64,000 nucleotides of DNA from Desulforamulus ferrireducens. Its GTDB lineage: Bacteria; Bacillota; Desulfotomaculia; Desulfotomaculales; Desulfotomaculaceae. Positions 1 through 64,000 of this stretch are shown piece after piece. The position numbers were made by a program, and so were the translations under genes. The stretch covers positions 1,860,001 through 1,924,000 of the forward strand of contig NZ_CP019698.1 in the NCBI RefSeq assembly GCF_002005145.1, in the 5' to 3' direction. The notes beneath the pieces are model-generated. The model was not told where the DNA came from. It worked only from the letters and a program-made list of their open reading frames with translations, and did not search any database. Numbering within the stretch: the first letter of the stretch is position 1; every line of letters starts with the position of its first letter.

Positions 1-144
1 TATGATTTATCAATTAATCGGTATAAAGAAGTTGTCTATGAGAAGGTAGAGTATGATCCGCCTGCAGTGATTATGGCTAGACTTGATAAGCTGAATCAAG
101 ATATTGCTTCTAAGATGGAGGAGTTGAGGGGGCTTATTAAGTGA
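1..144 (+). CDS. hsdM: Type I restriction-modification DNA methyltransferase subunit, C-terminal end (partial)
   Basis: The first reading frame is open from the window edge to a TGA at 142-144 and encodes the last 47 residues of a protein ending in KMEELRGLIK. The charged, helical tail (YKEVVYEKVEYDPP followed by a leucine-rich coiled segment) is what the C-terminus of HsdM subunits looks like, and hsdS follows with a 4-bp GTGA overlap, the usual translational coupling in hsdMS operons. The SAM-binding and NPPY motifs would lie upstream, outside the window, so the call rests on the tail and on its neighbours. Confidence 0.8.
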   Translation, partial: YDLSINRYKEVVYEKVEYDPPAVIMARLDKLNQDIASKMEELRGLIK

Positions 145-1268
145 TAAAAAAGAAAATTGGAGAAATCTGTGAAATCATAAGCGGATATGCATTTGATTCT
201 AAATTATTTACAGACAATCCATTAGATACTCCTTTAATAAGGATAAGAGATGTTGTTAGGGGATATACAGAAACCTATACAAAAGAAGACTATGATAAGA
301 AATATATTGTGAAAAAAGGTGATTTACTTATTGGAATGGATGGTGAATTTAATATTGCGCCATGGCAAAGTAATGACGCTTTGTTAAACCAACGAGTGTG
401 TAAAATCTGGTGTTCATCAAATGATGTAATAGATAAGTACCTTTTTTATTTTTTAACAAAAACATTGAAAAAAATTGAACAAAAAACTTCATATGTAACA
501 GTAAAACATTTATCTGTAAAGACAATTAATGAAATTGAGGTTCTTCTTCCACATTTGGAAACCCAAAAACAAATAGCCAAAACTTTAGACACTGTCTCAG
601 AACTCCTTGCCATGCGCAAACAACAGCTTACAGAACTGGATAACCTTATCAATTCCATCTTTTATGATATGTTCGGTGATCCTTTAACCAATGAAAAGGG
701 ATGGGAAGCTAAAAAACTAGGTGAATTATCTACTTTAGTAAGTGGGGGTACTCCATCAAGAAAACATCAGGAATATTTTGATGGTACTATTCCATGGATT
801 ACCACAGTATCGCTTGGTAAAACTTTCATAGATGAAAGAGATGCGGTTGAATTTATAAATGAAAAAGCAATATTAAATAGCTCCACTAAACTAATAAAAG
901 AAAATTCCTTATTATTTGGTGTGAGAGTTGGTGTCGGCAAAATATCGATTAATCGAGTAGCAATGTGTACCAATCAAGACATTGTATCTATTGTAGATGT
1001 TAATCAAGAAGTTCTAAACCAAGTTTATTTACTTAATACAATTAGAGCTTTTGCTGATTATTTTGATAGACAAAAGCGTGGAGCAACAATTCAAGGTATA
1101 AAAAGCGAAACCTTAAAATCTATAAACATACCAATCCCTCCAATGGATTTACAAATTAAATTTTCGCTAATAGTTACTAAAATCGAAGACCAAAAAGCCC
1201 TTGTCCAAAAAGCCATCGATGAAACTCAATACCTGTTTGACAGCTTGATGAGCATGTATTTTGATTGA
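141..1268 (+). CDS. hsdS: Type I restriction enzyme specificity subunit HsdS
   Basis: 375-residue DNA-recognition subunit that gives the HsdMS methyltransferase and the HsdRMS nuclease their target. Two target-recognition domains are visible: residues about 1-150 and about 185-350. Each ends in a conserved helical spacer (LETQKQIAKTLDTVSEL and PPMDLQIKFSLIVTKIEDQ), giving the usual pseudo-two-fold layout. The start is the GTG at 141, which overlaps the hsdM stop. The gene is AT-richer than hsdR, as is common for fast-diverging specificity genes. No inverted repeats or silent hsdS fragments that would suggest phase variation were seen in the window. Family call is firm; the recognised sequence cannot be told. 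Confidence 0.93.
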   Translation: MIKKKIGEICEIISGYAFDSKLFTDNPLDTPLIRIRDVVRGYTETYTKEDYDKKYIVKKGDLLIGMDGEFNIAPWQSNDALLNQRVCKIWCSSNDVIDKYLFYFLTKTLKKIEQKTSYVTVKHLSVKTINEIEVLLPHLETQKQIAKTLDTVSELLAMRKQQLTELDNLINSIFYDMFGDPLTNEKGWEAKKLGELSTLVSGGTPSRKHQEYFDGTIPWITTVSLGKTFIDERDAVEFINEKAILNSSTKLIKENSLLFGVRVGVGKISINRVAMCTNQDIVSIVDVNQEVLNQVYLLNTIRAFADYFDRQKRGATIQGIKSETLKSINIPIPPMDLQIKFSLIVTKIEDQKALVQKAIDETQYLFDSLMSMYFD

Positions 1269-1284
1269 TACTGAGGTGAGTTCA

Positions 1285-4200
1285 ATGTCTGCAAACTTTG
1301 ATTTCCTAAAGGGTCAATCTGAATATGCGTTATTCGCCACAGCCTGCATAGAAGCAGAGCGTGTCTTAGCTACATCTCCGGCTATGTCAGCCGTAGGTAG
1401 CCGCAAGGCACTTGAACTTGCTGTAAAATGGGTATATTCAGCCGATAACACTATATTCATGCCCTATAAGAACAATTTGCAGGCATTGATTCACGAACCC
1501 TCTTTTAAATTTGCAGTGGATAGTCAAACGTGGAATAAACTGCGCTATATTATCAACTTAGGCAATCTGGCAGTTCACACCGATAAAGCCATTAGTCGTA
1601 ACGAGGCTGTACTTTCTCTTGCCGGTCTTTTTGAGTTTATCCAATGGCTTGATTATTGTTATGGCCAAAATTATGAAGAACGGTTTTTTGATGAAGCTAA
1701 AATTCCCTCTGAGCAGGTCGGCTTGGATGTGGATTGGATTAAAGAAAAAGAAAGTCTCCTTGAGCAAAAGGAAGCCGAGATTCAAGCCTTACTAGCTAAG
1801 ATTGAGGCCAGGAGCGAACGGCTAACGGCTGAGAAAGGGCAGCATAAGGAAGAACGCCAATTTACAGCCCAAGATATGTCCGAATTTGAAACACGCAAAA
1901 GATATATTGATGTGGAATTAAAACTGCTCGGATGGGTGTTTGGCAGGGATGTTCAAGAAAATGTAGAGCTTTTCGGTATGCCTAATCCTAAGGGAAAAGG
2001 CTATGCTGATTATGTTTTATATGGCAAGGATGGTTTACCCCTTGCTGTTATTGAAGCCAAACGCGCCTCAAAGGACCCCAAAATTGGAGCTCAACAAGCA
2101 AAACTCTATGCTGACTGTCTAGAAAAAATGACAGGCAGACGTCCCATTATGTTCATTACCAATGGCTTTGAAACCTACATTTGGGACGATCTTACCTCTC
2201 CCCAACGTAAAGTAAGTGGGCTATTCTCTAAGGCAGATCTTCAGAAGTTAATCAATCGTCGTACTGAACGTAAACCGTTAAACGAGATTCCAATAGATGA
2301 TAAAATCACCAATCGCTATTACCAAAAGGAAGCCATCCGTGCCGTATGTGATGCTATCGAACAAGGCCAGCGAAAAGCACTGCTGGTCATGGCAACGGGA
2401 ACCGGTAAGACAAGAACAGCATCCAGTTTGACTGACGTGCTATCCCGGGGTGGCTACATCACAAATGTTCTATTTTTAGCAGATAGAACAGCACTGGTTG
2501 CCCAAGCTAAAGACGCCTTTAAGACCCTTCTTCCTGATATGTCCTTATGCAATCTTCTGAGTAACAAAGAGGATCGCAATGCCCGTATTGTCTTTTCCAC
2601 ATATCCAACAATGCTTAACGCTATCGATACCACCAAGAGTGATAATGGACAGCGTTTGTTCACCCCTGCCCATTTTGACTTAATTATAATCGATGAAGCC
2701 CATCGTAGTATTTTCAAAAAATACAGGGTTATCTTTGAGTATTTTGATGCCATTATGGTTGGTTTAACAGCCACCCCCAAGACAGATGTGGACAGGAATA
2801 CCTACGAATTCTTTGAAATGGAAAAAGGGGTTCCTACCTTTGCCTATGATTATGAAACAGCGGTAAAAACCGACCATGTCTTGGTTCCTTATCATAATAT
2901 CGAGGTTACCACTAAGTTCATGCAAGAGGGAATTACTTACGAGGAACTGTCAGAGGAGGATAAAGCTCGCTATGAAGAAGATTTCATAGATGAAGATGGT
3001 AATATACCCGAATTAATTCCGCCTGCAGAGCTTAATAAATTTATTTTCAACCAAAACACTGTTGATATGGTTTTACAAGACTTAATGAACAAGGGAATTA
3101 AGGTTGCTGGTGGGGATAGACTGGGCAAAACCATAATCTTTGCTCAAAACAAACGCCATGCTGAATATATTGTGGAAAGATTTAATAAGCTCTATCCGCA
3201 ATATAAAGGTGGCTTTGCCAAGCGTGTGGTGTGTGACGATGCTTACGCCCAAACCATCATTCAAGACTTTAAAGTTGCTGATAAAGAACCGCATATTGCT
3301 GTGTCTGTGGACATGCTGGAAACAGGAATCGATGTGCCGGAGGTTGTCAATCTTGTCTTCTTTAAATATGTCCGCTCTAAAACCAAGTTCTGGCAAATGA
3401 TCGGCCGGGGAACACGGCTTTGCCCCAATCTTTTTGGCGAAGGGAAGGATAAAACCCATTTCATCATTTTTGACTATCTGGGGAACTTTGAGTTCTTCCG
3501 TATTAATAAAGATGGCATTGAACCTCCGGCAACGCAGAGTCTTACTGAAGCAATATTTGCAAAGCGTGTGCGCTTAATTCAAGCTCTCCAAGAGGCAGCC
3601 TATATGGATGAACCCTATCAAAAGATGCGCACAGAATTAATTGACACAGTGGTCGGCCAAATCAATGCCTTGAATACTGAGCTGGTAGCTGTGAAACTGC
3701 AATTGCAGTACGTTGTAAAGTACAAAGAAAAGAGTGCCTTCATATGCCTTAATAGCTCCGATGTCCATGACCTAAATAAGTACTTAGCTCCATTAGTATA
3801 CATGGACGAAACAGATGAACAGGCCAAAAGTTTCGATAATTTTATGTACGGATTAATGCTAGCACAAATTGAGACTAAGCAAGCTCAGTTCAAAAGAGGT
3901 AAAAGTCAACTGGAAAAAACATCCCTGGAACTTGCTAAGAGGACCACGATACCGCAAGTCCGAGAAAAGATAGCCTTAATTAAAGATATTGGAACAGAAG
4001 AATTTTGGGAAAGTGCTGGCATATTGGACTTTGAAAGAGTTCGCCTAGAGCTACGTAATCTCATTAAATTTATTGTAGATGAGGGCGGTAGCAAGACTAT
4101 ATATACTAACCTAAAGGACGAAGTACTTTTAATTAAAGAAGGAATAGAGTTAGAAGCTGCTTATGACTTTAAAGACTATAGGCTAAAGGTTAACCGGTAT

Positions 4201-4635
4201 ATTGAGAATAATCGTGACCAAGTTGCTATTTATAAGCTGCGCAACAATATTCCTCTTACGGCAATGGATTACCAGACCTTAGAGCGTATTTTTACTGGAG
4301 AGCTTGGTACAGCAGAAGACTATCAACGTGAATTCAAGGATACCCCCTTTGGCTTACTTGTCCGTAAAATTGCTAAGTTGGAGTATGATGCGGCATGTCA
4401 GGCATTCTCGGAATTCATCAACGACCAGTCTCTCAATCAATCGCAGATCGTATTAGTAAAGAAGGTCATCGATTACATCGTTCAAAATGGGTATATTGAT
4501 AATCCCACAGAACTAATGAAACCACCCTTTGACAAGCCGCAAAATCTTATGAAACTGTTTGATGTCTCAAAGCAAAAGAGAATCATCGAACTTGTATCAT
4601 CAATAAAGGAAAACGCAATAAAGATAGTCGGATAA
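1285..4635 (+). CDS. hsdR: Type I restriction enzyme helicase-nuclease subunit HsdR (EcoEI/EcoAI-like)
   Basis: Motor and nuclease subunit that translocates and cleaves unmodified DNA. I prefer the ATG at 1285 (1116 aa) because GAGGTGAG lies just upstream; an in-frame TTG at 1261 lacks a site. Residues about 1-130 form a DUF4145-type helical domain. The PD-(D/E)xK nuclease follows, with Asp near 242 and E257-x-K259 in the IEAKR motif. The SF2 helicase has Walker A MATGTGKT at 369-376, DEAH at 470-473, the LTATP motif and the IGRGTRL motif VI. The long helical C-terminus is of the EcoEI_R_C type. All key motifs are intact and no frameshift is seen, so the system looks functional. Confidence 0.96.
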   Translation: MSANFDFLKGQSEYALFATACIEAERVLATSPAMSAVGSRKALELAVKWVYSADNTIFMPYKNNLQALIHEPSFKFAVDSQTWNKLRYIINLGNLAVHTDKAISRNEAVLSLAGLFEFIQWLDYCYGQNYEERFFDEAKIPSEQVGLDVDWIKEKESLLEQKEAEIQALLAKIEARSERLTAEKGQHKEERQFTAQDMSEFETRKRYIDVELKLLGWVFGRDVQENVELFGMPNPKGKGYADYVLYGKDGLPLAVIEAKRASKDPKIGAQQAKLYADCLEKMTGRRPIMFITNGFETYIWDDLTSPQRKVSGLFSKADLQKLINRRTERKPLNEIPIDDKITNRYYQKEAIRAVCDAIEQGQRKALLVMATGTGKTRTASSLTDVLSRGGYITNVLFLADRTALVAQAKDAFKTLLPDMSLCNLLSNKEDRNARIVFSTYPTMLNAIDTTKSDNGQRLFTPAHFDLIIIDEAHRSIFKKYRVIFEYFDAIMVGLTATPKTDVDRNTYEFFEMEKGVPTFAYDYETAVKTDHVLVPYHNIEVTTKFMQEGITYEELSEEDKARYEEDFIDEDGNIPELIPPAELNKFIFNQNTVDMVLQDLMNKGIKVAGGDRLGKTIIFAQNKRHAEYIVERFNKLYPQYKGGFAKRVVCDDAYAQTIIQDFKVADKEPHIAVSVDMLETGIDVPEVVNLVFFKYVRSKTKFWQMIGRGTRLCPNLFGEGKDKTHFIIFDYLGNFEFFRINKDGIEPPATQSLTEAIFAKRVRLIQALQEAAYMDEPYQKMRTELIDTVVGQINALNTELVAVKLQLQYVVKYKEKSAFICLNSSDVHDLNKYLAPLVYMDETDEQAKSFDNFMYGLMLAQIETKQAQFKRGKSQLEKTSLELAKRTTIPQVREKIALIKDIGTEEFWESAGILDFERVRLELRNLIKFIVDEGGSKTIYTNLKDEVLLIKEGIELEAAYDFKDYRLKVNRYIENNRDQVAIYKLRNNIPLTAMDYQTLERIFTGELGTAEDYQREFKDTPFGLLVRKIAKLEYDAACQAFSEFINDQSLNQSQIVLVKKVIDYIVQNGYIDNPTELMKPPFDKPQNLMKLFDVSKQKRIIELVSSIKENAIKIVG

Positions 4636-4654
4636 TAAACGGAGGTTATAGCTT

Positions 4655-5671
4655 ATGTCATTACCCGAAAAAACATTTTGGGGAATACATGCCGGTAAAA
4701 CTGGCGATGCCGATAATTTATTCTTAAAAAAGAATTATATTGCACTAGGGTGGGCAAGGATTGGTGATTTATCTAAAATTCCTGCTGACAGAGAGGCTTT
4801 CAAGAAAAAAATAGTTGAAAAATATCCCGATAATAAACCTGGTTCTGTACCAGTGGACGCTGGTCAGTTATACCGCTTTGTTCATGTGATGAAGAAAGGT
4901 GATATAGTTATTTATCCTTCTAAAAAGGATAGAAATGTTCATCTGGGTATAGTAGAGGGGGAGTACAAGTACGATCCAAGTATTGTGTCTGGATACCCAA
5001 ATCTAAGGCAGGTTAGATGGATAAAACATGTTCCCAGGACTATTCTTAGCCAGGGCGCTTTATATGAAATTGGAGCAGCTATGAGCCTTTTTCAAGTTAA
5101 GAATTATGCAGAGGAATTTCAAAACACTATTGATGGTAAGCAACAACCTCTACCTGTCAAAAAGGATGAAACAATAGCTTTGGTTGCCGAAGAAATTGAG
5201 GAAAGCACTCGTGACTTTATACTTAAAAAATTAGCTCAAGAATTAAAAGGCCATCCATTTGCTGAATTTGTTGGTCATTTGCTTAACTGTATGGGATATA
5301 GAACCAGGATATCCCCTGAAGGGCCAGACGGAGGAATAGATATAGTTGCACATAAGGATGAACTAGGTTTTGAGCCGCCAATCATAAAGGTTCAAGTAAA
5401 GAGTACAGAAGGAAGTGTAGGAGATCCAATTGTTTCAGCATTATATGGTAAGGTATCCCCAGGTGAGTATGGACTCTTAGTTTGCTTGGGAACATTCACA
5501 AATCAGGCAAAAAACTTTGCTAAGAGTAAAAGTAATTTAAGGCTAATAGATGGTAATGATATGGTGGATCTTATTTTACAATACTACGAACAATTTGACT
5601 CACGTTATAAAGGATTAATACCTTTAAAAAGGGTTTATGTGCCAGAGGTAATAGAAGAATCTAATGAGTAG
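4655..5671 (+). CDS. Mrr-type restriction endonuclease with an N-terminal EVE/PUA-like domain
   Basis: 338 aa with GGAGGT 9 bases before the ATG, 19 bases after hsdR, so probably in the same operon. The C-terminal half (about 190-310) is an Mrr catalytic domain: GPDGGIDIVAHKD supplies the acidic residue near 228 and KVQVKS gives the Q-x-K active-site variant. The N-terminal half (FWGIHAGKTGDADNLFLK, GDIVIYPSK, HLGIVEGEY) resembles EVE/PUA-like modules that read modified bases. Known Mrr enzymes act on methylated DNA, so this is probably a type IV, modification-dependent restriction enzyme. That it complements the neighbouring type I system is inferred. Confidence 0.85.
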   Translation: MSLPEKTFWGIHAGKTGDADNLFLKKNYIALGWARIGDLSKIPADREAFKKKIVEKYPDNKPGSVPVDAGQLYRFVHVMKKGDIVIYPSKKDRNVHLGIVEGEYKYDPSIVSGYPNLRQVRWIKHVPRTILSQGALYEIGAAMSLFQVKNYAEEFQNTIDGKQQPLPVKKDETIALVAEEIEESTRDFILKKLAQELKGHPFAEFVGHLLNCMGYRTRISPEGPDGGIDIVAHKDELGFEPPIIKVQVKSTEGSVGDPIVSALYGKVSPGEYGLLVCLGTFTNQAKNFAKSKSNLRLIDGNDMVDLILQYYEQFDSRYKGLIPLKRVYVPEVIEESNE

Positions 5672-5790
5672 TTTATAAAACTAACTAGCGTTATTAAAGA
5701 AGGTTGTTTGAGAATACTGCCTTACCATATAGAAAAAGTACAATTAGTTCATTTCGGATAAACCGCAAGCATAGGCAAGATACCGAATAG

Positions 5791-6075
5791 GAATTAAAGT
5801 CAATAGATAATAATAGTGCTGAATACACAAATACAATAAAACAAATTAAGGATATTTTTAATAAATATGACCTTAAATATGAACTACTGGAGCTTAACGT
5901 AATTGAGATATCAAAAGAGAAAGCACAGGTTTATTTTGTTCAGTTAACAAAAAAGATAAAAGGTCCGGATTTTAATGATAACAAATTGACCGGTGTTCAT
6001 TATCTTCAAAAAACTGCCGATGGTTGGAAGATATATGATACTAGAGTAAAAAGTGTAGATTTTATAAAAATGTAA
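5791..6075 (+). pseudogene. Remnant of a small NTF2/lipoprotein-like protein gene
   Basis: An open frame of 94 codons with no ATG/GTG/TTG start near its 5' end. It encodes a plausible beta-rich C-terminal domain (LELNVIEISKEKAQVYFVQL, then GVHYLQKTADGWKIYD), reminiscent of NTF2-like or SnoaL-like folds. An in-frame TAG at 5788-5790 interrupts it and the frame continues upstream for at least 14 more codons, so this looks like the 3' part of a gene broken by an amber codon. No ribosome site precedes it. Family assignment is tentative. Confidence 0.4.
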
Positions 6076-6094
6076 TGAGCCCTTAACAGAAAAC

Positions 6095-6281
6095 CAAGCT
6101 TAAGAGCAGGAAAGCCAGTGCAGCGAGTAATTGACTGATGCACCATGGATTGGCAGATACCCACAAAGTAAATCCCAATCAAGAAAGACCACAGCCACTA
6201 CCAATACTCCTGTCAGCAAGTCAATAGAGCCCCTTTCATAGTAATGCAGAGAGGAGCCCCCTCCGATCCTTTATCGGTCAG
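6095..6281 (-). pseudogene. Decayed copy of the small membrane-protein gene at 19439-19657
   Basis: On the minus strand this stretch aligns along most of its length with the 72-aa gene at 19439-19657. The matching sequence runs from a conserved block just upstream of the start (GTTAACATAATATGTA, on the plus strand) through GGAGGGGGCTCC to the CCATGGTGCATC region. The start codon has become CTG, the frame reads TDKGSEGAPLC and then hits a stop, and a frameshift separates the membrane-segment part. Clearly a pseudogene of the same family; the 3' limit is approximate. Confidence 0.7.
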
Positions 6282-6324
6282 AAGTTAACATAATATGTAA
6301 TGCGGGTATATCCTTAGAAAAGGG

Positions 6325-6366
6325 AAGAGGGGTTAACCCTGTAATATTAAAGGGTTAACCCCTCTT
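6325..6366. repeat. Perfect 16-bp-stem hairpin, dispersed repeat copy 1
   Basis: AAGAGGGGTTAACCCT (6325-6340) and its exact complement AGGGTTAACCCCTCTT (6351-6366) are separated by a 10-base AT-rich loop. The stem is followed by GGGAATTTTT, so it could terminate transcription rightwards. A diverged copy with the same loop and the same downstream sequence (AATTTTCATCTAG, then TAACAT) lies at 19128-19190, so it is a repeat carried along in two places and not only a terminator. Confidence 0.75.
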
Positions 6367-6551
6367 GGGAATTTTTCATCTAGCTAACATTAGTATCATT
6401 TTACAACAGATTTTTCATGTGAAGATCGGGCAAATGTTACCGGATGTTTTCCGGTGGTCAATATATAATATATAATTGATTAATAAGTTAAAATTGCAAC
6501 CACCTTCCTTAGGGAAGAAGGTTTGTAGTTTTATCATTGGGGTGGCCTTAA

Positions 6552-7250
6552 ATGTTGGTTTTTGATGCGAAATACCTCAGCGATGAGGATATATGGGCGA
6601 TAATTGAGCAAATCTATACGGAACGAGCAGAGGTTGAGAAGTTATTAGGTCAACCCGAGATTAGTACCGATCCCCAAAGGATGCCGGAACTGGCGAAACA
6701 ACTATTCCAGTTGAATGAAAAGTGTTTGCTGTTCGATCATTTAAAAAGGGTCGTGCAGGATCTGCGGGAAATGATCGAGCTGCTTTCTCAAGACGGTCTT
6801 GATGTGGAAAAACTGGAGCCTCAAGAGTTAATGGAAAAACATGAGTTAGCCGGTTTGTACTTAGAGCTTCTGGCAGAGAAACAAGCTACAGCACGACAGG
6901 TGTATAACCTGCTAATAAGTATGGGACTCATGGATATTGAAATCGAGGATGATAAGGATATCGAAATCCTCCAGTTTATTGACTATGCCGGTCCGGAATA
7001 TGCCTGGCGTCTAGGGATCAATGTAGGTCTTGATGTGGAGGAATCCCGCAAACGCTTGGAAAAGCTGCTGGCCAAGGGCCTCTTGGAAAGGGTGCCCGGC
7101 AACATGCTGGAAGGTTATCATCGACAGAAGGACTGGGTGAAACACATGAATCATACCTATTACAGAATTACTCGGGAGGGACGACACTATTTAAGAAAGT
7201 TGCGCACGGGTTTAGAGGATTTATCGCAGGGAGAAGGTCGTGGGATATAA
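6552..7250 (+). CDS. Winged-helix DNA-binding protein (DUF2250-like)
   Basis: 232 aa, ATG preceded by GGGGTGG at 6539-6545. The N-terminal 130 residues are helical and charged, probably a coiled dimerisation region. Residues about 140-225 read as a winged helix: a recognition-type stretch (GPEYAWRLGINVGLDVEES, RKRLEKLLAKGLLERV) and a wing with the pattern HMNHTYYRITREGRHYLRK, which resembles DUF2250 proteins. I infer a transcription regulator of unknown target. It stands alone, with decayed DNA on one side and the inverted-repeat element on the other. The family call is from memory of the pattern and is moderate. Confidence 0.6.
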   Translation: MLVFDAKYLSDEDIWAIIEQIYTERAEVEKLLGQPEISTDPQRMPELAKQLFQLNEKCLLFDHLKRVVQDLREMIELLSQDGLDVEKLEPQELMEKHELAGLYLELLAEKQATARQVYNLLISMGLMDIEIEDDKDIEILQFIDYAGPEYAWRLGINVGLDVEESRKRLEKLLAKGLLERVPGNMLEGYHRQKDWVKHMNHTYYRITREGRHYLRKLRTGLEDLSQGEGRGI

Positions 7251-7255
7251 CCTGT

Positions 7256-7592
7256 CAATTCTCAAATTAATTACGAAAAAATTTTCAGATTAAATAATCT
7301 GAGATGGCACATATAATGCTTAAAATTCTCAAATTATGATGGTGTGGTATCAGGTCGTCCTTGACATGGAGCCTCGCACCCGTGTTTCAAGGGGCATAAG
7401 AGGCAACCCTGCTACGCCTGGTGCCCCTTGCCATAGAGGCTAACACGGGCATTCTCCATGTCAAGGATCTACGCTTCGCTCCGATGAACGACCCCATTAC
7501 TTTTCCAAATTAATTTGAGAATAGTTTCTTGTTCTCAGATTATTTAATCTGGCTAAATTGGAAAATTTCCAGCCATTTTAATTTGAGAATCT
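7256..7592. repeat. Large nested inverted-repeat element upstream of lytS
   Basis: Two imperfect arms of about 85 bp mirror each other around a GC-rich hairpin. Left arm: TTCTCAAATTAATT (7259-7272), the palindrome CAGATTAAATAATCTG (7286-7301), a second TTCTCAAATTA (7326-7336). Right arm in inverse order: AATTAATTTGAGAA (7508-7521), CAGATTATTTAATCTG (7536-7551), TTAATTTGAGAA (7578-7589). The spacing of motifs within each arm is nearly the same. No protein is encoded. It could be a MITE-like element or a large structured leader of lytS. Confidence 0.7.
7353..7493. repeat. GC-rich long hairpin at the centre of the inverted-repeat element
   Basis: Four nested complementary blocks fold this 141-base stretch into one long stem: GGTCGT 7353-7358 with ACGACC 7488-7493; TCCTTGACATGGAG 7358-7371 with its complement at 7454-7467; CCCGTGTT 7379-7386 with AACACGGG 7442-7449; CAAGGGGCA 7388-7396 with TGCCCCTTG 7422-7430. 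A smaller AGGC/GCCT pair closes the tip. The base composition is far richer in G and C than the flanking arms, which suggests an inserted element or a conserved structured RNA. Confidence 0.75.
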
Positions 7593-7684
7593 ACAATAAC
7601 CCACGGCTTTTTTATTTTTGTTACACCAGACAGATTCATAAGTTTCTCTCATTTATGAAAACCTATACAAGCAGAGGTGAGCAT

Positions 7685-9430
7685 ATGTCTTGGATGTTAT
7701 TAATCTCTATGGCAGAACGCATGGGCTTGATTGTTGCCATTGCTTTTTTATTTACCCGCTGGTCGGTTTTCCGTAATTTACTAGAAAACAAGCTCAGCAT
7801 CAGCGGTAAGCTGTACCTGGCACTAATATTTGGTTTCTTTGGCATAGTAGGCACTTACACGGGTATAACTGTCAGTCCCGGTCATGTCCAGCACCAATTT
7901 CCAGGAAGCCTTTCCTATGAAGATGCCATCGCCAACTCTCGAGCCATTGGCGTTATGGTGGGAGGACTTTTGGGTGGGCCACTAACTGGCTTGGGTGCGG
8001 GAATCATCGCAGGTTTGCATAGATATTCGTTGGGTGGCTTTACGGACTTGGCCTGCGGCATTTCTACCCTGTATGAGGGAATTCTAGCTGGTTTCATCGG
8101 TCATAAATTGAGGCAAAATAATCTAACCCCAGGGGTTGCTCTGGCCACCGGTATAGCCGGAGAAATCGGGCAGATGGCCATTATTTTATTGGTAGCCCAA
8201 CCCTTTGCGAAAGCCCTGGCCCTGGTAAAAATTATCGCTCTACCGATGATTACTGCCAACAGCCTAGGCATTGCCCTCTTTGTGGCTATTATTCGCATAG
8301 TGGTGGAACATGAGCGAACCATCGGTGCCCTGCAGGCACAAAAGGCTCTTTCCATAGCTAACAAAACCCTGTCCCATTTACGCAGAGGCTTAGACCATGA
8401 GTCAGCACTGGCTACGGCGAGCATCATCTATGAAGAAGCCGGGGTAGGGGCTGTGGCTATTACCGATAAGAAGGTAATTTTAGCCCATGTTGGTGAAGGT
8501 GCTGACCATCATCTAAGTGGGATGCCTATTTTAACAGAGGTAACCAGACAAGTTCTGGAGCAGGGACAGCTAAAGGTGGCTAATAACCCTACAGAAATAC
8601 AGTGCGAAAACCGTCATTGCCCGCTGCAATCAGCCATTGTGGTGCCTCTGCTCAGTGGTGATGAAATCATTGGCACCCTGAAGCTTTATTCTGTGAAAAG
8701 ACGGCGTCCGCACAAACTAATGGTGGAACTTGCCCAAGGGTTGGCCCAACTTTTTTCTACTCAACTGGCGTTGGGAGAAGCAGAGCGTCAGGCTAGGTTG
8801 CTGCAGGATGCAGAAATTAAGGCATTACAAGCGCAAATAAATCCCCATTTCTTGTTTAATGCCCTAAATACCGTAGTCTCTCTAATCAGAACCAATCCTG
8901 ACGAAGCCCGTAAGGTGCTCATTCAACTGGGCAACTATATACGGCGAAATTTAAAGAGTTCCCTTTGCAAGTGGACAACCCTGGAGACGGAGTTAAAACA
9001 TGTGGAGGCCTACCTTGCTGTGGTACAGGCGCGCTTTTCTCATTTGTTAAAGGTGCACATAGATGTGCCGCAAAAATTTTATGGTGTTCCTCTGCCACCC
9101 CTAACACTGCAACCCTTAGTTGAAAACGCCGTACAACATGGCTTTACCAAAATAACCGAGCATTCGGAGATCTACGTGGAGGCTAAGGAACAGGGAGAAC
9201 AAATCTTGATCACCATCAGGGATAATGGCATTGGTATTGCACCGGAAAGGTTAGAGTCCCTGCTTAATGAAGAAAAAAGTGGGGAAGCAGATGGCATTGG
9301 CTTAATTAATGTACATAGCCGGTTGCAAGGGGTTTTTGGACCGGATTATGGCTTAGTCATTCAAAGCACTCCCCAGCAGGGTACCACCATTAAATTTAAA
9401 ATACCATTAAACCAAGGAAAAGAGGTATAG
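7685..9430 (+). CDS. lytS: LytS-family sensor histidine kinase
   Basis: Membrane sensor kinase of a two-component system. The ATG at 7685 (581 aa) follows GAGGTGA at 7674-7680; the frame is open further upstream into AT-rich DNA but without a convincing site. Residues about 1-180 are the multi-span 5TM-5TMR_LYT domain, about 200-350 a GAF-like region, then the LytS-type His_kinase segment with INPHFLFN (phospho-acceptor His 388), and a HATPase with NGIGI and GIGLINV. The response regulator starts 2 bases after the stop. The cstA gene next door is the likely target, by analogy with BtsSR-type systems that sense pyruvate; the ligand here is unknown. Confidence 0.92.
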   Translation: MSWMLLISMAERMGLIVAIAFLFTRWSVFRNLLENKLSISGKLYLALIFGFFGIVGTYTGITVSPGHVQHQFPGSLSYEDAIANSRAIGVMVGGLLGGPLTGLGAGIIAGLHRYSLGGFTDLACGISTLYEGILAGFIGHKLRQNNLTPGVALATGIAGEIGQMAIILLVAQPFAKALALVKIIALPMITANSLGIALFVAIIRIVVEHERTIGALQAQKALSIANKTLSHLRRGLDHESALATASIIYEEAGVGAVAITDKKVILAHVGEGADHHLSGMPILTEVTRQVLEQGQLKVANNPTEIQCENRHCPLQSAIVVPLLSGDEIIGTLKLYSVKRRRPHKLMVELAQGLAQLFSTQLALGEAERQARLLQDAEIKALQAQINPHFLFNALNTVVSLIRTNPDEARKVLIQLGNYIRRNLKSSLCKWTTLETELKHVEAYLAVVQARFSHLLKVHIDVPQKFYGVPLPPLTLQPLVENAVQHGFTKITEHSEIYVEAKEQGEQILITIRDNGIGIAPERLESLLNEEKSGEADGIGLINVHSRLQGVFGPDYGLVIQSTPQQGTTIKFKIPLNQGKEV

Positions 9431-9432
9431 TT

Positions 9433-10149
9433 ATGCGTGTTGTGGTTGTGGATGATGAAGCTCCGGCCAGAGATGAACTGAGCTATCTATTAAAACAACA
9501 TGCGGATATAGAGGTAATCGCCGAAGCAGATGATGTTCAAACAGCTTTGAAGGTGATTCGCAAGGAACGACCGGATGTGGTATTTTTAGATATATCCATG
9601 CCCGGAGGAGACGGTATGGAAGCTGCCCGACAGTTGGCCAAGTTATCAGAACCGCCGCTGGTGGTCTTTGCCACGGCGTATGATCAGCATGCGGTGGAAG
9701 CCTTTGCGGTGAATGCCGTGGATTATTTGTTAAAACCCTTTTCCGAAGATCGTGTGGCAGAAGCCATTGAAAAACTAAGAAAATTACTGGGGCAGCGCAA
9801 GGCCGCCAATCAACTGTTGCAAAATAAAATTGCCGTTAACGCAGATGATTTGATTAAACTGCTGGATCCCGCAGAGATTATCTATGCCTGCAGGCAGGGA
9901 AGGGATGTAGTGATTAAAACCAAAGATGATTACTATACCGTGAATTATTCCTTAAATAATCTGGAACAAAGGCTGGCCAACAGCCCATTTTTTCGGCCCC
10001 ATCATAGTTTTTTGGTCAATGTGGAGGCCATTGAAAAAATTGAACCGGGCTTTCAGGGCTACATGCTGGTGATGAAAGACAAAGAAGCCTCCCGGGTTCC
10101 GGTAAGCCGCAGTGGCATGAAAGAAATAAAGCGACTGTTAGGGTTATAG
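9433..10149 (+). CDS. lytR: LytTR-type response regulator
   Basis: 238 aa cytoplasmic regulator, paired with the kinase just upstream. The receiver domain (about 1-120) has the acidic pocket near the start (VVDDEAPARDE), phospho-acceptor D53 in VVFLDISMPGGDG and the K of LKPF. Residues about 135-238 form a LytTR DNA-binding domain (IIYACRQGRDVVIKT, FFRPHHSFLVNVEAI). It probably activates cstA, 159 bases downstream, where a triplet of CTAAT(C/T) repeats lies in the leader. Confidence 0.93.
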   Translation: MRVVVVDDEAPARDELSYLLKQHADIEVIAEADDVQTALKVIRKERPDVVFLDISMPGGDGMEAARQLAKLSEPPLVVFATAYDQHAVEAFAVNAVDYLLKPFSEDRVAEAIEKLRKLLGQRKAANQLLQNKIAVNADDLIKLLDPAEIIYACRQGRDVVIKTKDDYYTVNYSLNNLEQRLANSPFFRPHHSFLVNVEAIEKIEPGFQGYMLVMKDKEASRVPVSRSGMKEIKRLLGL

Positions 10150-10249
10150 GTGTAAGTTAGCCATTTATGCAAAGTTTTTAACCAAGTATACCGCTAATTC
10201 TGCCAAGTAAACAGCAGTTTCACAATTAATCTTCCTCCTATATTAAAAT

Positions 10250-10272
10250 CTAATCGTACTAATCAACTAATT
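10250..10272 (+). promoter_or_regulatory. Triple CTAATC/T repeat upstream of cstA (candidate operator)
   Basis: CTAATC (10250-10255), CTAATC (10259-10264) and CTAATT (10267-10272) stand 9 and 8 bases apart, about 40-60 bases before the cstA start. LytTR proteins usually bind pairs of direct repeats with wider spacing (near 20 bases), so this fits only loosely. A chance AT-rich repeat is possible. Confidence 0.3.
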
Positions 10273-10308
10273 TATAACCAACCACATTATAGGAGGAGGG
10301 AAACCCGA

Positions 10309-11754
10309 ATGATTACCTTTTTTGCAGCTATCATTTTACTGGTGCTCGGATACTTTACCTATGGCAAATTTATCGAAAAAGTATTTGGTGTTGATGAACA
10401 AAGAACCTGTCCGGCTTACACCAAACAAGATGGCGTCGATTATGTTCCCATGGAATGGAAACGGGCCAGTATGGTTCAGTTATTAAATATTGCCGGGCTA
10501 GGACCTATTTTTGGTCCCATTATGGGTGCCCTGTGGGGTCCTGTGGCTTTCCTGTGGATTGTACTGGGTTCCATTTTTGCCGGTGCGGTACACGATTATT
10601 TCTCTGGCATGCTTTCGGTGAGAAATAATGGTGCAGGTTTACCTGAGATAATCGGTAAATATTTGGGCAAAGGTATGCAGACATTTACCAACATATTTGC
10701 CCTCGTGTTGCTGGTACTGGTAGGTACGGTATTTATGACTGGTCCTGCTAAGTTGCTGGCAGACATGACCACTGGTTGGATGACCTTGTCCGTTTGGGTG
10801 GGGATTATTTTAGCCTACTACATCTTAGCTACCTTGTTACCTGTTGACAAAATCATTGGTCGGGTATATCCCTTCTTTGGGGCACTACTCTTGATTATGG
10901 CCTTTGGTGTTGCCGGATCTATGATTCTGCAAGGTTATCACATTCCAGAGTTAACCTTGGCCAACCTGCATCCTGATAAGTCACCTATCTGGCCGCTGCT
11001 GTTTATTACCATTGCCTGTGGTGCCATATCCGGTTTCCATGCTACCCAGTCTCCCATCATTTCTCGTTGCACCCAAAATGAGAAATATGGCCGTAAGATT
11101 TTCTACGGTATGATGATTGCCGAAGGTATTATTGCTCTGATCTGGGCAGCTGCTGGGATGGCCTTTTACGGCGAAACCGGTGGTTTAGCAGCAATGCTGG
11201 CAGCAGACGGACCTGGTCCTGCTGGCGTAGTGAAAGAAGTAGCTACTACCATGATGGGTGCTGTGGGTGGAACCTTGGCGGTGCTAGGTGTTATCATCCT
11301 GCCCATCACTTCCGGTGATACCGCCTTCCGGGGTGCTCGGTTGTTAATTGCCGATTTCTTTAAAATGGATCAGAAGCCCTTTGCGAAGCGTCTAATGATT
11401 GCTATTCCGTTGTTCATCGTGGCTTACCTGTTAACTTTAATTGACTTCAACTTCCTGTGGCGTTACTTTGCCTGGGCCAACCAGACAACTGCGATGATTA
11501 TGCTCTGGGCGGCAGCTATGTTCTTGCTGCAAAACGGCAAAATTCACTGGGTGGCTTCAGTACCCGCAGCCTTTATGACTGTTGTGACCTTCACCTACAT
11601 TCTAATGGCTCCGGAAGGGTTCCAACTGTCAACCAGCATTGCATACCCCTTGGGCTTTGCGTTAGCACTGATTCCCATTGGTCTGTTTGTTAAGCAGGTA
11701 TTCAGTGCCCATCGGGGTCAAATCTCCATAACTCCTGCTAAGAAGCGCATGTAA
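10309..11754 (+). CDS. cstA: CstA-family transporter (carbon starvation protein A)
   Basis: 481-aa integral membrane protein with roughly 12 hydrophobic segments. Strong AGGAGGAGGG site at 10290-10299. CstA hallmarks are visible: FGPIMGALWGPVAFLWIVLG, the AVHDYFSGMLSVRNNG stretch, GFHATQSPIISRCTQNE and ITSGDTAFRGARLL. CstA proteins import peptides or pyruvate during carbon limitation. This one belongs to the short form; E. coli CstA has about 700 residues. It sits behind a LytS/LytR pair, as the pyruvate-responsive homologues do. A decayed copy of its last 21 codons lies at 19010-19072. Confidence 0.93.
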   Translation: MITFFAAIILLVLGYFTYGKFIEKVFGVDEQRTCPAYTKQDGVDYVPMEWKRASMVQLLNIAGLGPIFGPIMGALWGPVAFLWIVLGSIFAGAVHDYFSGMLSVRNNGAGLPEIIGKYLGKGMQTFTNIFALVLLVLVGTVFMTGPAKLLADMTTGWMTLSVWVGIILAYYILATLLPVDKIIGRVYPFFGALLLIMAFGVAGSMILQGYHIPELTLANLHPDKSPIWPLLFITIACGAISGFHATQSPIISRCTQNEKYGRKIFYGMMIAEGIIALIWAAAGMAFYGETGGLAAMLAADGPGPAGVVKEVATTMMGAVGGTLAVLGVIILPITSGDTAFRGARLLIADFFKMDQKPFAKRLMIAIPLFIVAYLLTLIDFNFLWRYFAWANQTTAMIMLWAAAMFLLQNGKIHWVASVPAAFMTVVTFTYILMAPEGFQLSTSIAYPLGFALALIPIGLFVKQVFSAHRGQISITPAKKRM

Positions 11755-11774
11755 AATGATATATGGATCTTACG

Positions 11775-11806
11775 AAATCCCATCGGTTTACCGGTGGGAT
11801 TTTCTT
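11775..11806 (+). terminator. Rho-independent terminator after cstA
   Basis: AAATCCCATCGG (11776-11787) pairs, with one G-T, with CCGGTGGGATTT (11791-11802) around a TTTA loop, followed by TTTTCTTATTTT, 20 bases after the stop. Confidence 0.88.
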
Positions 11807-12176
11807 ATTTTACATTACATTATTTTCTGAGCTTATTTCTCTTCTAAGTATAAATAGTCCTAACTTGAATAATTAAAAGTATTTTTAGAACGGCTATGAA
11901 GGACTATAAAATAAATTCTACTTATTGACATTTAAATATATCTATATTAAAAAGTTATTATATATGAATATAGTTCCGACTTACTATTAAACACGTTGCT
12001 TGATTTATTAAAAATTGGGAGAAATTAATATGGGAATGGATGTTCAAAACCGTGTGTAATTTAAAGGTACATCTGATGATTGCTAAACCCATGATGTTAT
12101 TACGATTGGAAAGAAATGTTAGCTGGTAATAATAAATGTGAGTGTCAAAAATAAACTTACAAAGGAGCCTATAAGT
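11807..12176. other. AT-rich intergenic region upstream of the thioredoxin-like gene
   Basis: No convincing gene. ATTTAAATATATC (11930-11942) resembles one half of the perfect ArsR-type palindrome at 18942-18961 and lies after TTGACA (11926-11931), a good -35 element, so this is a likely metalloid-controlled promoter. A nine-codon frame starting at 12029 has no conserved context and is probably not a gene. Confidence 0.4.
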
Positions 12177-12416
12177 ATGGAAATTAAAGTATTGGGAACG
12201 GGCTGTAAGAAGTGTACAGAGGTGGATAAGTTAGTTCGTGAGGTATTAGCAGAAATAAATATACCTGCTAATGTAGAAAAAGTTGAAGATTTCGCACAGA
12301 TTGCTCAGTATGGTGTGATGCTCACTCCGGGTTTGGTAATTAACGGAAAAGTCAAAGTAACTGGTAAGGTGCCAAGTAAGGCAGATATTAAAAAGATGAT
12401 TGAGGAAGAAAAGTAA
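12177..12416 (+). CDS. Small thioredoxin/glutaredoxin-like protein (TM0996/MTH895 type)
   Basis: 79 aa. The ATG at 12177 follows AAAGGAG (12161-12167); an upstream GTG in frame at 12138 has no site. The active-site motif is GTGCKKC (C-x-x-C near residues 9-12), and the C-terminal half has the cis-Pro loop pattern MLTPGLVINGKV of the minimal thioredoxin fold. Such proteins are often encoded with ArsR regulators and UPF0718 permeases, exactly as here, and probably handle thiol chemistry of metalloids or organoarsenicals. It converges on the permease gene, sharing a terminator. Confidence 0.85.
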   Translation: MEIKVLGTGCKKCTEVDKLVREVLAEINIPANVEKVEDFAQIAQYGVMLTPGLVINGKVKVTGKVPSKADIKKMIEEEK

Positions 12417-12431
12417 ATTGAACACCAAAAG

Positions 12432-12472
12432 GGAAGTGTAACTAACACCAGCAGCTTGTTAGTTACACTTCC
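12432..12472. terminator. Bidirectional terminator between thioredoxin-like gene and permease
   Basis: A perfect 16-bp stem, GGAAGTGTAACTAACA (12432-12447) with TGTTAGTTACACTTCC (12457-12472), loop of 9, placed between two convergent genes. The flanking T/A runs are weak on both sides. Confidence 0.8.
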
Positions 12473-12517
12473 TCATTTACAGTGAATAAATGTAATTCTT
12501 AAGTAGTTAAGAAGCGG

Positions 12518-13522
12518 TTACAGGAGCATATAGCCAAAAGCATTAAAGGTATAGCCTATAATAATGATTCCGATAATTACAACCCCGACAAATACAACGA
12601 GCAGTCTTGTCTTAACAACCTTTTTTAGCATGATTATTGAAGGTAGGGATAATGCTGTTACTGCCATCATGAAAGCTAATACGGTTCCAATGCCCACTCC
12701 TCTCAAAACTAGGGCTTCCGCAATAGGTAATGTACCAAAGATATCAGCATACATTGGCACCCCTACTATGGTAGCTAGGAGTACTGAATACCATTTATCC
12801 TGTCCTAGTACCGCACTGATGATATAATCCGGTATCCAGTTATGGATGGTAGCCCCAATGCCGACACCAATCAGAACATATAGCCATACTCTTTTCACAA
12901 TATCAACAACTTGGCATCTTGCAAAATCCAGTCTAGCACCAGTTGTTAATTCTTCCTCCTCAACATCAGATATCTTATTGCCAAAAACAAAGGATTCTAC
13001 ATACTCCTCCATCTTAGCTTTGCTAATAATTGTACCCCCGATTACAGCTAGAACCAAGCCAACGAGCACATAGGCAATGGCCGTCTTCCAGTTAAAGATG
13101 CTGGCGAGTAACAGTACGGATGCCAAATCAACCAAAGGGGAAGAGATTAAAAAAGAGAAAGTTACACCAATAGGAAGGCCTGCGCTGGTAAAACCAATAA
13201 AAAGTGGGATGGAAGAACAGGAACAAAAGGGAGTTACTGTTCCCAATAAAGCAGCCAGCGTATTGGCAGTTATACCGTTATATTTTCCTAGTATCTTACG
13301 GGTACGTTCGGGGGGAAAGAAACTCTGGATATAGGAAATGGTAAAAATAAGTACCGACAATAATATGAAAATTTTAATTACATCATAGACAAAGAAATGA
13401 ATACTGCCCCCTAATCGCTCCTGTATGCTAAGCCCAAAGACCTGTTCCACTAAGGCTTTGACTAGATTTGAAAGCCATTCCATCTTAAGTAATTGACTAT
13501 TTAACCAGTCAAATATAAACAA
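12518..13522 (-). CDS. arsP: UPF0718/YraQ-family permease (ArsP-like)
   Basis: 334-aa membrane protein with about eight hydrophobic segments. It starts with TTG at 13522, eight bases after GGAG. The signature TVTPFCSCSSIPLFIGFTSAG, with three clustered cysteines, is typical of the DUF318 permeases that include ArsP, an exporter of trivalent organoarsenicals. With an arsenite methylase and ArsR genes next door, export of methylated arsenicals is a reasonable inference; other members of the family have no proven substrate. A large cytoplasmic loop (about 165-205) is acidic. Divergent from arsR at 13832. Confidence 0.82.
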   Translation of the reverse strand: MFIFDWLNSQLLKMEWLSNLVKALVEQVFGLSIQERLGGSIHFFVYDVIKIFILLSVLIFTISYIQSFFPPERTRKILGKYNGITANTLAALLGTVTPFCSCSSIPLFIGFTSAGLPIGVTFSFLISSPLVDLASVLLLASIFNWKTAIAYVLVGLVLAVIGGTIISKAKMEEYVESFVFGNKISDVEEEELTTGARLDFARCQVVDIVKRVWLYVLIGVGIGATIHNWIPDYIISAVLGQDKWYSVLLATIVGVPMYADIFGTLPIAEALVLRGVGIGTVLAFMMAVTALSLPSIIMLKKVVKTRLLVVFVGVVIIGIIIIGYTFNAFGYMLL

Positions 13523-13831
13523 ATGATCATCTCCTACTAAAATTAATCACAGTAGCAAGTCACAACTGTTCAAAAAAAATTATGCTCTCCGTCCTAAAAT
13601 CATAATATAAAAATATGCGAATATAGATATATAAATGCTATGCCTTTCTTGGGCTATTGTCAATATCGTTGTTAACAAAATAAGTGGGGTTGAATACCGA
13701 AAATTAATCATGAACAGTTTTGATGATATGCAGTTGCATGGGGGTAAGGTAAGTGGGAAGTGGTGTTTCTAGGCCACTTGATATATAATCTTGTTATATA
13801 ATAGTACTATAATGAAACAGGTGGTGAGTGC
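13523..13831. promoter_or_regulatory. Divergent promoter region between permease and arsR
   Basis: AT-rich region serving both genes. Near the permease it holds AATATGCGAATATAG (13614-13628), a near-palindrome of the ATAT-N4-ATAT type often bound by ArsR/SmtB repressors. Just before arsR there are TATATAATCTTG and TTATATAATAG repeats and the candidate -10 TATAAT (13793-13800 area). The arsR ribosome site is GGTGGTGAG. Exact promoter assignment is uncertain. Confidence 0.45.
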
Positions 13832-14158
13832 GTGAAGGAAAAGATCTCACAAATGAAAGCTGATATACTGAAGGCCATTGCGCATCCAACCAGGATTCGT
13901 ATTTTGGAACTTTTAAAAGACGGGGAACTTTGTGTCTGTGAAATATTTGAAGAACTTAACGTTGAACAGGCAAATACTTCCCAACACCTTGCAGTAATGA
14001 AAAAACAGGATATCCTGCAAAGTAGAAAGGAAGGCTTAAAGGTCATTTACAGTATCAAGTATCCTGAAATTATAGAACTGCTGGATGTTTTGGGGCAAAT
14101 ACTTGTCAAACAGGCTAATGAAAATATGAAAACCTTTGGTGAAATAGCCAATGGTTAG
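13832..14158 (+). CDS. arsR: ArsR-family metalloregulator 1
   Basis: 108 aa, GTG start after GGTGGTGAG. Winged helix with the alpha-3 metal site ELCVCE (Cys 34 and Cys 36), the classic ArsR As(III)/Sb(III) motif, then a recognition helix (QANTSQHLAVMKKQDIL) and the wing SRKEGLKVIYSI. It is transcribed away from the permease gene and most likely represses it. Apo-repressor binds DNA; binding of As(III) releases it. Confidence 0.92.
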   Translation: MKEKISQMKADILKAIAHPTRIRILELLKDGELCVCEIFEELNVEQANTSQHLAVMKKQDILQSRKEGLKVIYSIKYPEIIELLDVLGQILVKQANENMKTFGEIANG

Positions 14159-14208
14159 CTCACTAGGCACGCCAATACTTTTGGGGTGTCTTAATTTTTC
14201 GTATTAAC

Positions 14209-14256
14209 ATCAAAAATGTTTGATATATGATATTGTATGTATCAAAATTATTTGAT
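14209..14256 (+). promoter_or_regulatory. Two ATCAAA-N4-TTTGAT operators upstream of arsR2
   Basis: ATCAAAaatgTTTGAT (14209-14224) and ATCAAAattaTTTGAT (14241-14256) are two 16-bp palindromes, 32 bases apart centre to centre, overlapping the promoter and ending 12 bases before the ATG. A third copy lies in front of arsM at 14600-14615. There is no Shine-Dalgarno before the ATG, so this mRNA may be nearly leaderless, with the second operator at the promoter. Confidence 0.85.
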
Positions 14257-14267
14257 ATGATATAGCT

Positions 14268-14582
14268 ATGATAGATACGGTTAAAATAGCAAAGGCTTTA
14301 AGTGATCCTATCCGTTACAAAATAATGCTGATGCTGGCCCAAAGTGAGGAGGGTTGTTGTCCTATTCCCGGTGAGGACGACAAAAGGCCGGGGTTTTGTA
14401 ATTGCGAATTAATGTCAGCATTGGGCATGATTCAGTCCAGAGTGTCCTATCACATGAAGGAATTAGTGGATGCGGGTCTGGTCACAGAGGAACCTAGAGG
14501 TAAGTGGAAAATGTATTTTATTAATACTAAGACTTTAAGACAATACATTGAACAAATTACACAGGATTTTGCCTTGAAATAA
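14268..14582 (+). CDS. arsR: ArsR-family metalloregulator 2 (cysteine-rich N-terminal loop)
   Basis: 104 aa. A winged helix (NCELMSALGMIQSRVSYHMKELVDAGLV) with a cysteine-rich insertion: Cys 30, 31, 44 and 46, in EGCCPIPGED and GFCNCE, offering a thiol site different from the ELCVCE type. Homologues of this kind often sit before arsM in anaerobic Firmicutes. The ATG at 14268 has no clear ribosome site. The palindromes ATCAAA-N4-TTTGAT upstream of it and of arsM make it the likely repressor of both; this is inferred from position. Confidence 0.88.
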   Translation: MIDTVKIAKALSDPIRYKIMLMLAQSEEGCCPIPGEDDKRPGFCNCELMSALGMIQSRVSYHMKELVDAGLVTEEPRGKWKMYFINTKTLRQYIEQITQDFALK

Positions 14583-14599
14583 TTTTTTTAAGCAATTAC

Positions 14600-14615
14600 A
14601 TCAAATAAATTTGAT
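14600..14615 (+). promoter_or_regulatory. Third ATCAAA-N4-TTTGAT operator, in front of arsM
   Basis: ATCAAAtaaaTTTGAT is a perfect 6+6 palindrome, identical in half-sites to the two copies before arsR2. It lies 18 bases after the arsR2 stop and 5 bases before AAAGGAG, the arsM ribosome site, so repressor binding could block a second promoter or read-through. Confidence 0.82.
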
Positions 14616-14633
14616 GCAAAAGGAGAGTACTTT

Positions 14634-15899
14634 ATGAAGATAGATATTCGAGAACTTGTTAAAGAAAAGTATGCCCAGGCTATCAGTAAAACAGGTAGTT
14701 GCTGTGGTGGAAGTAGTTGTTGTGGGGGAGATTCCTTAAGTCAGGCTACCAAAATTATCACCGGTAACCTATATCAGCAGGATCAGGTTGTGGGATTGCC
14801 TGAAGATTTGGTGGCAAATTCTTTCGGATGTGGCAACCCCACTGCTCTAACGGAACTACATGCGGGTGAAGTAGTATTGGACTTGGGGAGTGGCGCTGGT
14901 CTGGATGTTCTTTTATCTGCCCAACGAGTGGGACCCTATGGAAAAGCCTTTGGTTTAGATATGACCGATGAAATGCTATCCGCAGCCAGAGCAAATCAGG
15001 CTAAAACAGGCATTAGTAATGCGGAATTCCTTAAAGGGCATATCGAAGATATTCCGTTACCGAATAACAGCGTAGATGTTATTATCTCTAACTGCGTTAT
15101 CAATCTTTCCGCAGATAAGGATCGTGTATTAAAGGAAGCATTTCGGGTGCTAAGGCCAGGAGGTAGATTTGCTGTATCTGATATTGTTTTAACTCGCCCA
15201 CTCCCACCAAAAGTACAGCAAGATTTAATGGCCTGGGCGGGATGTATCGCCGGTGCACTGCAAGAAAAAGAATATCGAGAAAAACTTACTGCAGCAGGAT
15301 TTCAAAAAGTTGAGATTCAGGTAACCCGAGTCTACGATTTAACAAGTTCACAGGGGAAGGACATTTTGCCCAACTTAACAGATGATGAACGTCATGAATT
15401 AAACGGGTCAATAGTCAGTGCCTTTATCCGGGCAAAGAAAGCAAGTATTAAGCTTACACCAGGCTTGGACTATCATATCCGTTCTGCCAATAGCAGTGAT
15501 TACCCAGCCATTGAAAGACTCTTAAGTTCTAATGGTCTCCCAGTAGAGGGGATATTAGAGAATTTGAATGATTTTCTTGTGGCCGATTATGATGGCAATA
15601 TAGTAGGTGTTATTGGCATGGAGAGGTCTGGAACATCAGTATTGCTGCGTTCATTAGCAGTTTCCGTTGACCAACGTAAGTCAGGAATTGCCACTGCGCT
15701 TGTAAATAAAGCTCTAGAAACAGCCATTCAAAGTGGAGGGAATACAGCGTATTTACTTACTAATACAGCAGCTACCTATATGGCAAGATGGGGCTTTACA
15801 AAAATCGACCGAAGTGAGATACCGGGTAGTCTACTGCAAAAATCGGCATTAAATTGTGCCTGTTATGACAGTACATGTATGAAGTTAGATTTATTGTAA
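14634..15899 (+). CDS. arsM: Arsenite S-adenosylmethionine methyltransferase fused to a GNAT acetyltransferase
   Basis: 421 aa, ATG after AAAGGAG. Residues 1-270 are ArsM: an N-terminal CC-GGSS-CC pair (Cys 23/24/29/30), SAM motif [13 protein letters not shown] (about 80-92), and conserved cysteines in [15 protein letters not shown] and WAGCIAGAL that hold As(III). Residues about 275-421 are a GNAT domain ([39 protein letters not shown]), like the ArsN2-type acetyltransferases found in ars operons. The tail [14 protein letters not shown] adds three cysteines. Methylation makes mono- to trimethylarsenicals; the GNAT substrate is not known. Free-standing ArsM proteins are usually about 260-280 aa. 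Confidence 0.93.
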
Positions 15900-15982
15900 G
15901 AGGATATTAGCTATCTATATTAAAATTAAACTTTTTTCCCAACAGGAAAACTTCGCTAGAAGTTGGACCGATTATAAAACTT

Positions 15983-16030
15983 AGAGCATGGCTGCAAGGA
16001 GGGAATACCTTGCAATCCATGCTCTTTCTT
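15983..16030. terminator. Terminator between arsM and the radical-SAM gene
   Basis: AGAGCATGG (15983-15991) pairs with CCATGCTCT (16017-16025), and inside it TGCAAGG (15993-15999) with CCTTGCA (16008-16014). TTTCTT follows on the plus strand. Placed between convergent genes. Confidence 0.85.
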
Positions 16031-16043
16031 ATAGTAACATCCC

Positions 16044-17228
16044 TTACGGGCAAGCTATCAGACGCCTGGACCACAGGCACTCGGCACAAGATGGATTGTT
16101 ACCCCAACAGTCTGATTCATTGGTATCGGTATAGGAACAACCGTCTACATATTTGCAGTCGGTGCAAGAGGGGAATTTAAAATCTTTTAGCTTGCTGCGG
16201 AAATTTACATAGGCCAAGTCTGTCCAGATCTCACCCAGTGTTGATTCGTTGACATTACCCAGGTAAAAAGGATACATCTCCTTTTTACGCCCGTAGATAT
16301 AACAATGGTAGGCGTGCATCAGGGCATAGCAGGGGGCTACCTCGCCCCGGTAGGTGATGGTGGCGGCCTTATCCTCTACAAATTTGCACTGGCGATCTGT
16401 GCGTATTTTCATATAAGGCATCTTGGCATGCACATTAACCAAAATGGTGTCTTTGCCGTGGTCTAACTGAGTGTCGTCCAGGTCGTAAAGGATTTCATCT
16501 TTCATTTCTTCGTTATAAGGCAATACGTTGGTAACAATCACCTGACGGGCCTTTAATTCCAGGGATAGACGAATGAGTTTTGCCAGTTTATGAAAGTTTT
16601 TCTTCATGGCCACAAACTCAATTCCTAGCTCTGGTAGCTTGCTTTTGGCCTTCTCTTTGGCAGTGTTTAATGCTTTAATATTGTCCACTACCGGAGCAAA
16701 ATCTGTCTGGCGTATTAGGTTATATTCTTCTTCGTCAGGGCCATCTAAGGAGATAAAAATAGCATCCAAAGGTAGCTTGATTAGCTTTTCAATATTCTCT
16801 GGAGAGAGGAGGGAACCGTTAGTAATCATCTCTACCCGTAGTCCTATAGATTTTACCGCCCGAAGCATATCAAAAATGCGGGGGTGACTCATGGGCTCAC
16901 CAAAACCACCGAAATGAACCGTTTCTAACTCCGGCAATTCCTGCATTTGAGCCAGCAGCCGTTCAAAGGTGGTCCACTCCATTTTACCCTGATCATCCTG
17001 CCAGGAATTGCGAATGCAGGTAGTACAGGCAAAATTGCAAAGAGTAGTTACTTCAATATACAGTTTTTTAATATCACGTCGCATAGGGATAATTTTATAG
17101 CCCTCCTCAATAGGCAATAGCAGGGCTTCGGTGGCTTGCTCATTGGGAAATAGACTGCGGTATTCCTCAAGCCTGATTTTAGTTCCCCCGTTCAGGTTCA
17201 TTTTCGAATGAGTGTTAATTTTATTCAA
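16044..17228 (-). CDS. Radical SAM/SPASM protein, probable tungsten-cofactor oxidoreductase maturase
   Basis: 394 aa. The radical-SAM cluster motif CNFACTTC lies near residues 63-70, followed by FGGFGEPMSHP and the glycine-rich SAM-binding elements. The C-terminus is a cysteine-rich SPASM-like domain (FPSCTDCKYVDGC, DCWGNNPSCAECLWSR). This tail resembles maturases annotated with aldehyde ferredoxin oxidoreductase-type tungsten enzymes (TIGR04317). No tungsten oxidoreductase gene lies in the window, so either it is encoded elsewhere or the protein has another client. It lies convergent with arsM and downstream of acr3 but is separated from both by hairpins. Confidence 0.72.
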   Translation of the reverse strand: MNKINTHSKMNLNGGTKIRLEEYRSLFPNEQATEALLLPIEEGYKIIPMRRDIKKLYIEVTTLCNFACTTCIRNSWQDDQGKMEWTTFERLLAQMQELPELETVHFGGFGEPMSHPRIFDMLRAVKSIGLRVEMITNGSLLSPENIEKLIKLPLDAIFISLDGPDEEEYNLIRQTDFAPVVDNIKALNTAKEKAKSKLPELGIEFVAMKKNFHKLAKLIRLSLELKARQVIVTNVLPYNEEMKDEILYDLDDTQLDHGKDTILVNVHAKMPYMKIRTDRQCKFVEDKAATITYRGEVAPCYALMHAYHCYIYGRKKEMYPFYLGNVNESTLGEIWTDLAYVNFRSKLKDFKFPSCTDCKYVDGCSYTDTNESDCWGNNPSCAECLWSRRLIACP

Positions 17229-17430
17229 GGGTGTACACTCCTAACTTGCCTGATAGTAATGTTATAAGGTAAAGTCATTAATCAAAATTAAATATGGTAA
17301 CTTTATATAACATATAACTAGTTAGCTATGAGGATGGGTTGCTGTGAACCGGTATGAAGTATCTATAAAAATCCTGCTGTACCTGTGTAAACCTGTGATA
17401 TAATCGGTGATTGCCAAGCTAAGGAAATGA

Positions 17431-17474
17431 AAACCCGGAAGGAACTGAGTAAGGTTCCTTTCCAGGTTTGTATT
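17431..17474. terminator. Hairpin terminator between acr3 and the radical-SAM gene
   Basis: AAACCCGGAAGGAAC (17431-17445) pairs imperfectly with GTTCCTTTCCAGGTTT (17454-17469), followed by GTATTTTTTT on the plus strand. The U-tract on the minus strand (GGGTTTTC) is weaker, but position just after the acr3 stop fits termination of acr3. Confidence 0.7.
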
Positions 17475-17486
17475 TTTTTAAGAGCT

Positions 17487-18539
17487 TTATTTCACCGCAC
17501 CACTGGCAGTGAAGTATTTCTTCTTAAAGCCCAAAGCCACACTGACTAAGGCAATCATCACAGGCACCTCGATTAGAGGGCCAATCACCGCAGCAAAGGC
17601 AGCACCAGATTCGATGCCGAAGATAGCTACTGCCACTGCAATAGCCAGCTCAAAGTTGTTGCTGGCGGCGGTAAAGGCCAGAGTGGTGCTTTGGCCGTAG
17701 TTGACACAGCTTTGCTTGCTTATAAAGAAAGACAGGAAGAACATAATGGTAAAGTAAATTAAGAGAGGGATAGAAATTCGTACCACATCCATAGGCAGCT
17801 CGATGATATATTTACCCTTCAAGGAAAACATAATCACGATGGTAAACAGTAGGGCAATCAGTGCCAGGGGGCTGATGCGAGGAACAAATTCCTTTTCATA
17901 CCACTCTTTACCCTTACGGGGCAGCAATATAGCCCTGGTCAACATACCACCGACAAAGGGAATACCCAGGTAAATCAGGACACTCTTAGCTACTTCGCCC
18001 ATGGAAACATGAACTTCAATCGCTTCCATGCCCAGCCAACCAGGTACTAGGGTAATAAAGAAGTATGCATAAATGGAGTAGAAGACCATTTGGAAAATTG
18101 AGTTCACCGCTAGCAGGGCGGCTGCGTACTCGTTATCCCCTTTGGCTAAATCGTTCCAGACAATGACCATTGCAATACAACGGGCTAAGCCAATTAAAAT
18201 AAGTCCAATCATATAATCAGGATAATCCCTTAGGAAAATGATAGCTAGAATAAACATCAGAGTGGGTCCGATAACCCAGTTTTGTATGAGGGACAGACCC
18301 ATCACTTTGGTGTTGTTAAAGGCCTTGCCCATTTCTTCATACTTCACTTTCGCTAGGGGTGGGTACATCATAACAATAAGGCCGACAGCAATGGGAATGG
18401 AGGTAGTACCAATAGACATCGTATCCAGCCAATCAGCAATACCTGGAAACACATAACCCAGACCAACTCCTACAGCCATCGCTAAAAAAATCCATAGCGT
18501 TAAATACCGGTCTAGGGTAGACAGTCTTTTTTCTGCCAT
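17487..18539 (-). CDS. acr3: Arsenite efflux transporter, Acr3 family
   Basis: Start taken at the ATG at 18539 (350 aa), 11 bases after AAGGAG; a GTG four codons upstream overlaps that site. Ten hydrophobic segments. Acr3 features: [16 protein letters not shown] with the conserved cysteine of the fourth span, and PAVITYF-like later spans replaced here by [19 protein letters not shown]. It expels As(III), driven by the proton gradient. Its stop is 17487 and the ArsR3 gene lies 15 bases upstream in the same direction, so the two form an operon under the palindrome at 18942. Confidence 0.93.
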
Positions 18540-18554
18540 ATGCCCAAACACTCC

Positions 18555-18926
18555 TTACTCATCTTTTTCACAAATGGATCTCTTTAGACCCATCAATTCA
18601 CAATAATTGGGGTTTTCCCGCAAGGCCGAGGGCTTATTTTCAGACATAGCAAAACGACGTAATTCCCCTAGATGATTATTCACTAACGAATAAGTATGAT
18701 TTAATCCGCAGGTATTGAGGGTGTATAACACCAATTTTCCATGTTTTACACTCTCTACTAAATTTGCCTGACGTAAAATTTTTAAATGATGCGATACGGC
18801 AGGTTGGGAGAGATTTAAACCTTGCATAATTTCACATACACTTAATTCATGCCCGGATAACATTTTCAAGATATTCAGCCGATTGATATCACCCAGGGCT
18901 TTATAGCAATTTACTAACTGTTCCAT
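18555..18926 (-). CDS. arsR: ArsR-family metalloregulator 3
   Basis: 123 aa, first gene of the arsR3-acr3 operon. Winged helix with DINRLNILKMLSGHELSVCEI and SQPAVSHHLKILRQANLV. The usual ELCVC motif has only its second cysteine (Cys 31; the first is Ser 29), while the extended C-terminus carries Cys in NPNYCELM and RSICEK. The metal site is therefore probably of a different type, using C-terminal thiols as in some actinobacterial or acidophile ArsR proteins. A perfect palindrome lies 15 bases upstream of the start. Confidence 0.9.
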   Translation of the reverse strand: MEQLVNCYKALGDINRLNILKMLSGHELSVCEIMQGLNLSQPAVSHHLKILRQANLVESVKHGKLVLYTLNTCGLNHTYSLVNNHLGELRRFAMSENKPSALRENPNYCELMGLKRSICEKDE

Positions 18927-18941
18927 TATTCACCACCTTAT

Positions 18942-18961
18942 ATATTTAAATTTTTAAATAT
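18942..18961 (-). promoter_or_regulatory. Perfect 20-bp palindrome, ArsR3 operator
   Basis: ATATTTAAATTTTTAAATAT is a perfect 9-2-9 palindrome starting 16 bases before the arsR3 start codon. ArsR/SmtB proteins bind AT-rich imperfect 12-2-12-type palindromes, so this fits autoregulation of arsR3-acr3. TATAAT-like boxes lie just upstream on the minus strand (18969-18995). Confidence 0.75.
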
Positions 18962-19009
18962 GATGAAATTATTATATAACTATATTATTATATAAGCAAC
19001 CCATATGCT

Positions 19010-19072
19010 AAACAGGTATTCAGTGGCCACCGGGTACAAATATCCATAAATTCAGATAAGAAGCGCATATAA
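19010..19072 (+). pseudogene. Remnant of a second cstA, last 21 codons
   Basis: The stretch reads KQVFSGHRVQISINSDKKRI-stop, against KQVFSAHRGQISITPAKKRM-stop at the end of the intact cstA. Counted by eye, 11 of 64 aligned bases differ and there are no gaps. Nothing upstream of 19009 resembles cstA. It lies in the same orientation as cstA, on the far side of the arsenic genes. Confidence 0.85.
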
Positions 19073-19127
19073 GTGGAGTATTTGGGGAGAGGATAGATGC
19101 TTGTTGAATTCATAGAAATAAAAGGGT

Positions 19128-19168
19128 AGAGGGCTTAACCCAATAATATTAAAAGGATTAAACCCTCT
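19128..19168. repeat. Dispersed hairpin repeat, copy 2 (imperfect)
   Basis: AGAGGGCTTAACCC (19128-19141) and GGATTAAACCCTCT (19155-19168) form an imperfect stem around AATAATATTAAAA. The loop, the stem ends and the following AATTTTCATCTAG(C/T)TAACAT match the perfect copy at 6325-6366. Confidence 0.7.
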
Positions 19169-19438
19169 TGGCAATTTTCATCTAGTTAACATAAATACCC
19201 ATATGAACATTATTTTAGCACTTAAGGTTTTATATTTTTAGTCTGCTGAAAAGGTACGATTCATATGAAGCATATACAACCTCTTAGAATTAACGTACTA
19301 GTTTGTTAACTAATATGTATTTAACCGTTTGCAATCATTTCTTTGCTAGCTAATACCCTGGCTTATACATAAAGAATACCCGGCAGTACAAGTCTCGGTC
19401 TGACAGGCTTTACAATATTACATATGGGTAGAACCCGT

Positions 19439-19657
19439 CTAAACATAAGGAGCGCAGAGAAGCAAAATCAGTACCAAAACACCAAACAACAGGTCCAGCG
19501 TGAGTACGCGAGTTATTGACCGATGCACCATGGATTCCACAAAGAAAAATCCTGTCAGAAAGATTAAAGGCAATACCAAAGCGCCTAGCAGTAGTTCAAT
19601 ATGTTGCCCGTTTATATTAGTGCAGAAAGGAGCCCCCTCCGAGCCTTTGCCGGTCAT
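19439..19657 (-). CDS. Small two-span membrane protein, unknown
   Basis: 72 aa. Two hydrophobic segments (about 22-42 and 52-70) separated by SMVHRSITR; the N-terminus has GKGSEGAPFC. I do not recognise the family. There is no Shine-Dalgarno before the ATG at 19657, so the start or even expression is uncertain. A degraded copy exists at 6095-6281, in both cases preceded by the same GTTAACATAATATGTA block. That conservation upstream suggests a real promoter or a duplicated unit. Confidence 0.5.
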   Translation of the reverse strand: MTGKGSEGAPFCTNINGQHIELLLGALVLPLIFLTGFFFVESMVHRSITRVLTLDLLFGVLVLILLLCAPYV

Positions 19658-19741
19658 AAGTTAACATAATATGTATTATCGGAACCAATATAATTTATTA
19701 ATTGACCTACTTCCCTGGCTAAGGTCAAAAAAACAATAAAA

Positions 19742-19783
19742 AAGCCGGTTTCATATTGTATCTAAGTACTTTGAAACCAGCTT
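19742..19783 (-). terminator. Terminator after menG
   Basis: AAGCCGGTTTCA (19742-19753) pairs with TGAAACCAGCTT (19772-19783) with one mismatch. Read on the minus strand it is followed by TTTTTTATTG, shortly after the menG stop. Confidence 0.85.
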
Positions 19784-19795
19784 ATTAATCAATCT

Positions 19796-20509
19796 TCATT
19801 TTTTCGGCTTAGTTCCCATATGCATGGCAGCCACACCGCCATCATAAGACTTTATCTTGATATCCACCAGCCCTGCCTGGCGGAACAATTCTGCTAGCTC
19901 CTCCCTACCGGGGAAGTCCTTGGCGGATTCCTGCAGCCAGGAATATTGCCCATACTTATTGGCCAGCATCTTTCCTAAGAGAGGCATAATATACTTGAAA
20001 TAAGCATAGTATAATTGCCTAAATACTGGGGTAGTTGGTTGAGATGTCTCCAGACAAACAATCTTACCGCCGGGTTTTGCAACCCTGTGCATTTCTTTAA
20101 GAACCTGCAAGTAATCAGGAACATTACGCAAACCAAATCCGATGGTAACAAAGTCAAAACTATTATCAGCAAAGGGAAGTTCCATGGCGTTTCCCTGAAC
20201 CAACTCTATGTTGGTTATACCCTTGGCCTTTATCTTCTCCTTCCCTACCGCTAACATATTTTGGCTAAAGTCCAGACCATATACCTTCCCTGTAGCACCA
20301 ACTTTTTCAGCCATGGCAATGGCCCAATCTGCAGTACCACAGCAGACGTCCAGAGCATGCTGTCCCTGTTGCACATTCATACGGCGCATGGTATCCTTGC
20401 GCCAAGCCTTGTGTCGCTTAAAACTAATTACCGAGTTCATTACATCGTATTTACTTGCAATGTCCTGAAAGACACTGTAAACCCGTTCCTCTTTAGATTG
20501 TTTACTCAA
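19796..20509 (-). CDS. menG: Demethylmenaquinone methyltransferase
   Basis: 237 aa SAM-dependent C-methyltransferase for the last step of menaquinone synthesis. UbiE/MenG signatures: [37 protein letters not shown] (SAM motif I), [28 protein letters not shown] start, seven bases after GAGGGG. Menaquinone is the electron carrier for the succinate dehydrogenase encoded at 34.5-37.7 kb. It has its own terminator and no operon partner here. Confidence 0.93.
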
Positions 20510-20594
20510 AAGCTACCCCTCTTCCACTGTATAAACTAGATATTTTTAGCACGTACAATTAGTTTAGCCCCACATAAATAAAACAAATTAATCT

Positions 20595-21008
20595 TTATAA
20601 ATCATAATCCCCCGCTGCCTCTGGCTGGTAAAGCAATTTTTCCACCTTCAATTTTACCACACCATCAGGAACCTTCCATTCCAGTACATCACCTATGCGA
20701 TATCCTAGGATTGCCGTGCCCACAGGTGCTAATACGGAAATCTTATCATTTAGTAAATCAGCTTCTTCTGGATAAACCAGAGTGTAGATCATTTCTTCTC
20801 CATTATCTAAATCTTTTAATAGCACCTTTGAATTCATGGTAATAACATCAGCGGGCACTTCCTGCGATGTTACAATGTTAGCCCTATCCAATTCCTGTTC
20901 TAAATTAATTAGATATTCCTTGTTACCAGTACTAAATTCCTTTTCTTTATCTATTAATTTTTTTAGCCTTTTTTGATCCTTATCTGTGATAAAGATATTT
21001 CTAGACAT
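20595..21008 (-). CDS. rnk: Rnk-like, GreA/GreB C-terminal domain protein
   Basis: 137 aa, ATG after GAGGAG. N-terminal short helical part (DKDQKRLKKLIDKEKEF) and C-terminal GreA/GreB FKBP-like domain with VPADVITMNSKVLLKDLDNGEE, LVYPEEAD and APVGTAILGYRIGDVLEWKVP. The length equals that of Rnk (regulator of nucleoside diphosphate kinase), which binds RNA polymerase in place of Gre factors but lacks the long acidic coiled coil, so it should not stimulate transcript cleavage. Confidence 0.85.
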   Translation of the reverse strand: MSRNIFITDKDQKRLKKLIDKEKEFSTGNKEYLINLEQELDRANIVTSQEVPADVITMNSKVLLKDLDNGEEMIYTLVYPEEADLLNDKISVLAPVGTAILGYRIGDVLEWKVPDGVVKLKVEKLLYQPEAAGDYDL

Positions 21009-21307
21009 ACTAAGACAACTCCTCTTCTCTTAAAAATCATAAAGATACAGCGACTATCAACAAAAGGATAGTCGCCGATACATAATTTGTTTATTTAGTG
21101 GGATAAACTTATATGTCCTAATTATATTAAATATTTCAATTTAAGTAAAGATAACCCGATTTTTTAATTATACCCTTTATTCGACTAAATATGACATTTT
21201 AATCCAACAGGCACCGTGGTAATATGAAATATAATAGAACTATATGTCGAAAAAATTTGTTATAATCCAAGTGACAAAGTAGTTCATTTTAAACGGAGTG
21301 ATTAAAC
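21009..21307. promoter_or_regulatory. Divergent region between rnk and buk
   Basis: On the rnk side a small hairpin, GCGACTATC (21050-21058) with GATAGTCGC (21067-21075), could lie in the leader. On the buk side TGTTATAAT (21258-21266) is an extended -10 element, about 40 bases before the start. No recognisable operator. Confidence 0.5.
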
Positions 21308-22372
21308 TTGCTAATTTTAGCCATTAATCCAGGCTCAACATCCACAAAAGTTGCTGTTTATCACAATGAGGACTGTTTGTGGAAAGAAGTCATCAATCAC
21401 CCAGACCAAGATATTCGTAACTTTGCCAAAATAACTGATCAGTATCCCTATCGATTGGCAACAATTTTGTCTGTCCTCCAACAAAAAGGATATCAGTTAG
21501 AACAGTTCAATGCTATCGTTGGCCGGGGCGGTTTATTAAATCCTATTCCCGGTGGTACTTACCTGGTGGACGAGTATTTGGTTAACCAGTCATACAACGC
21601 CCCAGGTGGAGAACACGCCTCTAATCTGGGTGCCATTTTAGCCTATCACTTAGCAAAGTCAGTTAATATCCCATCTTATATTGTTGATCCAGTGGCTGTG
21701 GATGAGATGGCACCGGTGGCGCGCCTATCCGGTCTCCCTGAATTGCCACGCAGGAGTCGGTCTCACGCACTCAATGCAAAGGCAGTAGCTCGTAAGGTGG
21801 CACGTAAGCTTGGTAAAGCCTACGAAGATGTAAATCTTATCATAGCCCATTTAGGCGGTGGTATTTCGGTAACTCCTCACCACCGGGGTCGAATGATCGA
21901 TGTTAACGATGCCAACTGTGAAGGCCCCTTCTCTCCGGAACGCAGTGGTACACTGCCCACGGCGGACTTAATAAAACTATGTTATTCCGGTAAATATACC
22001 GAACAGGAAATGCTCACAAAGGTTCTTAAAGAAGCAGGTCTGTATGCTTACTTGGGCACTAAAGATGTCCGCGAAATAGAAAAGCGCATGTCTGAAGGAG
22101 ATACCGAGGCTAAATTAGCTCTGGAGGCAATGTGTTACCAGGTGGCTAAAGAAATCGGAGCCATGTCCACAGCACTATTTGGCATTGTAGATGGCATAGT
22201 CCTGACAGGCGGTCTGGCCCACTCAAGTTTTATTACTACTGAAATTTCCCGTCGGGTTTCCTTCATCGCACCGGTTACTGTAGTTCCCGGTGAGGAAGAA
22301 ATGGAAGCACTCGCCCTAGGCGCCTTAAGGGTATTAAGAAAAGTTGAGGAAGCTAAAACATATCGAGCCTAG
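21308..22372 (+). CDS. buk: Butyrate kinase
   Basis: 354 aa acetokinase-family enzyme: butyryl phosphate + ADP to butyrate + ATP (or a branched-chain analogue). The N-terminal phosphate-binding motif ILAINPGSTSTKVAVY, the central LIIAHLGGGISVTPHHRGRMIDVND and GIVLTGGLAHSSFI are diagnostic. TTG start, after CGGAGTG. The ptb gene follows 38 bases later, so the pair interconverts butyryl-CoA (or isobutyryl/isovaleryl-CoA) and the acid. Many organisms have ptb first. Confidence 0.95.
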   Translation: MLILAINPGSTSTKVAVYHNEDCLWKEVINHPDQDIRNFAKITDQYPYRLATILSVLQQKGYQLEQFNAIVGRGGLLNPIPGGTYLVDEYLVNQSYNAPGGEHASNLGAILAYHLAKSVNIPSYIVDPVAVDEMAPVARLSGLPELPRRSRSHALNAKAVARKVARKLGKAYEDVNLIIAHLGGGISVTPHHRGRMIDVNDANCEGPFSPERSGTLPTADLIKLCYSGKYTEQEMLTKVLKEAGLYAYLGTKDVREIEKRMSEGDTEAKLALEAMCYQVAKEIGAMSTALFGIVDGIVLTGGLAHSSFITTEISRRVSFIAPVTVVPGEEEMEALALGALRVLRKVEEAKTYRA

Positions 22373-22410
22373 TTTGGTAGGACACTCAATTTTAGATAGG
22401 AGTGTTGTCG

Positions 22411-23355
22411 GTGCAGTATAAAAATTTTAGCCAAATACTAGAAGCTGTTAAGAGTTTACCCAAGCTAAGAATCAGTGTAGCCAATGCCCAGGACGAAAAG
22501 GTGTTAGCAGCTTTGAAAATAGCTATGCAGGAAGACTTCGTGGAACCGGTGTTGGTGGGAACCCGCAGTGAAATTGAAAGAAAGGCCTGGCAGGTAGGCT
22601 TTGATTTAAAGGACATTGATATTTGGGAAGCAGATGCTCTGGGAGCGCCGGAAGTAGCCGTAAAACTGGTCCGCTGCGATTTTTGCCAGGTATTGATGAA
22701 AGGACTTGTCAATAGCAGCACCTTCCTGAAGGCGGTCTTAAATGGTGAGTGGGGCTTGCGGACAGGAAAAACCCTCAGTCATTTGGGGGTTTACGAGATA
22801 CATGGCTTTGATCGTCTGATTTTTTTAACCGACGGTGGTCTAAATATTGCTCCGGATCTGGAAACAAAGAAACAAATTTGTCAGAACGCCATAGACTTTG
22901 CCCATTCACTGGGCATAACCTTGCCGAAAGTTGCGGTCCTCTCTGCCAATGAGCAAGTTAATCCCAAAATGCCAGTAACCTTGGAGGCTCAGCAAATTGC
23001 CCAAATGGCTCAAAGGGGTGAAATATCAGGTGCTCTGGTTGACGGGCCCCTGGCCTTGGATATCGCCATTAACAAAGAAGCAGCAGAACACAAGGGTATT
23101 AAAAGTCCCGTGGCCGGACAGGCAGATATTCTTTTGGTACCTAACATCGAGGCGGGTAATCTATTAGGAAAATCTATTACCTATTTTGCCGGTGGCTTAA
23201 TGGCTGGTGTCGTATTAGGTGCCGGTGCCCCCATTGTGCTACCCTCCCGTGCCGATACCCCTCAGGGTAAACTGTTATCACTGGCTCTTGCTTGCCTGGC
23301 TAAACACGGTATGGATAACAAAGACAAGCTTCAACGCAGACAAATAATTTGGTAA
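22411..23355 (+). CDS. ptb: Phosphate butyryltransferase
   Basis: 314 aa from the GTG at 22411, eight bases after AGGAG; a GTG at 22402 overlaps that site and is less likely. Phosphate acetyl/butyryl-transferase family: KVLAALKIAMQEDFVEPVLVG, VLMKGLVNSSTFLKAVLN, SHLGVYEIHGFDRLIFLTDGGLNIAP, GALVDGPLALDIAIN, QADILLVPNIEAGN. Converts butyryl-CoA + Pi to butyryl phosphate. Acts with buk upstream; no branched-chain dehydrogenase genes are nearby. Confidence 0.95.
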   Translation: MQYKNFSQILEAVKSLPKLRISVANAQDEKVLAALKIAMQEDFVEPVLVGTRSEIERKAWQVGFDLKDIDIWEADALGAPEVAVKLVRCDFCQVLMKGLVNSSTFLKAVLNGEWGLRTGKTLSHLGVYEIHGFDRLIFLTDGGLNIAPDLETKKQICQNAIDFAHSLGITLPKVAVLSANEQVNPKMPVTLEAQQIAQMAQRGEISGALVDGPLALDIAINKEAAEHKGIKSPVAGQADILLVPNIEAGNLLGKSITYFAGGLMAGVVLGAGAPIVLPSRADTPQGKLLSLALACLAKHGMDNKDKLQRRQIIW

Positions 23356-23445
23356 CAGACTGGAGATAACTGTCAATAATTAGCTAAGGATTGAGTAGAA
23401 ATTATTTGAAAACCTATGGTTTTGTCCTCAATTGAGCAAATTGTA

Positions 23446-23472
23446 TCAAGGTATATAAAAATTATCCGATAT
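23446..23472 (+). promoter_or_regulatory. Candidate sigma-D (sigma-28) promoter before fapA
   Basis: CCGATAT (23466-23472) matches the B. subtilis sigma-D -10 exactly and TCAA (23446-23449) matches three of four bases of its -35 with a 16-base spacer. It lies about 38 bases before the fapA start. Confidence 0.4.
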
Positions 23473-23509
23473 TGTAAGTAAATATGTAATTCAGGGAGGA
23501 GGTAATAAT

Positions 23510-25330
23510 ATGTGTGCTGATAATATTAATAGGGATTTATCACCTCCGAATAGCCAACAGGTTTCAGCGCCTTCAACTACTACGGAAAAAAAAGGCATGG
23601 TCTGGGTAAGCAATGGGAAGATATTTGTGGAAAATCCGACAGGAAATGCGCCTAAGGCCTCCATCATCCCCTGTCCGGAAATTAGTGTGCTTGTTAACGG
23701 CAGCCCCATAACCACAAAAACAGAATTAGCGCAGGAAGATACTATTGAAATACTCTCCAATAGCTATAGCGAAGCAGGCTATCTTAAAGTATTGGTATCC
23801 CCAGATAAAATGAACGCCATCATTGAAATAAAGAATGAATTCCTCAATACTTTTGAGTTAATTGACTGCCCACCTGCTCACGTGCTAACCTTAAAAGCCA
23901 AACGCAAAAGGGAACTGGTCTTTAATTATACTAAAGAAGCTTTAATAGAATTGCTGCACAGTAACAAGGTTACCTACGGCATTGATTTTACAGCCTTGGA
24001 GGACTTAATACGTAACCCACAAGATGGCATGTGTTTAGTAGCCAAAGGACTCCCACCCGGTGAGTCCACTGATGACTATATTGACCTAATCTTTGAACAT
24101 AAAACTAACCTTCCCTTGGATAATTACAACGGCAAGGTCAGTTTTAAAGAAATGAGTAATATACATTCAGTAACCTCCGGCGAAACATTGGCGCAAAAAA
24201 CTCTTGGACAAATTGGTACCCCTGGTATCAATGTTTTTAATCAACCATGTTTGGCACGGGAACCAAAACGCATTGAATTAATAGCAGGTCCAGGGGTTGA
24301 AATTACCGATGATGGCACCAGAGTCATTGCCAGTATAGATGGGCTACCTAAGGTTAAAAAATCTTCAAGCAGTATGGTTTTTACCGTTGAACCTGTCTTA
24401 ACAATAAATGGTGATGTCACAGTAAAGACAGGTAATATACGTTTCAAAGGTGACGTTAATATCCTGGGTTCCGTTGAGAATGATATGAGTGTCAGTGCCA
24501 CCGGTAACATCACCATTCATAATCTTATTACCAAGTGTACCATCATTGCCGGAGGCGATGTTACAGTTAATGGTAATATTGTTAACTCTGAAGTTGTCAG
24601 CGGTGGTTTTATTGTCCTGTGTAATACTCTTAAGCCCCTCTTAGTTGATTTACTTAAAATCATGGAAGATCTATATATTTCAGCTTCATTAATGCTGGAA
24701 AGGCTACCTGCTAATTCGCACATTAATTTTGGCAACATTTTAGTATTATTGATTGAAAAAAAGTTTCTCAGTTTCCCCTCTATCCTTGAAAGAACCAGCA
24801 AAAAGTTAAAAACCCTTGATTTAAAACTACTGGGAAACTACGAGAATACCTTAGAAAAAACTATTACCAGCTTGACCGGCATCAATATTCTCAATTACAA
24901 AGAACCGGCAGCATTCCAGCAAACACTGCATGAGTTGAATAAATTTTTCTATTTCGTTGATTCTTTAATTAATAAAAGATCAATGGTTAATGTCAAGGTG
25001 GCCTTAAATTCCGTTATTCGTAGTTCGGGAGATGTTATAGTCAGTAGCGGGTTATTTAACACCCACATTATAGCCGAAGGTAGCGTTAAGGTTGACGGCA
25101 TTGTACGAGGCGGCATCATCGAAGCCAAGGATGATGTTACCATTAAGCAAATTGGTTCTGAAATGGGCACTAAATCCTTAGTTATGGTGACCCCGGATAA
25201 AAAGATTAAATTAGAGCGCGCCCTGGACGGAGTAACCGTGCAAGTGGGAAAAATGTCTCGGATTTTGGACAGACCGATGCAAAATATTGAAGTATCCCTG
25301 GATGAAGAAGGTTACCTGCAAATTAAATAG
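23510..25330 (+). CDS. fapA: FapA-family protein (DUF342)
   Basis: 606 aa, with a strong AGGAGGT site. An N-terminal non-conserved domain (about 1-110), then the DUF342 core: GVEITDDGTRVIASIDGLPKV and a right-handed beta-helix region of short repeats (GDVTVKTGNIRFKGDVNILGSV, GNITIHNLITKCTIIAGGDVTVNGNIV). A helical insertion (about 375-485) follows, then more beta-helix turns (GDVIVSSGLFNTHIIAEGSVKVDGIVRGG). Family members are linked to flagellar assembly and cell-surface polymers; the exact role is unknown. No flagellar genes are in the window, but a sigma-D-like promoter precedes it. Confidence 0.85.
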   Translation: MCADNINRDLSPPNSQQVSAPSTTTEKKGMVWVSNGKIFVENPTGNAPKASIIPCPEISVLVNGSPITTKTELAQEDTIEILSNSYSEAGYLKVLVSPDKMNAIIEIKNEFLNTFELIDCPPAHVLTLKAKRKRELVFNYTKEALIELLHSNKVTYGIDFTALEDLIRNPQDGMCLVAKGLPPGESTDDYIDLIFEHKTNLPLDNYNGKVSFKEMSNIHSVTSGETLAQKTLGQIGTPGINVFNQPCLAREPKRIELIAGPGVEITDDGTRVIASIDGLPKVKKSSSSMVFTVEPVLTINGDVTVKTGNIRFKGDVNILGSVENDMSVSATGNITIHNLITKCTIIAGGDVTVNGNIVNSEVVSGGFIVLCNTLKPLLVDLLKIMEDLYISASLMLERLPANSHINFGNILVLLIEKKFLSFPSILERTSKKLKTLDLKLLGNYENTLEKTITSLTGINILNYKEPAAFQQTLHELNKFFYFVDSLINKRSMVNVKVALNSVIRSSGDVIVSSGLFNTHIIAEGSVKVDGIVRGGIIEAKDDVTIKQIGSEMGTKSLVMVTPDKKIKLERALDGVTVQVGKMSRILDRPMQNIEVSLDEEGYLQIK

Positions 25331-25337
25331 AAATAAA

Positions 25338-25369
25338 CTAAGGCCAGTTGAATTGACAACTGGCCTTAG
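25338..25369. terminator. Terminator after fapA (bidirectional)
   Basis: CTAAGGCCAGTTG (25338-25350) with its exact complement CAACTGGCCTTAG (25357-25369), six-base loop. It serves fapA and the convergent small gene. Confidence 0.9.
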
Positions 25370-25372
25370 CAT

Positions 25373-25573
25373 TTATTCTTTATTAGTCTCTTCTTCGTCT
25401 TGAAAAAAAGTGTACAACACTACCAGACAGGATATGATGGGAATTAGCACCAGTGCATGATCACTGCTATATAACCTGATGGCAAAATAAAACAAAAGTG
25501 CTATCAAGACACAAGGAAAAATACTCACAAAGAAGGTGACAAATTCTTTAACAACGGATAGACTTATTTTCAT
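25373..25573 (-). CDS. Small two-span membrane protein, unknown
   Basis: 66 aa from the second ATG (25573), seven bases after GAGGG; the first ATG two codons earlier touches that site. Two hydrophobic helices (about 10-30 and 38-56) and an acidic tail QDEEETNKE. No family recognised. It ends right at the fapA terminator and stands alone. Confidence 0.6.
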   Translation of the reverse strand: MKISLSVVKEFVTFFVSIFPCVLIALLFYFAIRLYSSDHALVLIPIISCLVVLYTFFQDEEETNKE

Positions 25574-25701
25574 AGCCATCCCTCGTTCCTAAAGTAACGA
25601 TCACTCTTTGTGATATTTTATCCTTATAGATATTTAGAAGCAAGGGATTTTACAGAATTATTAAATTTTTGACAAAAATTTTAGTCCGATGAGTGACAAC
25701 T

Positions 25702-26145
25702 TTATTTAATTATCAGTAATGAATTTGTTAGGTTGCTAATCAACTTTTCTTTAACTTTACTGGAGGTATTACCCGGTGCTTTGGGTTTAGTACCTAAAAT
25801 TATTAAGTCATACTTCCCTTGCATTATTTCGTCGGCTATGATATTGGCGGGTTTCCCATTTCTCACCTTCCACTCCATTTCAACTCCCAGTGAGCTTGTG
25901 AGAGCGGTAAAGAATTCGTAAATCTCTTTTTGCTTGGTACGAGCCATATTGTGGATATACTCAATGAACTGATCCTTTGTAATAGCGCTGGCCAATTGGT
26001 CCACATAACCATAATGATCCAGGTGTGTCTCGGCAACATGAATAATGGTAACTTTACACTTCAGCAGTTTGATAAACTCAGTCAGCTCCTGCCGAAAGTT
26101 GTCCTTTTCTTCCCCATGTACAGCCACTAAAACGTTATTATACAT
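25702..26145 (-). CDS. Universal stress protein, UspA family
   Basis: 147 aa. Usp fold: YNNVLVAVHGEEKDNFRQE at the start, VTIIHVAETHLDH, and the C-terminal DLIILGTKPKAPGNTSSKVKEKLISNLTNSLLIIK. The ATP-binding loop G-x2-G-x9-G(S/T) is altered (GTKPKAPGNTSSK), so ATP binding is uncertain. It lies downstream of the yeiH/small-membrane-protein operon, but a strong terminator (26178-26212) separates it. Confidence 0.85.
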   Translation of the reverse strand: MYNNVLVAVHGEEKDNFRQELTEFIKLLKCKVTIIHVAETHLDHYGYVDQLASAITKDQFIEYIHNMARTKQKEIYEFFTALTSSLGVEMEWKVRNGKPANIIADEIMQGKYDLIILGTKPKAPGNTSSKVKEKLISNLTNSLLIIK

Positions 26146-26177
26146 AAAATCTCCCCTACTTTAACCTGCATATAGTA

Positions 26178-26212
26178 TGGCAGGGTAGGTTAAAATTTAA
26201 CCTACCCTGCCA
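26178..26212 (-). terminator. Strong terminator between the 41-aa gene and usp
   Basis: TGGCAGGGTAGGTTAAA (26178-26194) pairs throughout with TTTAACCTACCCTGCCA (26196-26212), a 17-bp stem with almost no loop. On the minus strand it lies just after the small gene's stop. Confidence 0.8.
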
Positions 26213-26229
26213 CCTACTGCAGAACCAAT

Positions 26230-26355
26230 TTATGCCATGATTTTAGATATAATCAACAAGATAATACCAAGGGTAATTACCATGTAGTCTTGTTTTCTAA
26301 CCTTCATATCAGCAGCTCTTTGCTCATTTATGGCAGCATTGTCCTTTTCACTCAT
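26230..26355 (-). CDS. 41-aa single-span membrane protein paired with YeiH transporter 1
   Basis: ATG at 26355 with GGAGGTG nine bases upstream, 41 bases after the stop of the transporter gene at 26397. It encodes a charged N-terminal half (SEKDNAAINEQRAADMKVRKQDY) and one hydrophobic helix (MVITLGIILLIISKIM) at the C-terminus. A strong terminator follows. The second YeiH gene at 32250-33380 is also followed by a small single-span protein with a similar junction (charged, E/Q-D-Y, then the helix). I infer an accessory subunit or stabiliser of the transporter; no family name is known to me. Confidence 0.75.
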   Translation of the reverse strand: MSEKDNAAINEQRAADMKVRKQDYMVITLGIILLIISKIMA

Positions 26356-26396
26356 TCAGTAGCACCTCCACTTTTATATTCTAGCTAACCGATTAA

Positions 26397-27473
26397 TTAA
26401 AAGGGAAGCAGATATTTTACTACCAGCAGTGCGATAATTGCCTTAGCAGCACCTACGATGAAACCTAGAATAATACCATCTTTACCTGCAGCCTTCATAT
26501 CGGAGAACTTGGTGGTCAAACCGATACTAGCAAAACCTAAGGCAAAGCACCAGTTCATGATATTACCAGCAAATTTAACTTCTTCTTTGCTGAATACACC
26601 AAAGGTGTTAGCAATAACGGCGATTAAGAAGGCCAGAACGAATACAGGGAACTTGTCCATAATAAATTGAGTTTTGTTAATGTTGCTGGAAGCTTGGGTA
26701 TCGTTTTTGAGAACGAACATTACAGCATACAGTACCACGAAGGGCAGTAATACTACACGACCCATGTTATAAATACCAGCCATTAGACCAGCATCTTGAC
26801 CATATGCCATACCGGCAGCCAGAACTTGAGCGGAGTTAACGATACCTACACCAACCCAGGCACCAAACTGGTTTTCAGTTAAGCCCATTGCTTTACCTAA
26901 AGCCGGGAAGGTAAAGAGTGCCAGCAGACCAAAGATCAGGATGGTGGCAATGGTGTAAGCCATTTCTTGACCTTTAGCTTTAACCGCAGGACCGGTAGCT
27001 ACGGTAGCGGAAACACCGCAAATGGAGAAACCAGCAGCTAAACAACCAGCTAATGAATCAGTCATTTTGAAATACTTACGTAACCAGAAGGTAAAAATAA
27101 CGGTAGCAAACAACATAATGGTAATGAAAGCCATACTTACTGAACCAACTTTAACCAAAGAGGCAAAGGTGTATTTGGTACCCATAATTACAATACCTGT
27201 TTTAGTTAAAATGGTTGAATACTTAAGGCCTGGCTCCAGAACAGAAGGAACACCAATGGTGTTACGAATGATCATACCAAATAGGATGGCTAATAGGATG
27301 TGGTTTAAAAGGGATACTTCATAAAATTTGGGATAATTTGTTTTCAGAAAACCTTCGCCCCACATAGCAGCCATAGCTAGCAATACAACTAAAATTAGTC
27401 CTGGAATTGCTTTAATAATTGTTTCACTAATGCTTTGACTTTTGACCTGTAATTGTGCTTGTGACAATTTCAA
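26397..27473 (-). CDS. YeiH/UPF0324-family transporter 1 (putative sulfate exporter family)
   Basis: 358 aa, TTG start at 27473 after GGAGGTG (a second TTG two codons on is possible). About ten hydrophobic helices. Family patterns: LNHILLAILFGMIIRNTIGVP, GLKYSTILTKTGIVIMGTKY, LAAGFSICGVSATVATGPAVKAKGQEMAYTIA, GVGIVNSAQVLAAGMAYG. The Cons_hypoth698 family is named for putative sulfate/sulfonate-derived anion export, though substrates are mostly unproven. Followed by the 41-aa membrane protein, preceded by a membrane-anchored protein; divergent from a two-component system that may control it. Confidence 0.9.
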   Translation of the reverse strand: MKLSQAQLQVKSQSISETIIKAIPGLILVVLLAMAAMWGEGFLKTNYPKFYEVSLLNHILLAILFGMIIRNTIGVPSVLEPGLKYSTILTKTGIVIMGTKYTFASLVKVGSVSMAFITIMLFATVIFTFWLRKYFKMTDSLAGCLAAGFSICGVSATVATGPAVKAKGQEMAYTIATILIFGLLALFTFPALGKAMGLTENQFGAWVGVGIVNSAQVLAAGMAYGQDAGLMAGIYNMGRVVLLPFVVLYAVMFVLKNDTQASSNINKTQFIMDKFPVFVLAFLIAVIANTFGVFSKEEVKFAGNIMNWCFALGFASIGLTTKFSDMKAAGKDGIILGFIVGAAKAIIALLVVKYLLPF

Positions 27474-27557
27474 TGCACCTCCATTTTTTTGACTTACTTA
27501 AATGAAACGCAAAGCAAGTTTTGTTTTCCAATCCTCCTCCTTCCGGTTAATAAGGTG

Positions 27558-28019
27558 CTAATATACAGAAACTAAGGGTAGGGTATCATAATATTGCTTA
27601 TCTTCTAATTTTGAAATGCTACGAACCAGGAAACTATTATCTTTAAACTGACCCCTTACTTCTACCTGGTCTTTTACTACCAAATCAATGGTTTCGTTAT
27701 ACTTCGGACCTACATATTTTCGGAAGATAGTATTTACTTGTCCATTAAGTTTTGTATCAATTACCATTTGACCTTCAATGCATATTAGGTCTCCATCAAC
27801 ATGTCTATCCCATTGTATTTCTATAATTTCACCAGAAATAACATCAACATCTGGAATTTGGGATTCCCTTAGTATCTTGTTTATTCTGCCAACATTTAAC
27901 ATTAACTTAGGTAATATAATAATTACTAAAGGTGTCAAGCATAGTATTAAAATTATTATCCAACCATACCATTTTACAAGCTTTTCTTTTTTAGGTTGAG
28001 AGACGATTTGTTTATGCAC
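27558..28019 (-). CDS. Membrane-anchored protein with a beta-rich extracytoplasmic domain, unknown
   Basis: 153 aa, GTG start about ten bases after GGGGATG. One membrane helix (about 18-42, WYGWIIILILCLTPLVIIILP) and then a small beta-strand-rich domain outside (ISGEIIEIQWDRHVDGDLICIEGQMVI, DLVVKDQVEVRGQFKDNSFLV) that looks like an OB-fold, but I do not recognise a family. It is the first gene on the minus side of the divergent promoter and lies 84 bases before the YeiH transporter gene, so probably co-transcribed and involved in the same function. Confidence 0.6.
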   Translation of the reverse strand: MHKQIVSQPKKEKLVKWYGWIIILILCLTPLVIIILPKLMLNVGRINKILRESQIPDVDVISGEIIEIQWDRHVDGDLICIEGQMVIDTKLNGQVNTIFRKYVGPKYNETIDLVVKDQVEVRGQFKDNSFLVRSISKLEDKQYYDTLPLVSVY

Positions 28020-28343
28020 TACATGATCATCCCCTACTATGTGTTCTCGCTTGTATTCACTTGCACAATCATCTTCTAATATTTGCTTTAATTGAATCTT
28101 AATATTTCTTTATCTAAGAATCAATAATTCAGGAAGACTATGAATGCAATTAGCCACGGGATGACACTTTTGCGTCAGTTCGCCGATTATTATTGTGTAT
28201 TCCACAGGACCATTATTTTGTCATATAGGTGACATTCGTTTAACAATCTATTGGAAATTGTCAAGAGGATTCCGGTATTGTTTGTCGAACATTAGCATAA
28301 TGAGCTAATAGTATAACTAAAAGTAATAATTGGATGGGATAAA
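28020..28343. promoter_or_regulatory. Divergent promoter region, YeiH locus and histidine kinase
   Basis: 324 bases between the divergent transporter operon and the kinase gene. AT-rich with TATA-like boxes (AATATTTCTTTATC) on the minus side and CATAATGAGCTAATAGTATAAC on the plus side. I see no strong palindrome. NarL-type sites cannot be called by eye here. Confidence 0.4.
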
Positions 28344-29969
28344 ATGTCAATAAACAAAAAGTATCTAACCATAGCAATTATTTTAGTTTTCCTTTCCTTA
28401 GCCAGCTGCTTATTTTTATTTAAAAATATCAATCAAGCACATTTGCAAATAAGCACGCTCCAGCAGGATCAAGGACGTATTGCCCAGTTACAGCAATTTA
28501 CCTACAACTTAGATCTTTTAGGTGTTAGTGTAGGTGATTATATTCTTTTTCAGAATGAGTCCGACTTAGATTTTTACTATAAGTCAGGATCGGATTTGCT
28601 TAAAGATGAAGTAAGTCTTTATGAACCTGAGAATCCCGAACGCAACAAAAAAGTTCTTGATTTAATAGAAACTTACCACGCTTATTTATCTTTTATTGAG
28701 TCCAGAGTCCTGCAAGAGGATATTGTCAATCGAGAAGCTTTGTTTCAAGATAATGAAGAATTTGCTAATAGTCTGAGAATAAAAGCCAATGTAGTCCTCA
28801 ATTCCTACCAACAAGAAGTAACCAGTTATTCCGAGGCAATTAATCATAACAGTAGTCAAATTAGGTATCTTGTGCTTTTTATATTAATCTCATCCCTTCT
28901 ACTGCTACCCTTTCTGTTATATTTGATTTTTAAACCTATTATTAAGAAGGGTTTATATCTGGACTATTGTTTTAGTAATACTGACACCTGCCTACTCTTT
29001 ATCAACAGTGAGGGTGTAGTGAAGGACATAAATAAAGCGGCCCAGGATCTTTTTGAGATGTTACCCGAGGCCCTATTGGAAAAGAATATTAATAAGTTTC
29101 CCGAAGAAATGCCTCAATTACAAAGAATAACCCAACCGTTGCTTCATACGCTGATGTATCAAGAGGAACAACTTAAAGTTCGGGTCACTTTTTACAAAGA
29201 TGGTCGTCCTATAGAATTATCAGTAGATTATATACCTGTCTTTTTAATGAATAGATTGGTGGGGGCCCTGATGATGGCTAGAACTGCCACCAATCAAAAG
29301 GATAAACCTCTTTTGTTGGATACCTTGGAAAAGGAAAGAAAGAGAATTTCCATTGAAATACACGATTGGATTGCCAGGTATATGTCTACCATCATTCATT
29401 CCTTAGATTTTTCCCTCAAATTGCACCAAAAAGGAGAATTAATGGGACAAGAATTAATGCAGCGTCTTTCCGACCTGAGGAACCATTGTCAAAACGCAGC
29501 CATCGAAATGCGCGGCATTATGAATGATATTCACCCTTACCTGATAGATAAAGTAGGGTTAATCTCGGCCTTAGAATCATATATACCAATCTTTGAAAAG
29601 TTAAATAAAATTAGGGTTTTTATTTTTTACCAAGATAGGGCTTTGCGTATTAAAAAGAAAGATGAGATTATTATCTACAGAATTATCCAAGAAGCTCTCA
29701 GTAATGTCGTTAAACATGCTAATGCCACAGAAGTGGATATTAATTTTACCATTGAAAACAAGTCTTTAACCATTGAAGTCATGGATAACGGGGATAAACA
29801 GGAGGATTTTGTGGCCGGCAAGGGTCTCTGGGGAATGAAAGAAAGGGCAAGTCTAATCGGTGCCGAAATTCATTTTGGATACTGTGAGACCGGCTTTTGT
29901 GTTACCCTCAAAGTACCTATTTTACCAGGAGGAGAAACAGATGGAGAAAATCAAAATTATGTTGATTGA
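28344..29969 (+). CDS. Sensor histidine kinase, NarL/LuxR-partner type (HisKA_3)
   Basis: 541 aa. Two membrane helices (about 8-26 and 177-197) enclose a helical extracytoplasmic sensor of about 150 residues. A PAS-like domain follows (about 205-315: DYCFSNTDTCLLFINSEGVVKDINKAAQDLF). The HisKA_3 box ERKRISIEIHDWIARY carries His 340, and the HATPase has RIIQEALSNVVKHANA and GKGLWGMKERA. The response regulator gene overlaps its 3' end by 29 bases. It probably senses an external small molecule and controls the divergent and convergent YeiH operons; this is inferred from position. Confidence 0.9.
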   Translation: MSINKKYLTIAIILVFLSLASCLFLFKNINQAHLQISTLQQDQGRIAQLQQFTYNLDLLGVSVGDYILFQNESDLDFYYKSGSDLLKDEVSLYEPENPERNKKVLDLIETYHAYLSFIESRVLQEDIVNREALFQDNEEFANSLRIKANVVLNSYQQEVTSYSEAINHNSSQIRYLVLFILISSLLLLPFLLYLIFKPIIKKGLYLDYCFSNTDTCLLFINSEGVVKDINKAAQDLFEMLPEALLEKNINKFPEEMPQLQRITQPLLHTLMYQEEQLKVRVTFYKDGRPIELSVDYIPVFLMNRLVGALMMARTATNQKDKPLLLDTLEKERKRISIEIHDWIARYMSTIIHSLDFSLKLHQKGELMGQELMQRLSDLRNHCQNAAIEMRGIMNDIHPYLIDKVGLISALESYIPIFEKLNKIRVFIFYQDRALRIKKKDEIIIYRIIQEALSNVVKHANATEVDINFTIENKSLTIEVMDNGDKQEDFVAGKGLWGMKERASLIGAEIHFGYCETGFCVTLKVPILPGGETDGENQNYVD

Positions 29970-30555
29970 AGACCATAACGTCTTCCGACAGGGGCTTAAG
30001 CAACTACTGGAACTGGAAAATAATATGTCGGTGGTGGCTGAAGCTGGCTCTTGCCAAGAAGCCTTAGCTAAACTAACTCCTGATATTGATGTGATTTTGC
30101 TTGATATCGGTTTACCTGACGGAGATGGGTTGGATTTAGCAGTACAAATCAAGAATAAGTATCCCAACATTAAGCATGTCGCCCTTACCACCTATGATGA
30201 TCCCATCTTTATAAAAAAGGCTATGGAATGCGGTGTAAAGGGATTTGTACCAAAATATGCCTTTTTTGATGAAATAAAATCCGCTGTACTAATGACAAGC
30301 CGCGGCGGTTCCTATTTATATCCAGGATTAAATACCGAAACCTTACTTCATCTTTCTGATGTCGGATTATCTGATAAAGAAATGAACATTCTTAGTTTGT
30401 TAGCCAGTGGCAAAAATCAGAAGGAAATTGCCTCTGATTTATATATGAGCCTTTCAACCTTTAGAAGAAGATTAAGGGATATTTTTACCAAACTAAATGT
30501 ACACTCAGTGGAAGAAGCCCTGACCGTTGCCGTAAAGAGGGGCATTATCAAGTAA
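29941..30555 (+). CDS. LuxR/NarL-type response regulator
   Basis: 204 aa from the ATG at 29941, ten bases after AGGAGGAG; it overlaps the kinase gene by 29 bases, showing translational coupling. Receiver with LIEDHNVFRQGLKQLL and phospho-acceptor D55 in VILLDIGLPDGDG. The HTH is LuxR-type at about 140-200 (LSDKEMNILSLLASGKNQKEIASDLYMSLSTFRRRLRDIF). The residue usually Lys before the turn is retained in KYAF only loosely. Confidence 0.92.
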   Translation: MEKIKIMLIEDHNVFRQGLKQLLELENNMSVVAEAGSCQEALAKLTPDIDVILLDIGLPDGDGLDLAVQIKNKYPNIKHVALTTYDDPIFIKKAMECGVKGFVPKYAFFDEIKSAVLMTSRGGSYLYPGLNTETLLHLSDVGLSDKEMNILSLLASGKNQKEIASDLYMSLSTFRRRLRDIFTKLNVHSVEEALTVAVKRGIIK

Positions 30556-30573
30556 TTACTCGGAGGAAGTGCC

Positions 30574-32025
30574 ATGAAACAGTCCCCCTTAATCCGAACC
30601 TTTTTCCCTAGTTTTTTTACGGTATTCCTCATTAGTATATTTATTGTTTTTGCTATCATGGAGTATCGCCACACCAAAAATCTCTTTAGCCAATATGAAG
30701 CAGGTATTCAGCAGATAGCATTAAGTAATACCAACCGGTTTCTGGATGACATAAATAATATTACAGTTGATGCAGCCAGAAGAATTGAGGTACAAAACAT
30801 TAACATTAATCAACATATAGATACCCTAATACGAAACCCTCTGATTAAGGATGTCTATGTCTTGACCAGTGATGGCAATATTATAGCCGCCAGTAATGCT
30901 GAACGTACCATCAGTAACTCTTTAGTCAGTGATGCAGCAAAGCTAAAAAAATATACTACCTTGATGTCCCCTGTCCACGATGACAAAACTTCTGGCAATA
31001 AGCTTGTTACCATCTTTACACCCTTGCCAAATTATGAGCAAGGTATCTTGGTCATTGATTTTTCCCTGGAAAAGTTTCAAAATATGATCTTACAAGATTT
31101 AATAAGCAAGAATTTCACTGTTGCCGTCTTTGATCAAAACGGCAATGCCGTTTTCTGGCCCTTTGAGGACAAGCTACTCAGTGGGTTCGTTTTTAACCAG
31201 GAAAGCTATGTGTTAGAAAACAAAAGATATAATGTCCTTTCGGCACAAACAGACAACGCCTGGCTTATTTATTTCTTCTTTCCGGCTAACAATATTGAAA
31301 TATTTAGAGCTATTACCGTTTTGCTGCTGGTTTTTGCCTTGTATGTTTGCCTTTACGAACTGTTGGTGGAGTACTGGGGGGTCAATACAGCTAAAACCTA
31401 CTTTGAAAACATTGATTTTGCCATTTTTAACCAAATTAACGAAGGAGTAATTATTGCTAATAACTCGGGGCGAATTTTATTTGCCAACGAAACCGCTCAT
31501 CATATGTTTGCCGAACGAAAAAACCTCTTAAGAAATGTTCGTCTTAAGGAAATTCTCGGCAATGTGGATTTGCAAAGGGAAAATTACGGTTCCCAATCCT
31601 TTTCCTTAAAGTTATCGGATAAGTTGTTAAAGGCCATCCACTCGCCAATTATTAAAAACAATAAGATATTGGGGTCCCTTACGGTACTTAGAAACGAAGT
31701 GGATGGTGATACCAGTATCTCCCATGTTATGGATAAGGTCTTTGAGAGTATTCCCCAGGGTATCATTTTTGTCAATAAGCAACATGAAATTTCCCAGGCC
31801 AACCTTATTGCCAAATGTTACTTTGCCAACCTAATCAAAGGTATCAGTATTGAGTTGGTGGACCGGGAATTGGCTGACTTTATTTATAAGAACATTGATT
31901 CTGGTTCCGTGAAAAGAGTACAACTTTCCTCAGGGGTCACCTGTGAAGTTACCCCCGTGCATGATGAAGATGGTATCTATGTGGGAACCGTTGTTTATAT
32001 TCTTAGTGAAACTACAGCAATATAA
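30574..32025 (+). CDS. Cache-PAS sensor protein without an output domain
   Basis: 483 aa, ATG after CGGAGGA, 18 bases downstream of the response regulator and thus in its operon. Membrane helix (about 10-30), a Cache-type extracytoplasmic domain (about 35-225: DVYVLTSDGNIIAASNAERT, FTVAVFDQNGNAVFWPF), second helix (about 230-255), then two PAS domains (about 280-370 and 385-480). After the second PAS the protein ends; no HisKA, HATPase, GGDEF, HAMP-MCP or HTH domain is present. It may pass a signal to the adjacent kinase by contact. Truncation is possible, but a terminator follows within a few bases, so the end looks natural. Confidence 0.8.
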   Translation: MKQSPLIRTFFPSFFTVFLISIFIVFAIMEYRHTKNLFSQYEAGIQQIALSNTNRFLDDINNITVDAARRIEVQNININQHIDTLIRNPLIKDVYVLTSDGNIIAASNAERTISNSLVSDAAKLKKYTTLMSPVHDDKTSGNKLVTIFTPLPNYEQGILVIDFSLEKFQNMILQDLISKNFTVAVFDQNGNAVFWPFEDKLLSGFVFNQESYVLENKRYNVLSAQTDNAWLIYFFFPANNIEIFRAITVLLLVFALYVCLYELLVEYWGVNTAKTYFENIDFAIFNQINEGVIIANNSGRILFANETAHHMFAERKNLLRNVRLKEILGNVDLQRENYGSQSFSLKLSDKLLKAIHSPIIKNNKILGSLTVLRNEVDGDTSISHVMDKVFESIPQGIIFVNKQHEISQANLIAKCYFANLIKGISIELVDRELADFIYKNIDSGSVKRVQLSSGVTCEVTPVHDEDGIYVGTVVYILSETTAI

Positions 32026-32056
32026 AACCCTTACCGATTTTTGGTAAGGGTTTTTT
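32025..32056 (+). terminator. Terminator of the two-component operon
   Basis: AAACCCTTACC (32025-32035) with GGTAAGGGTTT (32043-32053), then a T run to 32057. It begins at the stop codon of the sensor gene. Confidence 0.92.
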
Positions 32057-32063
32057 TGCGTCT

Positions 32064-32237
32064 TTATTGATGCATGATCAGTACTAATATAATTATTAAG
32101 GCAGCTAAAGATAAAGCGGCATAGTCTTCCATGCGTTCCGTTAAAAAGGGAGAAAAGAGTCTTGGTGTATTTGGTGCATTCTCCTTGTCTTTTTTCTTTC
32201 TTTCTAATTCGGTATCCCTTAACTTTTCATTCTTCAC
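32064..32237 (-). CDS. 57-aa single-span membrane protein paired with YeiH transporter 2
   Basis: GTG at 32237, seven bases after GGTGATG, 12 bases after the transporter stop. Very charged N-terminus (KNEKLRDTELERKKKDKEN), a linker, then MEDY and one helix (AALSLAALIIILVLIM). The layout mirrors the 41-aa protein behind the other YeiH gene: both end in a helix that begins right after Asp-Tyr. It is convergent with the sensor operon. A longer plus-strand frame over the same DNA has no family character. Probably an accessory subunit; unknown family. Confidence 0.72.
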   Translation of the reverse strand: MKNEKLRDTELERKKKDKENAPNTPRLFSPFLTERMEDYAALSLAALIIILVLIMHQ

Positions 32238-32249
32238 TTTATCATCACC

Positions 32250-33380
32250 TTATGGTTGCTCCGGTATTAGTAACAAAACAACTATTAGCGCCAGAACAGC
32301 TTTTAACAACGCCGCCGCTGAACCCACCAGCAAAGGCTTCCCCCCTGCCCTGGTTAATTCAGAAAAGGATATCTGCATACCTAAGCCGGTTAAGCCTATG
32401 GCAAAGAACCAGTTGTAGAGCTTGCGGATGGTAATTAACTCTGGGGAGGGTGGAGAACTCTGGCCAAAAAAACCTAGGGAAGTCAAAAAGACCATGGCTA
32501 AAAAACCAATCACAAAAACAGGGAACTTGCTGGCCAGGCCAGTATGAATATTAATCTCATCATCAGGCAACTTAGCTGTGCGCGTGGTTATGGCAGCCAG
32601 CCCAAGCACCACAAAGGGCAAAAACAATACTCTGGCTAAATTATAGATCTCACCGGTTTTTAAACTTTCAGAAGCATGATTGGCAGTACCTGGGTCGAAG
32701 ATCAGACAAACTGCCAGAACCTGTCCGGAACTTAATATGCCTGTACCGGCCCACACCCCAAACTGGTGGGGGCTTAATTCCAGCAGGTGACCAATAAAGG
32801 GAAATACAAAGATAGATACCACACCGAAAGTAAGGATAGTGGCAATGGAAAAAACTACATCGGTGGTTTTAGCCCTTACCGCCGGAGCTGTGGCTACAAT
32901 GGCAGATACCCCGCAAACGGCCGTCCCGGCAGCTAATACCGCTGCGGAGGATGGGTCCATACCGGTGCGTTTTCCCAGCCAGAGGGTGAAAAACAGGGTT
33001 AAAATGATAAAGGTCGTTATTAAAATAATAGCGGTGAAACCCAGTTTTGCTACGTCTGCCAGGCTATACAGGGAGCCTAACAGGATTACCCCTAATTTAA
33101 TAAATAACCGGGAGGTGGATACCCCTGCCATAATCCAACGTGGTAGAGTAAAAAGATTACCAATTAACATACCTATTAAGATGCAGAGCAGTATGTAGTT
33201 TAAACGAAGCACATCCACAAAAAAGGTCTTGGTCAAAGAGTTTATTTTTAGATATGATTCCAGTCCTGGCCAAGGTATACCAAGGTCTTCGCCACCCATA
33301 GTCAGCACTGCTATAGAAAACATTAACAGAATACCGGGAATGGTTTTTAAGACTCCTAAGGTTTTATTGGAATATGTCAT
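32250..33380 (-). CDS. YeiH/UPF0324-family transporter 2
   Basis: 376 aa, ATG start. Same family as the protein at 26397-27473: LNYILLCILIGMLIGNLFTLP, AAVLAAGTAVCGVSAIVATAPAVRAKTTDVVFSIATILTFGVV, GTGILSSGQVLAVCLIFDPG. The two are clearly diverged paralogues. It is longer, with an extra periplasmic-type loop near residues 20-55 (GGEDLGIPWPGLESYLKIN). Followed by its own small membrane protein and convergent with the two-component operon. Confidence 0.88.
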   Translation of the reverse strand: MTYSNKTLGVLKTIPGILLMFSIAVLTMGGEDLGIPWPGLESYLKINSLTKTFFVDVLRLNYILLCILIGMLIGNLFTLPRWIMAGVSTSRLFIKLGVILLGSLYSLADVAKLGFTAIILITTFIILTLFFTLWLGKRTGMDPSSAAVLAAGTAVCGVSAIVATAPAVRAKTTDVVFSIATILTFGVVSIFVFPFIGHLLELSPHQFGVWAGTGILSSGQVLAVCLIFDPGTANHASESLKTGEIYNLARVLFLPFVVLGLAAITTRTAKLPDDEINIHTGLASKFPVFVIGFLAMVFLTSLGFFGQSSPPSPELITIRKLYNWFFAIGLTGLGMQISFSELTRAGGKPLLVGSAAALLKAVLALIVVLLLIPEQP

Positions 33381-33496
33381 CTTTTTCTCCTATTATTATA
33401 TAGGGTGTTAATATTTCTCATACTATATTATAACAGAGTTACGCAAATTTCGATATCAAACTATAAAAAACTGCTACAGCCATCCCCCCATAACCA

Positions 33497-33529
33497 AAAA
33501 GCCTACGGCAATTTACCGTAAGCTTTTTT
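33497..33529 (-). terminator. Terminator after mdh
   Basis: AAAAAGCCTACGGCAA (33496-33511) pairs with TTACCGTAAGCTTTTT (33514-33529) with two mismatches; read on the minus strand it ends in a T-rich run, just after the mdh stop. Confidence 0.85.
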
Positions 33530-33541
33530 GTAATATCCAGG

Positions 33542-34468
33542 TTAACTCAATTTGGCCATGTTGTTTCTCACAGAGTTAATAGATTTGCGCAGAGCGGTCA
33601 GTTCTGCCTCATCTAAATCCAGTTCGATAATCTTCTCTACACCGTTACCGCCAATAATGGCAGGCACACCGGCGAAGACATCACTTTCACCATATTCACC
33701 CTGCAGATAAGCAGATACCGGCAGGATGCGTTTTTTATCCTTAAGTATACATTCGGCCATTTGCATCACCGAAGCACTGGGCGCATAATAGGCACTACCT
33801 GTTTTCAGATAGTTGACAATCTCCGCCCCGCCCTTGCGAGCTCGCTCCACCATGGCTGCCAGGCGATCCGCAGGGATTAGTTTTTCCACGGGAATACCGC
33901 CCACATAGGTGTAGCGCACCATAGGTACCATATCATCACCATGACCACCCAGCACAAAGGAAGTTACGTCTTCAAAGGAGACATTCAGTTCCCTGGCAAT
34001 AAAAGTGCGGAAACGGGCAGAATCCAGTACACCGGATAAGCCAAAGACGCGGTTAGCAGGGAAGCCGCTGGCCTTATATGCTATGTAAGCACTAACATCC
34101 ACGGGATTGGTAACCACCAGAAGGTAGGCATTGGGTGAATATTTTACCACCTGCTCGGTAACACTGCGGACGATGCCAGCATTAATATTGAGCAAATCAT
34201 CCCGACTCATACCTGGTTTGCGGGCCATACCTGCAGTAATTACCACCACATCGGAATCGGCAGTATCAGCATAATCATTGGTACCAATAATGATGCTATC
34301 ATAACCCTCCACAGGGGCTGCCTCCATTAAATCCAAAGCCTTCCCCTGGGGAATCCCTTCGGCCACATCTATTAGCACAATATCCCCTAATTCCTTAACA
34401 GCAGCCCAATGGGCACAGGTTGCGCCAACATTTCCTGAACCTACAATGGTGATTTTTTTTCTTTTCAT
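33542..34468 (-). CDS. mdh: Malate dehydrogenase (LDH-like)
   Basis: 308 aa, ATG after GGGGGAA. NAD-binding start [17 protein letters not shown], catalytic loop with [21 protein letters not shown], the active-site [16 protein letters not shown] and histidine in [12 protein letters not shown]. Interconverts malate and oxaloacetate. It lies 47 bases after sdhB in the same direction, probably the last gene of sdhCAB-mdh, and links fumarase to PEP carboxykinase. Confidence 0.95.
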
Positions 34469-34515
34469 TTAGTGTTCCCCCTATATAGATTAATTATGGC
34501 ATTTAAACTAGGATT

Positions 34516-35265
34516 TTAGCGACCTAACCATCTTTTGATGCCATGCAAGGTAGTATCCCGGTTAAGCTGGGCAATGGATTTGGTTAAAGGTATTTGTTTG
34601 GGGCAAACCTTAATGCAATTTTGGGCATTGCCGCAGTCAGTAACCCCTCCCACACCCATAATGGCATCCAGACGTTCTTCCCTGTTCATGGCTCCCGTGG
34701 GATGAGCATTAAACAGCTTTACCTGAGCCAGCGGCGCCGGTCCCATAAATGGGGATTTATGGTTAACATTGGGACAAGCCTCCATGCAGCAACCACAGGT
34801 CATGCAGCGGGAAATAGGGTAATGTTCCTCCTGAACCTTCTGAGACATACGAGGACCGGGGCCAAGATCGTAAGTACCGTCAATGGGAATCCAGGCCTTT
34901 ACCTTTTTCAGATTATCAAACATCTTACTGCGGTCCACCATCAGATCCCGCACCAGGGGAAATTTACTCAGAGGTTCCAAGGTAATGGGCTGCTGTAGTT
35001 GATCCACTAAGGCAGAACAGGCCTGCCTGGCTTGGCCGTTAATAATCATGGTACAGGCGCCACATACCTCCTCCAAACAATTGCACTCCCAGACCACAGG
35101 AGTTGTTCTTTCCCCCTTGGCATTGATCGGATTTTTTTGAATTTCCATTAAGAGTGTAATCACATTCATTTTGGGTTTATAGGGTATTTTAAATTCTTCC
35201 CAATAGGCAGTTGCCTCCGGAGCAGCCTGTCTTTTTATTTTTAAGGAAACAAACTCCTTGCTCAC
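34516..35265 (-). CDS. sdhB: Succinate dehydrogenase/fumarate reductase iron-sulfur subunit
   Basis: 249 aa, GTG start overlapping the sdhA stop by 4 bases. A [2Fe-2S] site in CNCLEEVCGACTMIINGQARQAC, the [4Fe-4S]/[3Fe-4S] motifs CMTCGCCMEACPNVN and CIKVCPKQIPLTKSIAQLNR. Passes electrons between the flavin subunit and quinone via sdhC. In this kind of anaerobe the enzyme may run in either direction. Confidence 0.95.
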   Translation of the reverse strand: MSKEFVSLKIKRQAAPEATAYWEEFKIPYKPKMNVITLLMEIQKNPINAKGERTTPVVWECNCLEEVCGACTMIINGQARQACSALVDQLQQPITLEPLSKFPLVRDLMVDRSKMFDNLKKVKAWIPIDGTYDLGPGPRMSQKVQEEHYPISRCMTCGCCMEACPNVNHKSPFMGPAPLAQVKLFNAHPTGAMNREERLDAIMGVGGVTDCGNAQNCIKVCPKQIPLTKSIAQLNRDTTLHGIKRWLGR

Positions 35266-37019
35266 TTGTTTGTCGCCTCCTTATCCACATCATATCTCCG
35301 AGGCCTTGGTTTAATGAGGGATATATCTACTTCTTCATAGCTAAATACCGGCCCCTCTGCGGAATAGCTGGCCTTGGTGGTTTTTAGCCAATTAACATCA
35401 TCCCGCTCGGGAAACTCTGGTTTATAATGGGCCCCTCTGCTTTCATTACGGTTAAGAGCCCCCAGGGTTATCACCCTGGCCAGTTGCAGCATATGCCATA
35501 AATGGCGGGTGAATGCCGCTTCCTGGTTGGCCCACTTACCTTTATCCGTAAGTTTGATATGATGCCATCTTTGCAGGAGTTCCTGAATTTTATTATCTGT
35601 TTCCTGTAGCTTTTTGTTATAGCGAACCACTGTCACATTCTCGGTCATCCACTTACCCAACTCTTCGTGAAGCTGGTAAACATTTTCTTGACCGTCCATT
35701 TGGTAAATTTTATCCATCAAAGCCTGCTGCCGTTGCAGTTCTCGGTCAAACACAGAGCTTGGTAAATCCCGGCAGCTCTTCTGGAGGGAATTAATATACC
35801 TGACGGCATTGGGACCGGTTATCATACCACCGTAGATGGCAGATAACAGCGAATTGGCACCTAAGCGGTTAGCCCCATGATACTGGTACTCGCATTCTCC
35901 ACAGGCAAACAAACCAGGAATATTGGTCATTTGTTGATAGTCAACCCAAAGCCCACCCATGGAGTAGTGAACCGCAGGAAAGATTCGCATAGGTACCTTG
36001 CGCGGATCATCGCCAACAAAACGCTCGTAAATTTCTAAGATCCCAGCCAGCTTCTTATCCAGAATATCCCGATTAATATGGGATACATCCAGATATACCA
36101 TATTTTGCCCATCTATACCCAGTTTCAGTTCATAGCAAACCTTATAAATGGCCCGTGTGGCAATATCACGGGGTACTAAGTTACCATATGCCGGGTACCA
36201 TTCCTCTAAAAAGTACCAGGGCTTGCCATCCTTATAGGTCCAGACTCTACCCCCTTCGCCCCGGGCAGATTCACTCATCAGTCTTAACTTATCATCTCCG
36301 GGAATGGCTGTGGGGTGTATTTGAATCATTTCCCCGTTGGCATAATAGACTCCCTGCTGGTAAACTGCGCTGGCGGCGGCACCGGTGTTGATGGTAGAGT
36401 TGGTGCTTTTCCCAAAGATAATACCGCAGCCACCGGTGGCCAAGATTACCGCATCCGCAGGGAAAGAGTGAATTTCCATAGTTTTTAGATGCTGTGCGGT
36501 GATACCCCGGCAGATTCTTTCATCATCCAAAATAACAGATAGTAAATCCCAACCCTCGTATTTCTCCACCAGTCCCGCCACTTCAAAACGCCTGACCTGT
36601 TCATCCAGGGCATAGAGCAGTTGCTGACCTGTGGTGGCTCCGGCAAAGGCAGTGCGGTGATGCTTGCTGCCCCCAAAACGCCGAAAATCAAGCAGTCCCT
36701 CAGGGGTACGATTGAACATCACGCCCATACGATCCATTAAATTGATAATGGCTGGAGCGGCCTCACACATGTCCTTTACCGGGGGTTGATTAGCTAAAAA
36801 ATCTCCGCCATAAATGGTGTCATCAAAGTGGATGAGAGGGGAATCTCCCTCCCCTTTGGTATTTACTGCTCCGTTAATACCTCCCTGGGCACACACCGAG
36901 TGGGAGCGTTTTACCGGCACCAAGGAAAATAATTTTACTTTAATACCCATTTCCGCAACCTTAATGGTTGCCATTAGTCCTGCCAATCCCCCACCGACAA
37001 TAATAATGGTATTTTGCAT
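35262..37019 (-). CDS. sdhA: Succinate dehydrogenase/fumarate reductase flavoprotein subunit
   Basis: 585 aa, ATG after AGGAGG. FAD-binding IIVGGGLAGLMATIKVAE; the covalent-FAD histidine lies in the SHSVCAQGGINGA motif; active-site HPTAIPGDDKLRLMSESARGEGGRVW and GGLWVDYQQMTNIPGLFACGE. The B. subtilis-like (type B) sequence matches the one-subunit cytochrome b encoded next. Middle gene of sdhCAB. Confidence 0.96.
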   Translation of the reverse strand: MQNTIIIVGGGLAGLMATIKVAEMGIKVKLFSLVPVKRSHSVCAQGGINGAVNTKGEGDSPLIHFDDTIYGGDFLANQPPVKDMCEAAPAIINLMDRMGVMFNRTPEGLLDFRRFGGSKHHRTAFAGATTGQQLLYALDEQVRRFEVAGLVEKYEGWDLLSVILDDERICRGITAQHLKTMEIHSFPADAVILATGGCGIIFGKSTNSTINTGAAASAVYQQGVYYANGEMIQIHPTAIPGDDKLRLMSESARGEGGRVWTYKDGKPWYFLEEWYPAYGNLVPRDIATRAIYKVCYELKLGIDGQNMVYLDVSHINRDILDKKLAGILEIYERFVGDDPRKVPMRIFPAVHYSMGGLWVDYQQMTNIPGLFACGECEYQYHGANRLGANSLLSAIYGGMITGPNAVRYINSLQKSCRDLPSSVFDRELQRQQALMDKIYQMDGQENVYQLHEELGKWMTENVTVVRYNKKLQETDNKIQELLQRWHHIKLTDKGKWANQEAAFTRHLWHMLQLARVITLGALNRNESRGAHYKPEFPERDDVNWLKTTKASYSAEGPVFSYEEVDISLIKPRPRRYDVDKEATNK

Positions 37020-37043
37020 GATAAACCTCCTGCACTCACATTA

Positions 37044-37685
37044 CTAGATAAAGGCCATGATTGCAGACAGCCCCAGGACCGATATAACCACAAACATCAG
37101 CATGCAGATCTTCCACACAAAGTTCTGGGCCTGTTCCCCTACCACAATACCCCAGCTAACAGTGAAATTCCATAAACCGTTGGCGAAGTGGAAGGTGGCT
37201 GCGATAAGTCCCACCACATAAAACCACAGCCATACCGGATCCGCCATTTGATTTTGTACTGTGGCATAATTAATCTCCAGCCCATATAAGGAATGGGCTA
37301 TACGCAGACACCACACATGGACAACCACAAAAATTAAGGTTAACAGTGCTGAAATACGCTGCAGATAAAACATCCAGTTTCTCGTGTAGGAATAGCGGTA
37401 TATGTTATTCTTTGCCACATAAACAACGTATAGACCATACAAAGCATGAATAGTTAAGGGTAAAGCAATGATGAGAATTTCAATGGCAGTTAGGTAAGGA
37501 AGGTTAAGAAGTGTATTGATTGCTTTATCGTAAAGGGCCGGGCTAATTGCGGCCAGTGAATTGGTGAATAAATGTTCCACCAGGAAAATACTGATAGGAA
37601 AAACGCCCAGAAAAGAGTGAAGTTTCCGAATAAAAAAGTGATAGTTGGCCAATCCGCCACTTTGTGCTATGGTTCCTTGCGACAT
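37044..37685 (-). CDS. sdhC: Succinate dehydrogenase cytochrome b558 subunit
   Basis: 213 aa with five hydrophobic helices and the conserved heme histidines expected of the single-anchor type: RKLHSFLGVFPISIFLVEHLFTNS, ALYGLYVV, HVWCLRIAHSL, AATFHFANGLWNF. ATG after GGGGGGT. First gene of sdhCAB-mdh; a perfect palindrome lies 44 bases upstream. Confidence 0.93.
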   Translation of the reverse strand: MSQGTIAQSGGLANYHFFIRKLHSFLGVFPISIFLVEHLFTNSLAAISPALYDKAINTLLNLPYLTAIEILIIALPLTIHALYGLYVVYVAKNNIYRYSYTRNWMFYLQRISALLTLIFVVVHVWCLRIAHSLYGLEINYATVQNQMADPVWLWFYVVGLIAATFHFANGLWNFTVSWGIVVGEQAQNFVWKICMLMFVVISVLGLSAIMAFI

Positions 37686-37728
37686 GAATACCCCCCCAAA
37701 AATTACAACTTCCCAAAAATTATATCAT

Positions 37729-37748
37729 ACTTTGTTGGACAACAAAGT
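37729..37748 (-). promoter_or_regulatory. 20-bp perfect palindrome upstream of sdhC
   Basis: ACTTTGTTG (37729-37737), GA, CAACAAAGT (37740-37748). It lies between pckA and sdhC, 44-63 bases before the sdhC start, where a promoter would be. The core TTGTTG...CAACAA loosely recalls Rex (redox, NADH) operators, which would suit an sdh/mdh operon, but the spacing is not that of the Rex consensus. It could also act as a pckA 3' hairpin. Confidence 0.5.
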
Positions 37749-37785
37749 TAAAAACCCTCGCTTGATCATGTATACATGCTGCTAA

Positions 37786-39324
37786 CTAATCCCGTAAACC
37801 AGGTGGTTCGATGGCTAACAAAATTTCTTCCTGTAGTCCTTGATACTTATTTAACCATGCTCTTCTCTCTTGACGAAGTTTTTCCACCAGTTCAGCATAT
37901 GTTTGAGCATCATAGTATTGGCTTGGTTGATAGGCTGATATGTCAAAATCGGGTATTTCCACCGCAACTTGATAACCCCAATCAGCATCTGTCTCCCACT
38001 TGATGTTGTCCTTGGCAATGGCTTTCATTATTTCGGTGGAGAGGTGAATGGTGATCTTTTTGCCGCCCACAGCTCCGGTATTAAGAATATAGCATTCCAT
38101 ATCAGGATTGGCCTTAAGGATATTAAGCAGTCGATTTCCTTCTTCAGCTTCCGGTCCCATAATGAAGGGATTGGTGCCCACCTCTCGTTTGGATTGGCCA
38201 GCCTTTGTGGGATCCCCGGCGGATGTTTCTATGGACTCTCCCAGCATGAAATAAGCTGCTGCTTGTGCCGGCGTTAACTTGGCCACAGGAGGGATAATAT
38301 CATTGCGTCTGGTAATAAAGATAATTTTATTGGCCTTTTCTAAATCAATTTTGTCATCAGTCCCCAGTACTTCACTTCTGAGAATTACTCCCCGACCGTT
38401 AGAGGTTAACTCAACATTGTTAAAATCAATGGTTCCATCCGGTAGTACCATGACATTCTCAAAAATAGCGTGGGGAGATATGGCCGCCTGGTAGAGAACC
38501 CTTTGGGATTCATCCAGACCCTCTGTTTTAATATAAAAACCATTTTCCGTGCCATAACAATAGCCCTGTTCATTCATCAGCACCACATCGTCTTGCCGGA
38601 TCATTACTTTTTCCGGCTCCCTCAGTCCATGGTCATGCATGGTTAAGGTAGTTTTGCCTGTACCGGAAAGGCCAAACATAATAAAACCAACTTCAACCAG
38701 TTCTCCGTCTTTATTAATAACCCTTAATACTTTGCTGCCGGCGTGGAAGCCAAGGCCTCCCCTTTCTTTGATGGCATACATAGCCTTACGCAGGAAGGAT
38801 TTTTTACATTCACCAAAATAATCTGGCCCCAGGATGTAAGTAGTTTTTTCAATGGGGTGACAGAAAATAATGCGTTCCGGCCATTCCGGCACATAGATGC
38901 TGACAAAATCCGGCTCATTATGCTTGTTCCGAGGTTCAAAGGTCATATTTAACCACTGAAAAGGTATACTGGCATAGTCTTTAGTAATATATAAGCGGCA
39001 GTGGAAATTACAGGCCTGATGTAAGCAAAGCTGCCGATCCACCTTGATTACTTCTTTATCCTTTAAATATTCCTGGACCTGTGCTGCCAAAGCCAGGGCT
39101 TTTTCCGGTGCCATGCCCTGTTGATCAACCCCTAATTGGAAGCCATCACAATCCACCAAAAAGGTGGCTTTGGCACTGCGGTTTCTCATTTGAGAAATAT
39201 AGCTGGCACTGCCATACTTAGTGGTTCTTTCTTTATGAGAAGCCAGCTTTCTAAGTTCCTCCAGGGACGGATTATCAATGATGTTCCTGGCCTCCACCGT
39301 CCGTTGTAAAAATCTCATATGCAT
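37786..39324 (-). CDS. pckA: Phosphoenolpyruvate carboxykinase (ATP)
   Basis: 512 aa. Start: ATG at 39324, or the second ATG two codons on; GGGG lies 4 and 10 bases upstream of them. Kinase-type P-loop GLSGTGKTTLTM, the metal site motif RQDDVVLMNEQGYCYGTENGFYIKTEG, and EVLGTDDKIDLEKANKIIFITRRNDIIPPVAKL. Converts oxaloacetate + ATP to PEP + CO2, or the reverse. Stands between fumAB and sdhCAB. Its promoter region carries a 17-bp operator-like palindrome. Confidence 0.93.
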   Translation of the reverse strand: MHMRFLQRTVEARNIIDNPSLEELRKLASHKERTTKYGSASYISQMRNRSAKATFLVDCDGFQLGVDQQGMAPEKALALAAQVQEYLKDKEVIKVDRQLCLHQACNFHCRLYITKDYASIPFQWLNMTFEPRNKHNEPDFVSIYVPEWPERIIFCHPIEKTTYILGPDYFGECKKSFLRKAMYAIKERGGLGFHAGSKVLRVINKDGELVEVGFIMFGLSGTGKTTLTMHDHGLREPEKVMIRQDDVVLMNEQGYCYGTENGFYIKTEGLDESQRVLYQAAISPHAIFENVMVLPDGTIDFNNVELTSNGRGVILRSEVLGTDDKIDLEKANKIIFITRRNDIIPPVAKLTPAQAAAYFMLGESIETSAGDPTKAGQSKREVGTNPFIMGPEAEEGNRLLNILKANPDMECYILNTGAVGGKKITIHLSTEIMKAIAKDNIKWETDADWGYQVAVEIPDFDISAYQPSQYYDAQTYAELVEKLRQERRAWLNKYQGLQEEILLAIEPPGLRD

Positions 39325-39355
39325 GTAACCCCTTTCTTATTTTGATAAATCTAAT

Positions 39356-39372
39356 TTGTATACTGTATACAA
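39356..39372 (-). promoter_or_regulatory. 17-bp palindrome TTGTATAC-T-GTATACAA upstream of pckA
   Basis: A perfect 8-1-8 palindrome 32-48 bases before the pckA start, typical of GntR/FadR-type operators. The same half-site TTGTATAC occurs in the promoter region of the TRAP operon (48609-48618). No GntR gene is in the window. Confidence 0.65.
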
Positions 39373-39423
39373 TTATTTTAAACAATGTGATTGCTTCTCT
39401 AACTAGCTAACAGACAAAAGCGT

Positions 39424-39450
39424 CTCCCTCATCCTAACAGGATAAGGGAA
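39424..39450 (-). terminator. Terminator after fumB
   Basis: CTCCCTCATCCT (39424-39435), AAC, AGGATAAGGGAA(G) (39439-39451) with one mismatch; on the minus strand followed by GACGCTTTTGT. It separates fumAB from pckA. Confidence 0.8.
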
Positions 39451-39457
39451 GCCCTCT

Positions 39458-40012
39458 TTACTCTTGGCAGTATAGTTTTCTACCTTCCTGATATAGGTCT
39501 CCACCATAGGCATCGTTGACCACAATGGCAGGAAAATCCTTCACCACCAACCTATGAATGGCTTCCGGACCTAAATCAGGGTAGGCTACTACCTCTGATT
39601 CTACAATACAGCGTGAGATTAGCGCGGCAGCCCCACCAATGGCAGCAAAATACACAGCACCATGTTTCTTCATGGCCTCCACCACTGCTGCTGAACGGGC
39701 TCCTTTACCAATCATCCCTTTCAGCCCTTGTTCAATCAGCCTTGGAGCGTAAGCATCCATGCGTCCGGCGGTGGTGGGTCCGGCAGAACCTATGACCCTC
39801 CCCGGCGGTGCCGGCGATGGCCCCACATAATAAATGATCTGCCCTTCAAGTTCGATAGGTAGTTCTTTACCCTGATCTAACAGTTCTACCAGTCGTTTAT
39901 GAGCAGCATCACGGGCGGTATAAATCACACCGTTGATCAGTACCTGTTGCCCTATACGCAGGTTAGTTGTAATTTCCCCACTAAGGGGAGTAGTTAAGCG
40001 AACACGGGTCAC
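39458..40012 (-). CDS. fumB: Fumarate hydratase class I, beta subunit
   Basis: 184 aa, GTG start, 12 bases after fumA. C-terminal half of the class I iron-sulfur fumarase: LTTPLSGEITTNLRIGQQVLING, IIYYVGPSPAPPGRVIGSAGPTTAGRMD, GKGARSAAVVEAMKKHGAVYFAAIGGAAALIS. Acts only with the alpha subunit, which holds the [4Fe-4S] cluster. Interconverts fumarate and malate. Confidence 0.95.
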   Translation of the reverse strand: MTRVRLTTPLSGEITTNLRIGQQVLINGVIYTARDAAHKRLVELLDQGKELPIELEGQIIYYVGPSPAPPGRVIGSAGPTTAGRMDAYAPRLIEQGLKGMIGKGARSAAVVEAMKKHGAVYFAAIGGAAALISRCIVESEVVAYPDLGPEAIHRLVVKDFPAIVVNDAYGGDLYQEGRKLYCQE

Positions 40013-40024
40013 CTTACAGTCCTC

Positions 40025-40867
40025 CTATATGACAACGGATTTATGTCGCGCAGCATGACAATTGATATTAACTGCCACCGGTAAGCTGGCAATATGAGAT
40101 CCAAATATTTCAATATGTACAGCCAGGGCGGTAGTTATTCCTCCTAGGCCGGATGGCCCAATACCCAGCCTGTTAATACTTACCAGCAACTCCTGTTCCA
40201 ATTTAGCAATATCAGGCAGGGGATGTGGTTGACCCACCGGTCTTAATAACGCTTCCTTAGCCAGTAAGGCGCATTTTTCCATGGTACCGCCAATACCCAC
40301 CCCAATAATTAAAGGCGGACACGGATTAGGGCCGGCATTACGAATGGTGTCCAAGACAAATTTCTTTACACCCTCAACCCCTTCCGCAGGTTTTAACATT
40401 TTCAGAGCACTCATATTTTCACTGCCGCCGCCCTTGGGGGCCACGGTAATTTTTATTTGATCACCGGGCACCAATTTCAGGTGAATAACTGCGGGAGTGT
40501 TATCACCGGTATTTACCCGCTCAAAAGGATGCCCGACCATGGATTTTCTCAAATAACCTTCCCGGTAACCCCTTCGCACACCTTCGTTAATAGCCTCGGT
40601 AAAATCACCGTTAATGAGGTGAACATCCTGACCCATCTCCACAAAGACCACTGCCACCCCTGTATCTTGACACATGGGGAGCGATTCAGCGGCAGCAATG
40701 TTAGCATTTTCCACCAAGAGATTAAGGATTTCCTTGCCACTTTGGGAAACTTCACTTGCGCAGGAGCGCTTAAAGGATGCTATGACATCCTCTTCTAATT
40801 TGAAGTTGGCTTCCTGGCATAGCCGTGCTACTTCGTCAATAATAATCTTGCAATCTACGGTTCTAAT
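40025..40867 (-). CDS. fumA: Fumarate hydratase class I, alpha subunit, with probable ATT start
   Basis: The longest ATG/GTG/TTG frame begins only at 40717 (TTG, 230 aa) and has no site; it would cut off conserved sequence. The frame is open further up to a TAG at 40874-40876. It contains RTVDCKIIIDEVARLCQEANFKLEEDV, which is the normal N-terminus of this family. The only codon at the expected place is ATT (40865-40867), nine bases after AGGAGG; a CTG two codons before it lies three bases from that site. With ATT the protein has 280 aa, the family length. Cluster cysteines: PMCQDTG, the Cys in MEKCALLAK, and GPSGLGG context. Sequencing error at the start codon is the alternative. Confidence 0.88.
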   Translation of the reverse strand: MRTVDCKIIIDEVARLCQEANFKLEEDVIASFKRSCASEVSQSGKEILNLLVENANIAAAESLPMCQDTGVAVVFVEMGQDVHLINGDFTEAINEGVRRGYREGYLRKSMVGHPFERVNTGDNTPAVIHLKLVPGDQIKITVAPKGGGSENMSALKMLKPAEGVEGVKKFVLDTIRNAGPNPCPPLIIGVGIGGTMEKCALLAKEALLRPVGQPHPLPDIAKLEQELLVSINRLGIGPSGLGGITTALAVHIEIFGSHIASLPVAVNINCHAARHKSVVI

Positions 40868-40921
40868 CGCCAGCTACCTCCTTGAAAAAATAGGTTAGAA
40901 CTATTCTTAAATTTATATCCT

Positions 40922-40938
40922 TGCAATATACATGCCAA
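40922..40938 (-). promoter_or_regulatory. Sigma-54 (-24/-12) promoter of fumAB
   Basis: Read on the minus strand: TTGGCATGTATATTGCA. The invariant GG and GC are ten bases apart and the match to TTGGCACG-N4-TTGCA has one change in the -24 box. It lies 55-71 bases before the fumA start, with three palindromes further upstream and a sigma-54 activator gene next. Confidence 0.85.
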
Positions 40939-41033
40939 TACTAACAGGGCCTGGAGCAACTCCCAGGTATGCCCTAACAGCTAGAAATACTACGTCTTAT
41001 AGACTAACTATGACATACTAATTCCCGACAAAT

Positions 41034-41119
41034 TTCTAAACTTTAGAATTTAACCCCTAAAATTAGGCCGTTTTTGCTATTTCGACTTCTAACTTTTAGA
41101 AATATTCTAATTATTAGAA
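41034..41119. promoter_or_regulatory. Three TTCTAA-N3-TTAGAA palindromes (upstream activator sites)
   Basis: TTCTAAACTTTAGAA (41034-41048), TTCTAACTTTTAGAA (41087-41101) and TTCTAATTATTAGAA (41105-41119). All three share both half-sites exactly; the last overlaps the activator stop codon. Their centres lie about 110-185 bases upstream of the fumAB sigma-54 promoter, the classical range for enhancer-binding proteins. Confidence 0.85.
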
Positions 41120-42474
41120 GTGTTGATACCATACCTTTTAATTTTATTGTAGAGCGTGGCCAGTGAAATGTTTAAATGTTTTGCTGCTTCCCTTTTTCCT
41201 GCCAAATTCCCCCCATACCTCTCCAAGGCTCGTTCAATCATCTCCTTCTCCAGTTGTGCCAGGGGAACTATGGCAGCTTCACTGCTACTCCCGGGCAACG
41301 AGTTGACACTCAGGTGTGGGATTAAGTGTTGTACCGTAATGCGGTCTCCCTCTAAGGATACCATCACTCTTTCTAAAACATTCTCCAATTCCCTAACATT
41401 TCCCGGCCATCCATAGCTGGTCAGTTGAGCTAGTGCATTGGGCGTTACTCCCACCACTTTTTTGCCCAGTTTGCGGTTTAGTCTCACAATAATATAATCA
41501 ACCAGTTCCTTCATATCACCGTGTCTCTCCCGCAGCGGGGGTAAGTTAATCTCCACCACATTAAGACGATAATAAAGGTCTTCCCTAAATTGCCCTGACC
41601 TGACCAATTCCTTTAAATTACGATTGGTGGCCGCAATTACTCGCACATCTACAGCTATGGATCTGGTACCGCCAATGCGCTCAATCTCTTTTTCCTGTAA
41701 TACTCTGAGGAGCTTAGCCTGCAGCAGTAAATTCATATCACCGATTTCATCTAAAAATAAAGTGCCTGTATGGGCCAATTCAAACTTACCTATTTTATCC
41801 TTGATTGCACCGGTAAAAGCCCCTCGGTGATAACCAAACAGCTCACTTTCCAATAAACTATCAGGAATAGCTGCACAGTTAAGGGCAATGAAGGGCCCTT
41901 CCCGGCGAGCACTGGCATGGTGTATGGCATGGGCAAAAAGCTCTTTACCAGTACCACTTTCCCCTAATAACAAAACCGTGCTGCTGCTTTGGGCAGCCTG
42001 TGTGCCAATTTTTATGCATTCCCGCATAGCATTACTGGTACCAATAATCTGGCTAAAATCATATTTGCTTTTAGTTACCTGTCCGTATTTGTCGGAGAGA
42101 TTTCTAATAATATTGCTACTGCGTCTTAATTCTTCCATTAGTTTAATAATATCTGTGATATGTTGAAAAATCACCACTGCCCCTACTATCTCACCGCCTA
42201 CACGAATGGGTACAGCATTGGATATCACCTCAGCGTTACTGCCTCCCACTCTGGTACGATGTCCCTTGACTGGTTCTCCTTTTTTAAGAGCTAAAGCCAA
42301 AGCTCCCTCAGGCGATACATCAAAGATATTTTGTTTGGTGCGTTCCTCAAAGGAAATGCCGGTAATTTGGCAAAAGGCTGGGTTTACATAAATTATGTTG
42401 CCATTTCGATCTGTTACTTCTATGGCTTCCTGCACAGAATCCAAAATGGCAGCTATCATTTCCATCGGCAACAT
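41107..42474 (-). CDS. Sigma-54-dependent activator with N-terminal PAS domain
   Basis: 455 aa from the ATG at 42474, nine bases after GGGAG; the frame extends upstream without a site. PAS domain at about 5-115 (AILDSVQEAIEVTDRNGNIIYVNPAF). AAA+ domain at about 140-370 with Walker A LLGESGTGKE, the sigma-54 contact loop GAFTGA and Walker B GTLFLDEIGD. Fis-type HTH at the end (REAAKHLNISLATLYNKIKRYGI). No receiver domain, so it responds to a small ligand or redox state through PAS. The promoter and palindromes next to fumA make fumAB its evident target. Confidence 0.93.
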   Translation of the reverse strand: MLPMEMIAAILDSVQEAIEVTDRNGNIIYVNPAFCQITGISFEERTKQNIFDVSPEGALALALKKGEPVKGHRTRVGGSNAEVISNAVPIRVGGEIVGAVVIFQHITDIIKLMEELRRSSNIIRNLSDKYGQVTKSKYDFSQIIGTSNAMRECIKIGTQAAQSSSTVLLLGESGTGKELFAHAIHHASARREGPFIALNCAAIPDSLLESELFGYHRGAFTGAIKDKIGKFELAHTGTLFLDEIGDMNLLLQAKLLRVLQEKEIERIGGTRSIAVDVRVIAATNRNLKELVRSGQFREDLYYRLNVVEINLPPLRERHGDMKELVDYIIVRLNRKLGKKVVGVTPNALAQLTSYGWPGNVRELENVLERVMVSLEGDRITVQHLIPHLSVNSLPGSSSEAAIVPLAQLEKEMIERALERYGGNLAGKREAAKHLNISLATLYNKIKRYGINTSNN

Positions 42475-42544
42475 AGAAATCACTCCCAATTTGGATAATT
42501 CGTGTGTAGTAAGAAAAACCCTTCTAAAATCTATAAGGCTTTGG

Positions 42545-42558
42545 CGAACAAATGTTTT
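42545..42558 (+). promoter_or_regulatory. LexA box (SOS operator) upstream of lexA
   Basis: CGAACAAATGTTTT matches 13 of 14 positions of the Firmicute consensus CGAAC-RNRY-GTTYG. It lies 73-86 bases before the lexA GTG, next to TATAAT at 42580-42585, so LexA controls its own gene. Confidence 0.88.
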
Positions 42559-42630
42559 GCAATCCAAGCAAGGTAATGTTATAATATACCAAATATCTTG
42601 TTGTATTTCAGGGAAAGGTGTGACGCTGCT

Positions 42631-43266
42631 GTGCTAAACCCCAGAGAAGAAGCTGTTTTGCAAGTAATTATAGATAACGTCAAAGCAAAGGGTTATCCTC
42701 CCTCGGTGCGTGAAATCGGAGAAGCCGTTGGTTTATCTTCCAGTTCAACCGTTCATTCCTACCTCAAGCGCTTGGAACAAAAGGGATATTTACGCCGGGA
42801 CCCTACTAAGCCCAGGGCCATAGAGGTAATTTCCGAAGGAAAAGAAAGAACAGAGGAAAATATTAACCCAGAGGGTTTTCAGCAGCAGGAGGAAATGCTC
42901 AGCATTCCAGTGCTTGGTGAAGTGGCTGCGGGAGTTCCCATACTTGCCGTGGAGAATTATGATGATAGAGTAACTCTACCGAGAAGCTTTACAGGTTACG
43001 GGGATTTTTTTATGCTAACCATTCGCGGTGATAGCATGATTGAAGCAGGTATTTTGGAAGGGGATATGGTTCTGGTAAGAAGGCAGGAAACTGTCAATAA
43101 TGGTGAAATAGCCGTTGCTCTGGTGGAGGATGAAGCCACTGTAAAAAGGTTTTATAAAGAAAAGGATAGAATTCGTTTGCAGCCCGAGAACAGCTTAATG
43201 GAGCCTATCTATGTACGGGATGTAAAAATCCTTGGCAAGGTTACCGGACTAATAAGAAAGCTATAA
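42631..43266 (+). CDS. lexA: LexA repressor
   Basis: 211 aa from the GTG at 42631, matching the family N-terminus ([12 protein letters not shown]); an upstream in-frame TTG at 42598 is unlikely. Winged helix [35 protein letters not shown]. Self-cleavage site Ala100-Gly101 (VAAGVPI), catalytic Ser135 (GDSM) and Lys172 (ATVKRF). Represses SOS genes until RecA promotes cleavage. The linker (about 75-90) is longer than in B. subtilis LexA. Confidence 0.97.
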
Positions 43267-43271
43267 AGTAT

Positions 43272-43308
43272 AAAGAATAAAGGCCGCCCAAAGCGGCCTT
43301 TATTCTTT
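43272..43308. terminator. Bidirectional terminator between lexA and the MerR gene
   Basis: AAAGAATAAAGGCCGC (43272-43287) pairs exactly with GCGGCCTTTATTCTTT (43293-43308) around a five-base loop. A- and T-rich outer stem serves both directions. Confidence 0.92.
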
Positions 43309-43314
43309 ATTGCT

Positions 43315-43716
43315 TTAGCTGTTTTCATGACAATCCTTTAGATGGGGACAGGCACTACAGTGATCTGCTTTGTCTTCAATGACATAGCAGTATGTACCCG
43401 GTTCCTTCCAACATGGCTTATTGTAATTTACTTTGTCCCCTTTTTCCGCGCCACCGTTACAGTTTTTGATATTCCAGCAGGGGTACATGGTGATAATTTG
43501 TAGCACACCCGCTATGTTAAGGCCTTTTTCATTGATTAAAAAATGAATAAACTGCAGGCGCTTAACATCATTGTTACTGTAGAGACGCTGCTTATTCCGG
43601 CGTGAGGGTTCAACTAAACCATGCTTTTCCCAAATTCTTAAGGTTTCGGGATGCACCTTAAGCAACTCCGCAATTACCCCAATATTAAACATGGGCTGAT
43701 CATCATTACGAAACAA
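43315..43716 (-). CDS. MerR-family regulator with a seven-cysteine C-terminal domain
   Basis: 133 aa, TTG start nine bases after GGAG. MerR winged helix at about 10-75 (FNIGVIAELLKVHPETLRIWEKHGLVEPSRR, QRLYSNNDVKRLQFI), close to the HspR/GlnR-type branch. Residues 76-133 hold Cys 80, 86, 102, 110, 120, 123 and 129 (PCWNIKNC, PCWKEPGTYC, CSACPHLKDC). This suggests an iron-sulfur cluster or zinc site acting as sensor or structural element. Targets unknown; it is a single-gene unit. The DNA-binding part is a firm call, the metal site inferred. Confidence 0.85.
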   Translation of the reverse strand: MFRNDDQPMFNIGVIAELLKVHPETLRIWEKHGLVEPSRRNKQRLYSNNDVKRLQFIHFLINEKGLNIAGVLQIITMYPCWNIKNCNGGAEKGDKVNYNKPCWKEPGTYCYVIEDKADHCSACPHLKDCHENS

Positions 43717-43885
43717 AGGGTTTATCTCCTCTCATCTAATTTCCGTAATTATATCTGTATTATATAGTCTATAAACTAAATTTGTAAATAACTTAAATGG
43801 AAACAAAATTTAAGATATTCCTGCCATGCTCTCTCAATTGGGACAAAGCTCGAAATTTTGTAGTTTTTGCCGGAATAACAAATAA

Positions 43886-44209
43886 TTAATCCAGTGAAAC
43901 TTCTAAGTTTAGTAAGGGGGCATGTTGCTGGGCACCATAAACATCTCTTTCACCCAGGGCCCCGGAAGGATAAGGCCTGACAATGGTTGCCTTAATGGCG
44001 TTGGCCGGGGCAAACTCAATAATGCCAATGACCTCTTCCTCACTGATGCCATAAAGATTAGCTATGGTGCTTTTATTAATCACTTGCGAACGACAAACCG
44101 CATCATATGCTGCTTTATCTTTAAATATAACATCCAGGGTCAGCTCATAAGGTCCGGAATTTTTACTCCTTATTACAGAGGCCAGTTCTGTTAGTTTTCT
44201 TGTAGCCAT
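43886..44209 (-). CDS. DUF4387 family protein
   Basis: 107 aa, ATG directly after the stop of the AtuA-like gene. Pattern KLTELASVIRSKNSGPYELTLDVIFKD and GIIEFAPANAIKATIVRPYPSGALGERDVYGAQQHAP is typical of DUF4387, a family regularly found beside or fused to AtuA/DUF1446 proteins. Reaction unknown; probably the small subunit of an enzyme with its neighbour. Last gene of the TRAP operon. Confidence 0.85.
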   Translation of the reverse strand: MATRKLTELASVIRSKNSGPYELTLDVIFKDKAAYDAVCRSQVINKSTIANLYGISEEEVIGIIEFAPANAIKATIVRPYPSGALGERDVYGAQQHAPLLNLEVSLD

Positions 44210-45577
44210 TTACTGTCCCTCCCCAACTTTGATGATTTCAGCGGGAAATAAAGCCAAGGGATCTGCCACCTCTAATAGATGATAAATATTAAAATTATAA
44301 ACCGGCCCAGCCTTAAAGTCCGACGGCGAGTAAGGGAAAGCCAGGTTGCCGGCTGTTGCCACCCGCCCAGGATAACCATAGTGCAGCATTGTAGAGCGGG
44401 CAAAACTGCAGATGGTATTGGCAAGCTCTTGGGTCTCAGCCACCGCTTCAATGATAATGCCCAGTTCATGACTGGTGATTTGGGAATTGGGCTCCAAGTC
44501 CCCCATCACCCCGTTCTTGCCATAAATATTAAAATGCAGAAAATAGTCGTAACCATACTTTTTAAAATTATCGGCAACCCTTTCCCTTACCGCCTCCACA
44601 ATATGATCAATTTGGGCAATCATAATAGGGTCGCGGCAACCGGCGATGGACACCGTTCGATAACCTACCTTTTTAGCCCCCTCTAACTTGACGGCATAGG
44701 GCTCCACCGGCACAAATTTACTACCGGCTACTTGCACAGCCTGCTCCGACAGTTGGGTAAAGGTTGTCTCTCTTAAATCTAATACTCCGCCAGGGCCTGG
44801 TAAAATATAAGGGTTGGTCTTTTCATAAAGGGTGTGGGCAGCCACCGAAGTGGGTGTACAACGACGGTTGGGATTAAGGGGTTCCACAATAAAGCAGTCC
44901 TCCCGCAAAGTACCCAGCAGACAGTCGCTACCACTGCCGGGGGAGGCAGCGATGGCCCCACATTCTAAAATTTTTCCCATATGAATGGCCAGGCCTTTAT
45001 CAAAACCTGCCAATAAGGCAGAGGCGCTAAAAACTGCCGGATCATATGCCCGTCCGGCCAGCACCACCTTAGCTCCCTTTTGCAGAGCTGCCATAACCGG
45101 CTCAGGTCCCATCTGAGCCACAATCCTATCAGCAGCCCTGATTTCTTCCTCGGTTATGGCCGGCGCAGGATGCAATGGAGTTATTTTTTGCTCATGATAA
45201 GCCTTTAGCACCGTCTCTTTATCAAGCTCTGCATGTATGACAGCCAAGGGAAAGCGCCAACCCTTTTCTTGGGCTAATTCTAAAATTATGTCTAAATTCC
45301 ATTGCAGATGGGCCTGGGCCCCTGCTCCTCCGGCAGTACCAATAACCACCGGAATATCCAACTGCAAGCCTGCCTCTATCATCAATTCTAAATCTCTTTT
45401 AACCGCAGCCCGATCAGTGAAGGATACGCCGGCACCCAAGTAGTAAGGACCGGGATCGGTGGAACCTGCATCAACAGCAATTAAATGGGGTTGTCGTGCC
45501 AGACCAGCCCGAAAGGATTCTTCCGGAAAACCATAACCCAGGATGGCTGTGGGTGATAAAACGCGATATTCTTTCAA
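44210..45577 (-). CDS. AtuA-like protein (DUF1446, acyclic terpene utilisation family)
   Basis: 455 aa from the TTG at 45577, seven bases after GGAGGG; the frame extends upstream but over the hairpin that follows dctM. Family patterns: DAGSTDPGPYYLGAG, DIPVVIGTAGGAGAQAHLQWNLDII, VLAGRAYDPAVFSASALLAGFD, HMGKILECGAIAASPGSGSDCLLG. The family name comes from Pseudomonas citronellol degradation, but many members occur in operons for carboxylate use. Together with DUF4387 and the TRAP importer it probably processes an imported organic acid. Confidence 0.85.
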   Translation of the reverse strand: MKEYRVLSPTAILGYGFPEESFRAGLARQPHLIAVDAGSTDPGPYYLGAGVSFTDRAAVKRDLELMIEAGLQLDIPVVIGTAGGAGAQAHLQWNLDIILELAQEKGWRFPLAVIHAELDKETVLKAYHEQKITPLHPAPAITEEEIRAADRIVAQMGPEPVMAALQKGAKVVLAGRAYDPAVFSASALLAGFDKGLAIHMGKILECGAIAASPGSGSDCLLGTLREDCFIVEPLNPNRRCTPTSVAAHTLYEKTNPYILPGPGGVLDLRETTFTQLSEQAVQVAGSKFVPVEPYAVKLEGAKKVGYRTVSIAGCRDPIMIAQIDHIVEAVRERVADNFKKYGYDYFLHFNIYGKNGVMGDLEPNSQITSHELGIIIEAVAETQELANTICSFARSTMLHYGYPGRVATAGNLAFPYSPSDFKAGPVYNFNIYHLLEVADPLALFPAEIIKVGEGQ

Positions 45578-45603
45578 GTGGTATCCCTCCAAACAAAAAA
45601 TAA

Positions 45604-45623
45604 GGCGAGACATTTGTCTCACC
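45604..45623 (-). terminator. Hairpin between dctM and the AtuA-like gene
   Basis: GGCGAGACA (45604-45612) with TGTCTCACC (45615-45623). On the minus strand it is followed by TTATTTTTTG, so it is a real intrinsic terminator within the operon, likely leaky so as to lower expression of the two downstream genes. Confidence 0.75.
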
Positions 45624-45645
45624 CTATTATATACCCATCTGACAT

Positions 45646-46926
45646 TTATTTCATTAGTACCCTTGGAATATAAGTAGAGATGTCGGGCCAAACGACAAAT
45701 ACAACCATCATGAGTATCATGAGCACAATGAAGGGTAGCACACCTCTAACTACATTCCCTAAACTATCCTTAGCCATGGCACTGACCACAAACAGGTTCA
45801 GCCCCACCGGCGGAGTAATCATCGCCAATTCCATGTTCACCGTCATCACCACGGCAAACTGGATTAGGTCAATACCCAGGTGATGGATCATAGGCAATAA
45901 TATGGGTAAGGTAATCAAGGTAATGGCCACAGCCTCTAAAAATGTCCCCATGATAAAGAACATTATATTGGTGGCCAGGAAAAAGAGGTATTTATTTAGG
46001 TTATTTTCGGAGATCCACGCTGCCACAGCATTGGGTATTTGGTTAGTGGTCAGGAAAAAGGCAAAAATCATAGCTGCGGCAATAATCATAAAGATCATGG
46101 AGGAAATATTAATGGACTCAACAAAGACGGGGCGAATATCCTTTAACTTTAATTCCTTATAGATTAAGGTGGATACAGCAATGGTATAAAACACGGAAAG
46201 GACTGCCGCTTCGGTGGGGGTTACCACACCCATGTAAATACTACCTAAAATAAAGAAGGGCAAAAAGGCACCTGGCAAGGCCTTAATGGTTGATCTACGA
46301 CGTTCTTCCCAACTAGCCTTTTCCCCTCGACCAAAATTATTTCTTTTAGCTGTAATAACAGCTGAAGCTAACAATACACTAGCCAGTAACAATCCTGGCA
46401 CTAAACCACCCATAAATAACTTGCCGATGGATTCTTCTGCCACCACACCAAAGATAACCATGGTAACGCTGGGGGGAATTAAGATACCCAGGGTACCCCC
46501 GGCGGCTACCAAACCCATGGCGTAGCGTTTGGGATAACCGTTATCAATCATCGCCGGCAGCATGATGGCACCAATGGCGGCAGCGGTGGCGGGACTGGAG
46601 CCGGAAATGGCGGCAAAGATGGCACAGGCTAACACTGTTACCACTGCCAAACCACCGGGTAAATGTCCCAACCAAGCCCTTAAGCAATCAATTAGATATT
46701 TAGCAATACCACCCCTGGACATGAGGACACCGGCAAACACAAAGGCCGGTATAGCCATTAAGGTTGGTGAAAGCAAAGAGGCAAACATCCGCTGCACAAT
46801 CATATAGAGGCTGAAATCCATAGTTAGAGCCAGCACAATGGTTGCCGATAGAGCCAGGGCAATGGCAATGGGTACATTTAATAAAAACAAAGCTACAAAA
46901 AGACTAAAAAGGTACGCTGTCGCCAT
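45646..46926 (-). CDS. dctM: TRAP transporter large permease subunit
   Basis: 426 aa with about 12 helices: LNVPIAIALALSATIVLA, IPAFVFAGVLMSRGGIAKYLID, SGSSPATAAAIGAIMLPAM, GGTLGILIPPSVTMVIFGVVAEESIGKLFMGGLVPGLLLA. Sodium-driven uptake with DctP and DctQ. Overlaps dctQ by 23 bases. Confidence 0.95.
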   Translation of the reverse strand: MATAYLFSLFVALFLLNVPIAIALALSATIVLALTMDFSLYMIVQRMFASLLSPTLMAIPAFVFAGVLMSRGGIAKYLIDCLRAWLGHLPGGLAVVTVLACAIFAAISGSSPATAAAIGAIMLPAMIDNGYPKRYAMGLVAAGGTLGILIPPSVTMVIFGVVAEESIGKLFMGGLVPGLLLASVLLASAVITAKRNNFGRGEKASWEERRRSTIKALPGAFLPFFILGSIYMGVVTPTEAAVLSVFYTIAVSTLIYKELKLKDIRPVFVESINISSMIFMIIAAAMIFAFFLTTNQIPNAVAAWISENNLNKYLFFLATNIMFFIMGTFLEAVAITLITLPILLPMIHHLGIDLIQFAVVMTVNMELAMITPPVGLNLFVVSAMAKDSLGNVVRGVLPFIVLMILMMVVFVVWPDISTYIPRVLMK

Positions 46927-47431
46927 GGTTTCCCCCCCTGTTCTTATTCAGCCAGTGCTTTCCGCCGCCCTTGAGCCTATGGTAGAGCTTTTCTATAAAA
47001 CGAATACCCAGCATAACACCACTAATGGGCATGATTAAATTAACAATCCACAGGGGAAACTGGCTATCGGTGGATTTTTGTCCGTACATAAGATAGTTTT
47101 GTACCAATTCCGTGCCGTAAAACACAAAAAATACGGAAAAGGCCAATCCTACGGTATTGGCAAAAATGCTAACAATCCATTTAGCTTTTAAGGGCAAAAA
47201 GTTATATAACATATCTACTTTAATATGATGATCATTACGCAGGGCCACGGATAAGCCGGCCATGGTTCCCCACACCACAAAATAAACCGAGAATTCATCC
47301 AATATTGATTGCGGTTGACCGAAAAAGTAGCGCAGAATCACATTAAGAAACACCAATGATAAGCCAATAAACAGCATGCCCCCGGAAAAATAGTCTTCAA
47401 AGGCGGTATAAATTCTGTTAAGTTTTTCCAT
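46904..47431 (-). CDS. dctQ: TRAP transporter small permease subunit
   Basis: 175 aa with four helices: GLSLVFLNVILRYFFGQPQSILDEFSVYFVVWGTMAGLSVALRNDHHIKVD is the DctQ signature. ATG after GGGGGGA. Joins the DctM channel and docks the binding protein. Confidence 0.93.
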   Translation of the reverse strand: MEKLNRIYTAFEDYFSGGMLFIGLSLVFLNVILRYFFGQPQSILDEFSVYFVVWGTMAGLSVALRNDHHIKVDMLYNFLPLKAKWIVSIFANTVGLAFSVFFVFYGTELVQNYLMYGQKSTDSQFPLWIVNLIMPISGVMLGIRFIEKLYHRLKGGGKHWLNKNRGGNHGDSVPF

Positions 47432-47495
47432 GGTCTCCCCCCTATAGGTTTAAAGGGGACGGTTTACTAACACCGCCCCCAACAGAGCTAGCTCT

Positions 47496-48515
47496 TTAAT
47501 TGCAGGCCTTGGCAGCCTCAATGTACTCACTACCAATCTTATCGGTGTATTCTGCGTAGACAGGTTCCAGAGCCTTGATAAAGGCAGCCCGATCAGCTTC
47601 TGTTAATTCGTAAATTTCCACTTTACCGGTGGCTTTAATAGCTTCTAAACTCTGGTTATTTAGTTCTTCAGCCAGTTGACGTTCAAAGTCAGTAGCCTCT
47701 TTCATGGCCTCGGTAATAATTTGTTGCTGCTCGGGAGTTAAACTGTTCCAGAATTTAGTATTGGTGAGCACAACATAGTCTAAACGACCATGATTGGAAA
47801 TAGTCAGATACTTTTGCACTTCAGCGTATTTTTGGGTGTCAATGTTATTAAAGGTGTTTTCCTGACCATCTACAGTACCGTTCTGGAGAGCCTGATAAAC
47901 TTCAGCAAAGGCCAGGGTTTGGGAACCGGCGCCTAAAGCCTTGAACTGAGCATCCAGTAAACCGCCACTCTGGGTTCTAAACTTAAGACCTTTGAAGTCT
48001 TCCGGGGTTTTGAGGGGACGTTTCGAGTTGGTGAAATGCTTAGCACCGTTGGGCCACCAAGCCATACCCAGCATACCCACAGGCTCTAAAGTTTTCATTA
48101 GCTTTTGACCGGCGGGTCCATCATAAAATTTATAGGCTGCCTCGTCATTGGCAAACAGGAAAGGCATATCTACCAGTTGGAAAGCAGGAACAAAACCAAC
48201 CAATTTGGTTACCGAAGGAGCAATAAATTGAACGGTGTTTGCCTGTAAAGCTTCCAGCTCCTCTTTGTCACCGCATAACTGGGAAGATGGGAAAACCTGT
48301 ACTTCCATCTGGCCACCGGATTTCTGCTCAACTATTTCTTCAAATTTAAGTGCTGCCTGGCCTTTGGGTGTTGTCTCCGCCACCACATGGCTAAACTTAA
48401 TAATAACCTTGTCTGACTTGGCCTTTTCCCCGCCACTGTCACCACCACAGCCAACCAGGGTTAAGGTCAGCATGACGGCCATAATAATTGCTATAAATGT
48501 TTTAATTTTGGACAT
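47496..48515 (-). CDS. dctP: TRAP transporter substrate-binding protein
   Basis: 339 aa, lipoprotein signal peptide with lipobox LTLVGCGG (Cys about residue 23). DctP features: IKFSHVVAETTPKGQAALKFEEIVEQKSGG, FKGLKFRTQSGGLLDAQFKALGAG, and the conserved AFAEVYQALQNGTVDGQENTFNNI, in which the arginine of KFRTQ and the Asn pair of the last motif bind carboxylates. Substrate is an organic acid of unknown identity. First gene of dctPQM-atuA-DUF4387. Confidence 0.94.
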   Translation of the reverse strand: MSKIKTFIAIIMAVMLTLTLVGCGGDSGGEKAKSDKVIIKFSHVVAETTPKGQAALKFEEIVEQKSGGQMEVQVFPSSQLCGDKEELEALQANTVQFIAPSVTKLVGFVPAFQLVDMPFLFANDEAAYKFYDGPAGQKLMKTLEPVGMLGMAWWPNGAKHFTNSKRPLKTPEDFKGLKFRTQSGGLLDAQFKALGAGSQTLAFAEVYQALQNGTVDGQENTFNNIDTQKYAEVQKYLTISNHGRLDYVVLTNTKFWNSLTPEQQQIITEAMKEATDFERQLAEELNNQSLEAIKATGKVEIYELTEADRAAFIKALEPVYAEYTDKIGSEYIEAAKACN

Positions 48516-48608
48516 GTAAGCCCCTCCTCATATTTAGTCATAATTAATTATTTTGAATTGTCTGAAATTATTAGTCAGAAACCACCTCCCAGGTCAAAAA
48601 CCTCTAAT

Positions 48609-48672
48609 TTGTATACAATATTATATACTCTAATGCCTATTGTGTTCGTATTGTATGTCTTAATAATACAAT
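48609..48672 (-). promoter_or_regulatory. TTGTATAC-type sites upstream of the TRAP operon
   Basis: TTGTATACAA (48609-48618) is a perfect 10-bp palindrome whose half equals that of the pckA operator. A second inverted pair, ATTGTAT (48650-48656) and ATACAAT (48666-48672), lies upstream. TATATAC at 48622-48628 adds a half-site. All are 95-160 bases before the dctP start. Likely operators of a GntR-type regulator encoded elsewhere. Confidence 0.5.
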
Positions 48673-48698
48673 GTTATAACCCATTTAACCAATAAAAA

Positions 48699-48733
48699 AA
48701 CCGTTAACGGTTGAAATTTGACCGTTAACGGTT
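48699..48733 (-). terminator. Terminator after the PLP-enzyme gene
   Basis: Two copies of ACCGTTAACGGTT (48700-48712 and 48721-48733), each self-complementary, form one long stem together; on the minus strand they end in GGTTTTTTTATT. It lies 32 bases after the stop of the gene at 48765. Confidence 0.8.
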
Positions 48734-48764
48734 GCCTGAGTGGTTGCATAGACACTTTTAATGG

Positions 48765-50006
48765 TTAACCCACCTGTAAAACCTGCCGGGCAGCGGAAAT
48801 AACACCCAGGCGAACATATTCCTTGGACAGTCCCCCCTGCAGATAAACGGCATAGGGCTTTCTTAAAGGAGCATCCGCACTTAGTTCGATGGAAGCACCC
48901 TGCACGAAGGTACCTGCAGCCATAATTACATCATCCTCATAGCCCGGCATATAATCGGGCTCCGGTAAGACATGGGCATCCACCGGTGAAGCAGCCTGTA
49001 ATCCCCGACAAAAGGCAATCAACCGCTGCGGGGTTTCCAAAGCAATTGCTTGGATAATGTCATGGCGAGGTTCGTCGTAAGCAGGAGAAACGCGGAAACC
49101 TAGTCTTTCAAACAATCTGGCGGCAAAGACCGCTCCCTTCAGGGCTTCGGCCACTGTATGGGGGGCTAGGAAAAAACCTTGTAATAGCAGTCTGTGATGG
49201 TCCAGGGTGGGACCTACCTCCGCTCCTATACCAGGGGCGGTAAAGCGATTAGCCGCACGCTCCACCAGTTCTTTTTTACCCACAATATAGCCACCGGTGG
49301 GTGCCAGGCCGCCACCGGGGTTTTTAATCAGTGAACCGGCCGCTAAATCCGCCCCCACCGCCGGGGGTTCTGCGGTCTCTACCAACTCGCCGTAACAGTT
49401 GTCAACAAACACGTAGGTATTAGGGCAACGGGCTTTCACAAATTCAATTAGCTTCTTTAACTCGGCCAGGGTTAAGGCAGGACGCCAGGCATAGCCCCGG
49501 GACCGTTGCACCAGAACTACCCTGGTTTTGCTATTGAGAGCCTGTTCAATGGCCGCCCAATCCAGCTTACCTTCGGTAGTAAGTTCCACCTGTCGATAAC
49601 TAATACCATAATCCTTAAGGGAACCAGAGGCGTTCCCTCTCTTGCCAATAATCTCTTCCAAGGTATCATAGGGTGAACCCTGGACAGCCAATAATTCATC
49701 GCCTGGTCTTAACAGTCCATAAAGGGCGATGGCAATGGCGTGGGTACCGGATACTATCTGTCCTCTCACCAGGGCAGCCTCAGCACCAAAGACATGGGCG
49801 TAAATCCTCTCTAAGGTTTCCCTTCCAGCATCATTATAACCATAACCGGTGGTTCCCCTTAAATGATAATCAGAGGTACGTGCCAGGTGAAACCCTGCCA
49901 AAACGCGGGCATGGTTTTGCATAGCCCTTTCCTCAATATGGCGGTAAATGGGCTGCACTTCATTTTCTACTTCCCTTGCCAGCTTGTCCAATTGATCGAT
50001 AGTCAT
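48765..50006 (-). CDS. ynbB: PLP-dependent, methionine gamma-lyase-related protein (YnbB/aluminium resistance family)
   Basis: 413 aa from the ATG at 50006, six bases after GGAGG. Fold type I PLP enzyme: GTTGYGYNDAGRETLERIYAHVFGAEAALVRGQIVSGTHAIA; the PLP lysine is in GSLIKNPGGGLAPTGGYIVG. Usually encoded near hfq/miaA/spoVK in Firmicutes, exactly as here. Real substrate unknown; the name aluminium resistance protein comes from an old annotation. Confidence 0.9.
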   Translation of the reverse strand: MTIDQLDKLAREVENEVQPIYRHIEERAMQNHARVLAGFHLARTSDYHLRGTTGYGYNDAGRETLERIYAHVFGAEAALVRGQIVSGTHAIAIALYGLLRPGDELLAVQGSPYDTLEEIIGKRGNASGSLKDYGISYRQVELTTEGKLDWAAIEQALNSKTRVVLVQRSRGYAWRPALTLAELKKLIEFVKARCPNTYVFVDNCYGELVETAEPPAVGADLAAGSLIKNPGGGLAPTGGYIVGKKELVERAANRFTAPGIGAEVGPTLDHHRLLLQGFFLAPHTVAEALKGAVFAARLFERLGFRVSPAYDEPRHDIIQAIALETPQRLIAFCRGLQAASPVDAHVLPEPDYMPGYEDDVIMAAGTFVQGASIELSADAPLRKPYAVYLQGGLSKEYVRLGVISAARQVLQVG

Positions 50007-50047
50007 AAATTCCTCCATGTTGCGCTTATTTCAGGTACTCGGAGGAA

Positions 50048-51004
50048 TTAAATATCCTCCAGAGCACCTGTCAAATCTTCTTTATGAATGGTCATTAAAT
50101 CCTCCCGGGAAATATTTTTTTTGCCCACCAGCCGTACTGCCTGGTAACGCATAGCTCTCTCAATAAGGTTACGCACCAAGCGGGCGTTACCGCTGTGTTC
50201 ATGTTTATGGATCATACCAGCCACAATTTTCGCCAGTTCCTCCCGCGCCAGGGGTGCTAAGGTGTATTGCCGCTGTTTTAGCATTAAATCCGCTATTTCC
50301 ATCAGTTCATCAAGACTGTAATCCGGGAAGGTGATATGTATGGGAAACCGCGAACGCAGACCCGGGTTGGTTTCCAGGAAATAATCCATTTCATCCTGGT
50401 AGCCCGCCAGGATAATAATTAAATTATCCTTGTGGTTTTCCATACTAGCCACCATAGCGTCAATGGCTTCCTTGCCAAAGTCCTTTTCCCCGCCCCTGGC
50501 CAGGGAATAAGCCTCATCGATAAACAAAATACCCCCCAGGGCTTTTTTGATCTGATCCCTTGTTTTAGCAGCGGTATGACCGATGTACTCCCCCACCAGA
50601 TCGGCTCGTTCTACTTCAATCAAGTGACCCTTGGGCAACACATTAATTTCCTTAAATAACCGCCCCACTATTCTCGCCACAGTGGTTTTACCGGTACCAG
50701 GATTACCCTTAAAGATCATATGTAAAACCATTGGCTCGTAAATTAGTTTTTCCTTTTGTCTCAGTTTCTGTATTTCCACAAAGGCTTGGATTTCGTGAAC
50801 TAGCTTTTTCACACCGGAGAGTCCTATGAGCGAATCCAGTTCTCCTAATATCTCCTGGGTTGCCTTTTTGCTTGCTTCCTCATTACCCGCTGTTTTATCC
50901 TGGACAGTTGGCTTAGGCGTTAAAGCAGGTCTTTTAAGTAAGCCCGGTGATTTAGGTGGTTCTGGTCGACTGGGCGGTTTTTGCCACATTTTTATCTTCA
51001 CCAA
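50048..51004 (-). CDS. spoVK: Stage V sporulation protein K, AAA+ ATPase
   Basis: About 318 aa. The TTG at 51004 is eight bases after GGAGG; a GTG at 51013 overlaps that site, and a GTG at 51001 is also possible. CbxX/CfxQ-type AAA+: GNPGTGKTTVARIVGRLF (Walker A), GGILFIDEAYSLARGG (Walker B), HITFPDYSLDELMEIADLML and arginine finger region NARLVRNLIERAM. Made in the mother cell and needed for spore maturation in B. subtilis; a proline-rich N-terminal tail precedes the ATPase. Confidence 0.92.
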   Translation of the reverse strand: MVKIKMWQKPPSRPEPPKSPGLLKRPALTPKPTVQDKTAGNEEASKKATQEILGELDSLIGLSGVKKLVHEIQAFVEIQKLRQKEKLIYEPMVLHMIFKGNPGTGKTTVARIVGRLFKEINVLPKGHLIEVERADLVGEYIGHTAAKTRDQIKKALGGILFIDEAYSLARGGEKDFGKEAIDAMVASMENHKDNLIIILAGYQDEMDYFLETNPGLRSRFPIHITFPDYSLDELMEIADLMLKQRQYTLAPLAREELAKIVAGMIHKHEHSGNARLVRNLIERAMRYQAVRLVGKKNISREDLMTIHKEDLTGALEDI

Positions 51005-51123
51005 GGAATTCACCTCCGGGTAAAACTGTTTTATTCGACTTCTAAAAACAGTATACGCTCAGAGGGCTAAATAGTGACCAAAAATCAAAAGCCCCTCCAG
51101 GGGAGAGGCTAAGCAAACCTAAA

Positions 51124-51366
51124 TTATACAGGTTTATTTTCCGAAAAGGAGGTATTCACCGGACGCATGGGACTAATGGTGGAGATAGCATGCTTATACA
51201 CCATCAGTTGCTTGCCATCACTTTCTAAGATCACAGTAAAGTTATCAAAACCTCTAACCATACCCTTTAATTGAAAGCCATTAATTAAGAATATGGTCAT
51301 AGGTATATTTTCTTTCCTCACCTGATTCAAAAAGGCATCTTGTAAATTAATTTGAGGTTTGGTCAT
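51124..51366 (-). CDS. hfq: RNA chaperone Hfq
   Basis: 80 aa from the ATG at 51366, seven bases after GGAGGGA. Sm1: [43 protein letters not shown]; Sm2: [14 protein letters not shown] (YKHA motif). Forms a hexameric ring that binds small RNAs and U-rich ends. Typical position downstream of miaA. Confidence 0.97.
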
Positions 51367-51410
51367 AAAGGTTCCCTCCAAAAATATTTTCTCTCTAAGT
51401 GTGTTACGTT

Positions 51411-52358
51411 CTACATTTTTAATAGATCTCCTGCAATCCTTTGGGCAATTTCTTTGGCAACTTCTCTACGATCTGTATTTTCTGCCAATTCTATCCACTC
51501 AATTCTTTTATCAGCCCGAAACCAGGTAAGTTGTCTTTTAGCAAAACGTCTGGTATTACGTTTAAGTATTTCCACTGCTTCATCCAAGGTACATTCCCCA
51601 TTGAGGTAAGCAATGATCTCTTTATAACCCAACCCCTGTAAGGCTGTGCCAAGTTTACTGTATTTTTGTAGTAGTTGCCTTACTTCCTGCACCAAGCCCT
51701 GCGCCAGCATCAAATCTACCCGTTGTTCGATCCTTCTATATAATAATTGCCGATCCATGGTTAATCCAAACATAAACAAGCGGTACTTGGGCTGGCTTAT
51801 TTGATCATTATACTGATATTCATTGATGGATTTACCTGTCAGGTGGTATACTTCCAAAGCCCGAATAACACGTCTGGTGTCATTGGGATGCAGGCGCGCT
51901 GCGGTAACAGGATCCACTGCGGCCAACCTTTGATGCATGGCCAAAGGACCTAGGCGGGCAGCATCCTCCATCAACTGTTTACGCAGTTTTTCATCTCTGG
52001 CTGCCGGTGTAAAATCATAATGGTCGATCACTGCTCTGACATAGAGGCCGGTACCACCCACCAGGAAAGGAAGGTTACCTCGTGCTGTAATGTCCTCAAT
52101 TAATTGTTCCGCATCCCTTTGGAACATGGCCACACTGTATTCCTCATCGGGATCCACCACGTCTATTAGATGATGGGGAATACCCTGCATCTCGGCCAGG
52201 GTAGGCTTGGCGGTGCCAATATCCATACCCCGGTAAACCTGCATGGAATCTGCGGAAATAACCTCTCCATGCAAAATTTTGGCCATTTCAATGGCTACCT
52301 CGGTCTTCCCCGCAGCAGTTGGTCCCACTATCACCACCAGTGGTTTTAAACTTTTCAT
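51411..52358 (-). CDS. miaA: tRNA dimethylallyltransferase
   Basis: 315 aa. P-loop [75 protein letters not shown]. Adds a dimethylallyl group to A37 of tRNAs reading U-starting codons; MiaB (61441-62805) then methylthiolates it. Starts one base after the stop of the methyltransferase gene. Confidence 0.97.
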
Positions 52359-53156
52359 CTAGCTACTCCCCCCCTTTTGGATAATACCATAGGCCACCGG
52401 GGAATAGCGTCCTCCCTGAATGGTATGAAAGCCTAACCGAAAAAATTCCTGGCTGTCACTGCTTTCTTTCATGACAACTCTTTGTCTGGCTACTCGTATT
52501 GCTTCCTGCACGGCCTCTGCCGTTAGTGGGCTATGGTTGGCCAAGGGTCGCAGGGGTTCCAGAGAGCTTGATTTTTCCTTAGGCACTCTAAACATAGGGT
52601 CAAAATATACCACATCAAAGGAATTGTCCGGTTGTTGCCGCAAATAGTTTAAGTGATGTTCATTGATGACCTGAATTCGCCGCATGGCCTCAAGCAGGGC
52701 GGGCTTTTCGCCACTGTAGGTCTTTAACCCTCGCCTTACAATCTCTGCCACCGGACGGGAGTCCTCTAAACCAATAACCTTCCCCCGGGGCCCTACCACA
52801 AAACTGGCCACCAGGGCATCTGAGGCTAACCCCAGGGTACAGTCTAACAGGGTATCTCCTTCCCGCAGATCCATGGCACTAATCATTTGGTCAGTTTTCC
52901 CAGTCTGCATTTCCTTTATACGTAATTTGGCTAATCCTGGATGAAAAAACAATTCTTTATCATCCACCAGCAGGGATAATTTTTCTTTAGTCACTATTAG
53001 TATAAGATTGCTGCCGCTTAATTCCCGGAGAGCCTGTAGGGATAGTTTTTTCCGTGGCAAATAAGGAGCCTGAAGCTCCCTACTCAGAGCCAAAGCCTCT
53101 TGCTCCAGTTGCTCAGCACTGCGGATACCGGTTGTGATAACAATGGAATCCTTCAT
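52359..53156 (-). CDS. Class I SAM-dependent methyltransferase (RsmJ-like), target unknown
   Basis: 265 aa; overlaps mutL by 4 bases. The SAM fold spans about 85-230: GDTLLDCTLGLASDALVASFVVGPRGKVIGLEDS, and FDVVYFDPMFRVPKEKSSSLEPLRPLANHSPLT, where the DPM(F/Y) signature and the following region resemble RsmJ/DUF548 16S rRNA methylases. The N-terminal 80 residues are unlike E. coli RsmJ. Conserved between mutL and miaA in related clostridia. Probably modifies rRNA. Confidence 0.75.
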   Translation of the reverse strand: MKDSIVITTGIRSAEQLEQEALALSRELQAPYLPRKKLSLQALRELSGSNLILIVTKEKLSLLVDDKELFFHPGLAKLRIKEMQTGKTDQMISAMDLREGDTLLDCTLGLASDALVASFVVGPRGKVIGLEDSRPVAEIVRRGLKTYSGEKPALLEAMRRIQVINEHHLNYLRQQPDNSFDVVYFDPMFRVPKEKSSSLEPLRPLANHSPLTAEAVQEAIRVARQRVVMKESSDSQEFFRLGFHTIQGGRYSPVAYGIIQKGGSS

Positions 53157-54988
53157 CTTTTAAACCTTTTTTTCAGCTCCTCATGAGTAATATGAATTAA
53201 CGTAGGCCTCCCATGGGGGCAGCAAAAGGGCTGCTGGCATTGCGCCAATCCTTCCAGCAGAGCTTTGATCTCTGAGTTACCCAGATGTGCCTTAGCCTTG
53301 ACAGCATCCCGGCAAGCCATGGAGGCTGCCAGTTGTTCAATAACTAAACCCTGATCAAGTTTTTGCCCGGGCATCTCCCGCAGTCTGGCTAATAGATCCA
53401 AGAAAATCTCCCTGGGGGCATCCGCCGCGCCAGCTGGAACACCCCTTAGTAAAAAAGTATCCCCGCCAAAGTGTTCCAATATAAAGCCGGCTGCTTGAAA
53501 ATCCAAGATATGCTGAATCACCAGTTGAGCCTCATGTTGCGGAATTTCCAAGGTAATGGGTTGTAACAGCATTTGCGATTGGGCCTTTTCCTGTAATAAC
53601 TTGAAGTACTTCTCATATAATACCCTTTCATGGGCGGCATGTTGGTCAATAATATATAATCCTGCTTCACCATAGGCCAGTACATAGGTAGGGGGAACCT
53701 GTCCAACGGGTGTTAAATAGGGAAATATGTTATCTGCTGCTTGATAGTTGTCCTTATGCTCTTGGACTTGGTGAGTTGCTGGACTTGTTATCTCCCTGGG
53801 TCTAAACAGCGGTTCTTCCTTCACCCTGGCTGTCGGCGGTGCCGGCTGCGGTAAGGAAAAGCTCATTTGTTCCTTACTTTGTATTGTATCTGGGACCTTG
53901 GTGGTATTAATCTCTTTGTTAGCTGATGTTGGTTGCTCTGTGGTAACCAATTTTTCCTGGCTCCTGCCCGGCATGATCTCCCATAAACCTGGAATGACCT
54001 TGGGTAAGCTCAGGGTTTGACTAAGGGCTCCCAACAACTCCTGCTGCACTTCCTTCTCCCTGGCAAACCGCACTTCCATTTTGGTTGGATGAACATTGAC
54101 ATCCACCTGAGCAGGGTCTAACTTTAGCTGGAGAACAGCTATGGGAAAACGACCGGCAGGAATTAAGTTTTGGTAGGACTGCTGTAAGATACTGGACAGC
54201 AGGGCACTACGAATGTAGCGGCCATTAATAAAGAAATTTTGATAAAGCCGGGAAGCCCTGGTGAGCACAGGCTTACTGATTAACCCAGTCAGGCTGAGCA
54301 GAGAACCCTGATAATTTACCTCCAGCATAGAGCGAACATTTTCTACGCCATAAATACTGGCAGCGGTATCTTTAAGCATACCGGTTCCCGGACTAAAAAA
54401 AAGTACTTTGCCACCACTGCGCAGTTCAAAGCGAACCATTGGCCTGGCCAGGGCGATTCTTGATAACATATCACTTATTTGGTTAGTCTCGGCTGTTGCG
54501 GTTTTGAGAAACTTCTTTCTGGCCGGGGTGTTATAAAATAAGTCTTTCACTTCTATGGAGGTACCCACCGGGCAACCCACAGGAGATACCTCTTTAATCT
54601 CCCCTGCTTCTATAACCACCTTGGTACCGGCCAGATCCTCCTCCTGTCTGGTAATCAGGGTTACCTTGGCCACAGCTGCAATACTGGCCATAGCTTCCCC
54701 TCGAAACCCCAGGGTAACAATACGATGTAAATCCTCGGCAATTTTAATTTTGCTGGTGGCATGGCGTTGAAAACAAAGGGTGGCATCCTCCGAGGACATG
54801 CCACTTCCGTTATCCACCACTTTAATGCAGTCCGCGCCACCTTCCACTAACTCAACACTAATTTTGCTGGCGCCTGCATCCAAGCTATTTTCCACTAATT
54901 CCTTAACCACAGAAACTGGACGTTCCACAACCTCACCGGCAGCAATCTGGTTGGCTGTGGCTTCGTCCAGTACAAGAATTTTACTCAA
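53153..54988 (-). CDS. mutL: DNA mismatch repair protein MutL
   Basis: 611 aa. GHKL ATPase with the signatures LVENSLDAGASKI, GFRGEAMASIAAVA and the DNA-binding arm VNVHPTKMEVRFA. A proline-rich linker (about 345-435) follows, then the dimerisation domain containing the endonuclease motif QHAAHERVLYEKY (DQHAxxER) and the Cys/His metal motifs CPHGRPT, so it has nicking activity as expected where MutH is absent. First gene of mutL-MT-miaA-hfq. Confidence 0.96.
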   Translation of the reverse strand: MSKILVLDEATANQIAAGEVVERPVSVVKELVENSLDAGASKISVELVEGGADCIKVVDNGSGMSSEDATLCFQRHATSKIKIAEDLHRIVTLGFRGEAMASIAAVAKVTLITRQEEDLAGTKVVIEAGEIKEVSPVGCPVGTSIEVKDLFYNTPARKKFLKTATAETNQISDMLSRIALARPMVRFELRSGGKVLFFSPGTGMLKDTAASIYGVENVRSMLEVNYQGSLLSLTGLISKPVLTRASRLYQNFFINGRYIRSALLSSILQQSYQNLIPAGRFPIAVLQLKLDPAQVDVNVHPTKMEVRFAREKEVQQELLGALSQTLSLPKVIPGLWEIMPGRSQEKLVTTEQPTSANKEINTTKVPDTIQSKEQMSFSLPQPAPPTARVKEEPLFRPREITSPATHQVQEHKDNYQAADNIFPYLTPVGQVPPTYVLAYGEAGLYIIDQHAAHERVLYEKYFKLLQEKAQSQMLLQPITLEIPQHEAQLVIQHILDFQAAGFILEHFGGDTFLLRGVPAGAADAPREIFLDLLARLREMPGQKLDQGLVIEQLAASMACRDAVKAKAHLGNSEIKALLEGLAQCQQPFCCPHGRPTLIHITHEELKKRFKR

Positions 54989-54998
54989 GTTGTCACTC

Positions 54999-56354
54999 CT
55001 ATCCGTCCGAGCGCACTTCTTTTTGTTCTTCCCGTTGGAACATCATAAAGGTGTCTGTAGATTTGTCTTGCAGGTATACGTAATTAAAACGATAATCCTG
55101 CTTATACTGCTCATATATATGCCAGCCTTCTTCCTGGCAGCTTTTGCAAGCTTGGAAGGGGATAGTAATAGCCAAAATATGATATCTCTTACCGTCAGGA
55201 TGATAGGCCTGGGAGTCAATGGTTAGATTACCCGGGCATTGGGGACAATTATAAACCCTTTCTATCTGCTTCTCCTCAATAAACTGAGTATCGTAATAAA
55301 TAGGTTTATTGCGTTGGTAAATTTTATTACCATTGGTAAGGGACAGTGGATCTACTTTATGGCGACCCTGCCAAATTTCGTTTAACTCCTCCACTACCCG
55401 TTGAACTTGGTCAAAGACCTTGGGATTTTCCTGGTAGCGGTGGGGATAATAACCAGGCTCCACCACCGAGGTGTAATCCTTGCCTGCTAAAGCCAACAAA
55501 ATGGCTAGATTAACGTAAGGCAAAGCAGATTCGATGGCATAACCGCCTTCCAAAACAGCCAAGTCCGGTTTAAGCTTCTCGGTTAAACGGGCATAGCCCT
55601 GGGCACTGATCAGCATCTGACCCAGCGGATCGGTGAAGTGATTATCCTGACCGGCGGAGTTTACGACAAAATCCGGCTGCCAATCCTTCAATATGGGAAG
55701 AATTAAATTATCCACCACGTAGTGCAAGCCGGTGTCTGTTACTCCCGGCGGCAAGGGAATGTTCAGCGTGGTGGCATAGGCACCCGGGCCCCCCAGTTCA
55801 TAGGTAAAACCGGTACCGGGATAAATGGTCCGGCCGTCCTGATGAAAGGATATAAACAACACATCCGGATCATGGTAAAAAATGTCCTGGGTGCCATCGC
55901 CATGATGGACATCCGTATCCACAATGGCAATCCGCTTTAAGCCGTAGGTACGCCTGAGATAATCCACTAAGATTGCTTCATTATTAATGCTACAAAAGCC
56001 TCGGTTGCCATGCACCACCCGCATGGCATGATGCCCTGGAGGACGCACCAAGGCAAAACCGTTTTTCAGTTGGCCGTTTAATACTTTTTCCCCCAAGCTC
56101 ATGGCCGAACCGGCAGCAATGCGATGTGCTTCTAAGACCTGGGCACTGACATCGGGCACACAAAAATGCACCCTGGCTATATCGTGGAGGCTGGCTAGTC
56201 GCGGGGGGAACTCTTCGATTTCAGGTAAATCTAAGATACCCTCTTCAAAAATTTGATCCCTGGTATATAAAAGTCGTTCTTCCCTTTCCGGGTGGGTGGG
56301 AGAAATAGCCCAGTCAAAGGCAGGAAAGAAAACAATGCCGGTTTTCTTCTTCAT
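54999..56354 (-). CDS. Histone deacetylase-family (AcuC-like) protein with a C-terminal zinc-ribbon-like tail
   Basis: 451 aa. Deacetylase domain at about 1-310: ARVHFCVP, RPPGHHAM, GFCSINNEAI, IVDTDVHHGDGTQDIFY (zinc Asp/His), SAGQDNHFTDPLG (zinc Asp) and LEGGYA; all zinc and catalytic residues appear present. The tail adds NCPQCPGNL (Cys about 371/374) and ACKSCQEEG (about 402/405), a likely zinc ribbon absent from ordinary AcuC. Start ATG overlaps the stop of the hydantoinase-family gene. Substrate unknown: acetyl-lysine or acetylated polyamine are options. Confidence 0.85.
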   Translation of the reverse strand: MKKKTGIVFFPAFDWAISPTHPEREERLLYTRDQIFEEGILDLPEIEEFPPRLASLHDIARVHFCVPDVSAQVLEAHRIAAGSAMSLGEKVLNGQLKNGFALVRPPGHHAMRVVHGNRGFCSINNEAILVDYLRRTYGLKRIAIVDTDVHHGDGTQDIFYHDPDVLFISFHQDGRTIYPGTGFTYELGGPGAYATTLNIPLPPGVTDTGLHYVVDNLILPILKDWQPDFVVNSAGQDNHFTDPLGQMLISAQGYARLTEKLKPDLAVLEGGYAIESALPYVNLAILLALAGKDYTSVVEPGYYPHRYQENPKVFDQVQRVVEELNEIWQGRHKVDPLSLTNGNKIYQRNKPIYYDTQFIEEKQIERVYNCPQCPGNLTIDSQAYHPDGKRYHILAITIPFQACKSCQEEGWHIYEQYKQDYRFNYVYLQDKSTDTFMMFQREEQKEVRSDG

Positions 56355-58036
56355 TATTTTAATAACCTCCCCCCGGAACCAATATGACCAAGAATTCCTC
56401 TGGGTGTTTGCACCGATATTTGATAAAGTTTACCGGTGGTTTGCCAATCCCGTACAATATTAAAGACATCCTGTCCGGTAATTTCTATCTCTTGTACATA
56501 CTGAGAAAGATTCATGCTGGCTGCCCTTTTCATCAGCCAGGATTTGGCCAGTTCCACCGCTGCCACTTCGTCAATGGGTCCTGCCAATTTACCCTGGTAG
56601 CCCTCTTCTTCAATAATATATATTTGCCTTTCGGTATCAGCTAGTAAATTAACCTGTAGTGTTGGTTTCGCCACCGCCGCTCCAATGGCATTGGCCACCG
56701 GCATATAGGGTGGCAGGATGGGGGTACAGCCCATTCTGGCGGCAATCTGGGGAACAAATCCGGCAGCACCGCCCCCCACTCCCACTACATTCTGAGGACG
56801 TAGCTTTTTCTTTTGTAACACTTCCCAAACCCGATAGGCTGGTTCTTGCTCCCACTCCAAATACATACGATCTATTTCTCTCACTATCGTCTCAATAACC
56901 AATTCAATAATGGTATGGGCCACTTCCATGGTACTCAACCCTATGGGTGCACCAAGTTTTTGCATGGCTTCCTTAGCTAAATCCAAATCCCCCATTTGGG
57001 TTATACCCATCACCCGCAGAGCATCTGTGGGAGTGGGCTGTGGTCCACCCAGGCAGTAGGCAGGTCCTACTCGTTCAGAGTAGATAATAAACTCCTGTCC
57101 CATCCGTTCAATAACACTGTCACCACCCACCGGCACGGAATTGACTGCCAAAGCCCGTACCTGGGTATAACGATCATCAATTTTAGCCCCACGGGAAGCC
57201 AAAAGTGGTTGACCGGATAGTATCAAAGCCAAATCCGTGGTGGTACCGCCGATATCCACCACTAAAGAGGTTTCGCCCGGAGGTGTTAAAGCCTGCACTC
57301 CCAGGGTGCTGGCGGCAGGTCCGGAAAATATAGTTTCCACCGGGACATCCTCTGAGGCTGTGAGGGGTAAAGTACCACCATCTGCTTTCAGAATAAAGAC
57401 TCCGGCGGTAATATCCCGGCGAGCCAAGGCATCTCGTACAGCATTGGCAAAATAATGATATTTTTCTCTGGTGGCACAGGTGAGCAGGGTATTGGCAATG
57501 CGACGGGGAAAATTTAATTTACCTCCGGCCCGGTGCCCCATCTCCACATGCCACTCTGGATGACGCTGTTTAATATACTCAGCTACCTTTAATTCGTGAG
57601 CATTATTACGGGTGGAGAATTTACCTACCACTGCCACCTTATTATAACCCCGCTGCTTTAACCACTCCACAGCACCGGCCAGTTCTTCTGTCCTAAGGGG
57701 AATAATCTCTCTGCCCCGGTAGTCAATAGCGCCGCTCAACACATAATAGTCAGTATGTTCACGATACTCCAGGAAAGATCGGCCAGGTCCAGGAAGAATA
57801 ATTACTCCCACTGGGTCATATTTCTTTTCGGCAATTAAATTGGTTACAATGGTGGTGCTGAAGACAACCCGTTCAATTTTTTCACCAGGTATACCTTTTA
57901 ATAAGCTGTCCAGCGCATCAGCCAGGGAAATAAGTAAATCATCCTGAGTTTCCACCTTGGCAGTGGCTCGCACAGCACTACCATCCAGCAGAACAGCGTC
58001 TGTACAGGTCCCCCCAACATCTATGCCGATAAACAT
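56354..58036 (-). CDS. Hydantoinase/oxoprolinase-family protein
   Basis: 560 aa. ASKHA-type ATPase: FIGIDVGGTCTDAVLLDG at the start, RVVFSTTIVTNLIAEKKYDPVG, GPAASTLGVQALT, VVDIGGTTTDLALILSGQP, VVGVGGGAAGFVPQIAARMGC and PVANAIGAAVAKP. Shorter than HyuA (about 690 aa) and with no HyuB partner next to it. It is coupled to the deacetylase-family gene, so the two probably act together. Reaction unknown; ATP-dependent opening of an amide ring is the family precedent. Confidence 0.85.
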   Translation of the reverse strand: MFIGIDVGGTCTDAVLLDGSAVRATAKVETQDDLLISLADALDSLLKGIPGEKIERVVFSTTIVTNLIAEKKYDPVGVIILPGPGRSFLEYREHTDYYVLSGAIDYRGREIIPLRTEELAGAVEWLKQRGYNKVAVVGKFSTRNNAHELKVAEYIKQRHPEWHVEMGHRAGGKLNFPRRIANTLLTCATREKYHYFANAVRDALARRDITAGVFILKADGGTLPLTASEDVPVETIFSGPAASTLGVQALTPPGETSLVVDIGGTTTDLALILSGQPLLASRGAKIDDRYTQVRALAVNSVPVGGDSVIERMGQEFIIYSERVGPAYCLGGPQPTPTDALRVMGITQMGDLDLAKEAMQKLGAPIGLSTMEVAHTIIELVIETIVREIDRMYLEWEQEPAYRVWEVLQKKKLRPQNVVGVGGGAAGFVPQIAARMGCTPILPPYMPVANAIGAAVAKPTLQVNLLADTERQIYIIEEEGYQGKLAGPIDEVAAVELAKSWLMKRAASMNLSQYVQEIEITGQDVFNIVRDWQTTGKLYQISVQTPRGILGHIGSGGRLLK

Positions 58037-58155
58037 GATGGCTCCTCACTTCCTTCGTGTACAAAAAGCATCCACCAGGAAACAACATTTATCATCCTAA
58101 AATGGACATTTTTTCTTTCAGTTTACCATAAAAATCCTGCTATTAAAATCACCCT

Positions 58156-60765
58156 TTACTGCTCCCTTAATCTTTTTTGTAGCTTATCTAAATAAATTAA
58201 GCTTTCCAAGGGGGTCAGGTTGGCTAAATCTAAAGCCAGGATCTCCTCTTTTAACTCATCCTTAGTTTCGTTAAATATGGTTAATTGCTCCTCAACACCG
58301 GCAGCCACCTGGCCTTTGCCGGCAACCACCTCTCTGGTGGCCTGTTGATGGTGCTCTAACTGAGCTACCAGTTGACTGGCACGCTGAATAATTTCCCCAG
58401 GCAAACCTGCCAGCTTGGCACAATGCACACCGTAACTTTTACTGGCTTTGGCGCGTACCACTTTACGCAAGAAGGCCACTTCGTTACCCTGTTCCTTAAC
58501 TGCGGTGGCATAGTTGGTTAAACCAGGCAGCAAACCTTCCAATTCTGCCAGTTCATGATAGTGGGTGGAAAAGAGCGTCCGGCAGCCCAACTTATTATGC
58601 AAAAACTCAATCACCGCTTGGGCAATGGCCATCCCCTCCAAATTGGAAGTTCCCCTGCCCAATTCATCAATAATTACCAAGCTCCTAGGGGTGGCGTGAT
58701 CGAGAATTTGTTTGGTTTCAAACATCTCCACCATAAAGGTGCTCTGACCTGATGTAAGGTCATCGGAGGCACCCACCCGGGCAAAGATTCTGTCCACAAT
58801 ACCAATCTTGGCGGCAGTTGCCGGTACAAAGCTACCCACTTGGGCCATAAGCACCAGCAGTGCCACTTGTCTTTGGTAGGTGCTCTTGCCACCCATATTG
58901 GGTCCGGTGATCAGCCCCAGGCGTTCTGACCCATTGTCTAAATAGGTATCATTGGGCACAAAACCACCGGCTCCCAGAGTAAGCTCCACCACCGGATGCC
59001 TTCCCTCTTTAATTTGGATGATGCCGTCCTGGCAAATCTCGGGGCGGCTATATCCCTGGCGGTAAGCCACCTCTGCCAGGGAAAGCAAAGCATCCACCTG
59101 GGCCACCAAATCCGCGGTACGGCGGATGCGGCTTACTTCCCCTGCCACTTTATTACGAATTTCCACGAAAAGATTGTATTCCAGCTCTACCAATCTATCT
59201 TCGGCACCGAGGATTAAACTCTCATATTCCTTTAATTCCGGTGTAATAAACCTTTCGGCATTGGCCAGGGTTTGGCGACGCTGGTAATAATCCGGTACTG
59301 AGTTTAAATTGGCTCTGGTTACTTCTATGTAGTAACCAAATACTTTATTAAAGCCAACCTTTAAGCTTTTAATGCCTGTTCTTTCCTTTTCCCTTGCCTC
59401 CAGACCAGCCAGCCAAGCCTTGCCATCCCTGGCGGCTGTACGCAATTGATCTATCTCAGGGTGAAAACCTTCCCTGATTAATCCACCGTCCCGCAGGGAA
59501 ACAGGTGGGTTATCAGCCAGAGCTGAGGTTAATAAGGCTTGCAGATCCTCCAGTGTATCGAATTCCCCATAGATTCTCTTTAACATACTACTTTGGGTCT
59601 GCCGCAAAAGCCCATATAGGCCAGGCAGCTTGTTTAAAGAGTTCAGCAGAGCTAATAAATCCCGACCGTTAGCAGTACCATAGGCTGCCCGAGCGGTGAG
59701 TCTTTCCAGGTCATAAACATGTTTCAGTGCTTCGCCCATTTCTTGCCGCAGCATCAGGGAATTGACCAATTCCTCCACAGCATCCAGACGCTCTTCAATT
59801 TTGGCGGCATCTATTAAAGGCTGTTCTAACCAGCTTTTGAGCAAGCGTCCCCCCATGGCCGTTTTAGTATGATCTAACACCCAAAGAAGAGAGCCCTTTT
59901 TATCTCCCTCTCGCAAGGATTTGGTAATTTCCAGGTTACGTCTGGCAATGCTGTCCAGGATCATAAAGCCCTGGGGAGAATAGGTGGTAATCTCGGTAAT
60001 ATGCGTAAGCTGCCTTTTCTGTGTTTCCAAGAGATACCGCAACAGGCAGCCGGCCGAGGTACAAAGGGCGGTATTGGCCAAACAGCCGGAAATATCCGTG
60101 GCTGCAAAATGCTCCTTCAATGTCTGGGCAGCACTGGCAAAAGCAAAGTAATCATCAGATAAAACTGTCAGAACAGTGGTTGGCAGCAAACGCAAAAAAT
60201 CAGCGACCTTCTCCTGTTGGGGGAAGGTGGCTGGTGACAAAAATTCCCGGGGTGAAAGTCTGGCTATTTCATCCAATAGACTATCCAAAGCCCCAGGACC
60301 TACCATTTCCGCTACTTGGAAAAGCCCGGTGGAAAGATCGCTTACAGCCATACCGTAATGATTGGGGCTAATTTCACTGACAGCAACCAGGTAGTTATTG
60401 TCCTTCTCTGGCAGCAAACTACCTTCAATGACCGTACCGGGAGTAACCACACGGATAATTTCCCGGCGCACAATGCCCTTGCTGGCCTTAGGGTCCTCCA
60501 CCTGCTCACAAATGGCCACTTTATATCCTTTGTCGATTAGTTTACTAATATAGTTTTCCGCAGCGTGATAGGGTACACCACACATGGGAATTCGTTCGGT
60601 TTCTCCACCATCTCGACCGGTGAGGGTAATTTCCAACTCTCTGGAACCCACTATGGCATCTTCAAAAAACATTTCATAAAAATCACCCAGTCGAAAAAAC
60701 AAAATGGCATCAGGAGCCTGTTTCTTTATTTCTAAATACTGCTGCATCATCGGGGTTAAAGCCAC
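58156..60765 (-). CDS. mutS: DNA mismatch repair protein MutS
   Basis: 869 aa from the GTG at 60765, nine bases after GGAGG; it gives the family N-terminus (ALTPMMQQYLEIKKQAPDAILFFRLGDFYEMFFEDA). Mismatch-reading F-x-E is in GDFYEMF, clamp and core helices follow, and the ATPase has GPNMGGKSTYQRQVALLVLMAQ, ELGRGTSNLEG and STHYHELAELE. The frame stays open upstream to 60885 without a ribosome site. Confidence 0.97.
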   Translation of the reverse strand: MALTPMMQQYLEIKKQAPDAILFFRLGDFYEMFFEDAIVGSRELEITLTGRDGGETERIPMCGVPYHAAENYISKLIDKGYKVAICEQVEDPKASKGIVRREIIRVVTPGTVIEGSLLPEKDNNYLVAVSEISPNHYGMAVSDLSTGLFQVAEMVGPGALDSLLDEIARLSPREFLSPATFPQQEKVADFLRLLPTTVLTVLSDDYFAFASAAQTLKEHFAATDISGCLANTALCTSAGCLLRYLLETQKRQLTHITEITTYSPQGFMILDSIARRNLEITKSLREGDKKGSLLWVLDHTKTAMGGRLLKSWLEQPLIDAAKIEERLDAVEELVNSLMLRQEMGEALKHVYDLERLTARAAYGTANGRDLLALLNSLNKLPGLYGLLRQTQSSMLKRIYGEFDTLEDLQALLTSALADNPPVSLRDGGLIREGFHPEIDQLRTAARDGKAWLAGLEAREKERTGIKSLKVGFNKVFGYYIEVTRANLNSVPDYYQRRQTLANAERFITPELKEYESLILGAEDRLVELEYNLFVEIRNKVAGEVSRIRRTADLVAQVDALLSLAEVAYRQGYSRPEICQDGIIQIKEGRHPVVELTLGAGGFVPNDTYLDNGSERLGLITGPNMGGKSTYQRQVALLVLMAQVGSFVPATAAKIGIVDRIFARVGASDDLTSGQSTFMVEMFETKQILDHATPRSLVIIDELGRGTSNLEGMAIAQAVIEFLHNKLGCRTLFSTHYHELAELEGLLPGLTNYATAVKEQGNEVAFLRKVVRAKASKSYGVHCAKLAGLPGEIIQRASQLVAQLEHHQQATREVVAGKGQVAAGVEEQLTIFNETKDELKEEILALDLANLTPLESLIYLDKLQKRLREQ

Positions 60766-60831
60766 TAATATCTCCCTCCTGCTCCCAATTATACCATAGC
60801 AGACAGAAGGTCGAGTAGAATAATCCCTTCC

Positions 60832-60951
60832 TTGTGGAACGATGTTATTAGAGAACGACTGCAGGAACTTAAGATTACTTCTCAAGTTATAACGGCAACA
60901 GGGGAATCCACAGTGGAATATTTAGTGGGAGACCTGCTAACCTTTCAGTAA
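60832..60951 (+). pseudogene. Possible short gene or gene remnant between mutS and ylbF
   Basis: Plus-strand frame starting at TTG and reading WNDVIRERLQELKITSQV, then ITATGESTVEYLVGDLL to a TAA; open upstream to 60769. Codon choice and the amphipathic pattern look protein-like, but there is no ribosome site and no family recognised. Could be chance. Confidence 0.2.
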
Positions 60952-60956
60952 ATAAC

Positions 60957-60980
60957 AAAACCTCCCAACCGGGAGGTTTT
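60957..60980 (-). terminator. Terminator after ylbF
   Basis: AAAACCTCCC (60957-60966), AACC, GGGAGGTTTT (60971-60980): perfect and symmetric. It lies 37 bases after the ylbF stop. Confidence 0.88.
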
Positions 60981-61016
60981 GGTGATTGTCGTAGAACTAC
61001 GACTATTCTCTTAGCC

Positions 61017-61394
61017 TCAAGAACGAGGACCGCAAGTTGAGCAACTATGACCTGCCGCAGGCTTTCCTTCGATACCTTCGCTAATCCGTTCATTTACTTG
61101 ATTAAGAAACTTTTGAAAGCTTTCTTGAATCTCCGCAAATTCACGAATTAAAGGGTTGGCCATCATTTGGTCTTCCAAGGCATAAACTTCATTCATCTGC
61201 TCTTCGGTCAATTCCTTGCCCTGCATACGCATCAATTGATGTCTCTGCTGCAGACCTTGGAACCTTTCAATTAGCATCATGGCGTCCACATCGGACATCA
61301 TAGCCGCTTCCTTTTGACGCATGGTTTTATATTTATCTGACTCAGCAATTAGTTTTCCCAGTTCCAGAGCCTTTTCTAAAACCACATCACTCAT
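61017..61394 (-). CDS. ylbF: YlbF/YmcA-family protein with a C-terminal CxxC
   Basis: 125 aa from the ATG at 61394, seven bases after GGGGAGGTG. All-helical: LEKALELGKLIAESDKYKTMRQKEAAMMSD, LQQRHQLMRMQGKELTEEQMNEV. Ends in HSCSTCGPRS. In B. subtilis YlbF, YmcA and YaaT form a complex that carries iron-sulfur clusters and governs RNase Y-dependent mRNA processing, sporulation and competence; the CxxC tail fits that. Between miaB and mutS, as in many clostridia. Confidence 0.88.
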   Translation of the reverse strand: MSDVVLEKALELGKLIAESDKYKTMRQKEAAMMSDVDAMMLIERFQGLQQRHQLMRMQGKELTEEQMNEVYALEDQMMANPLIREFAEIQESFQKFLNQVNERISEGIEGKPAAGHSCSTCGPRS

Positions 61395-61440
61395 TTTTTT
61401 CACCTCCCCTAAATTAACATCAGAGAATTATACTAGGGTA

Positions 61441-62805
61441 CTACTGTACCAGTTCTCCCTCTAATAAATTGAGTCTGCCTTTAATGATTTTTACCTGCAC
61501 TAAACTCCCTGTCAGTTCCAAAGGACCCTTGAAGACCACCAGCTTGTTGGTGCGAGTACGCCCGGCTAAACGATCGGGGTTGTTCTTAGTCTCCCCTTCC
61601 ACCAGGACTTCCATTACTTTTCCTTCATCTGCCTGATTGTTTTCCAAAGAAATTTGGTTCTGTAACTCTATAAGTCTTTGAATACGCTCGCTTTTAACCT
61701 CTTCCGGCACTTGCTCCATTTTGGCTGCCGGTGTGCCTGAGCGAATGTTATAGACAAAGGTAAAGGCACTGTCGTAACGAACCTGACGAACCAAATCTAA
61801 GGTATCTTGAAAATCCTCTTCCGTTTCCCCTGGAAAACCTACCATTAAATCAGCGGTAATACTGGCATGGGGAACAGCTTTTTTAATTTTTTTAATTAAT
61901 TCCAAATACTGCTCCCGAGTATAACCACGGTTCATGGCCTTGAGAATGCGATTACTGCCAGCCTGGGCCGGTAAGTGGTAATGCTCGCAAATCTTCTGAG
62001 CACCTGCCACCACCTCAATTAGTCTGTCATCAAAATCCCGGGGATGGGAGGTCATAAACCTGATACGTTCAAGACCTTCAATCTTATCTAAGTCTAAAAG
62101 CAAATCGGCAAAACGGTAGTTTTGTTCCAAATCTTTACCATAGGAATTAACGTTCTGTCCCAGCAGGGTAACCTCTTTATAGCCTTCCTGGACCAGTTCT
62201 TTAATTTCCCGCATGATATCCTCCGGGGTACGACTACGTTCACGTCCCCTGACGTAGGGCACAATACAATAGGTACAAAAGTTATTGCAACCATACATAA
62301 TGGTGACCCAGGCCTTTAGCTTATCCTTCCGACGGACAGGAATATTTTCAGCAATACCCTTTTCGCTGGCCCAAACCTCCAGCACTGCCTCTTGGTTCTC
62401 TTGCACCTGGTGAATCATGCGCGGCAGCTCATGGATGTTATGGGTGCCAAAAATAAGATCCACAAAGGGAAAGCTATGCCTGATCCTTTTAGCCACATCC
62501 TCCTGTTGGGGCATACAACCACAAACCCCCAGGATCAGGTCGGGCTTAGCTGTTTTGAGCTTCCGTAAGCGTCCCAGCAAGCCAAACACTTTACTTTCGG
62601 CAGTTTCCCGCACACAGCAGGTATTAAGCAAAATAATGTCGGCTTCACTTTGAGAGTCTGTTGGTTGGTAGCCCATGTCCTCCAACATGCCAGACAAAGA
62701 CTCGGCATCCCTTTCATTCATTTGACAACCAAAACTGGTTAGCATGTATTTTTTAGTGCCATTAACGTTATGAACTGGAGATTTGTATTGTATTTTTTCA
62801 GCCAT
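61441..62805 (-). CDS. miaB: tRNA-2-methylthio-N6-dimethylallyladenosine synthase
   Basis: 454 aa from the ATG at 62805 after GGAGG. UPF0004 domain with its three cysteines ([27 protein letters not shown]), radical-SAM [20 protein letters not shown], and a TRAM domain at the end ([13 protein letters not shown]). Two [4Fe-4S] clusters; inserts sulfur and a methyl group at C2 of i6A37. Complements miaA in the same region. Confidence 0.97.
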
Positions 62806-62998
62806 CACTCTGCCTCCAGAATAGAACATTGAAAATTTTAACATAAGCACTAACATTTTCCCATATTTATAGCGAGAATGCAAACCATTCTATTTAGTTT
62901 TAGGTTTTTGTAAGATAAACATACGATTATTTATGTAAACATTGGGGACAAGTAATCTACCATGTGGGAGGGCAAAATCACAATATGACTAAAATTTC

Positions 62999-63018
62999 GC
63001 CAGCCTAATTCGGCTGGC
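62999..63018 (-). terminator. Terminator after the SRAP gene
   Basis: GCCAGCC (62999-63005), six-base loop, GGCTGGC (63012-63018); on the minus strand followed by GAAATTTTAG. Confidence 0.75.
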
Positions 63019-63027
63019 ACTTGACCT

Positions 63028-63717
63028 TTAAAAGAAAGAAATTTGTTCCGCAACTGGAACCCTGTCTATCAGATTGGGGCTATCATACTGTGTAGAGTTG
63101 AGCAAATTGGAAACGGGGTAAGAAATCATTTCCCCTTTGTAAGGAACTAATAACTCTTTTAATTTGTCAAGGTTGTCTAATTCAAGCCAGAGCTGTTGAG
63201 CTTCTTTTTCAGCCAGAATTACCGGCATTCTATGGTGTACGGCTTTCACATCCTCGTTCGCTTCGGTTGTAATTATGCTACAACTTACAATATCTATACC
63301 CTGAGGTGAAATCCACCTGTCCCAAATGCCCGCAAAGGCAAAAACTTTCTCGTTTGGTAGCACAAATCTAAGGGGTTGCTTCTTGTTCCCTTCCTTCTTC
63401 CATTCAAAGAAACTATCTGCTGGAATCAAGCATCTTCTTTGCTGGAAGGAACTTTTGTAGGCTAGCTTTTCAGACAAGGTCTCAGCCCTTGCATTTATCA
63501 TTTTGTTCCCAACGCCAGGGTCTTTAGCCCAGCTTGGTATCAGTCCCCATTTCATCCATTGTGCCATCCTTTTACCCTTTTCGAAAGTAACAACAGGTAT
63601 TAGCTGAGATGGGGCAACATTGTAACGGGGCTGATGTTCATCAACTTTTAAAATATCTACACCAAATATCTCGACCAAGTCAGATAAACTAATTGTAATT
63701 GTAAATCTCCCACACAA
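63028..63717 (-). CDS. yedK: SRAP-domain protein (HMCES/YedK family)
   Basis: 229 aa. Catalytic Cys2 (MCGRFT), the WGLIPSWAKD motif, NARAETLSEK, RCLIPADSFFEWKK and TTEANEDVKAVHHRMPVIL contain the residues that form a DNA-protein crosslink with abasic sites in single-stranded DNA and shield them. Start: the first ATG, whose Met must be removed to expose Cys2. Single gene with its own terminator. Upstream, 63718-64000, is AT-rich with no further gene visible. Confidence 0.94.
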   Translation of the reverse strand: MCGRFTITISLSDLVEIFGVDILKVDEHQPRYNVAPSQLIPVVTFEKGKRMAQWMKWGLIPSWAKDPGVGNKMINARAETLSEKLAYKSSFQQRRCLIPADSFFEWKKEGNKKQPLRFVLPNEKVFAFAGIWDRWISPQGIDIVSCSIITTEANEDVKAVHHRMPVILAEKEAQQLWLELDNLDKLKELLVPYKGEMISYPVSNLLNSTQYDSPNLIDRVPVAEQISFF

Positions 63718-64000
63718 TGTTATCGCCCTCTATTTCCTAACAAAATAGTATACCGCTTGAATCAAACTTACACTCTGCTCTCTAACATGATATTAAAAAG
63801 TCCATTTCTCCTTTTTTTATTTTTCAACACTATTAATTATCTACATTTCAATTCATTTCATTTATATTTCTAATATTCCTTCTTTATTTAAAGTAAACAT
63901 TAAATTGTAATAGTGTCAAATTTATTTATATAGAGCATTTTGCATAATGAACACATCCAGAATTCTCAAGGGTTTATTTTAGGATAAAAAAGGACTTCAC

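Follow-up and report, generated by a model that had tools for sequence, protein, structure and literature searches.

Proteins of Pfam family PF03601 form the putative sulfate exporter (PSE) family (TC 2.A.98), which has a 9-TM form, PSE_1, and an 11-TM form, PSE_2, with two extra N-terminal helices (PMC8396727). YeiH-type transporters were tied to sulfite resistance only recently: YeiH confers such resistance (PMC12880088), and thiosulfate induces YeiH 526-fold (PMC12423496). A published survey that covers the sulfate transporters of sulfate reducers leaves YeiH untreated (PMC5840216). These bacteria, which respire via sulfite, a toxic intermediate, maintain several copies, and a dedicated sensor system adjoins two of them. 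The transporters of the locus described here belong to PF03601 and have long relatives whose extra N-terminal helices resemble those of PSE_2. In contrast to the published family, where no separate small subunit is described for the shorter form (PMC8396727), one clade has a separate gene for a helix that resembles the first extra one.

Partial precedents exist elsewhere. Subunit IIa of B-type (ba3) cytochrome oxidases is a single-helix protein of about 40 aa, long overlooked in annotation, and the counterpart of an N-terminal helix within the chain of related A-type enzymes; in contrast to the present case it belongs to a respiratory oxidase, not a secondary transporter, and was shown biochemically to be a subunit (PMC3128077). 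NHA2 (SLC9B2) carries an extra N-terminal helix, TM -1, on a NapA-like elevator transporter and this helix mediates the homodimer, but it lies in the same chain of a cation/proton exchanger, and the likeness drawn here is one of architecture (PMC8850199). AcrZ is also a small one-helix protein that binds a transporter, although its partner AcrB is an RND pump (PMC7267776).

Results and Discussion

Layout of the locus

The window, a stretch of 64,000 nt of the Desulforamulus ferrireducens genome (GCF_002005145.1; NZ_CP019698.1, positions 1,860,001-1,924,000), contains the locus at window positions 25702-33380 (Table 1). An earlier note on this DNA had described two YeiH-type genes, each followed on the same strand by a tiny gene with its own ribosome site, around a NarL-type kinase/regulator pair and a Cache-PAS protein without output domain. 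All coordinates and Shine-Dalgarno sites proved correct, and profile matches agree with the sensor assignments. Each small gene starts 12-41 nt downstream of its PF03601 transporter. As the note had seen, the single helix of each small protein begins directly after Asp-Tyr, more precisely (Q/E)DY, and ends the protein. The genes for Usp and for the 153-aa one-helix protein are additional members of operon A.

Table 1. Features of the locus, in window coordinates.
Feature	Position	Strand	Evidence
Universal stress protein (Usp), final gene of operon A	25702..26145	-	PF00582 2.3e-8; syntenic in congeners
Small protein A, 41 aa, single TM helix after R-K-Q-D-Y	26230..26355	-	dN/dS median 0.11; no Pfam/NCBIfam family
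Shine-Dalgarno GGAGGTG of small A, 7 nt from ATG	26363..26369	-	sequence
YeiH_A, PF03601 transporter, 358 aa	26397..27473	-	PF03601 2.7e-64
153-aa protein, one N-terminal TM helix, opens operon A	27558..28019	-	kept across genus; no family above cut-off
Palindrome TGACAC-TTTT-GCGTCA, separates divergent operons	28162..28177	.	congener comparison
Membrane sensor kinase (PAS, HisKA_3, HATPase_c), NarX-like architecture	28344..29969	+	profile matches
LuxR-type response regulator (Response_reg + GerE), ATG start	29941..30555	+	profile matches
dCache-PAS-PAS membrane sensor without output domain	30574..32025	+	profile matches
Small protein B, 57 aa, single TM helix after T-E-R-M-E-D-Y	32064..32237	-	dN/dS median 0.15; no family
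Shine-Dalgarno TAAGGTGA of small B (AAGGTGA 7 nt before GTG start), overlaps YeiH_B stop codon	32245..32252	-	sequence
YeiH_B, PF03601 transporter, 376 aa	32250..33380	-	PF03601 9.9e-60; AF2 model resembles CPA/AT elevator structures

Identity of the transporters

YeiH_A and YeiH_B far exceed the gathering score of PF03601 (Cons_hypoth698, putative sulfate exporter; 217.5 and 202.4 vs 24.5 bits) but stay under the curated cut-off of TIGR00698, the YeiH subfamily (137.9 and 128.7 vs 232.6 bits). YeiH is thus used here as a loose name. Both proteins lack the ED[WY]W helix of their long relatives and so fall outside the 11-TM PSE_2 form. A sequence search for a solved structure found none. The AF2 model of YeiH_B, a predicted model only, matches NapA (Z 15.6, 263 residues, 3.7 A) and also CitS, SbtA and NHA2, suggesting a CPA/AT-type elevator fold. 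By analogy with the distant canonical YeiH, sulfite or sulfate is the likely substrate, and the published sulfite work on YeiH makes anion export plausible.

The small genes are conserved

Short ORFs are frequent by chance, and a 15-kb stretch holds 119 of at least 30 aa. We therefore searched for ORFs of 25-95 aa that are preceded by a Shine-Dalgarno site, encode one helix and lie within 200 nt of a gene. Such an ORF accompanied 75/118 PF03601 genes in the order Desulfotomaculales, but only 8/326 other genes and 0/21 multi-helix control genes of the same loci. All four PF03601 genes of the D. ferrireducens genome, the two of this locus and two others, have a small ORF. Orthologues of small A and small B occupy the same position genus-wide and are under purifying selection (median dN/dS about 0.11 and 0.15). 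The sequence outcomes that the earlier note had named as refuting its idea, lack of conservation and a Ka/Ks near 1, were thus not observed. The control genes and dN/dS led us to reject chance ORFs; with the ribosome sites, the synteny and a recurrence across several phyla in addition, we give next to no credence to the idea that the small ORFs are accidental or non-functional. Judged by these patterns, small A and small B are genuine conserved genes.

Twelve small proteins of types A-D gave no Pfam or NCBIfam match above any cut-off, a literature search found no paper on them, and a small C protein matched nothing in a plasmid collection. Current family models overlook the small genes, which can therefore be missed or damaged in annotation, knock-outs and heterologous expression.

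The pair recurs in one transporter clade

The transporter and small-protein pair also occurs in named Firmicutes, Desulfobacterota, Beta/Gammaproteobacteria, Magnetococcales and Nitrospirae, the Proteobacteria being known as many examples, not as a rate. A tree of 172 transporters divides cleanly by the form of the helix: (i) in a clade of 90, the helix is encoded as a separate gene in 89; (ii) in a clade of 65, all but one (64/65) are fused-helix or D types, with the helix at the N-terminus of the transporter; and (iii) canonical YeiH has neither. Three A-like transporters lack both the separate gene and the fused helix.

Could the small protein instead be a conditional regulator, that is, an inhibitor, stability factor or signal relay comparable to SgrT, MgrB or AcrZ, with either the transporter or the kinase as its binding partner? 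Its size and topology would suit such a role, and the adjoining Usp and sensor genes suggest regulation. However, its nearly strict presence in one clade (89/90), including phyla without the sensor genes, looks more like that of a constitutive part, and a like helix is fused in another clade. AcrZ, for its part, is not known to have a fused form or to be encoded beside its partner. We consider a purely regulatory role unlikely.

A probably related helix is fused to long transporters

A whole-genome profile search with the small proteins matched a 595-aa PF03601 protein at its N-terminus. The fused N-terminal helix follows the motif K-x-ED[WY]W-A-[VI]-W, then TM, and the fused long transporters are probably the published 11-TM PSE_2 form. 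Small A, B and C were aligned to this helix by hhalign with ED in register (E-values 0.0016-0.18), and an HMM of the small proteins ranked fused N-termini above all other proteins (about 2,800). The fused form scored 16.6 bits, which 0/200 shuffles reached, and the highest-scoring protein outside this group had 5.1. When the helix only was shuffled, scores reached 14.2 bits, which indicates that the ED motif supplies part of the signal. Since the match spans only about 20 residues and individual E-values are weak, those of hhalign as well as those of the HMM (0.001-0.2), the claim of homology rests on rank, register and shuffles.

The alternative is convergence, in which the separate proteins and the N-terminal helix of long transporters would be unrelated and merely have in common an acidic-aromatic motif at the membrane edge. 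The brevity of the match, its weak single E-values and the hhalign probabilities among the small proteins themselves (54% for A-B, 2.5% for A-C) all suit this reading. Against it stand the rank, register and shuffle results, and also position: in otherwise like loci, fused transporters occupy the place of YeiH_A and small A. We regard convergence as quite unlikely. Type D transporters combine a fused helix with an unrelated small protein; thus, not every small protein replaces a fused helix. A 781-aa frame that ends in a small-protein match was rejected as a fusion, as it lies over the transporter gene but out of frame with it.

AF2 places the ED helix (20-47) of the fused long form outside the NapA-like core (98-456). 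With YeiH_B joined in frame to small B (the stop modelled as Gly, a device only), the core was good and the small helix had a pLDDT of about 90, a measure silent on docking; the helix likewise lay outside the core, which is consistent with the fused form and not decisive.

What might the small protein do?

Given its recurrence beside transporters of distant phyla, and the similar helix that related transporters carry in their own chain, the small protein is probably a missing subunit. We favour the reading that it is a dedicated single-helix subunit of one PF03601 clade, whose transporters would have two subunits, the smaller being a detached helix of the scaffold or the dimer, and would probably carry sulfite or sulfate. 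The suggestion of undescribed accessory subunits made in the earlier note is thereby well supported at the level of sequence, by conservation across several phyla, association throughout a clade and the fused like helix. The helix would probably be oriented N-in, with a conserved R-x-[EQ]-D motif before it at the inner membrane edge. It may pack on the transporter scaffold and correspond, though encoded separately, to the first extra N-terminal helix of fused-clade transporters. In this elevator-type carrier it would most likely stabilise the dimer interface or set it. Transporters of the split clade that are expressed or assayed without the small gene may fail for want of this subunit. With both fused and split forms available, the use that an elevator transporter makes of an extra helix can be tested directly.

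A broader and more doubtful proposal is that a large multi-phylum PF03601 clade is an obligate two-subunit elevator transporter, receiving its scaffold/dimer helix in trans from a protein of 30-60 aa whose cytosolic tail couples to a Usp sensor, and that helix fission or fusion made the short and long forms.

Usp and sensor genes

The Usp of operon A passes the PF00582 gathering score (35.1 vs 24 bits). Usp follows the transporter and small-protein pair in 21/21 type-A and 27/30 type-C loci and often comes after the pair in the other phyla. The cytosolic tail of the small protein could take up a signal, possibly, in A and C types, from the Usp encoded next. TeaD, proposed to tune transport, is a Usp whose gene accompanies those of the TeaABC TRAP transporter. 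The two cases resemble each other in having a Usp gene within a transporter operon, but the transporter family differs and here it is gene order that suggests a coupling.

The kinase and regulator fit the NarX/NarL architecture (HisKA_3 and HATPase_c; receiver and GerE) but score far below the NarX and NarL equivalog cut-offs (64.5 vs 578 and 85.2 vs 250 bits); the pair shares this architecture and, by these scores, is not the nitrate system. In nearly all Desulfotomaculales-type loci seen, the kinase, regulator and Cache-PAS genes flank YeiH_B and a second PF03601 transporter, and they are a conserved part of the locus. This gene order supports the link to the sensor genes that had been drawn from position. 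Both operons lie in a locus that also encodes a NarL-type two-component system and a Cache-PAS sensor of its own, which may regulate them. The palindrome is kept in the six congeners compared, as a variant in one, and no copy was found upstream of YeiH_B. Elsewhere in the genome, another near copy stands before a 191-aa gene that is unrelated.

Each transporter gene is followed by a conserved small gene

The earlier note had described two PF03601 transporter genes (YeiH_A and YeiH_B), each with a tiny one-helix gene (small A and small B), around sensor genes in Desulforamulus, a spore-forming sulfate reducer. This observation holds, and the positions given for the two transporters, the two small ORFs, the kinase (HK), the regulator (RR) and the Cache-PAS protein were all confirmed. 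Each small gene has a clear Shine-Dalgarno site 7 nt upstream of its start; the site of small B overlaps the YeiH_B stop codon. Small A has orthologues in 7 and small B in 9 of 10 genomes of the family, and a synteny comparison placed them at the same position of the same cluster. Six congeners share with the window the order YeiH_B-small B, HK-RR-Cache-PAS (opposite strand), 153-aa protein-YeiH_A-small A-Usp. Rough dN/dS estimates, with many pairs saturated at synonymous sites, were ~0.11 for small A and ~0.15 for small B, versus 0.05 for the transporters, and variable sites by codon position numbered 18/12/38 in small A (41 codons) and 31/20/44 in small B (46 codons).

The 153-aa protein, which has one N-terminal helix and no assigned family, is encoded by the first gene of operon A and is kept along with that operon; in some relatives its gene lies downstream of Usp instead. 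In one congener, ~5 kb of other sequence separates small B from the Cache-PAS gene, splitting an otherwise compact cluster. In the divergent promoter region that separates the kinase gene from operon A there is a palindrome, TGACAC-N4-G(C/T)GTCA, conserved in congeners; a second, near-perfect copy, also found in two congeners, lies 5′ of a gene for a 191-aa protein of unknown function.

Features of the window, the genome (G000, contig C1) and loci around PF03601 genes (L numbers)
Feature	Location	Strand	Remarks
Window	G000:C1:1860001-1924000		genome 3.24 Mb
YeiH_A; small A	window 26397-27473; 26230-26355	-	
YeiH_B; small B	window 32250-33380; 32064-32237	-	
HK; RR; Cache-PAS	window 28344-29969; 29941-30555; 30574-32025	+	
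153-aa protein; Usp	window 27558-28019; 25702-26145	-	
Palindrome	window 28162-28177		
Second palindrome copy	G000:C1:1712054		
Split cluster, one congener	L022:5900-11100		
Third PF03601 gene (YeiH_C)	602 kb		then MSEKKEERQLSLFSNEKSEDLAAIIGAAVVMLLVIIL with AAAGGAGG, then Usp-like gene
Third locus	L030:4004-8082	one strand	in a row: TauE/SafE-like permease (named by eye), 238-aa protein, YeiH_C, small C, Usp-like gene
Fourth PF03601 gene	L031:6245-7952 (1440688 region)		497-aa form, then 57-aa one-helix protein of another family
Desulfovibrio-type extended small genes	L150:7991 onward; L156:8245 onward; L158:8014 onward	+	

The pairing extends well beyond the window

The idea that the small proteins are accessory subunits of the transporters was strengthened well beyond the window. 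All four PF03601 genes of the genome have a small one-helix gene 3′ of them. In the order, PF03601 is present in 59 of 100 genomes, and a one-helix ORF preceded by a Shine-Dalgarno site and no more than 200 nt downstream stood behind 75 of 118 distinct PF03601 genes, versus 8 of 326 other genes of at least 200 aa and 0 of 21 multi-helix control genes of the same loci. The small proteins form four families, A (RRQDYxVIxLG..LAKIxA), B (LFATERxEDYxALSLA), C (SLFxxxRxEDxxA) and D (EWxDLxPxEKKLIxYSLxLG), none of which is matched by Pfam or NCBIfam models. Scanning named genomes, we found the pair in Desulfofundulus, Moorella, Desulfosporosinus, Desulfovibrio relatives, Desulfocapsa, Desulfomonile, many Beta- and Gammaproteobacteria, Magnetococcales, Nitrospirae and one Hyphomicrobiaceae bin.

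At three Desulfovibrio-type loci, the same motif and helix (DRHED[VM]AAM) are continued by ~90 residues that, by eye, have the look of a biotinyl/lipoyl hairpin domain and presumably lie outside the membrane; a Usp gene comes next. Usp follows the pair at all 21 A loci and at 27 of 30 C loci, but at only 3 of 35 B and 0 of 30 D loci. A few A-like transporters (387–396 aa; L084, L085, L092) lack both the small gene and a fused ED helix, and a Usp gene directly follows theirs.

A similar helix is fused to long transporters

Transporters of 440–600 aa without a separate small A, B or C gene carry an N-terminal helix preceded by L-x-K-x-ED[WY]W-A-[VI]-W-[LM]-G. With hhalign, this helix was the best local match of small A, B and C in the long types E (440–480 aa) and F (590 aa), with ED in register, and a small B/C profile used in a genome-wide six-frame search matched, unprompted, the N-terminus of a fused-type protein (G015, E 0.005). 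We built an HMM from 84 small A, B and C proteins and searched 2,841 ORFs: small-protein frames ranked first, followed only by fused-transporter N-termini, in register, the best at 16.6 bits versus 5.1 for the top other protein. None of 200 column shuffles (100 full, 100 helix-only) scored as high as 16.6 bits. Throughout these comparisons, single E-values are weak because the match spans 20 residues. In several genera, the fused form occupies exactly the place that YeiH_A and small A have in Desulforamulus, adjoining the same HK-RR-Cache-PAS genes. The 497-aa form carries both a fused EDWW helix and a separate, unrelated type D protein (EWxDLxPxEKKLI), a type that other Firmicutes families have as well.

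A FastTree phylogeny of 172 transporters, rooted by midpoint only, unites types A, B and C with the lipoyl type in a single clade of 90 (support 0.999), and 89 of these have a separate small gene. The fused forms and D form a second clade (65 members, support 1.0); one of its members starts too far downstream for the helix to be seen. Canonical YeiH-like proteins (10, plus one more; support 0.998) have neither separate gene nor fused helix.

Putative subunits of a known transporter family

Published topology work distinguishes a 9-helix PF03601 form, which lacks the TM1 found in the related 2HCT family, from an 11-helix form that has two additional helices at the N-terminus; the available text of it describes no small subunit (PMC8396727). 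On our best reading, the small protein would be a helix like the first of these two additional helices, supplied in trans. AF2 predicted a NapA/CitS-like elevator core both for a read-through of YeiH_B into small B (pTM 0.78) and for a Moorella fused form (pTM 0.80); in each model, the small-protein or fused helix falls outside the core alignable to known structures. The small proteins make up a new family of putative subunits, and the transporters belong to a family already known. The detached single-helix subunit is of a known general kind. Subunit IIa of ba3 oxidases (PMC3128077) and the dimer-making TM -1 of NHA2 (PMC8850199) are precedents for the proposed role. Binding and stoichiometry of the pair, and its substrate, direction and regulation, are what we infer.

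YeiH is the chief sulfite-resistance factor of Salmonella (PMC12880088), and in Hyphomicrobium denitrificans no gene is induced more strongly by thiosulfate than yeiH, which is interpreted as encoding a sulfite exporter (PMC12423496, PMC11582611). Applying this role to the window transporters is an extrapolation, because they score below the cut-off of the YeiH model TIGR00698. A sulfite-related role agrees with the presence of a TauE-like gene at the third locus and with hosts that reduce sulfate.
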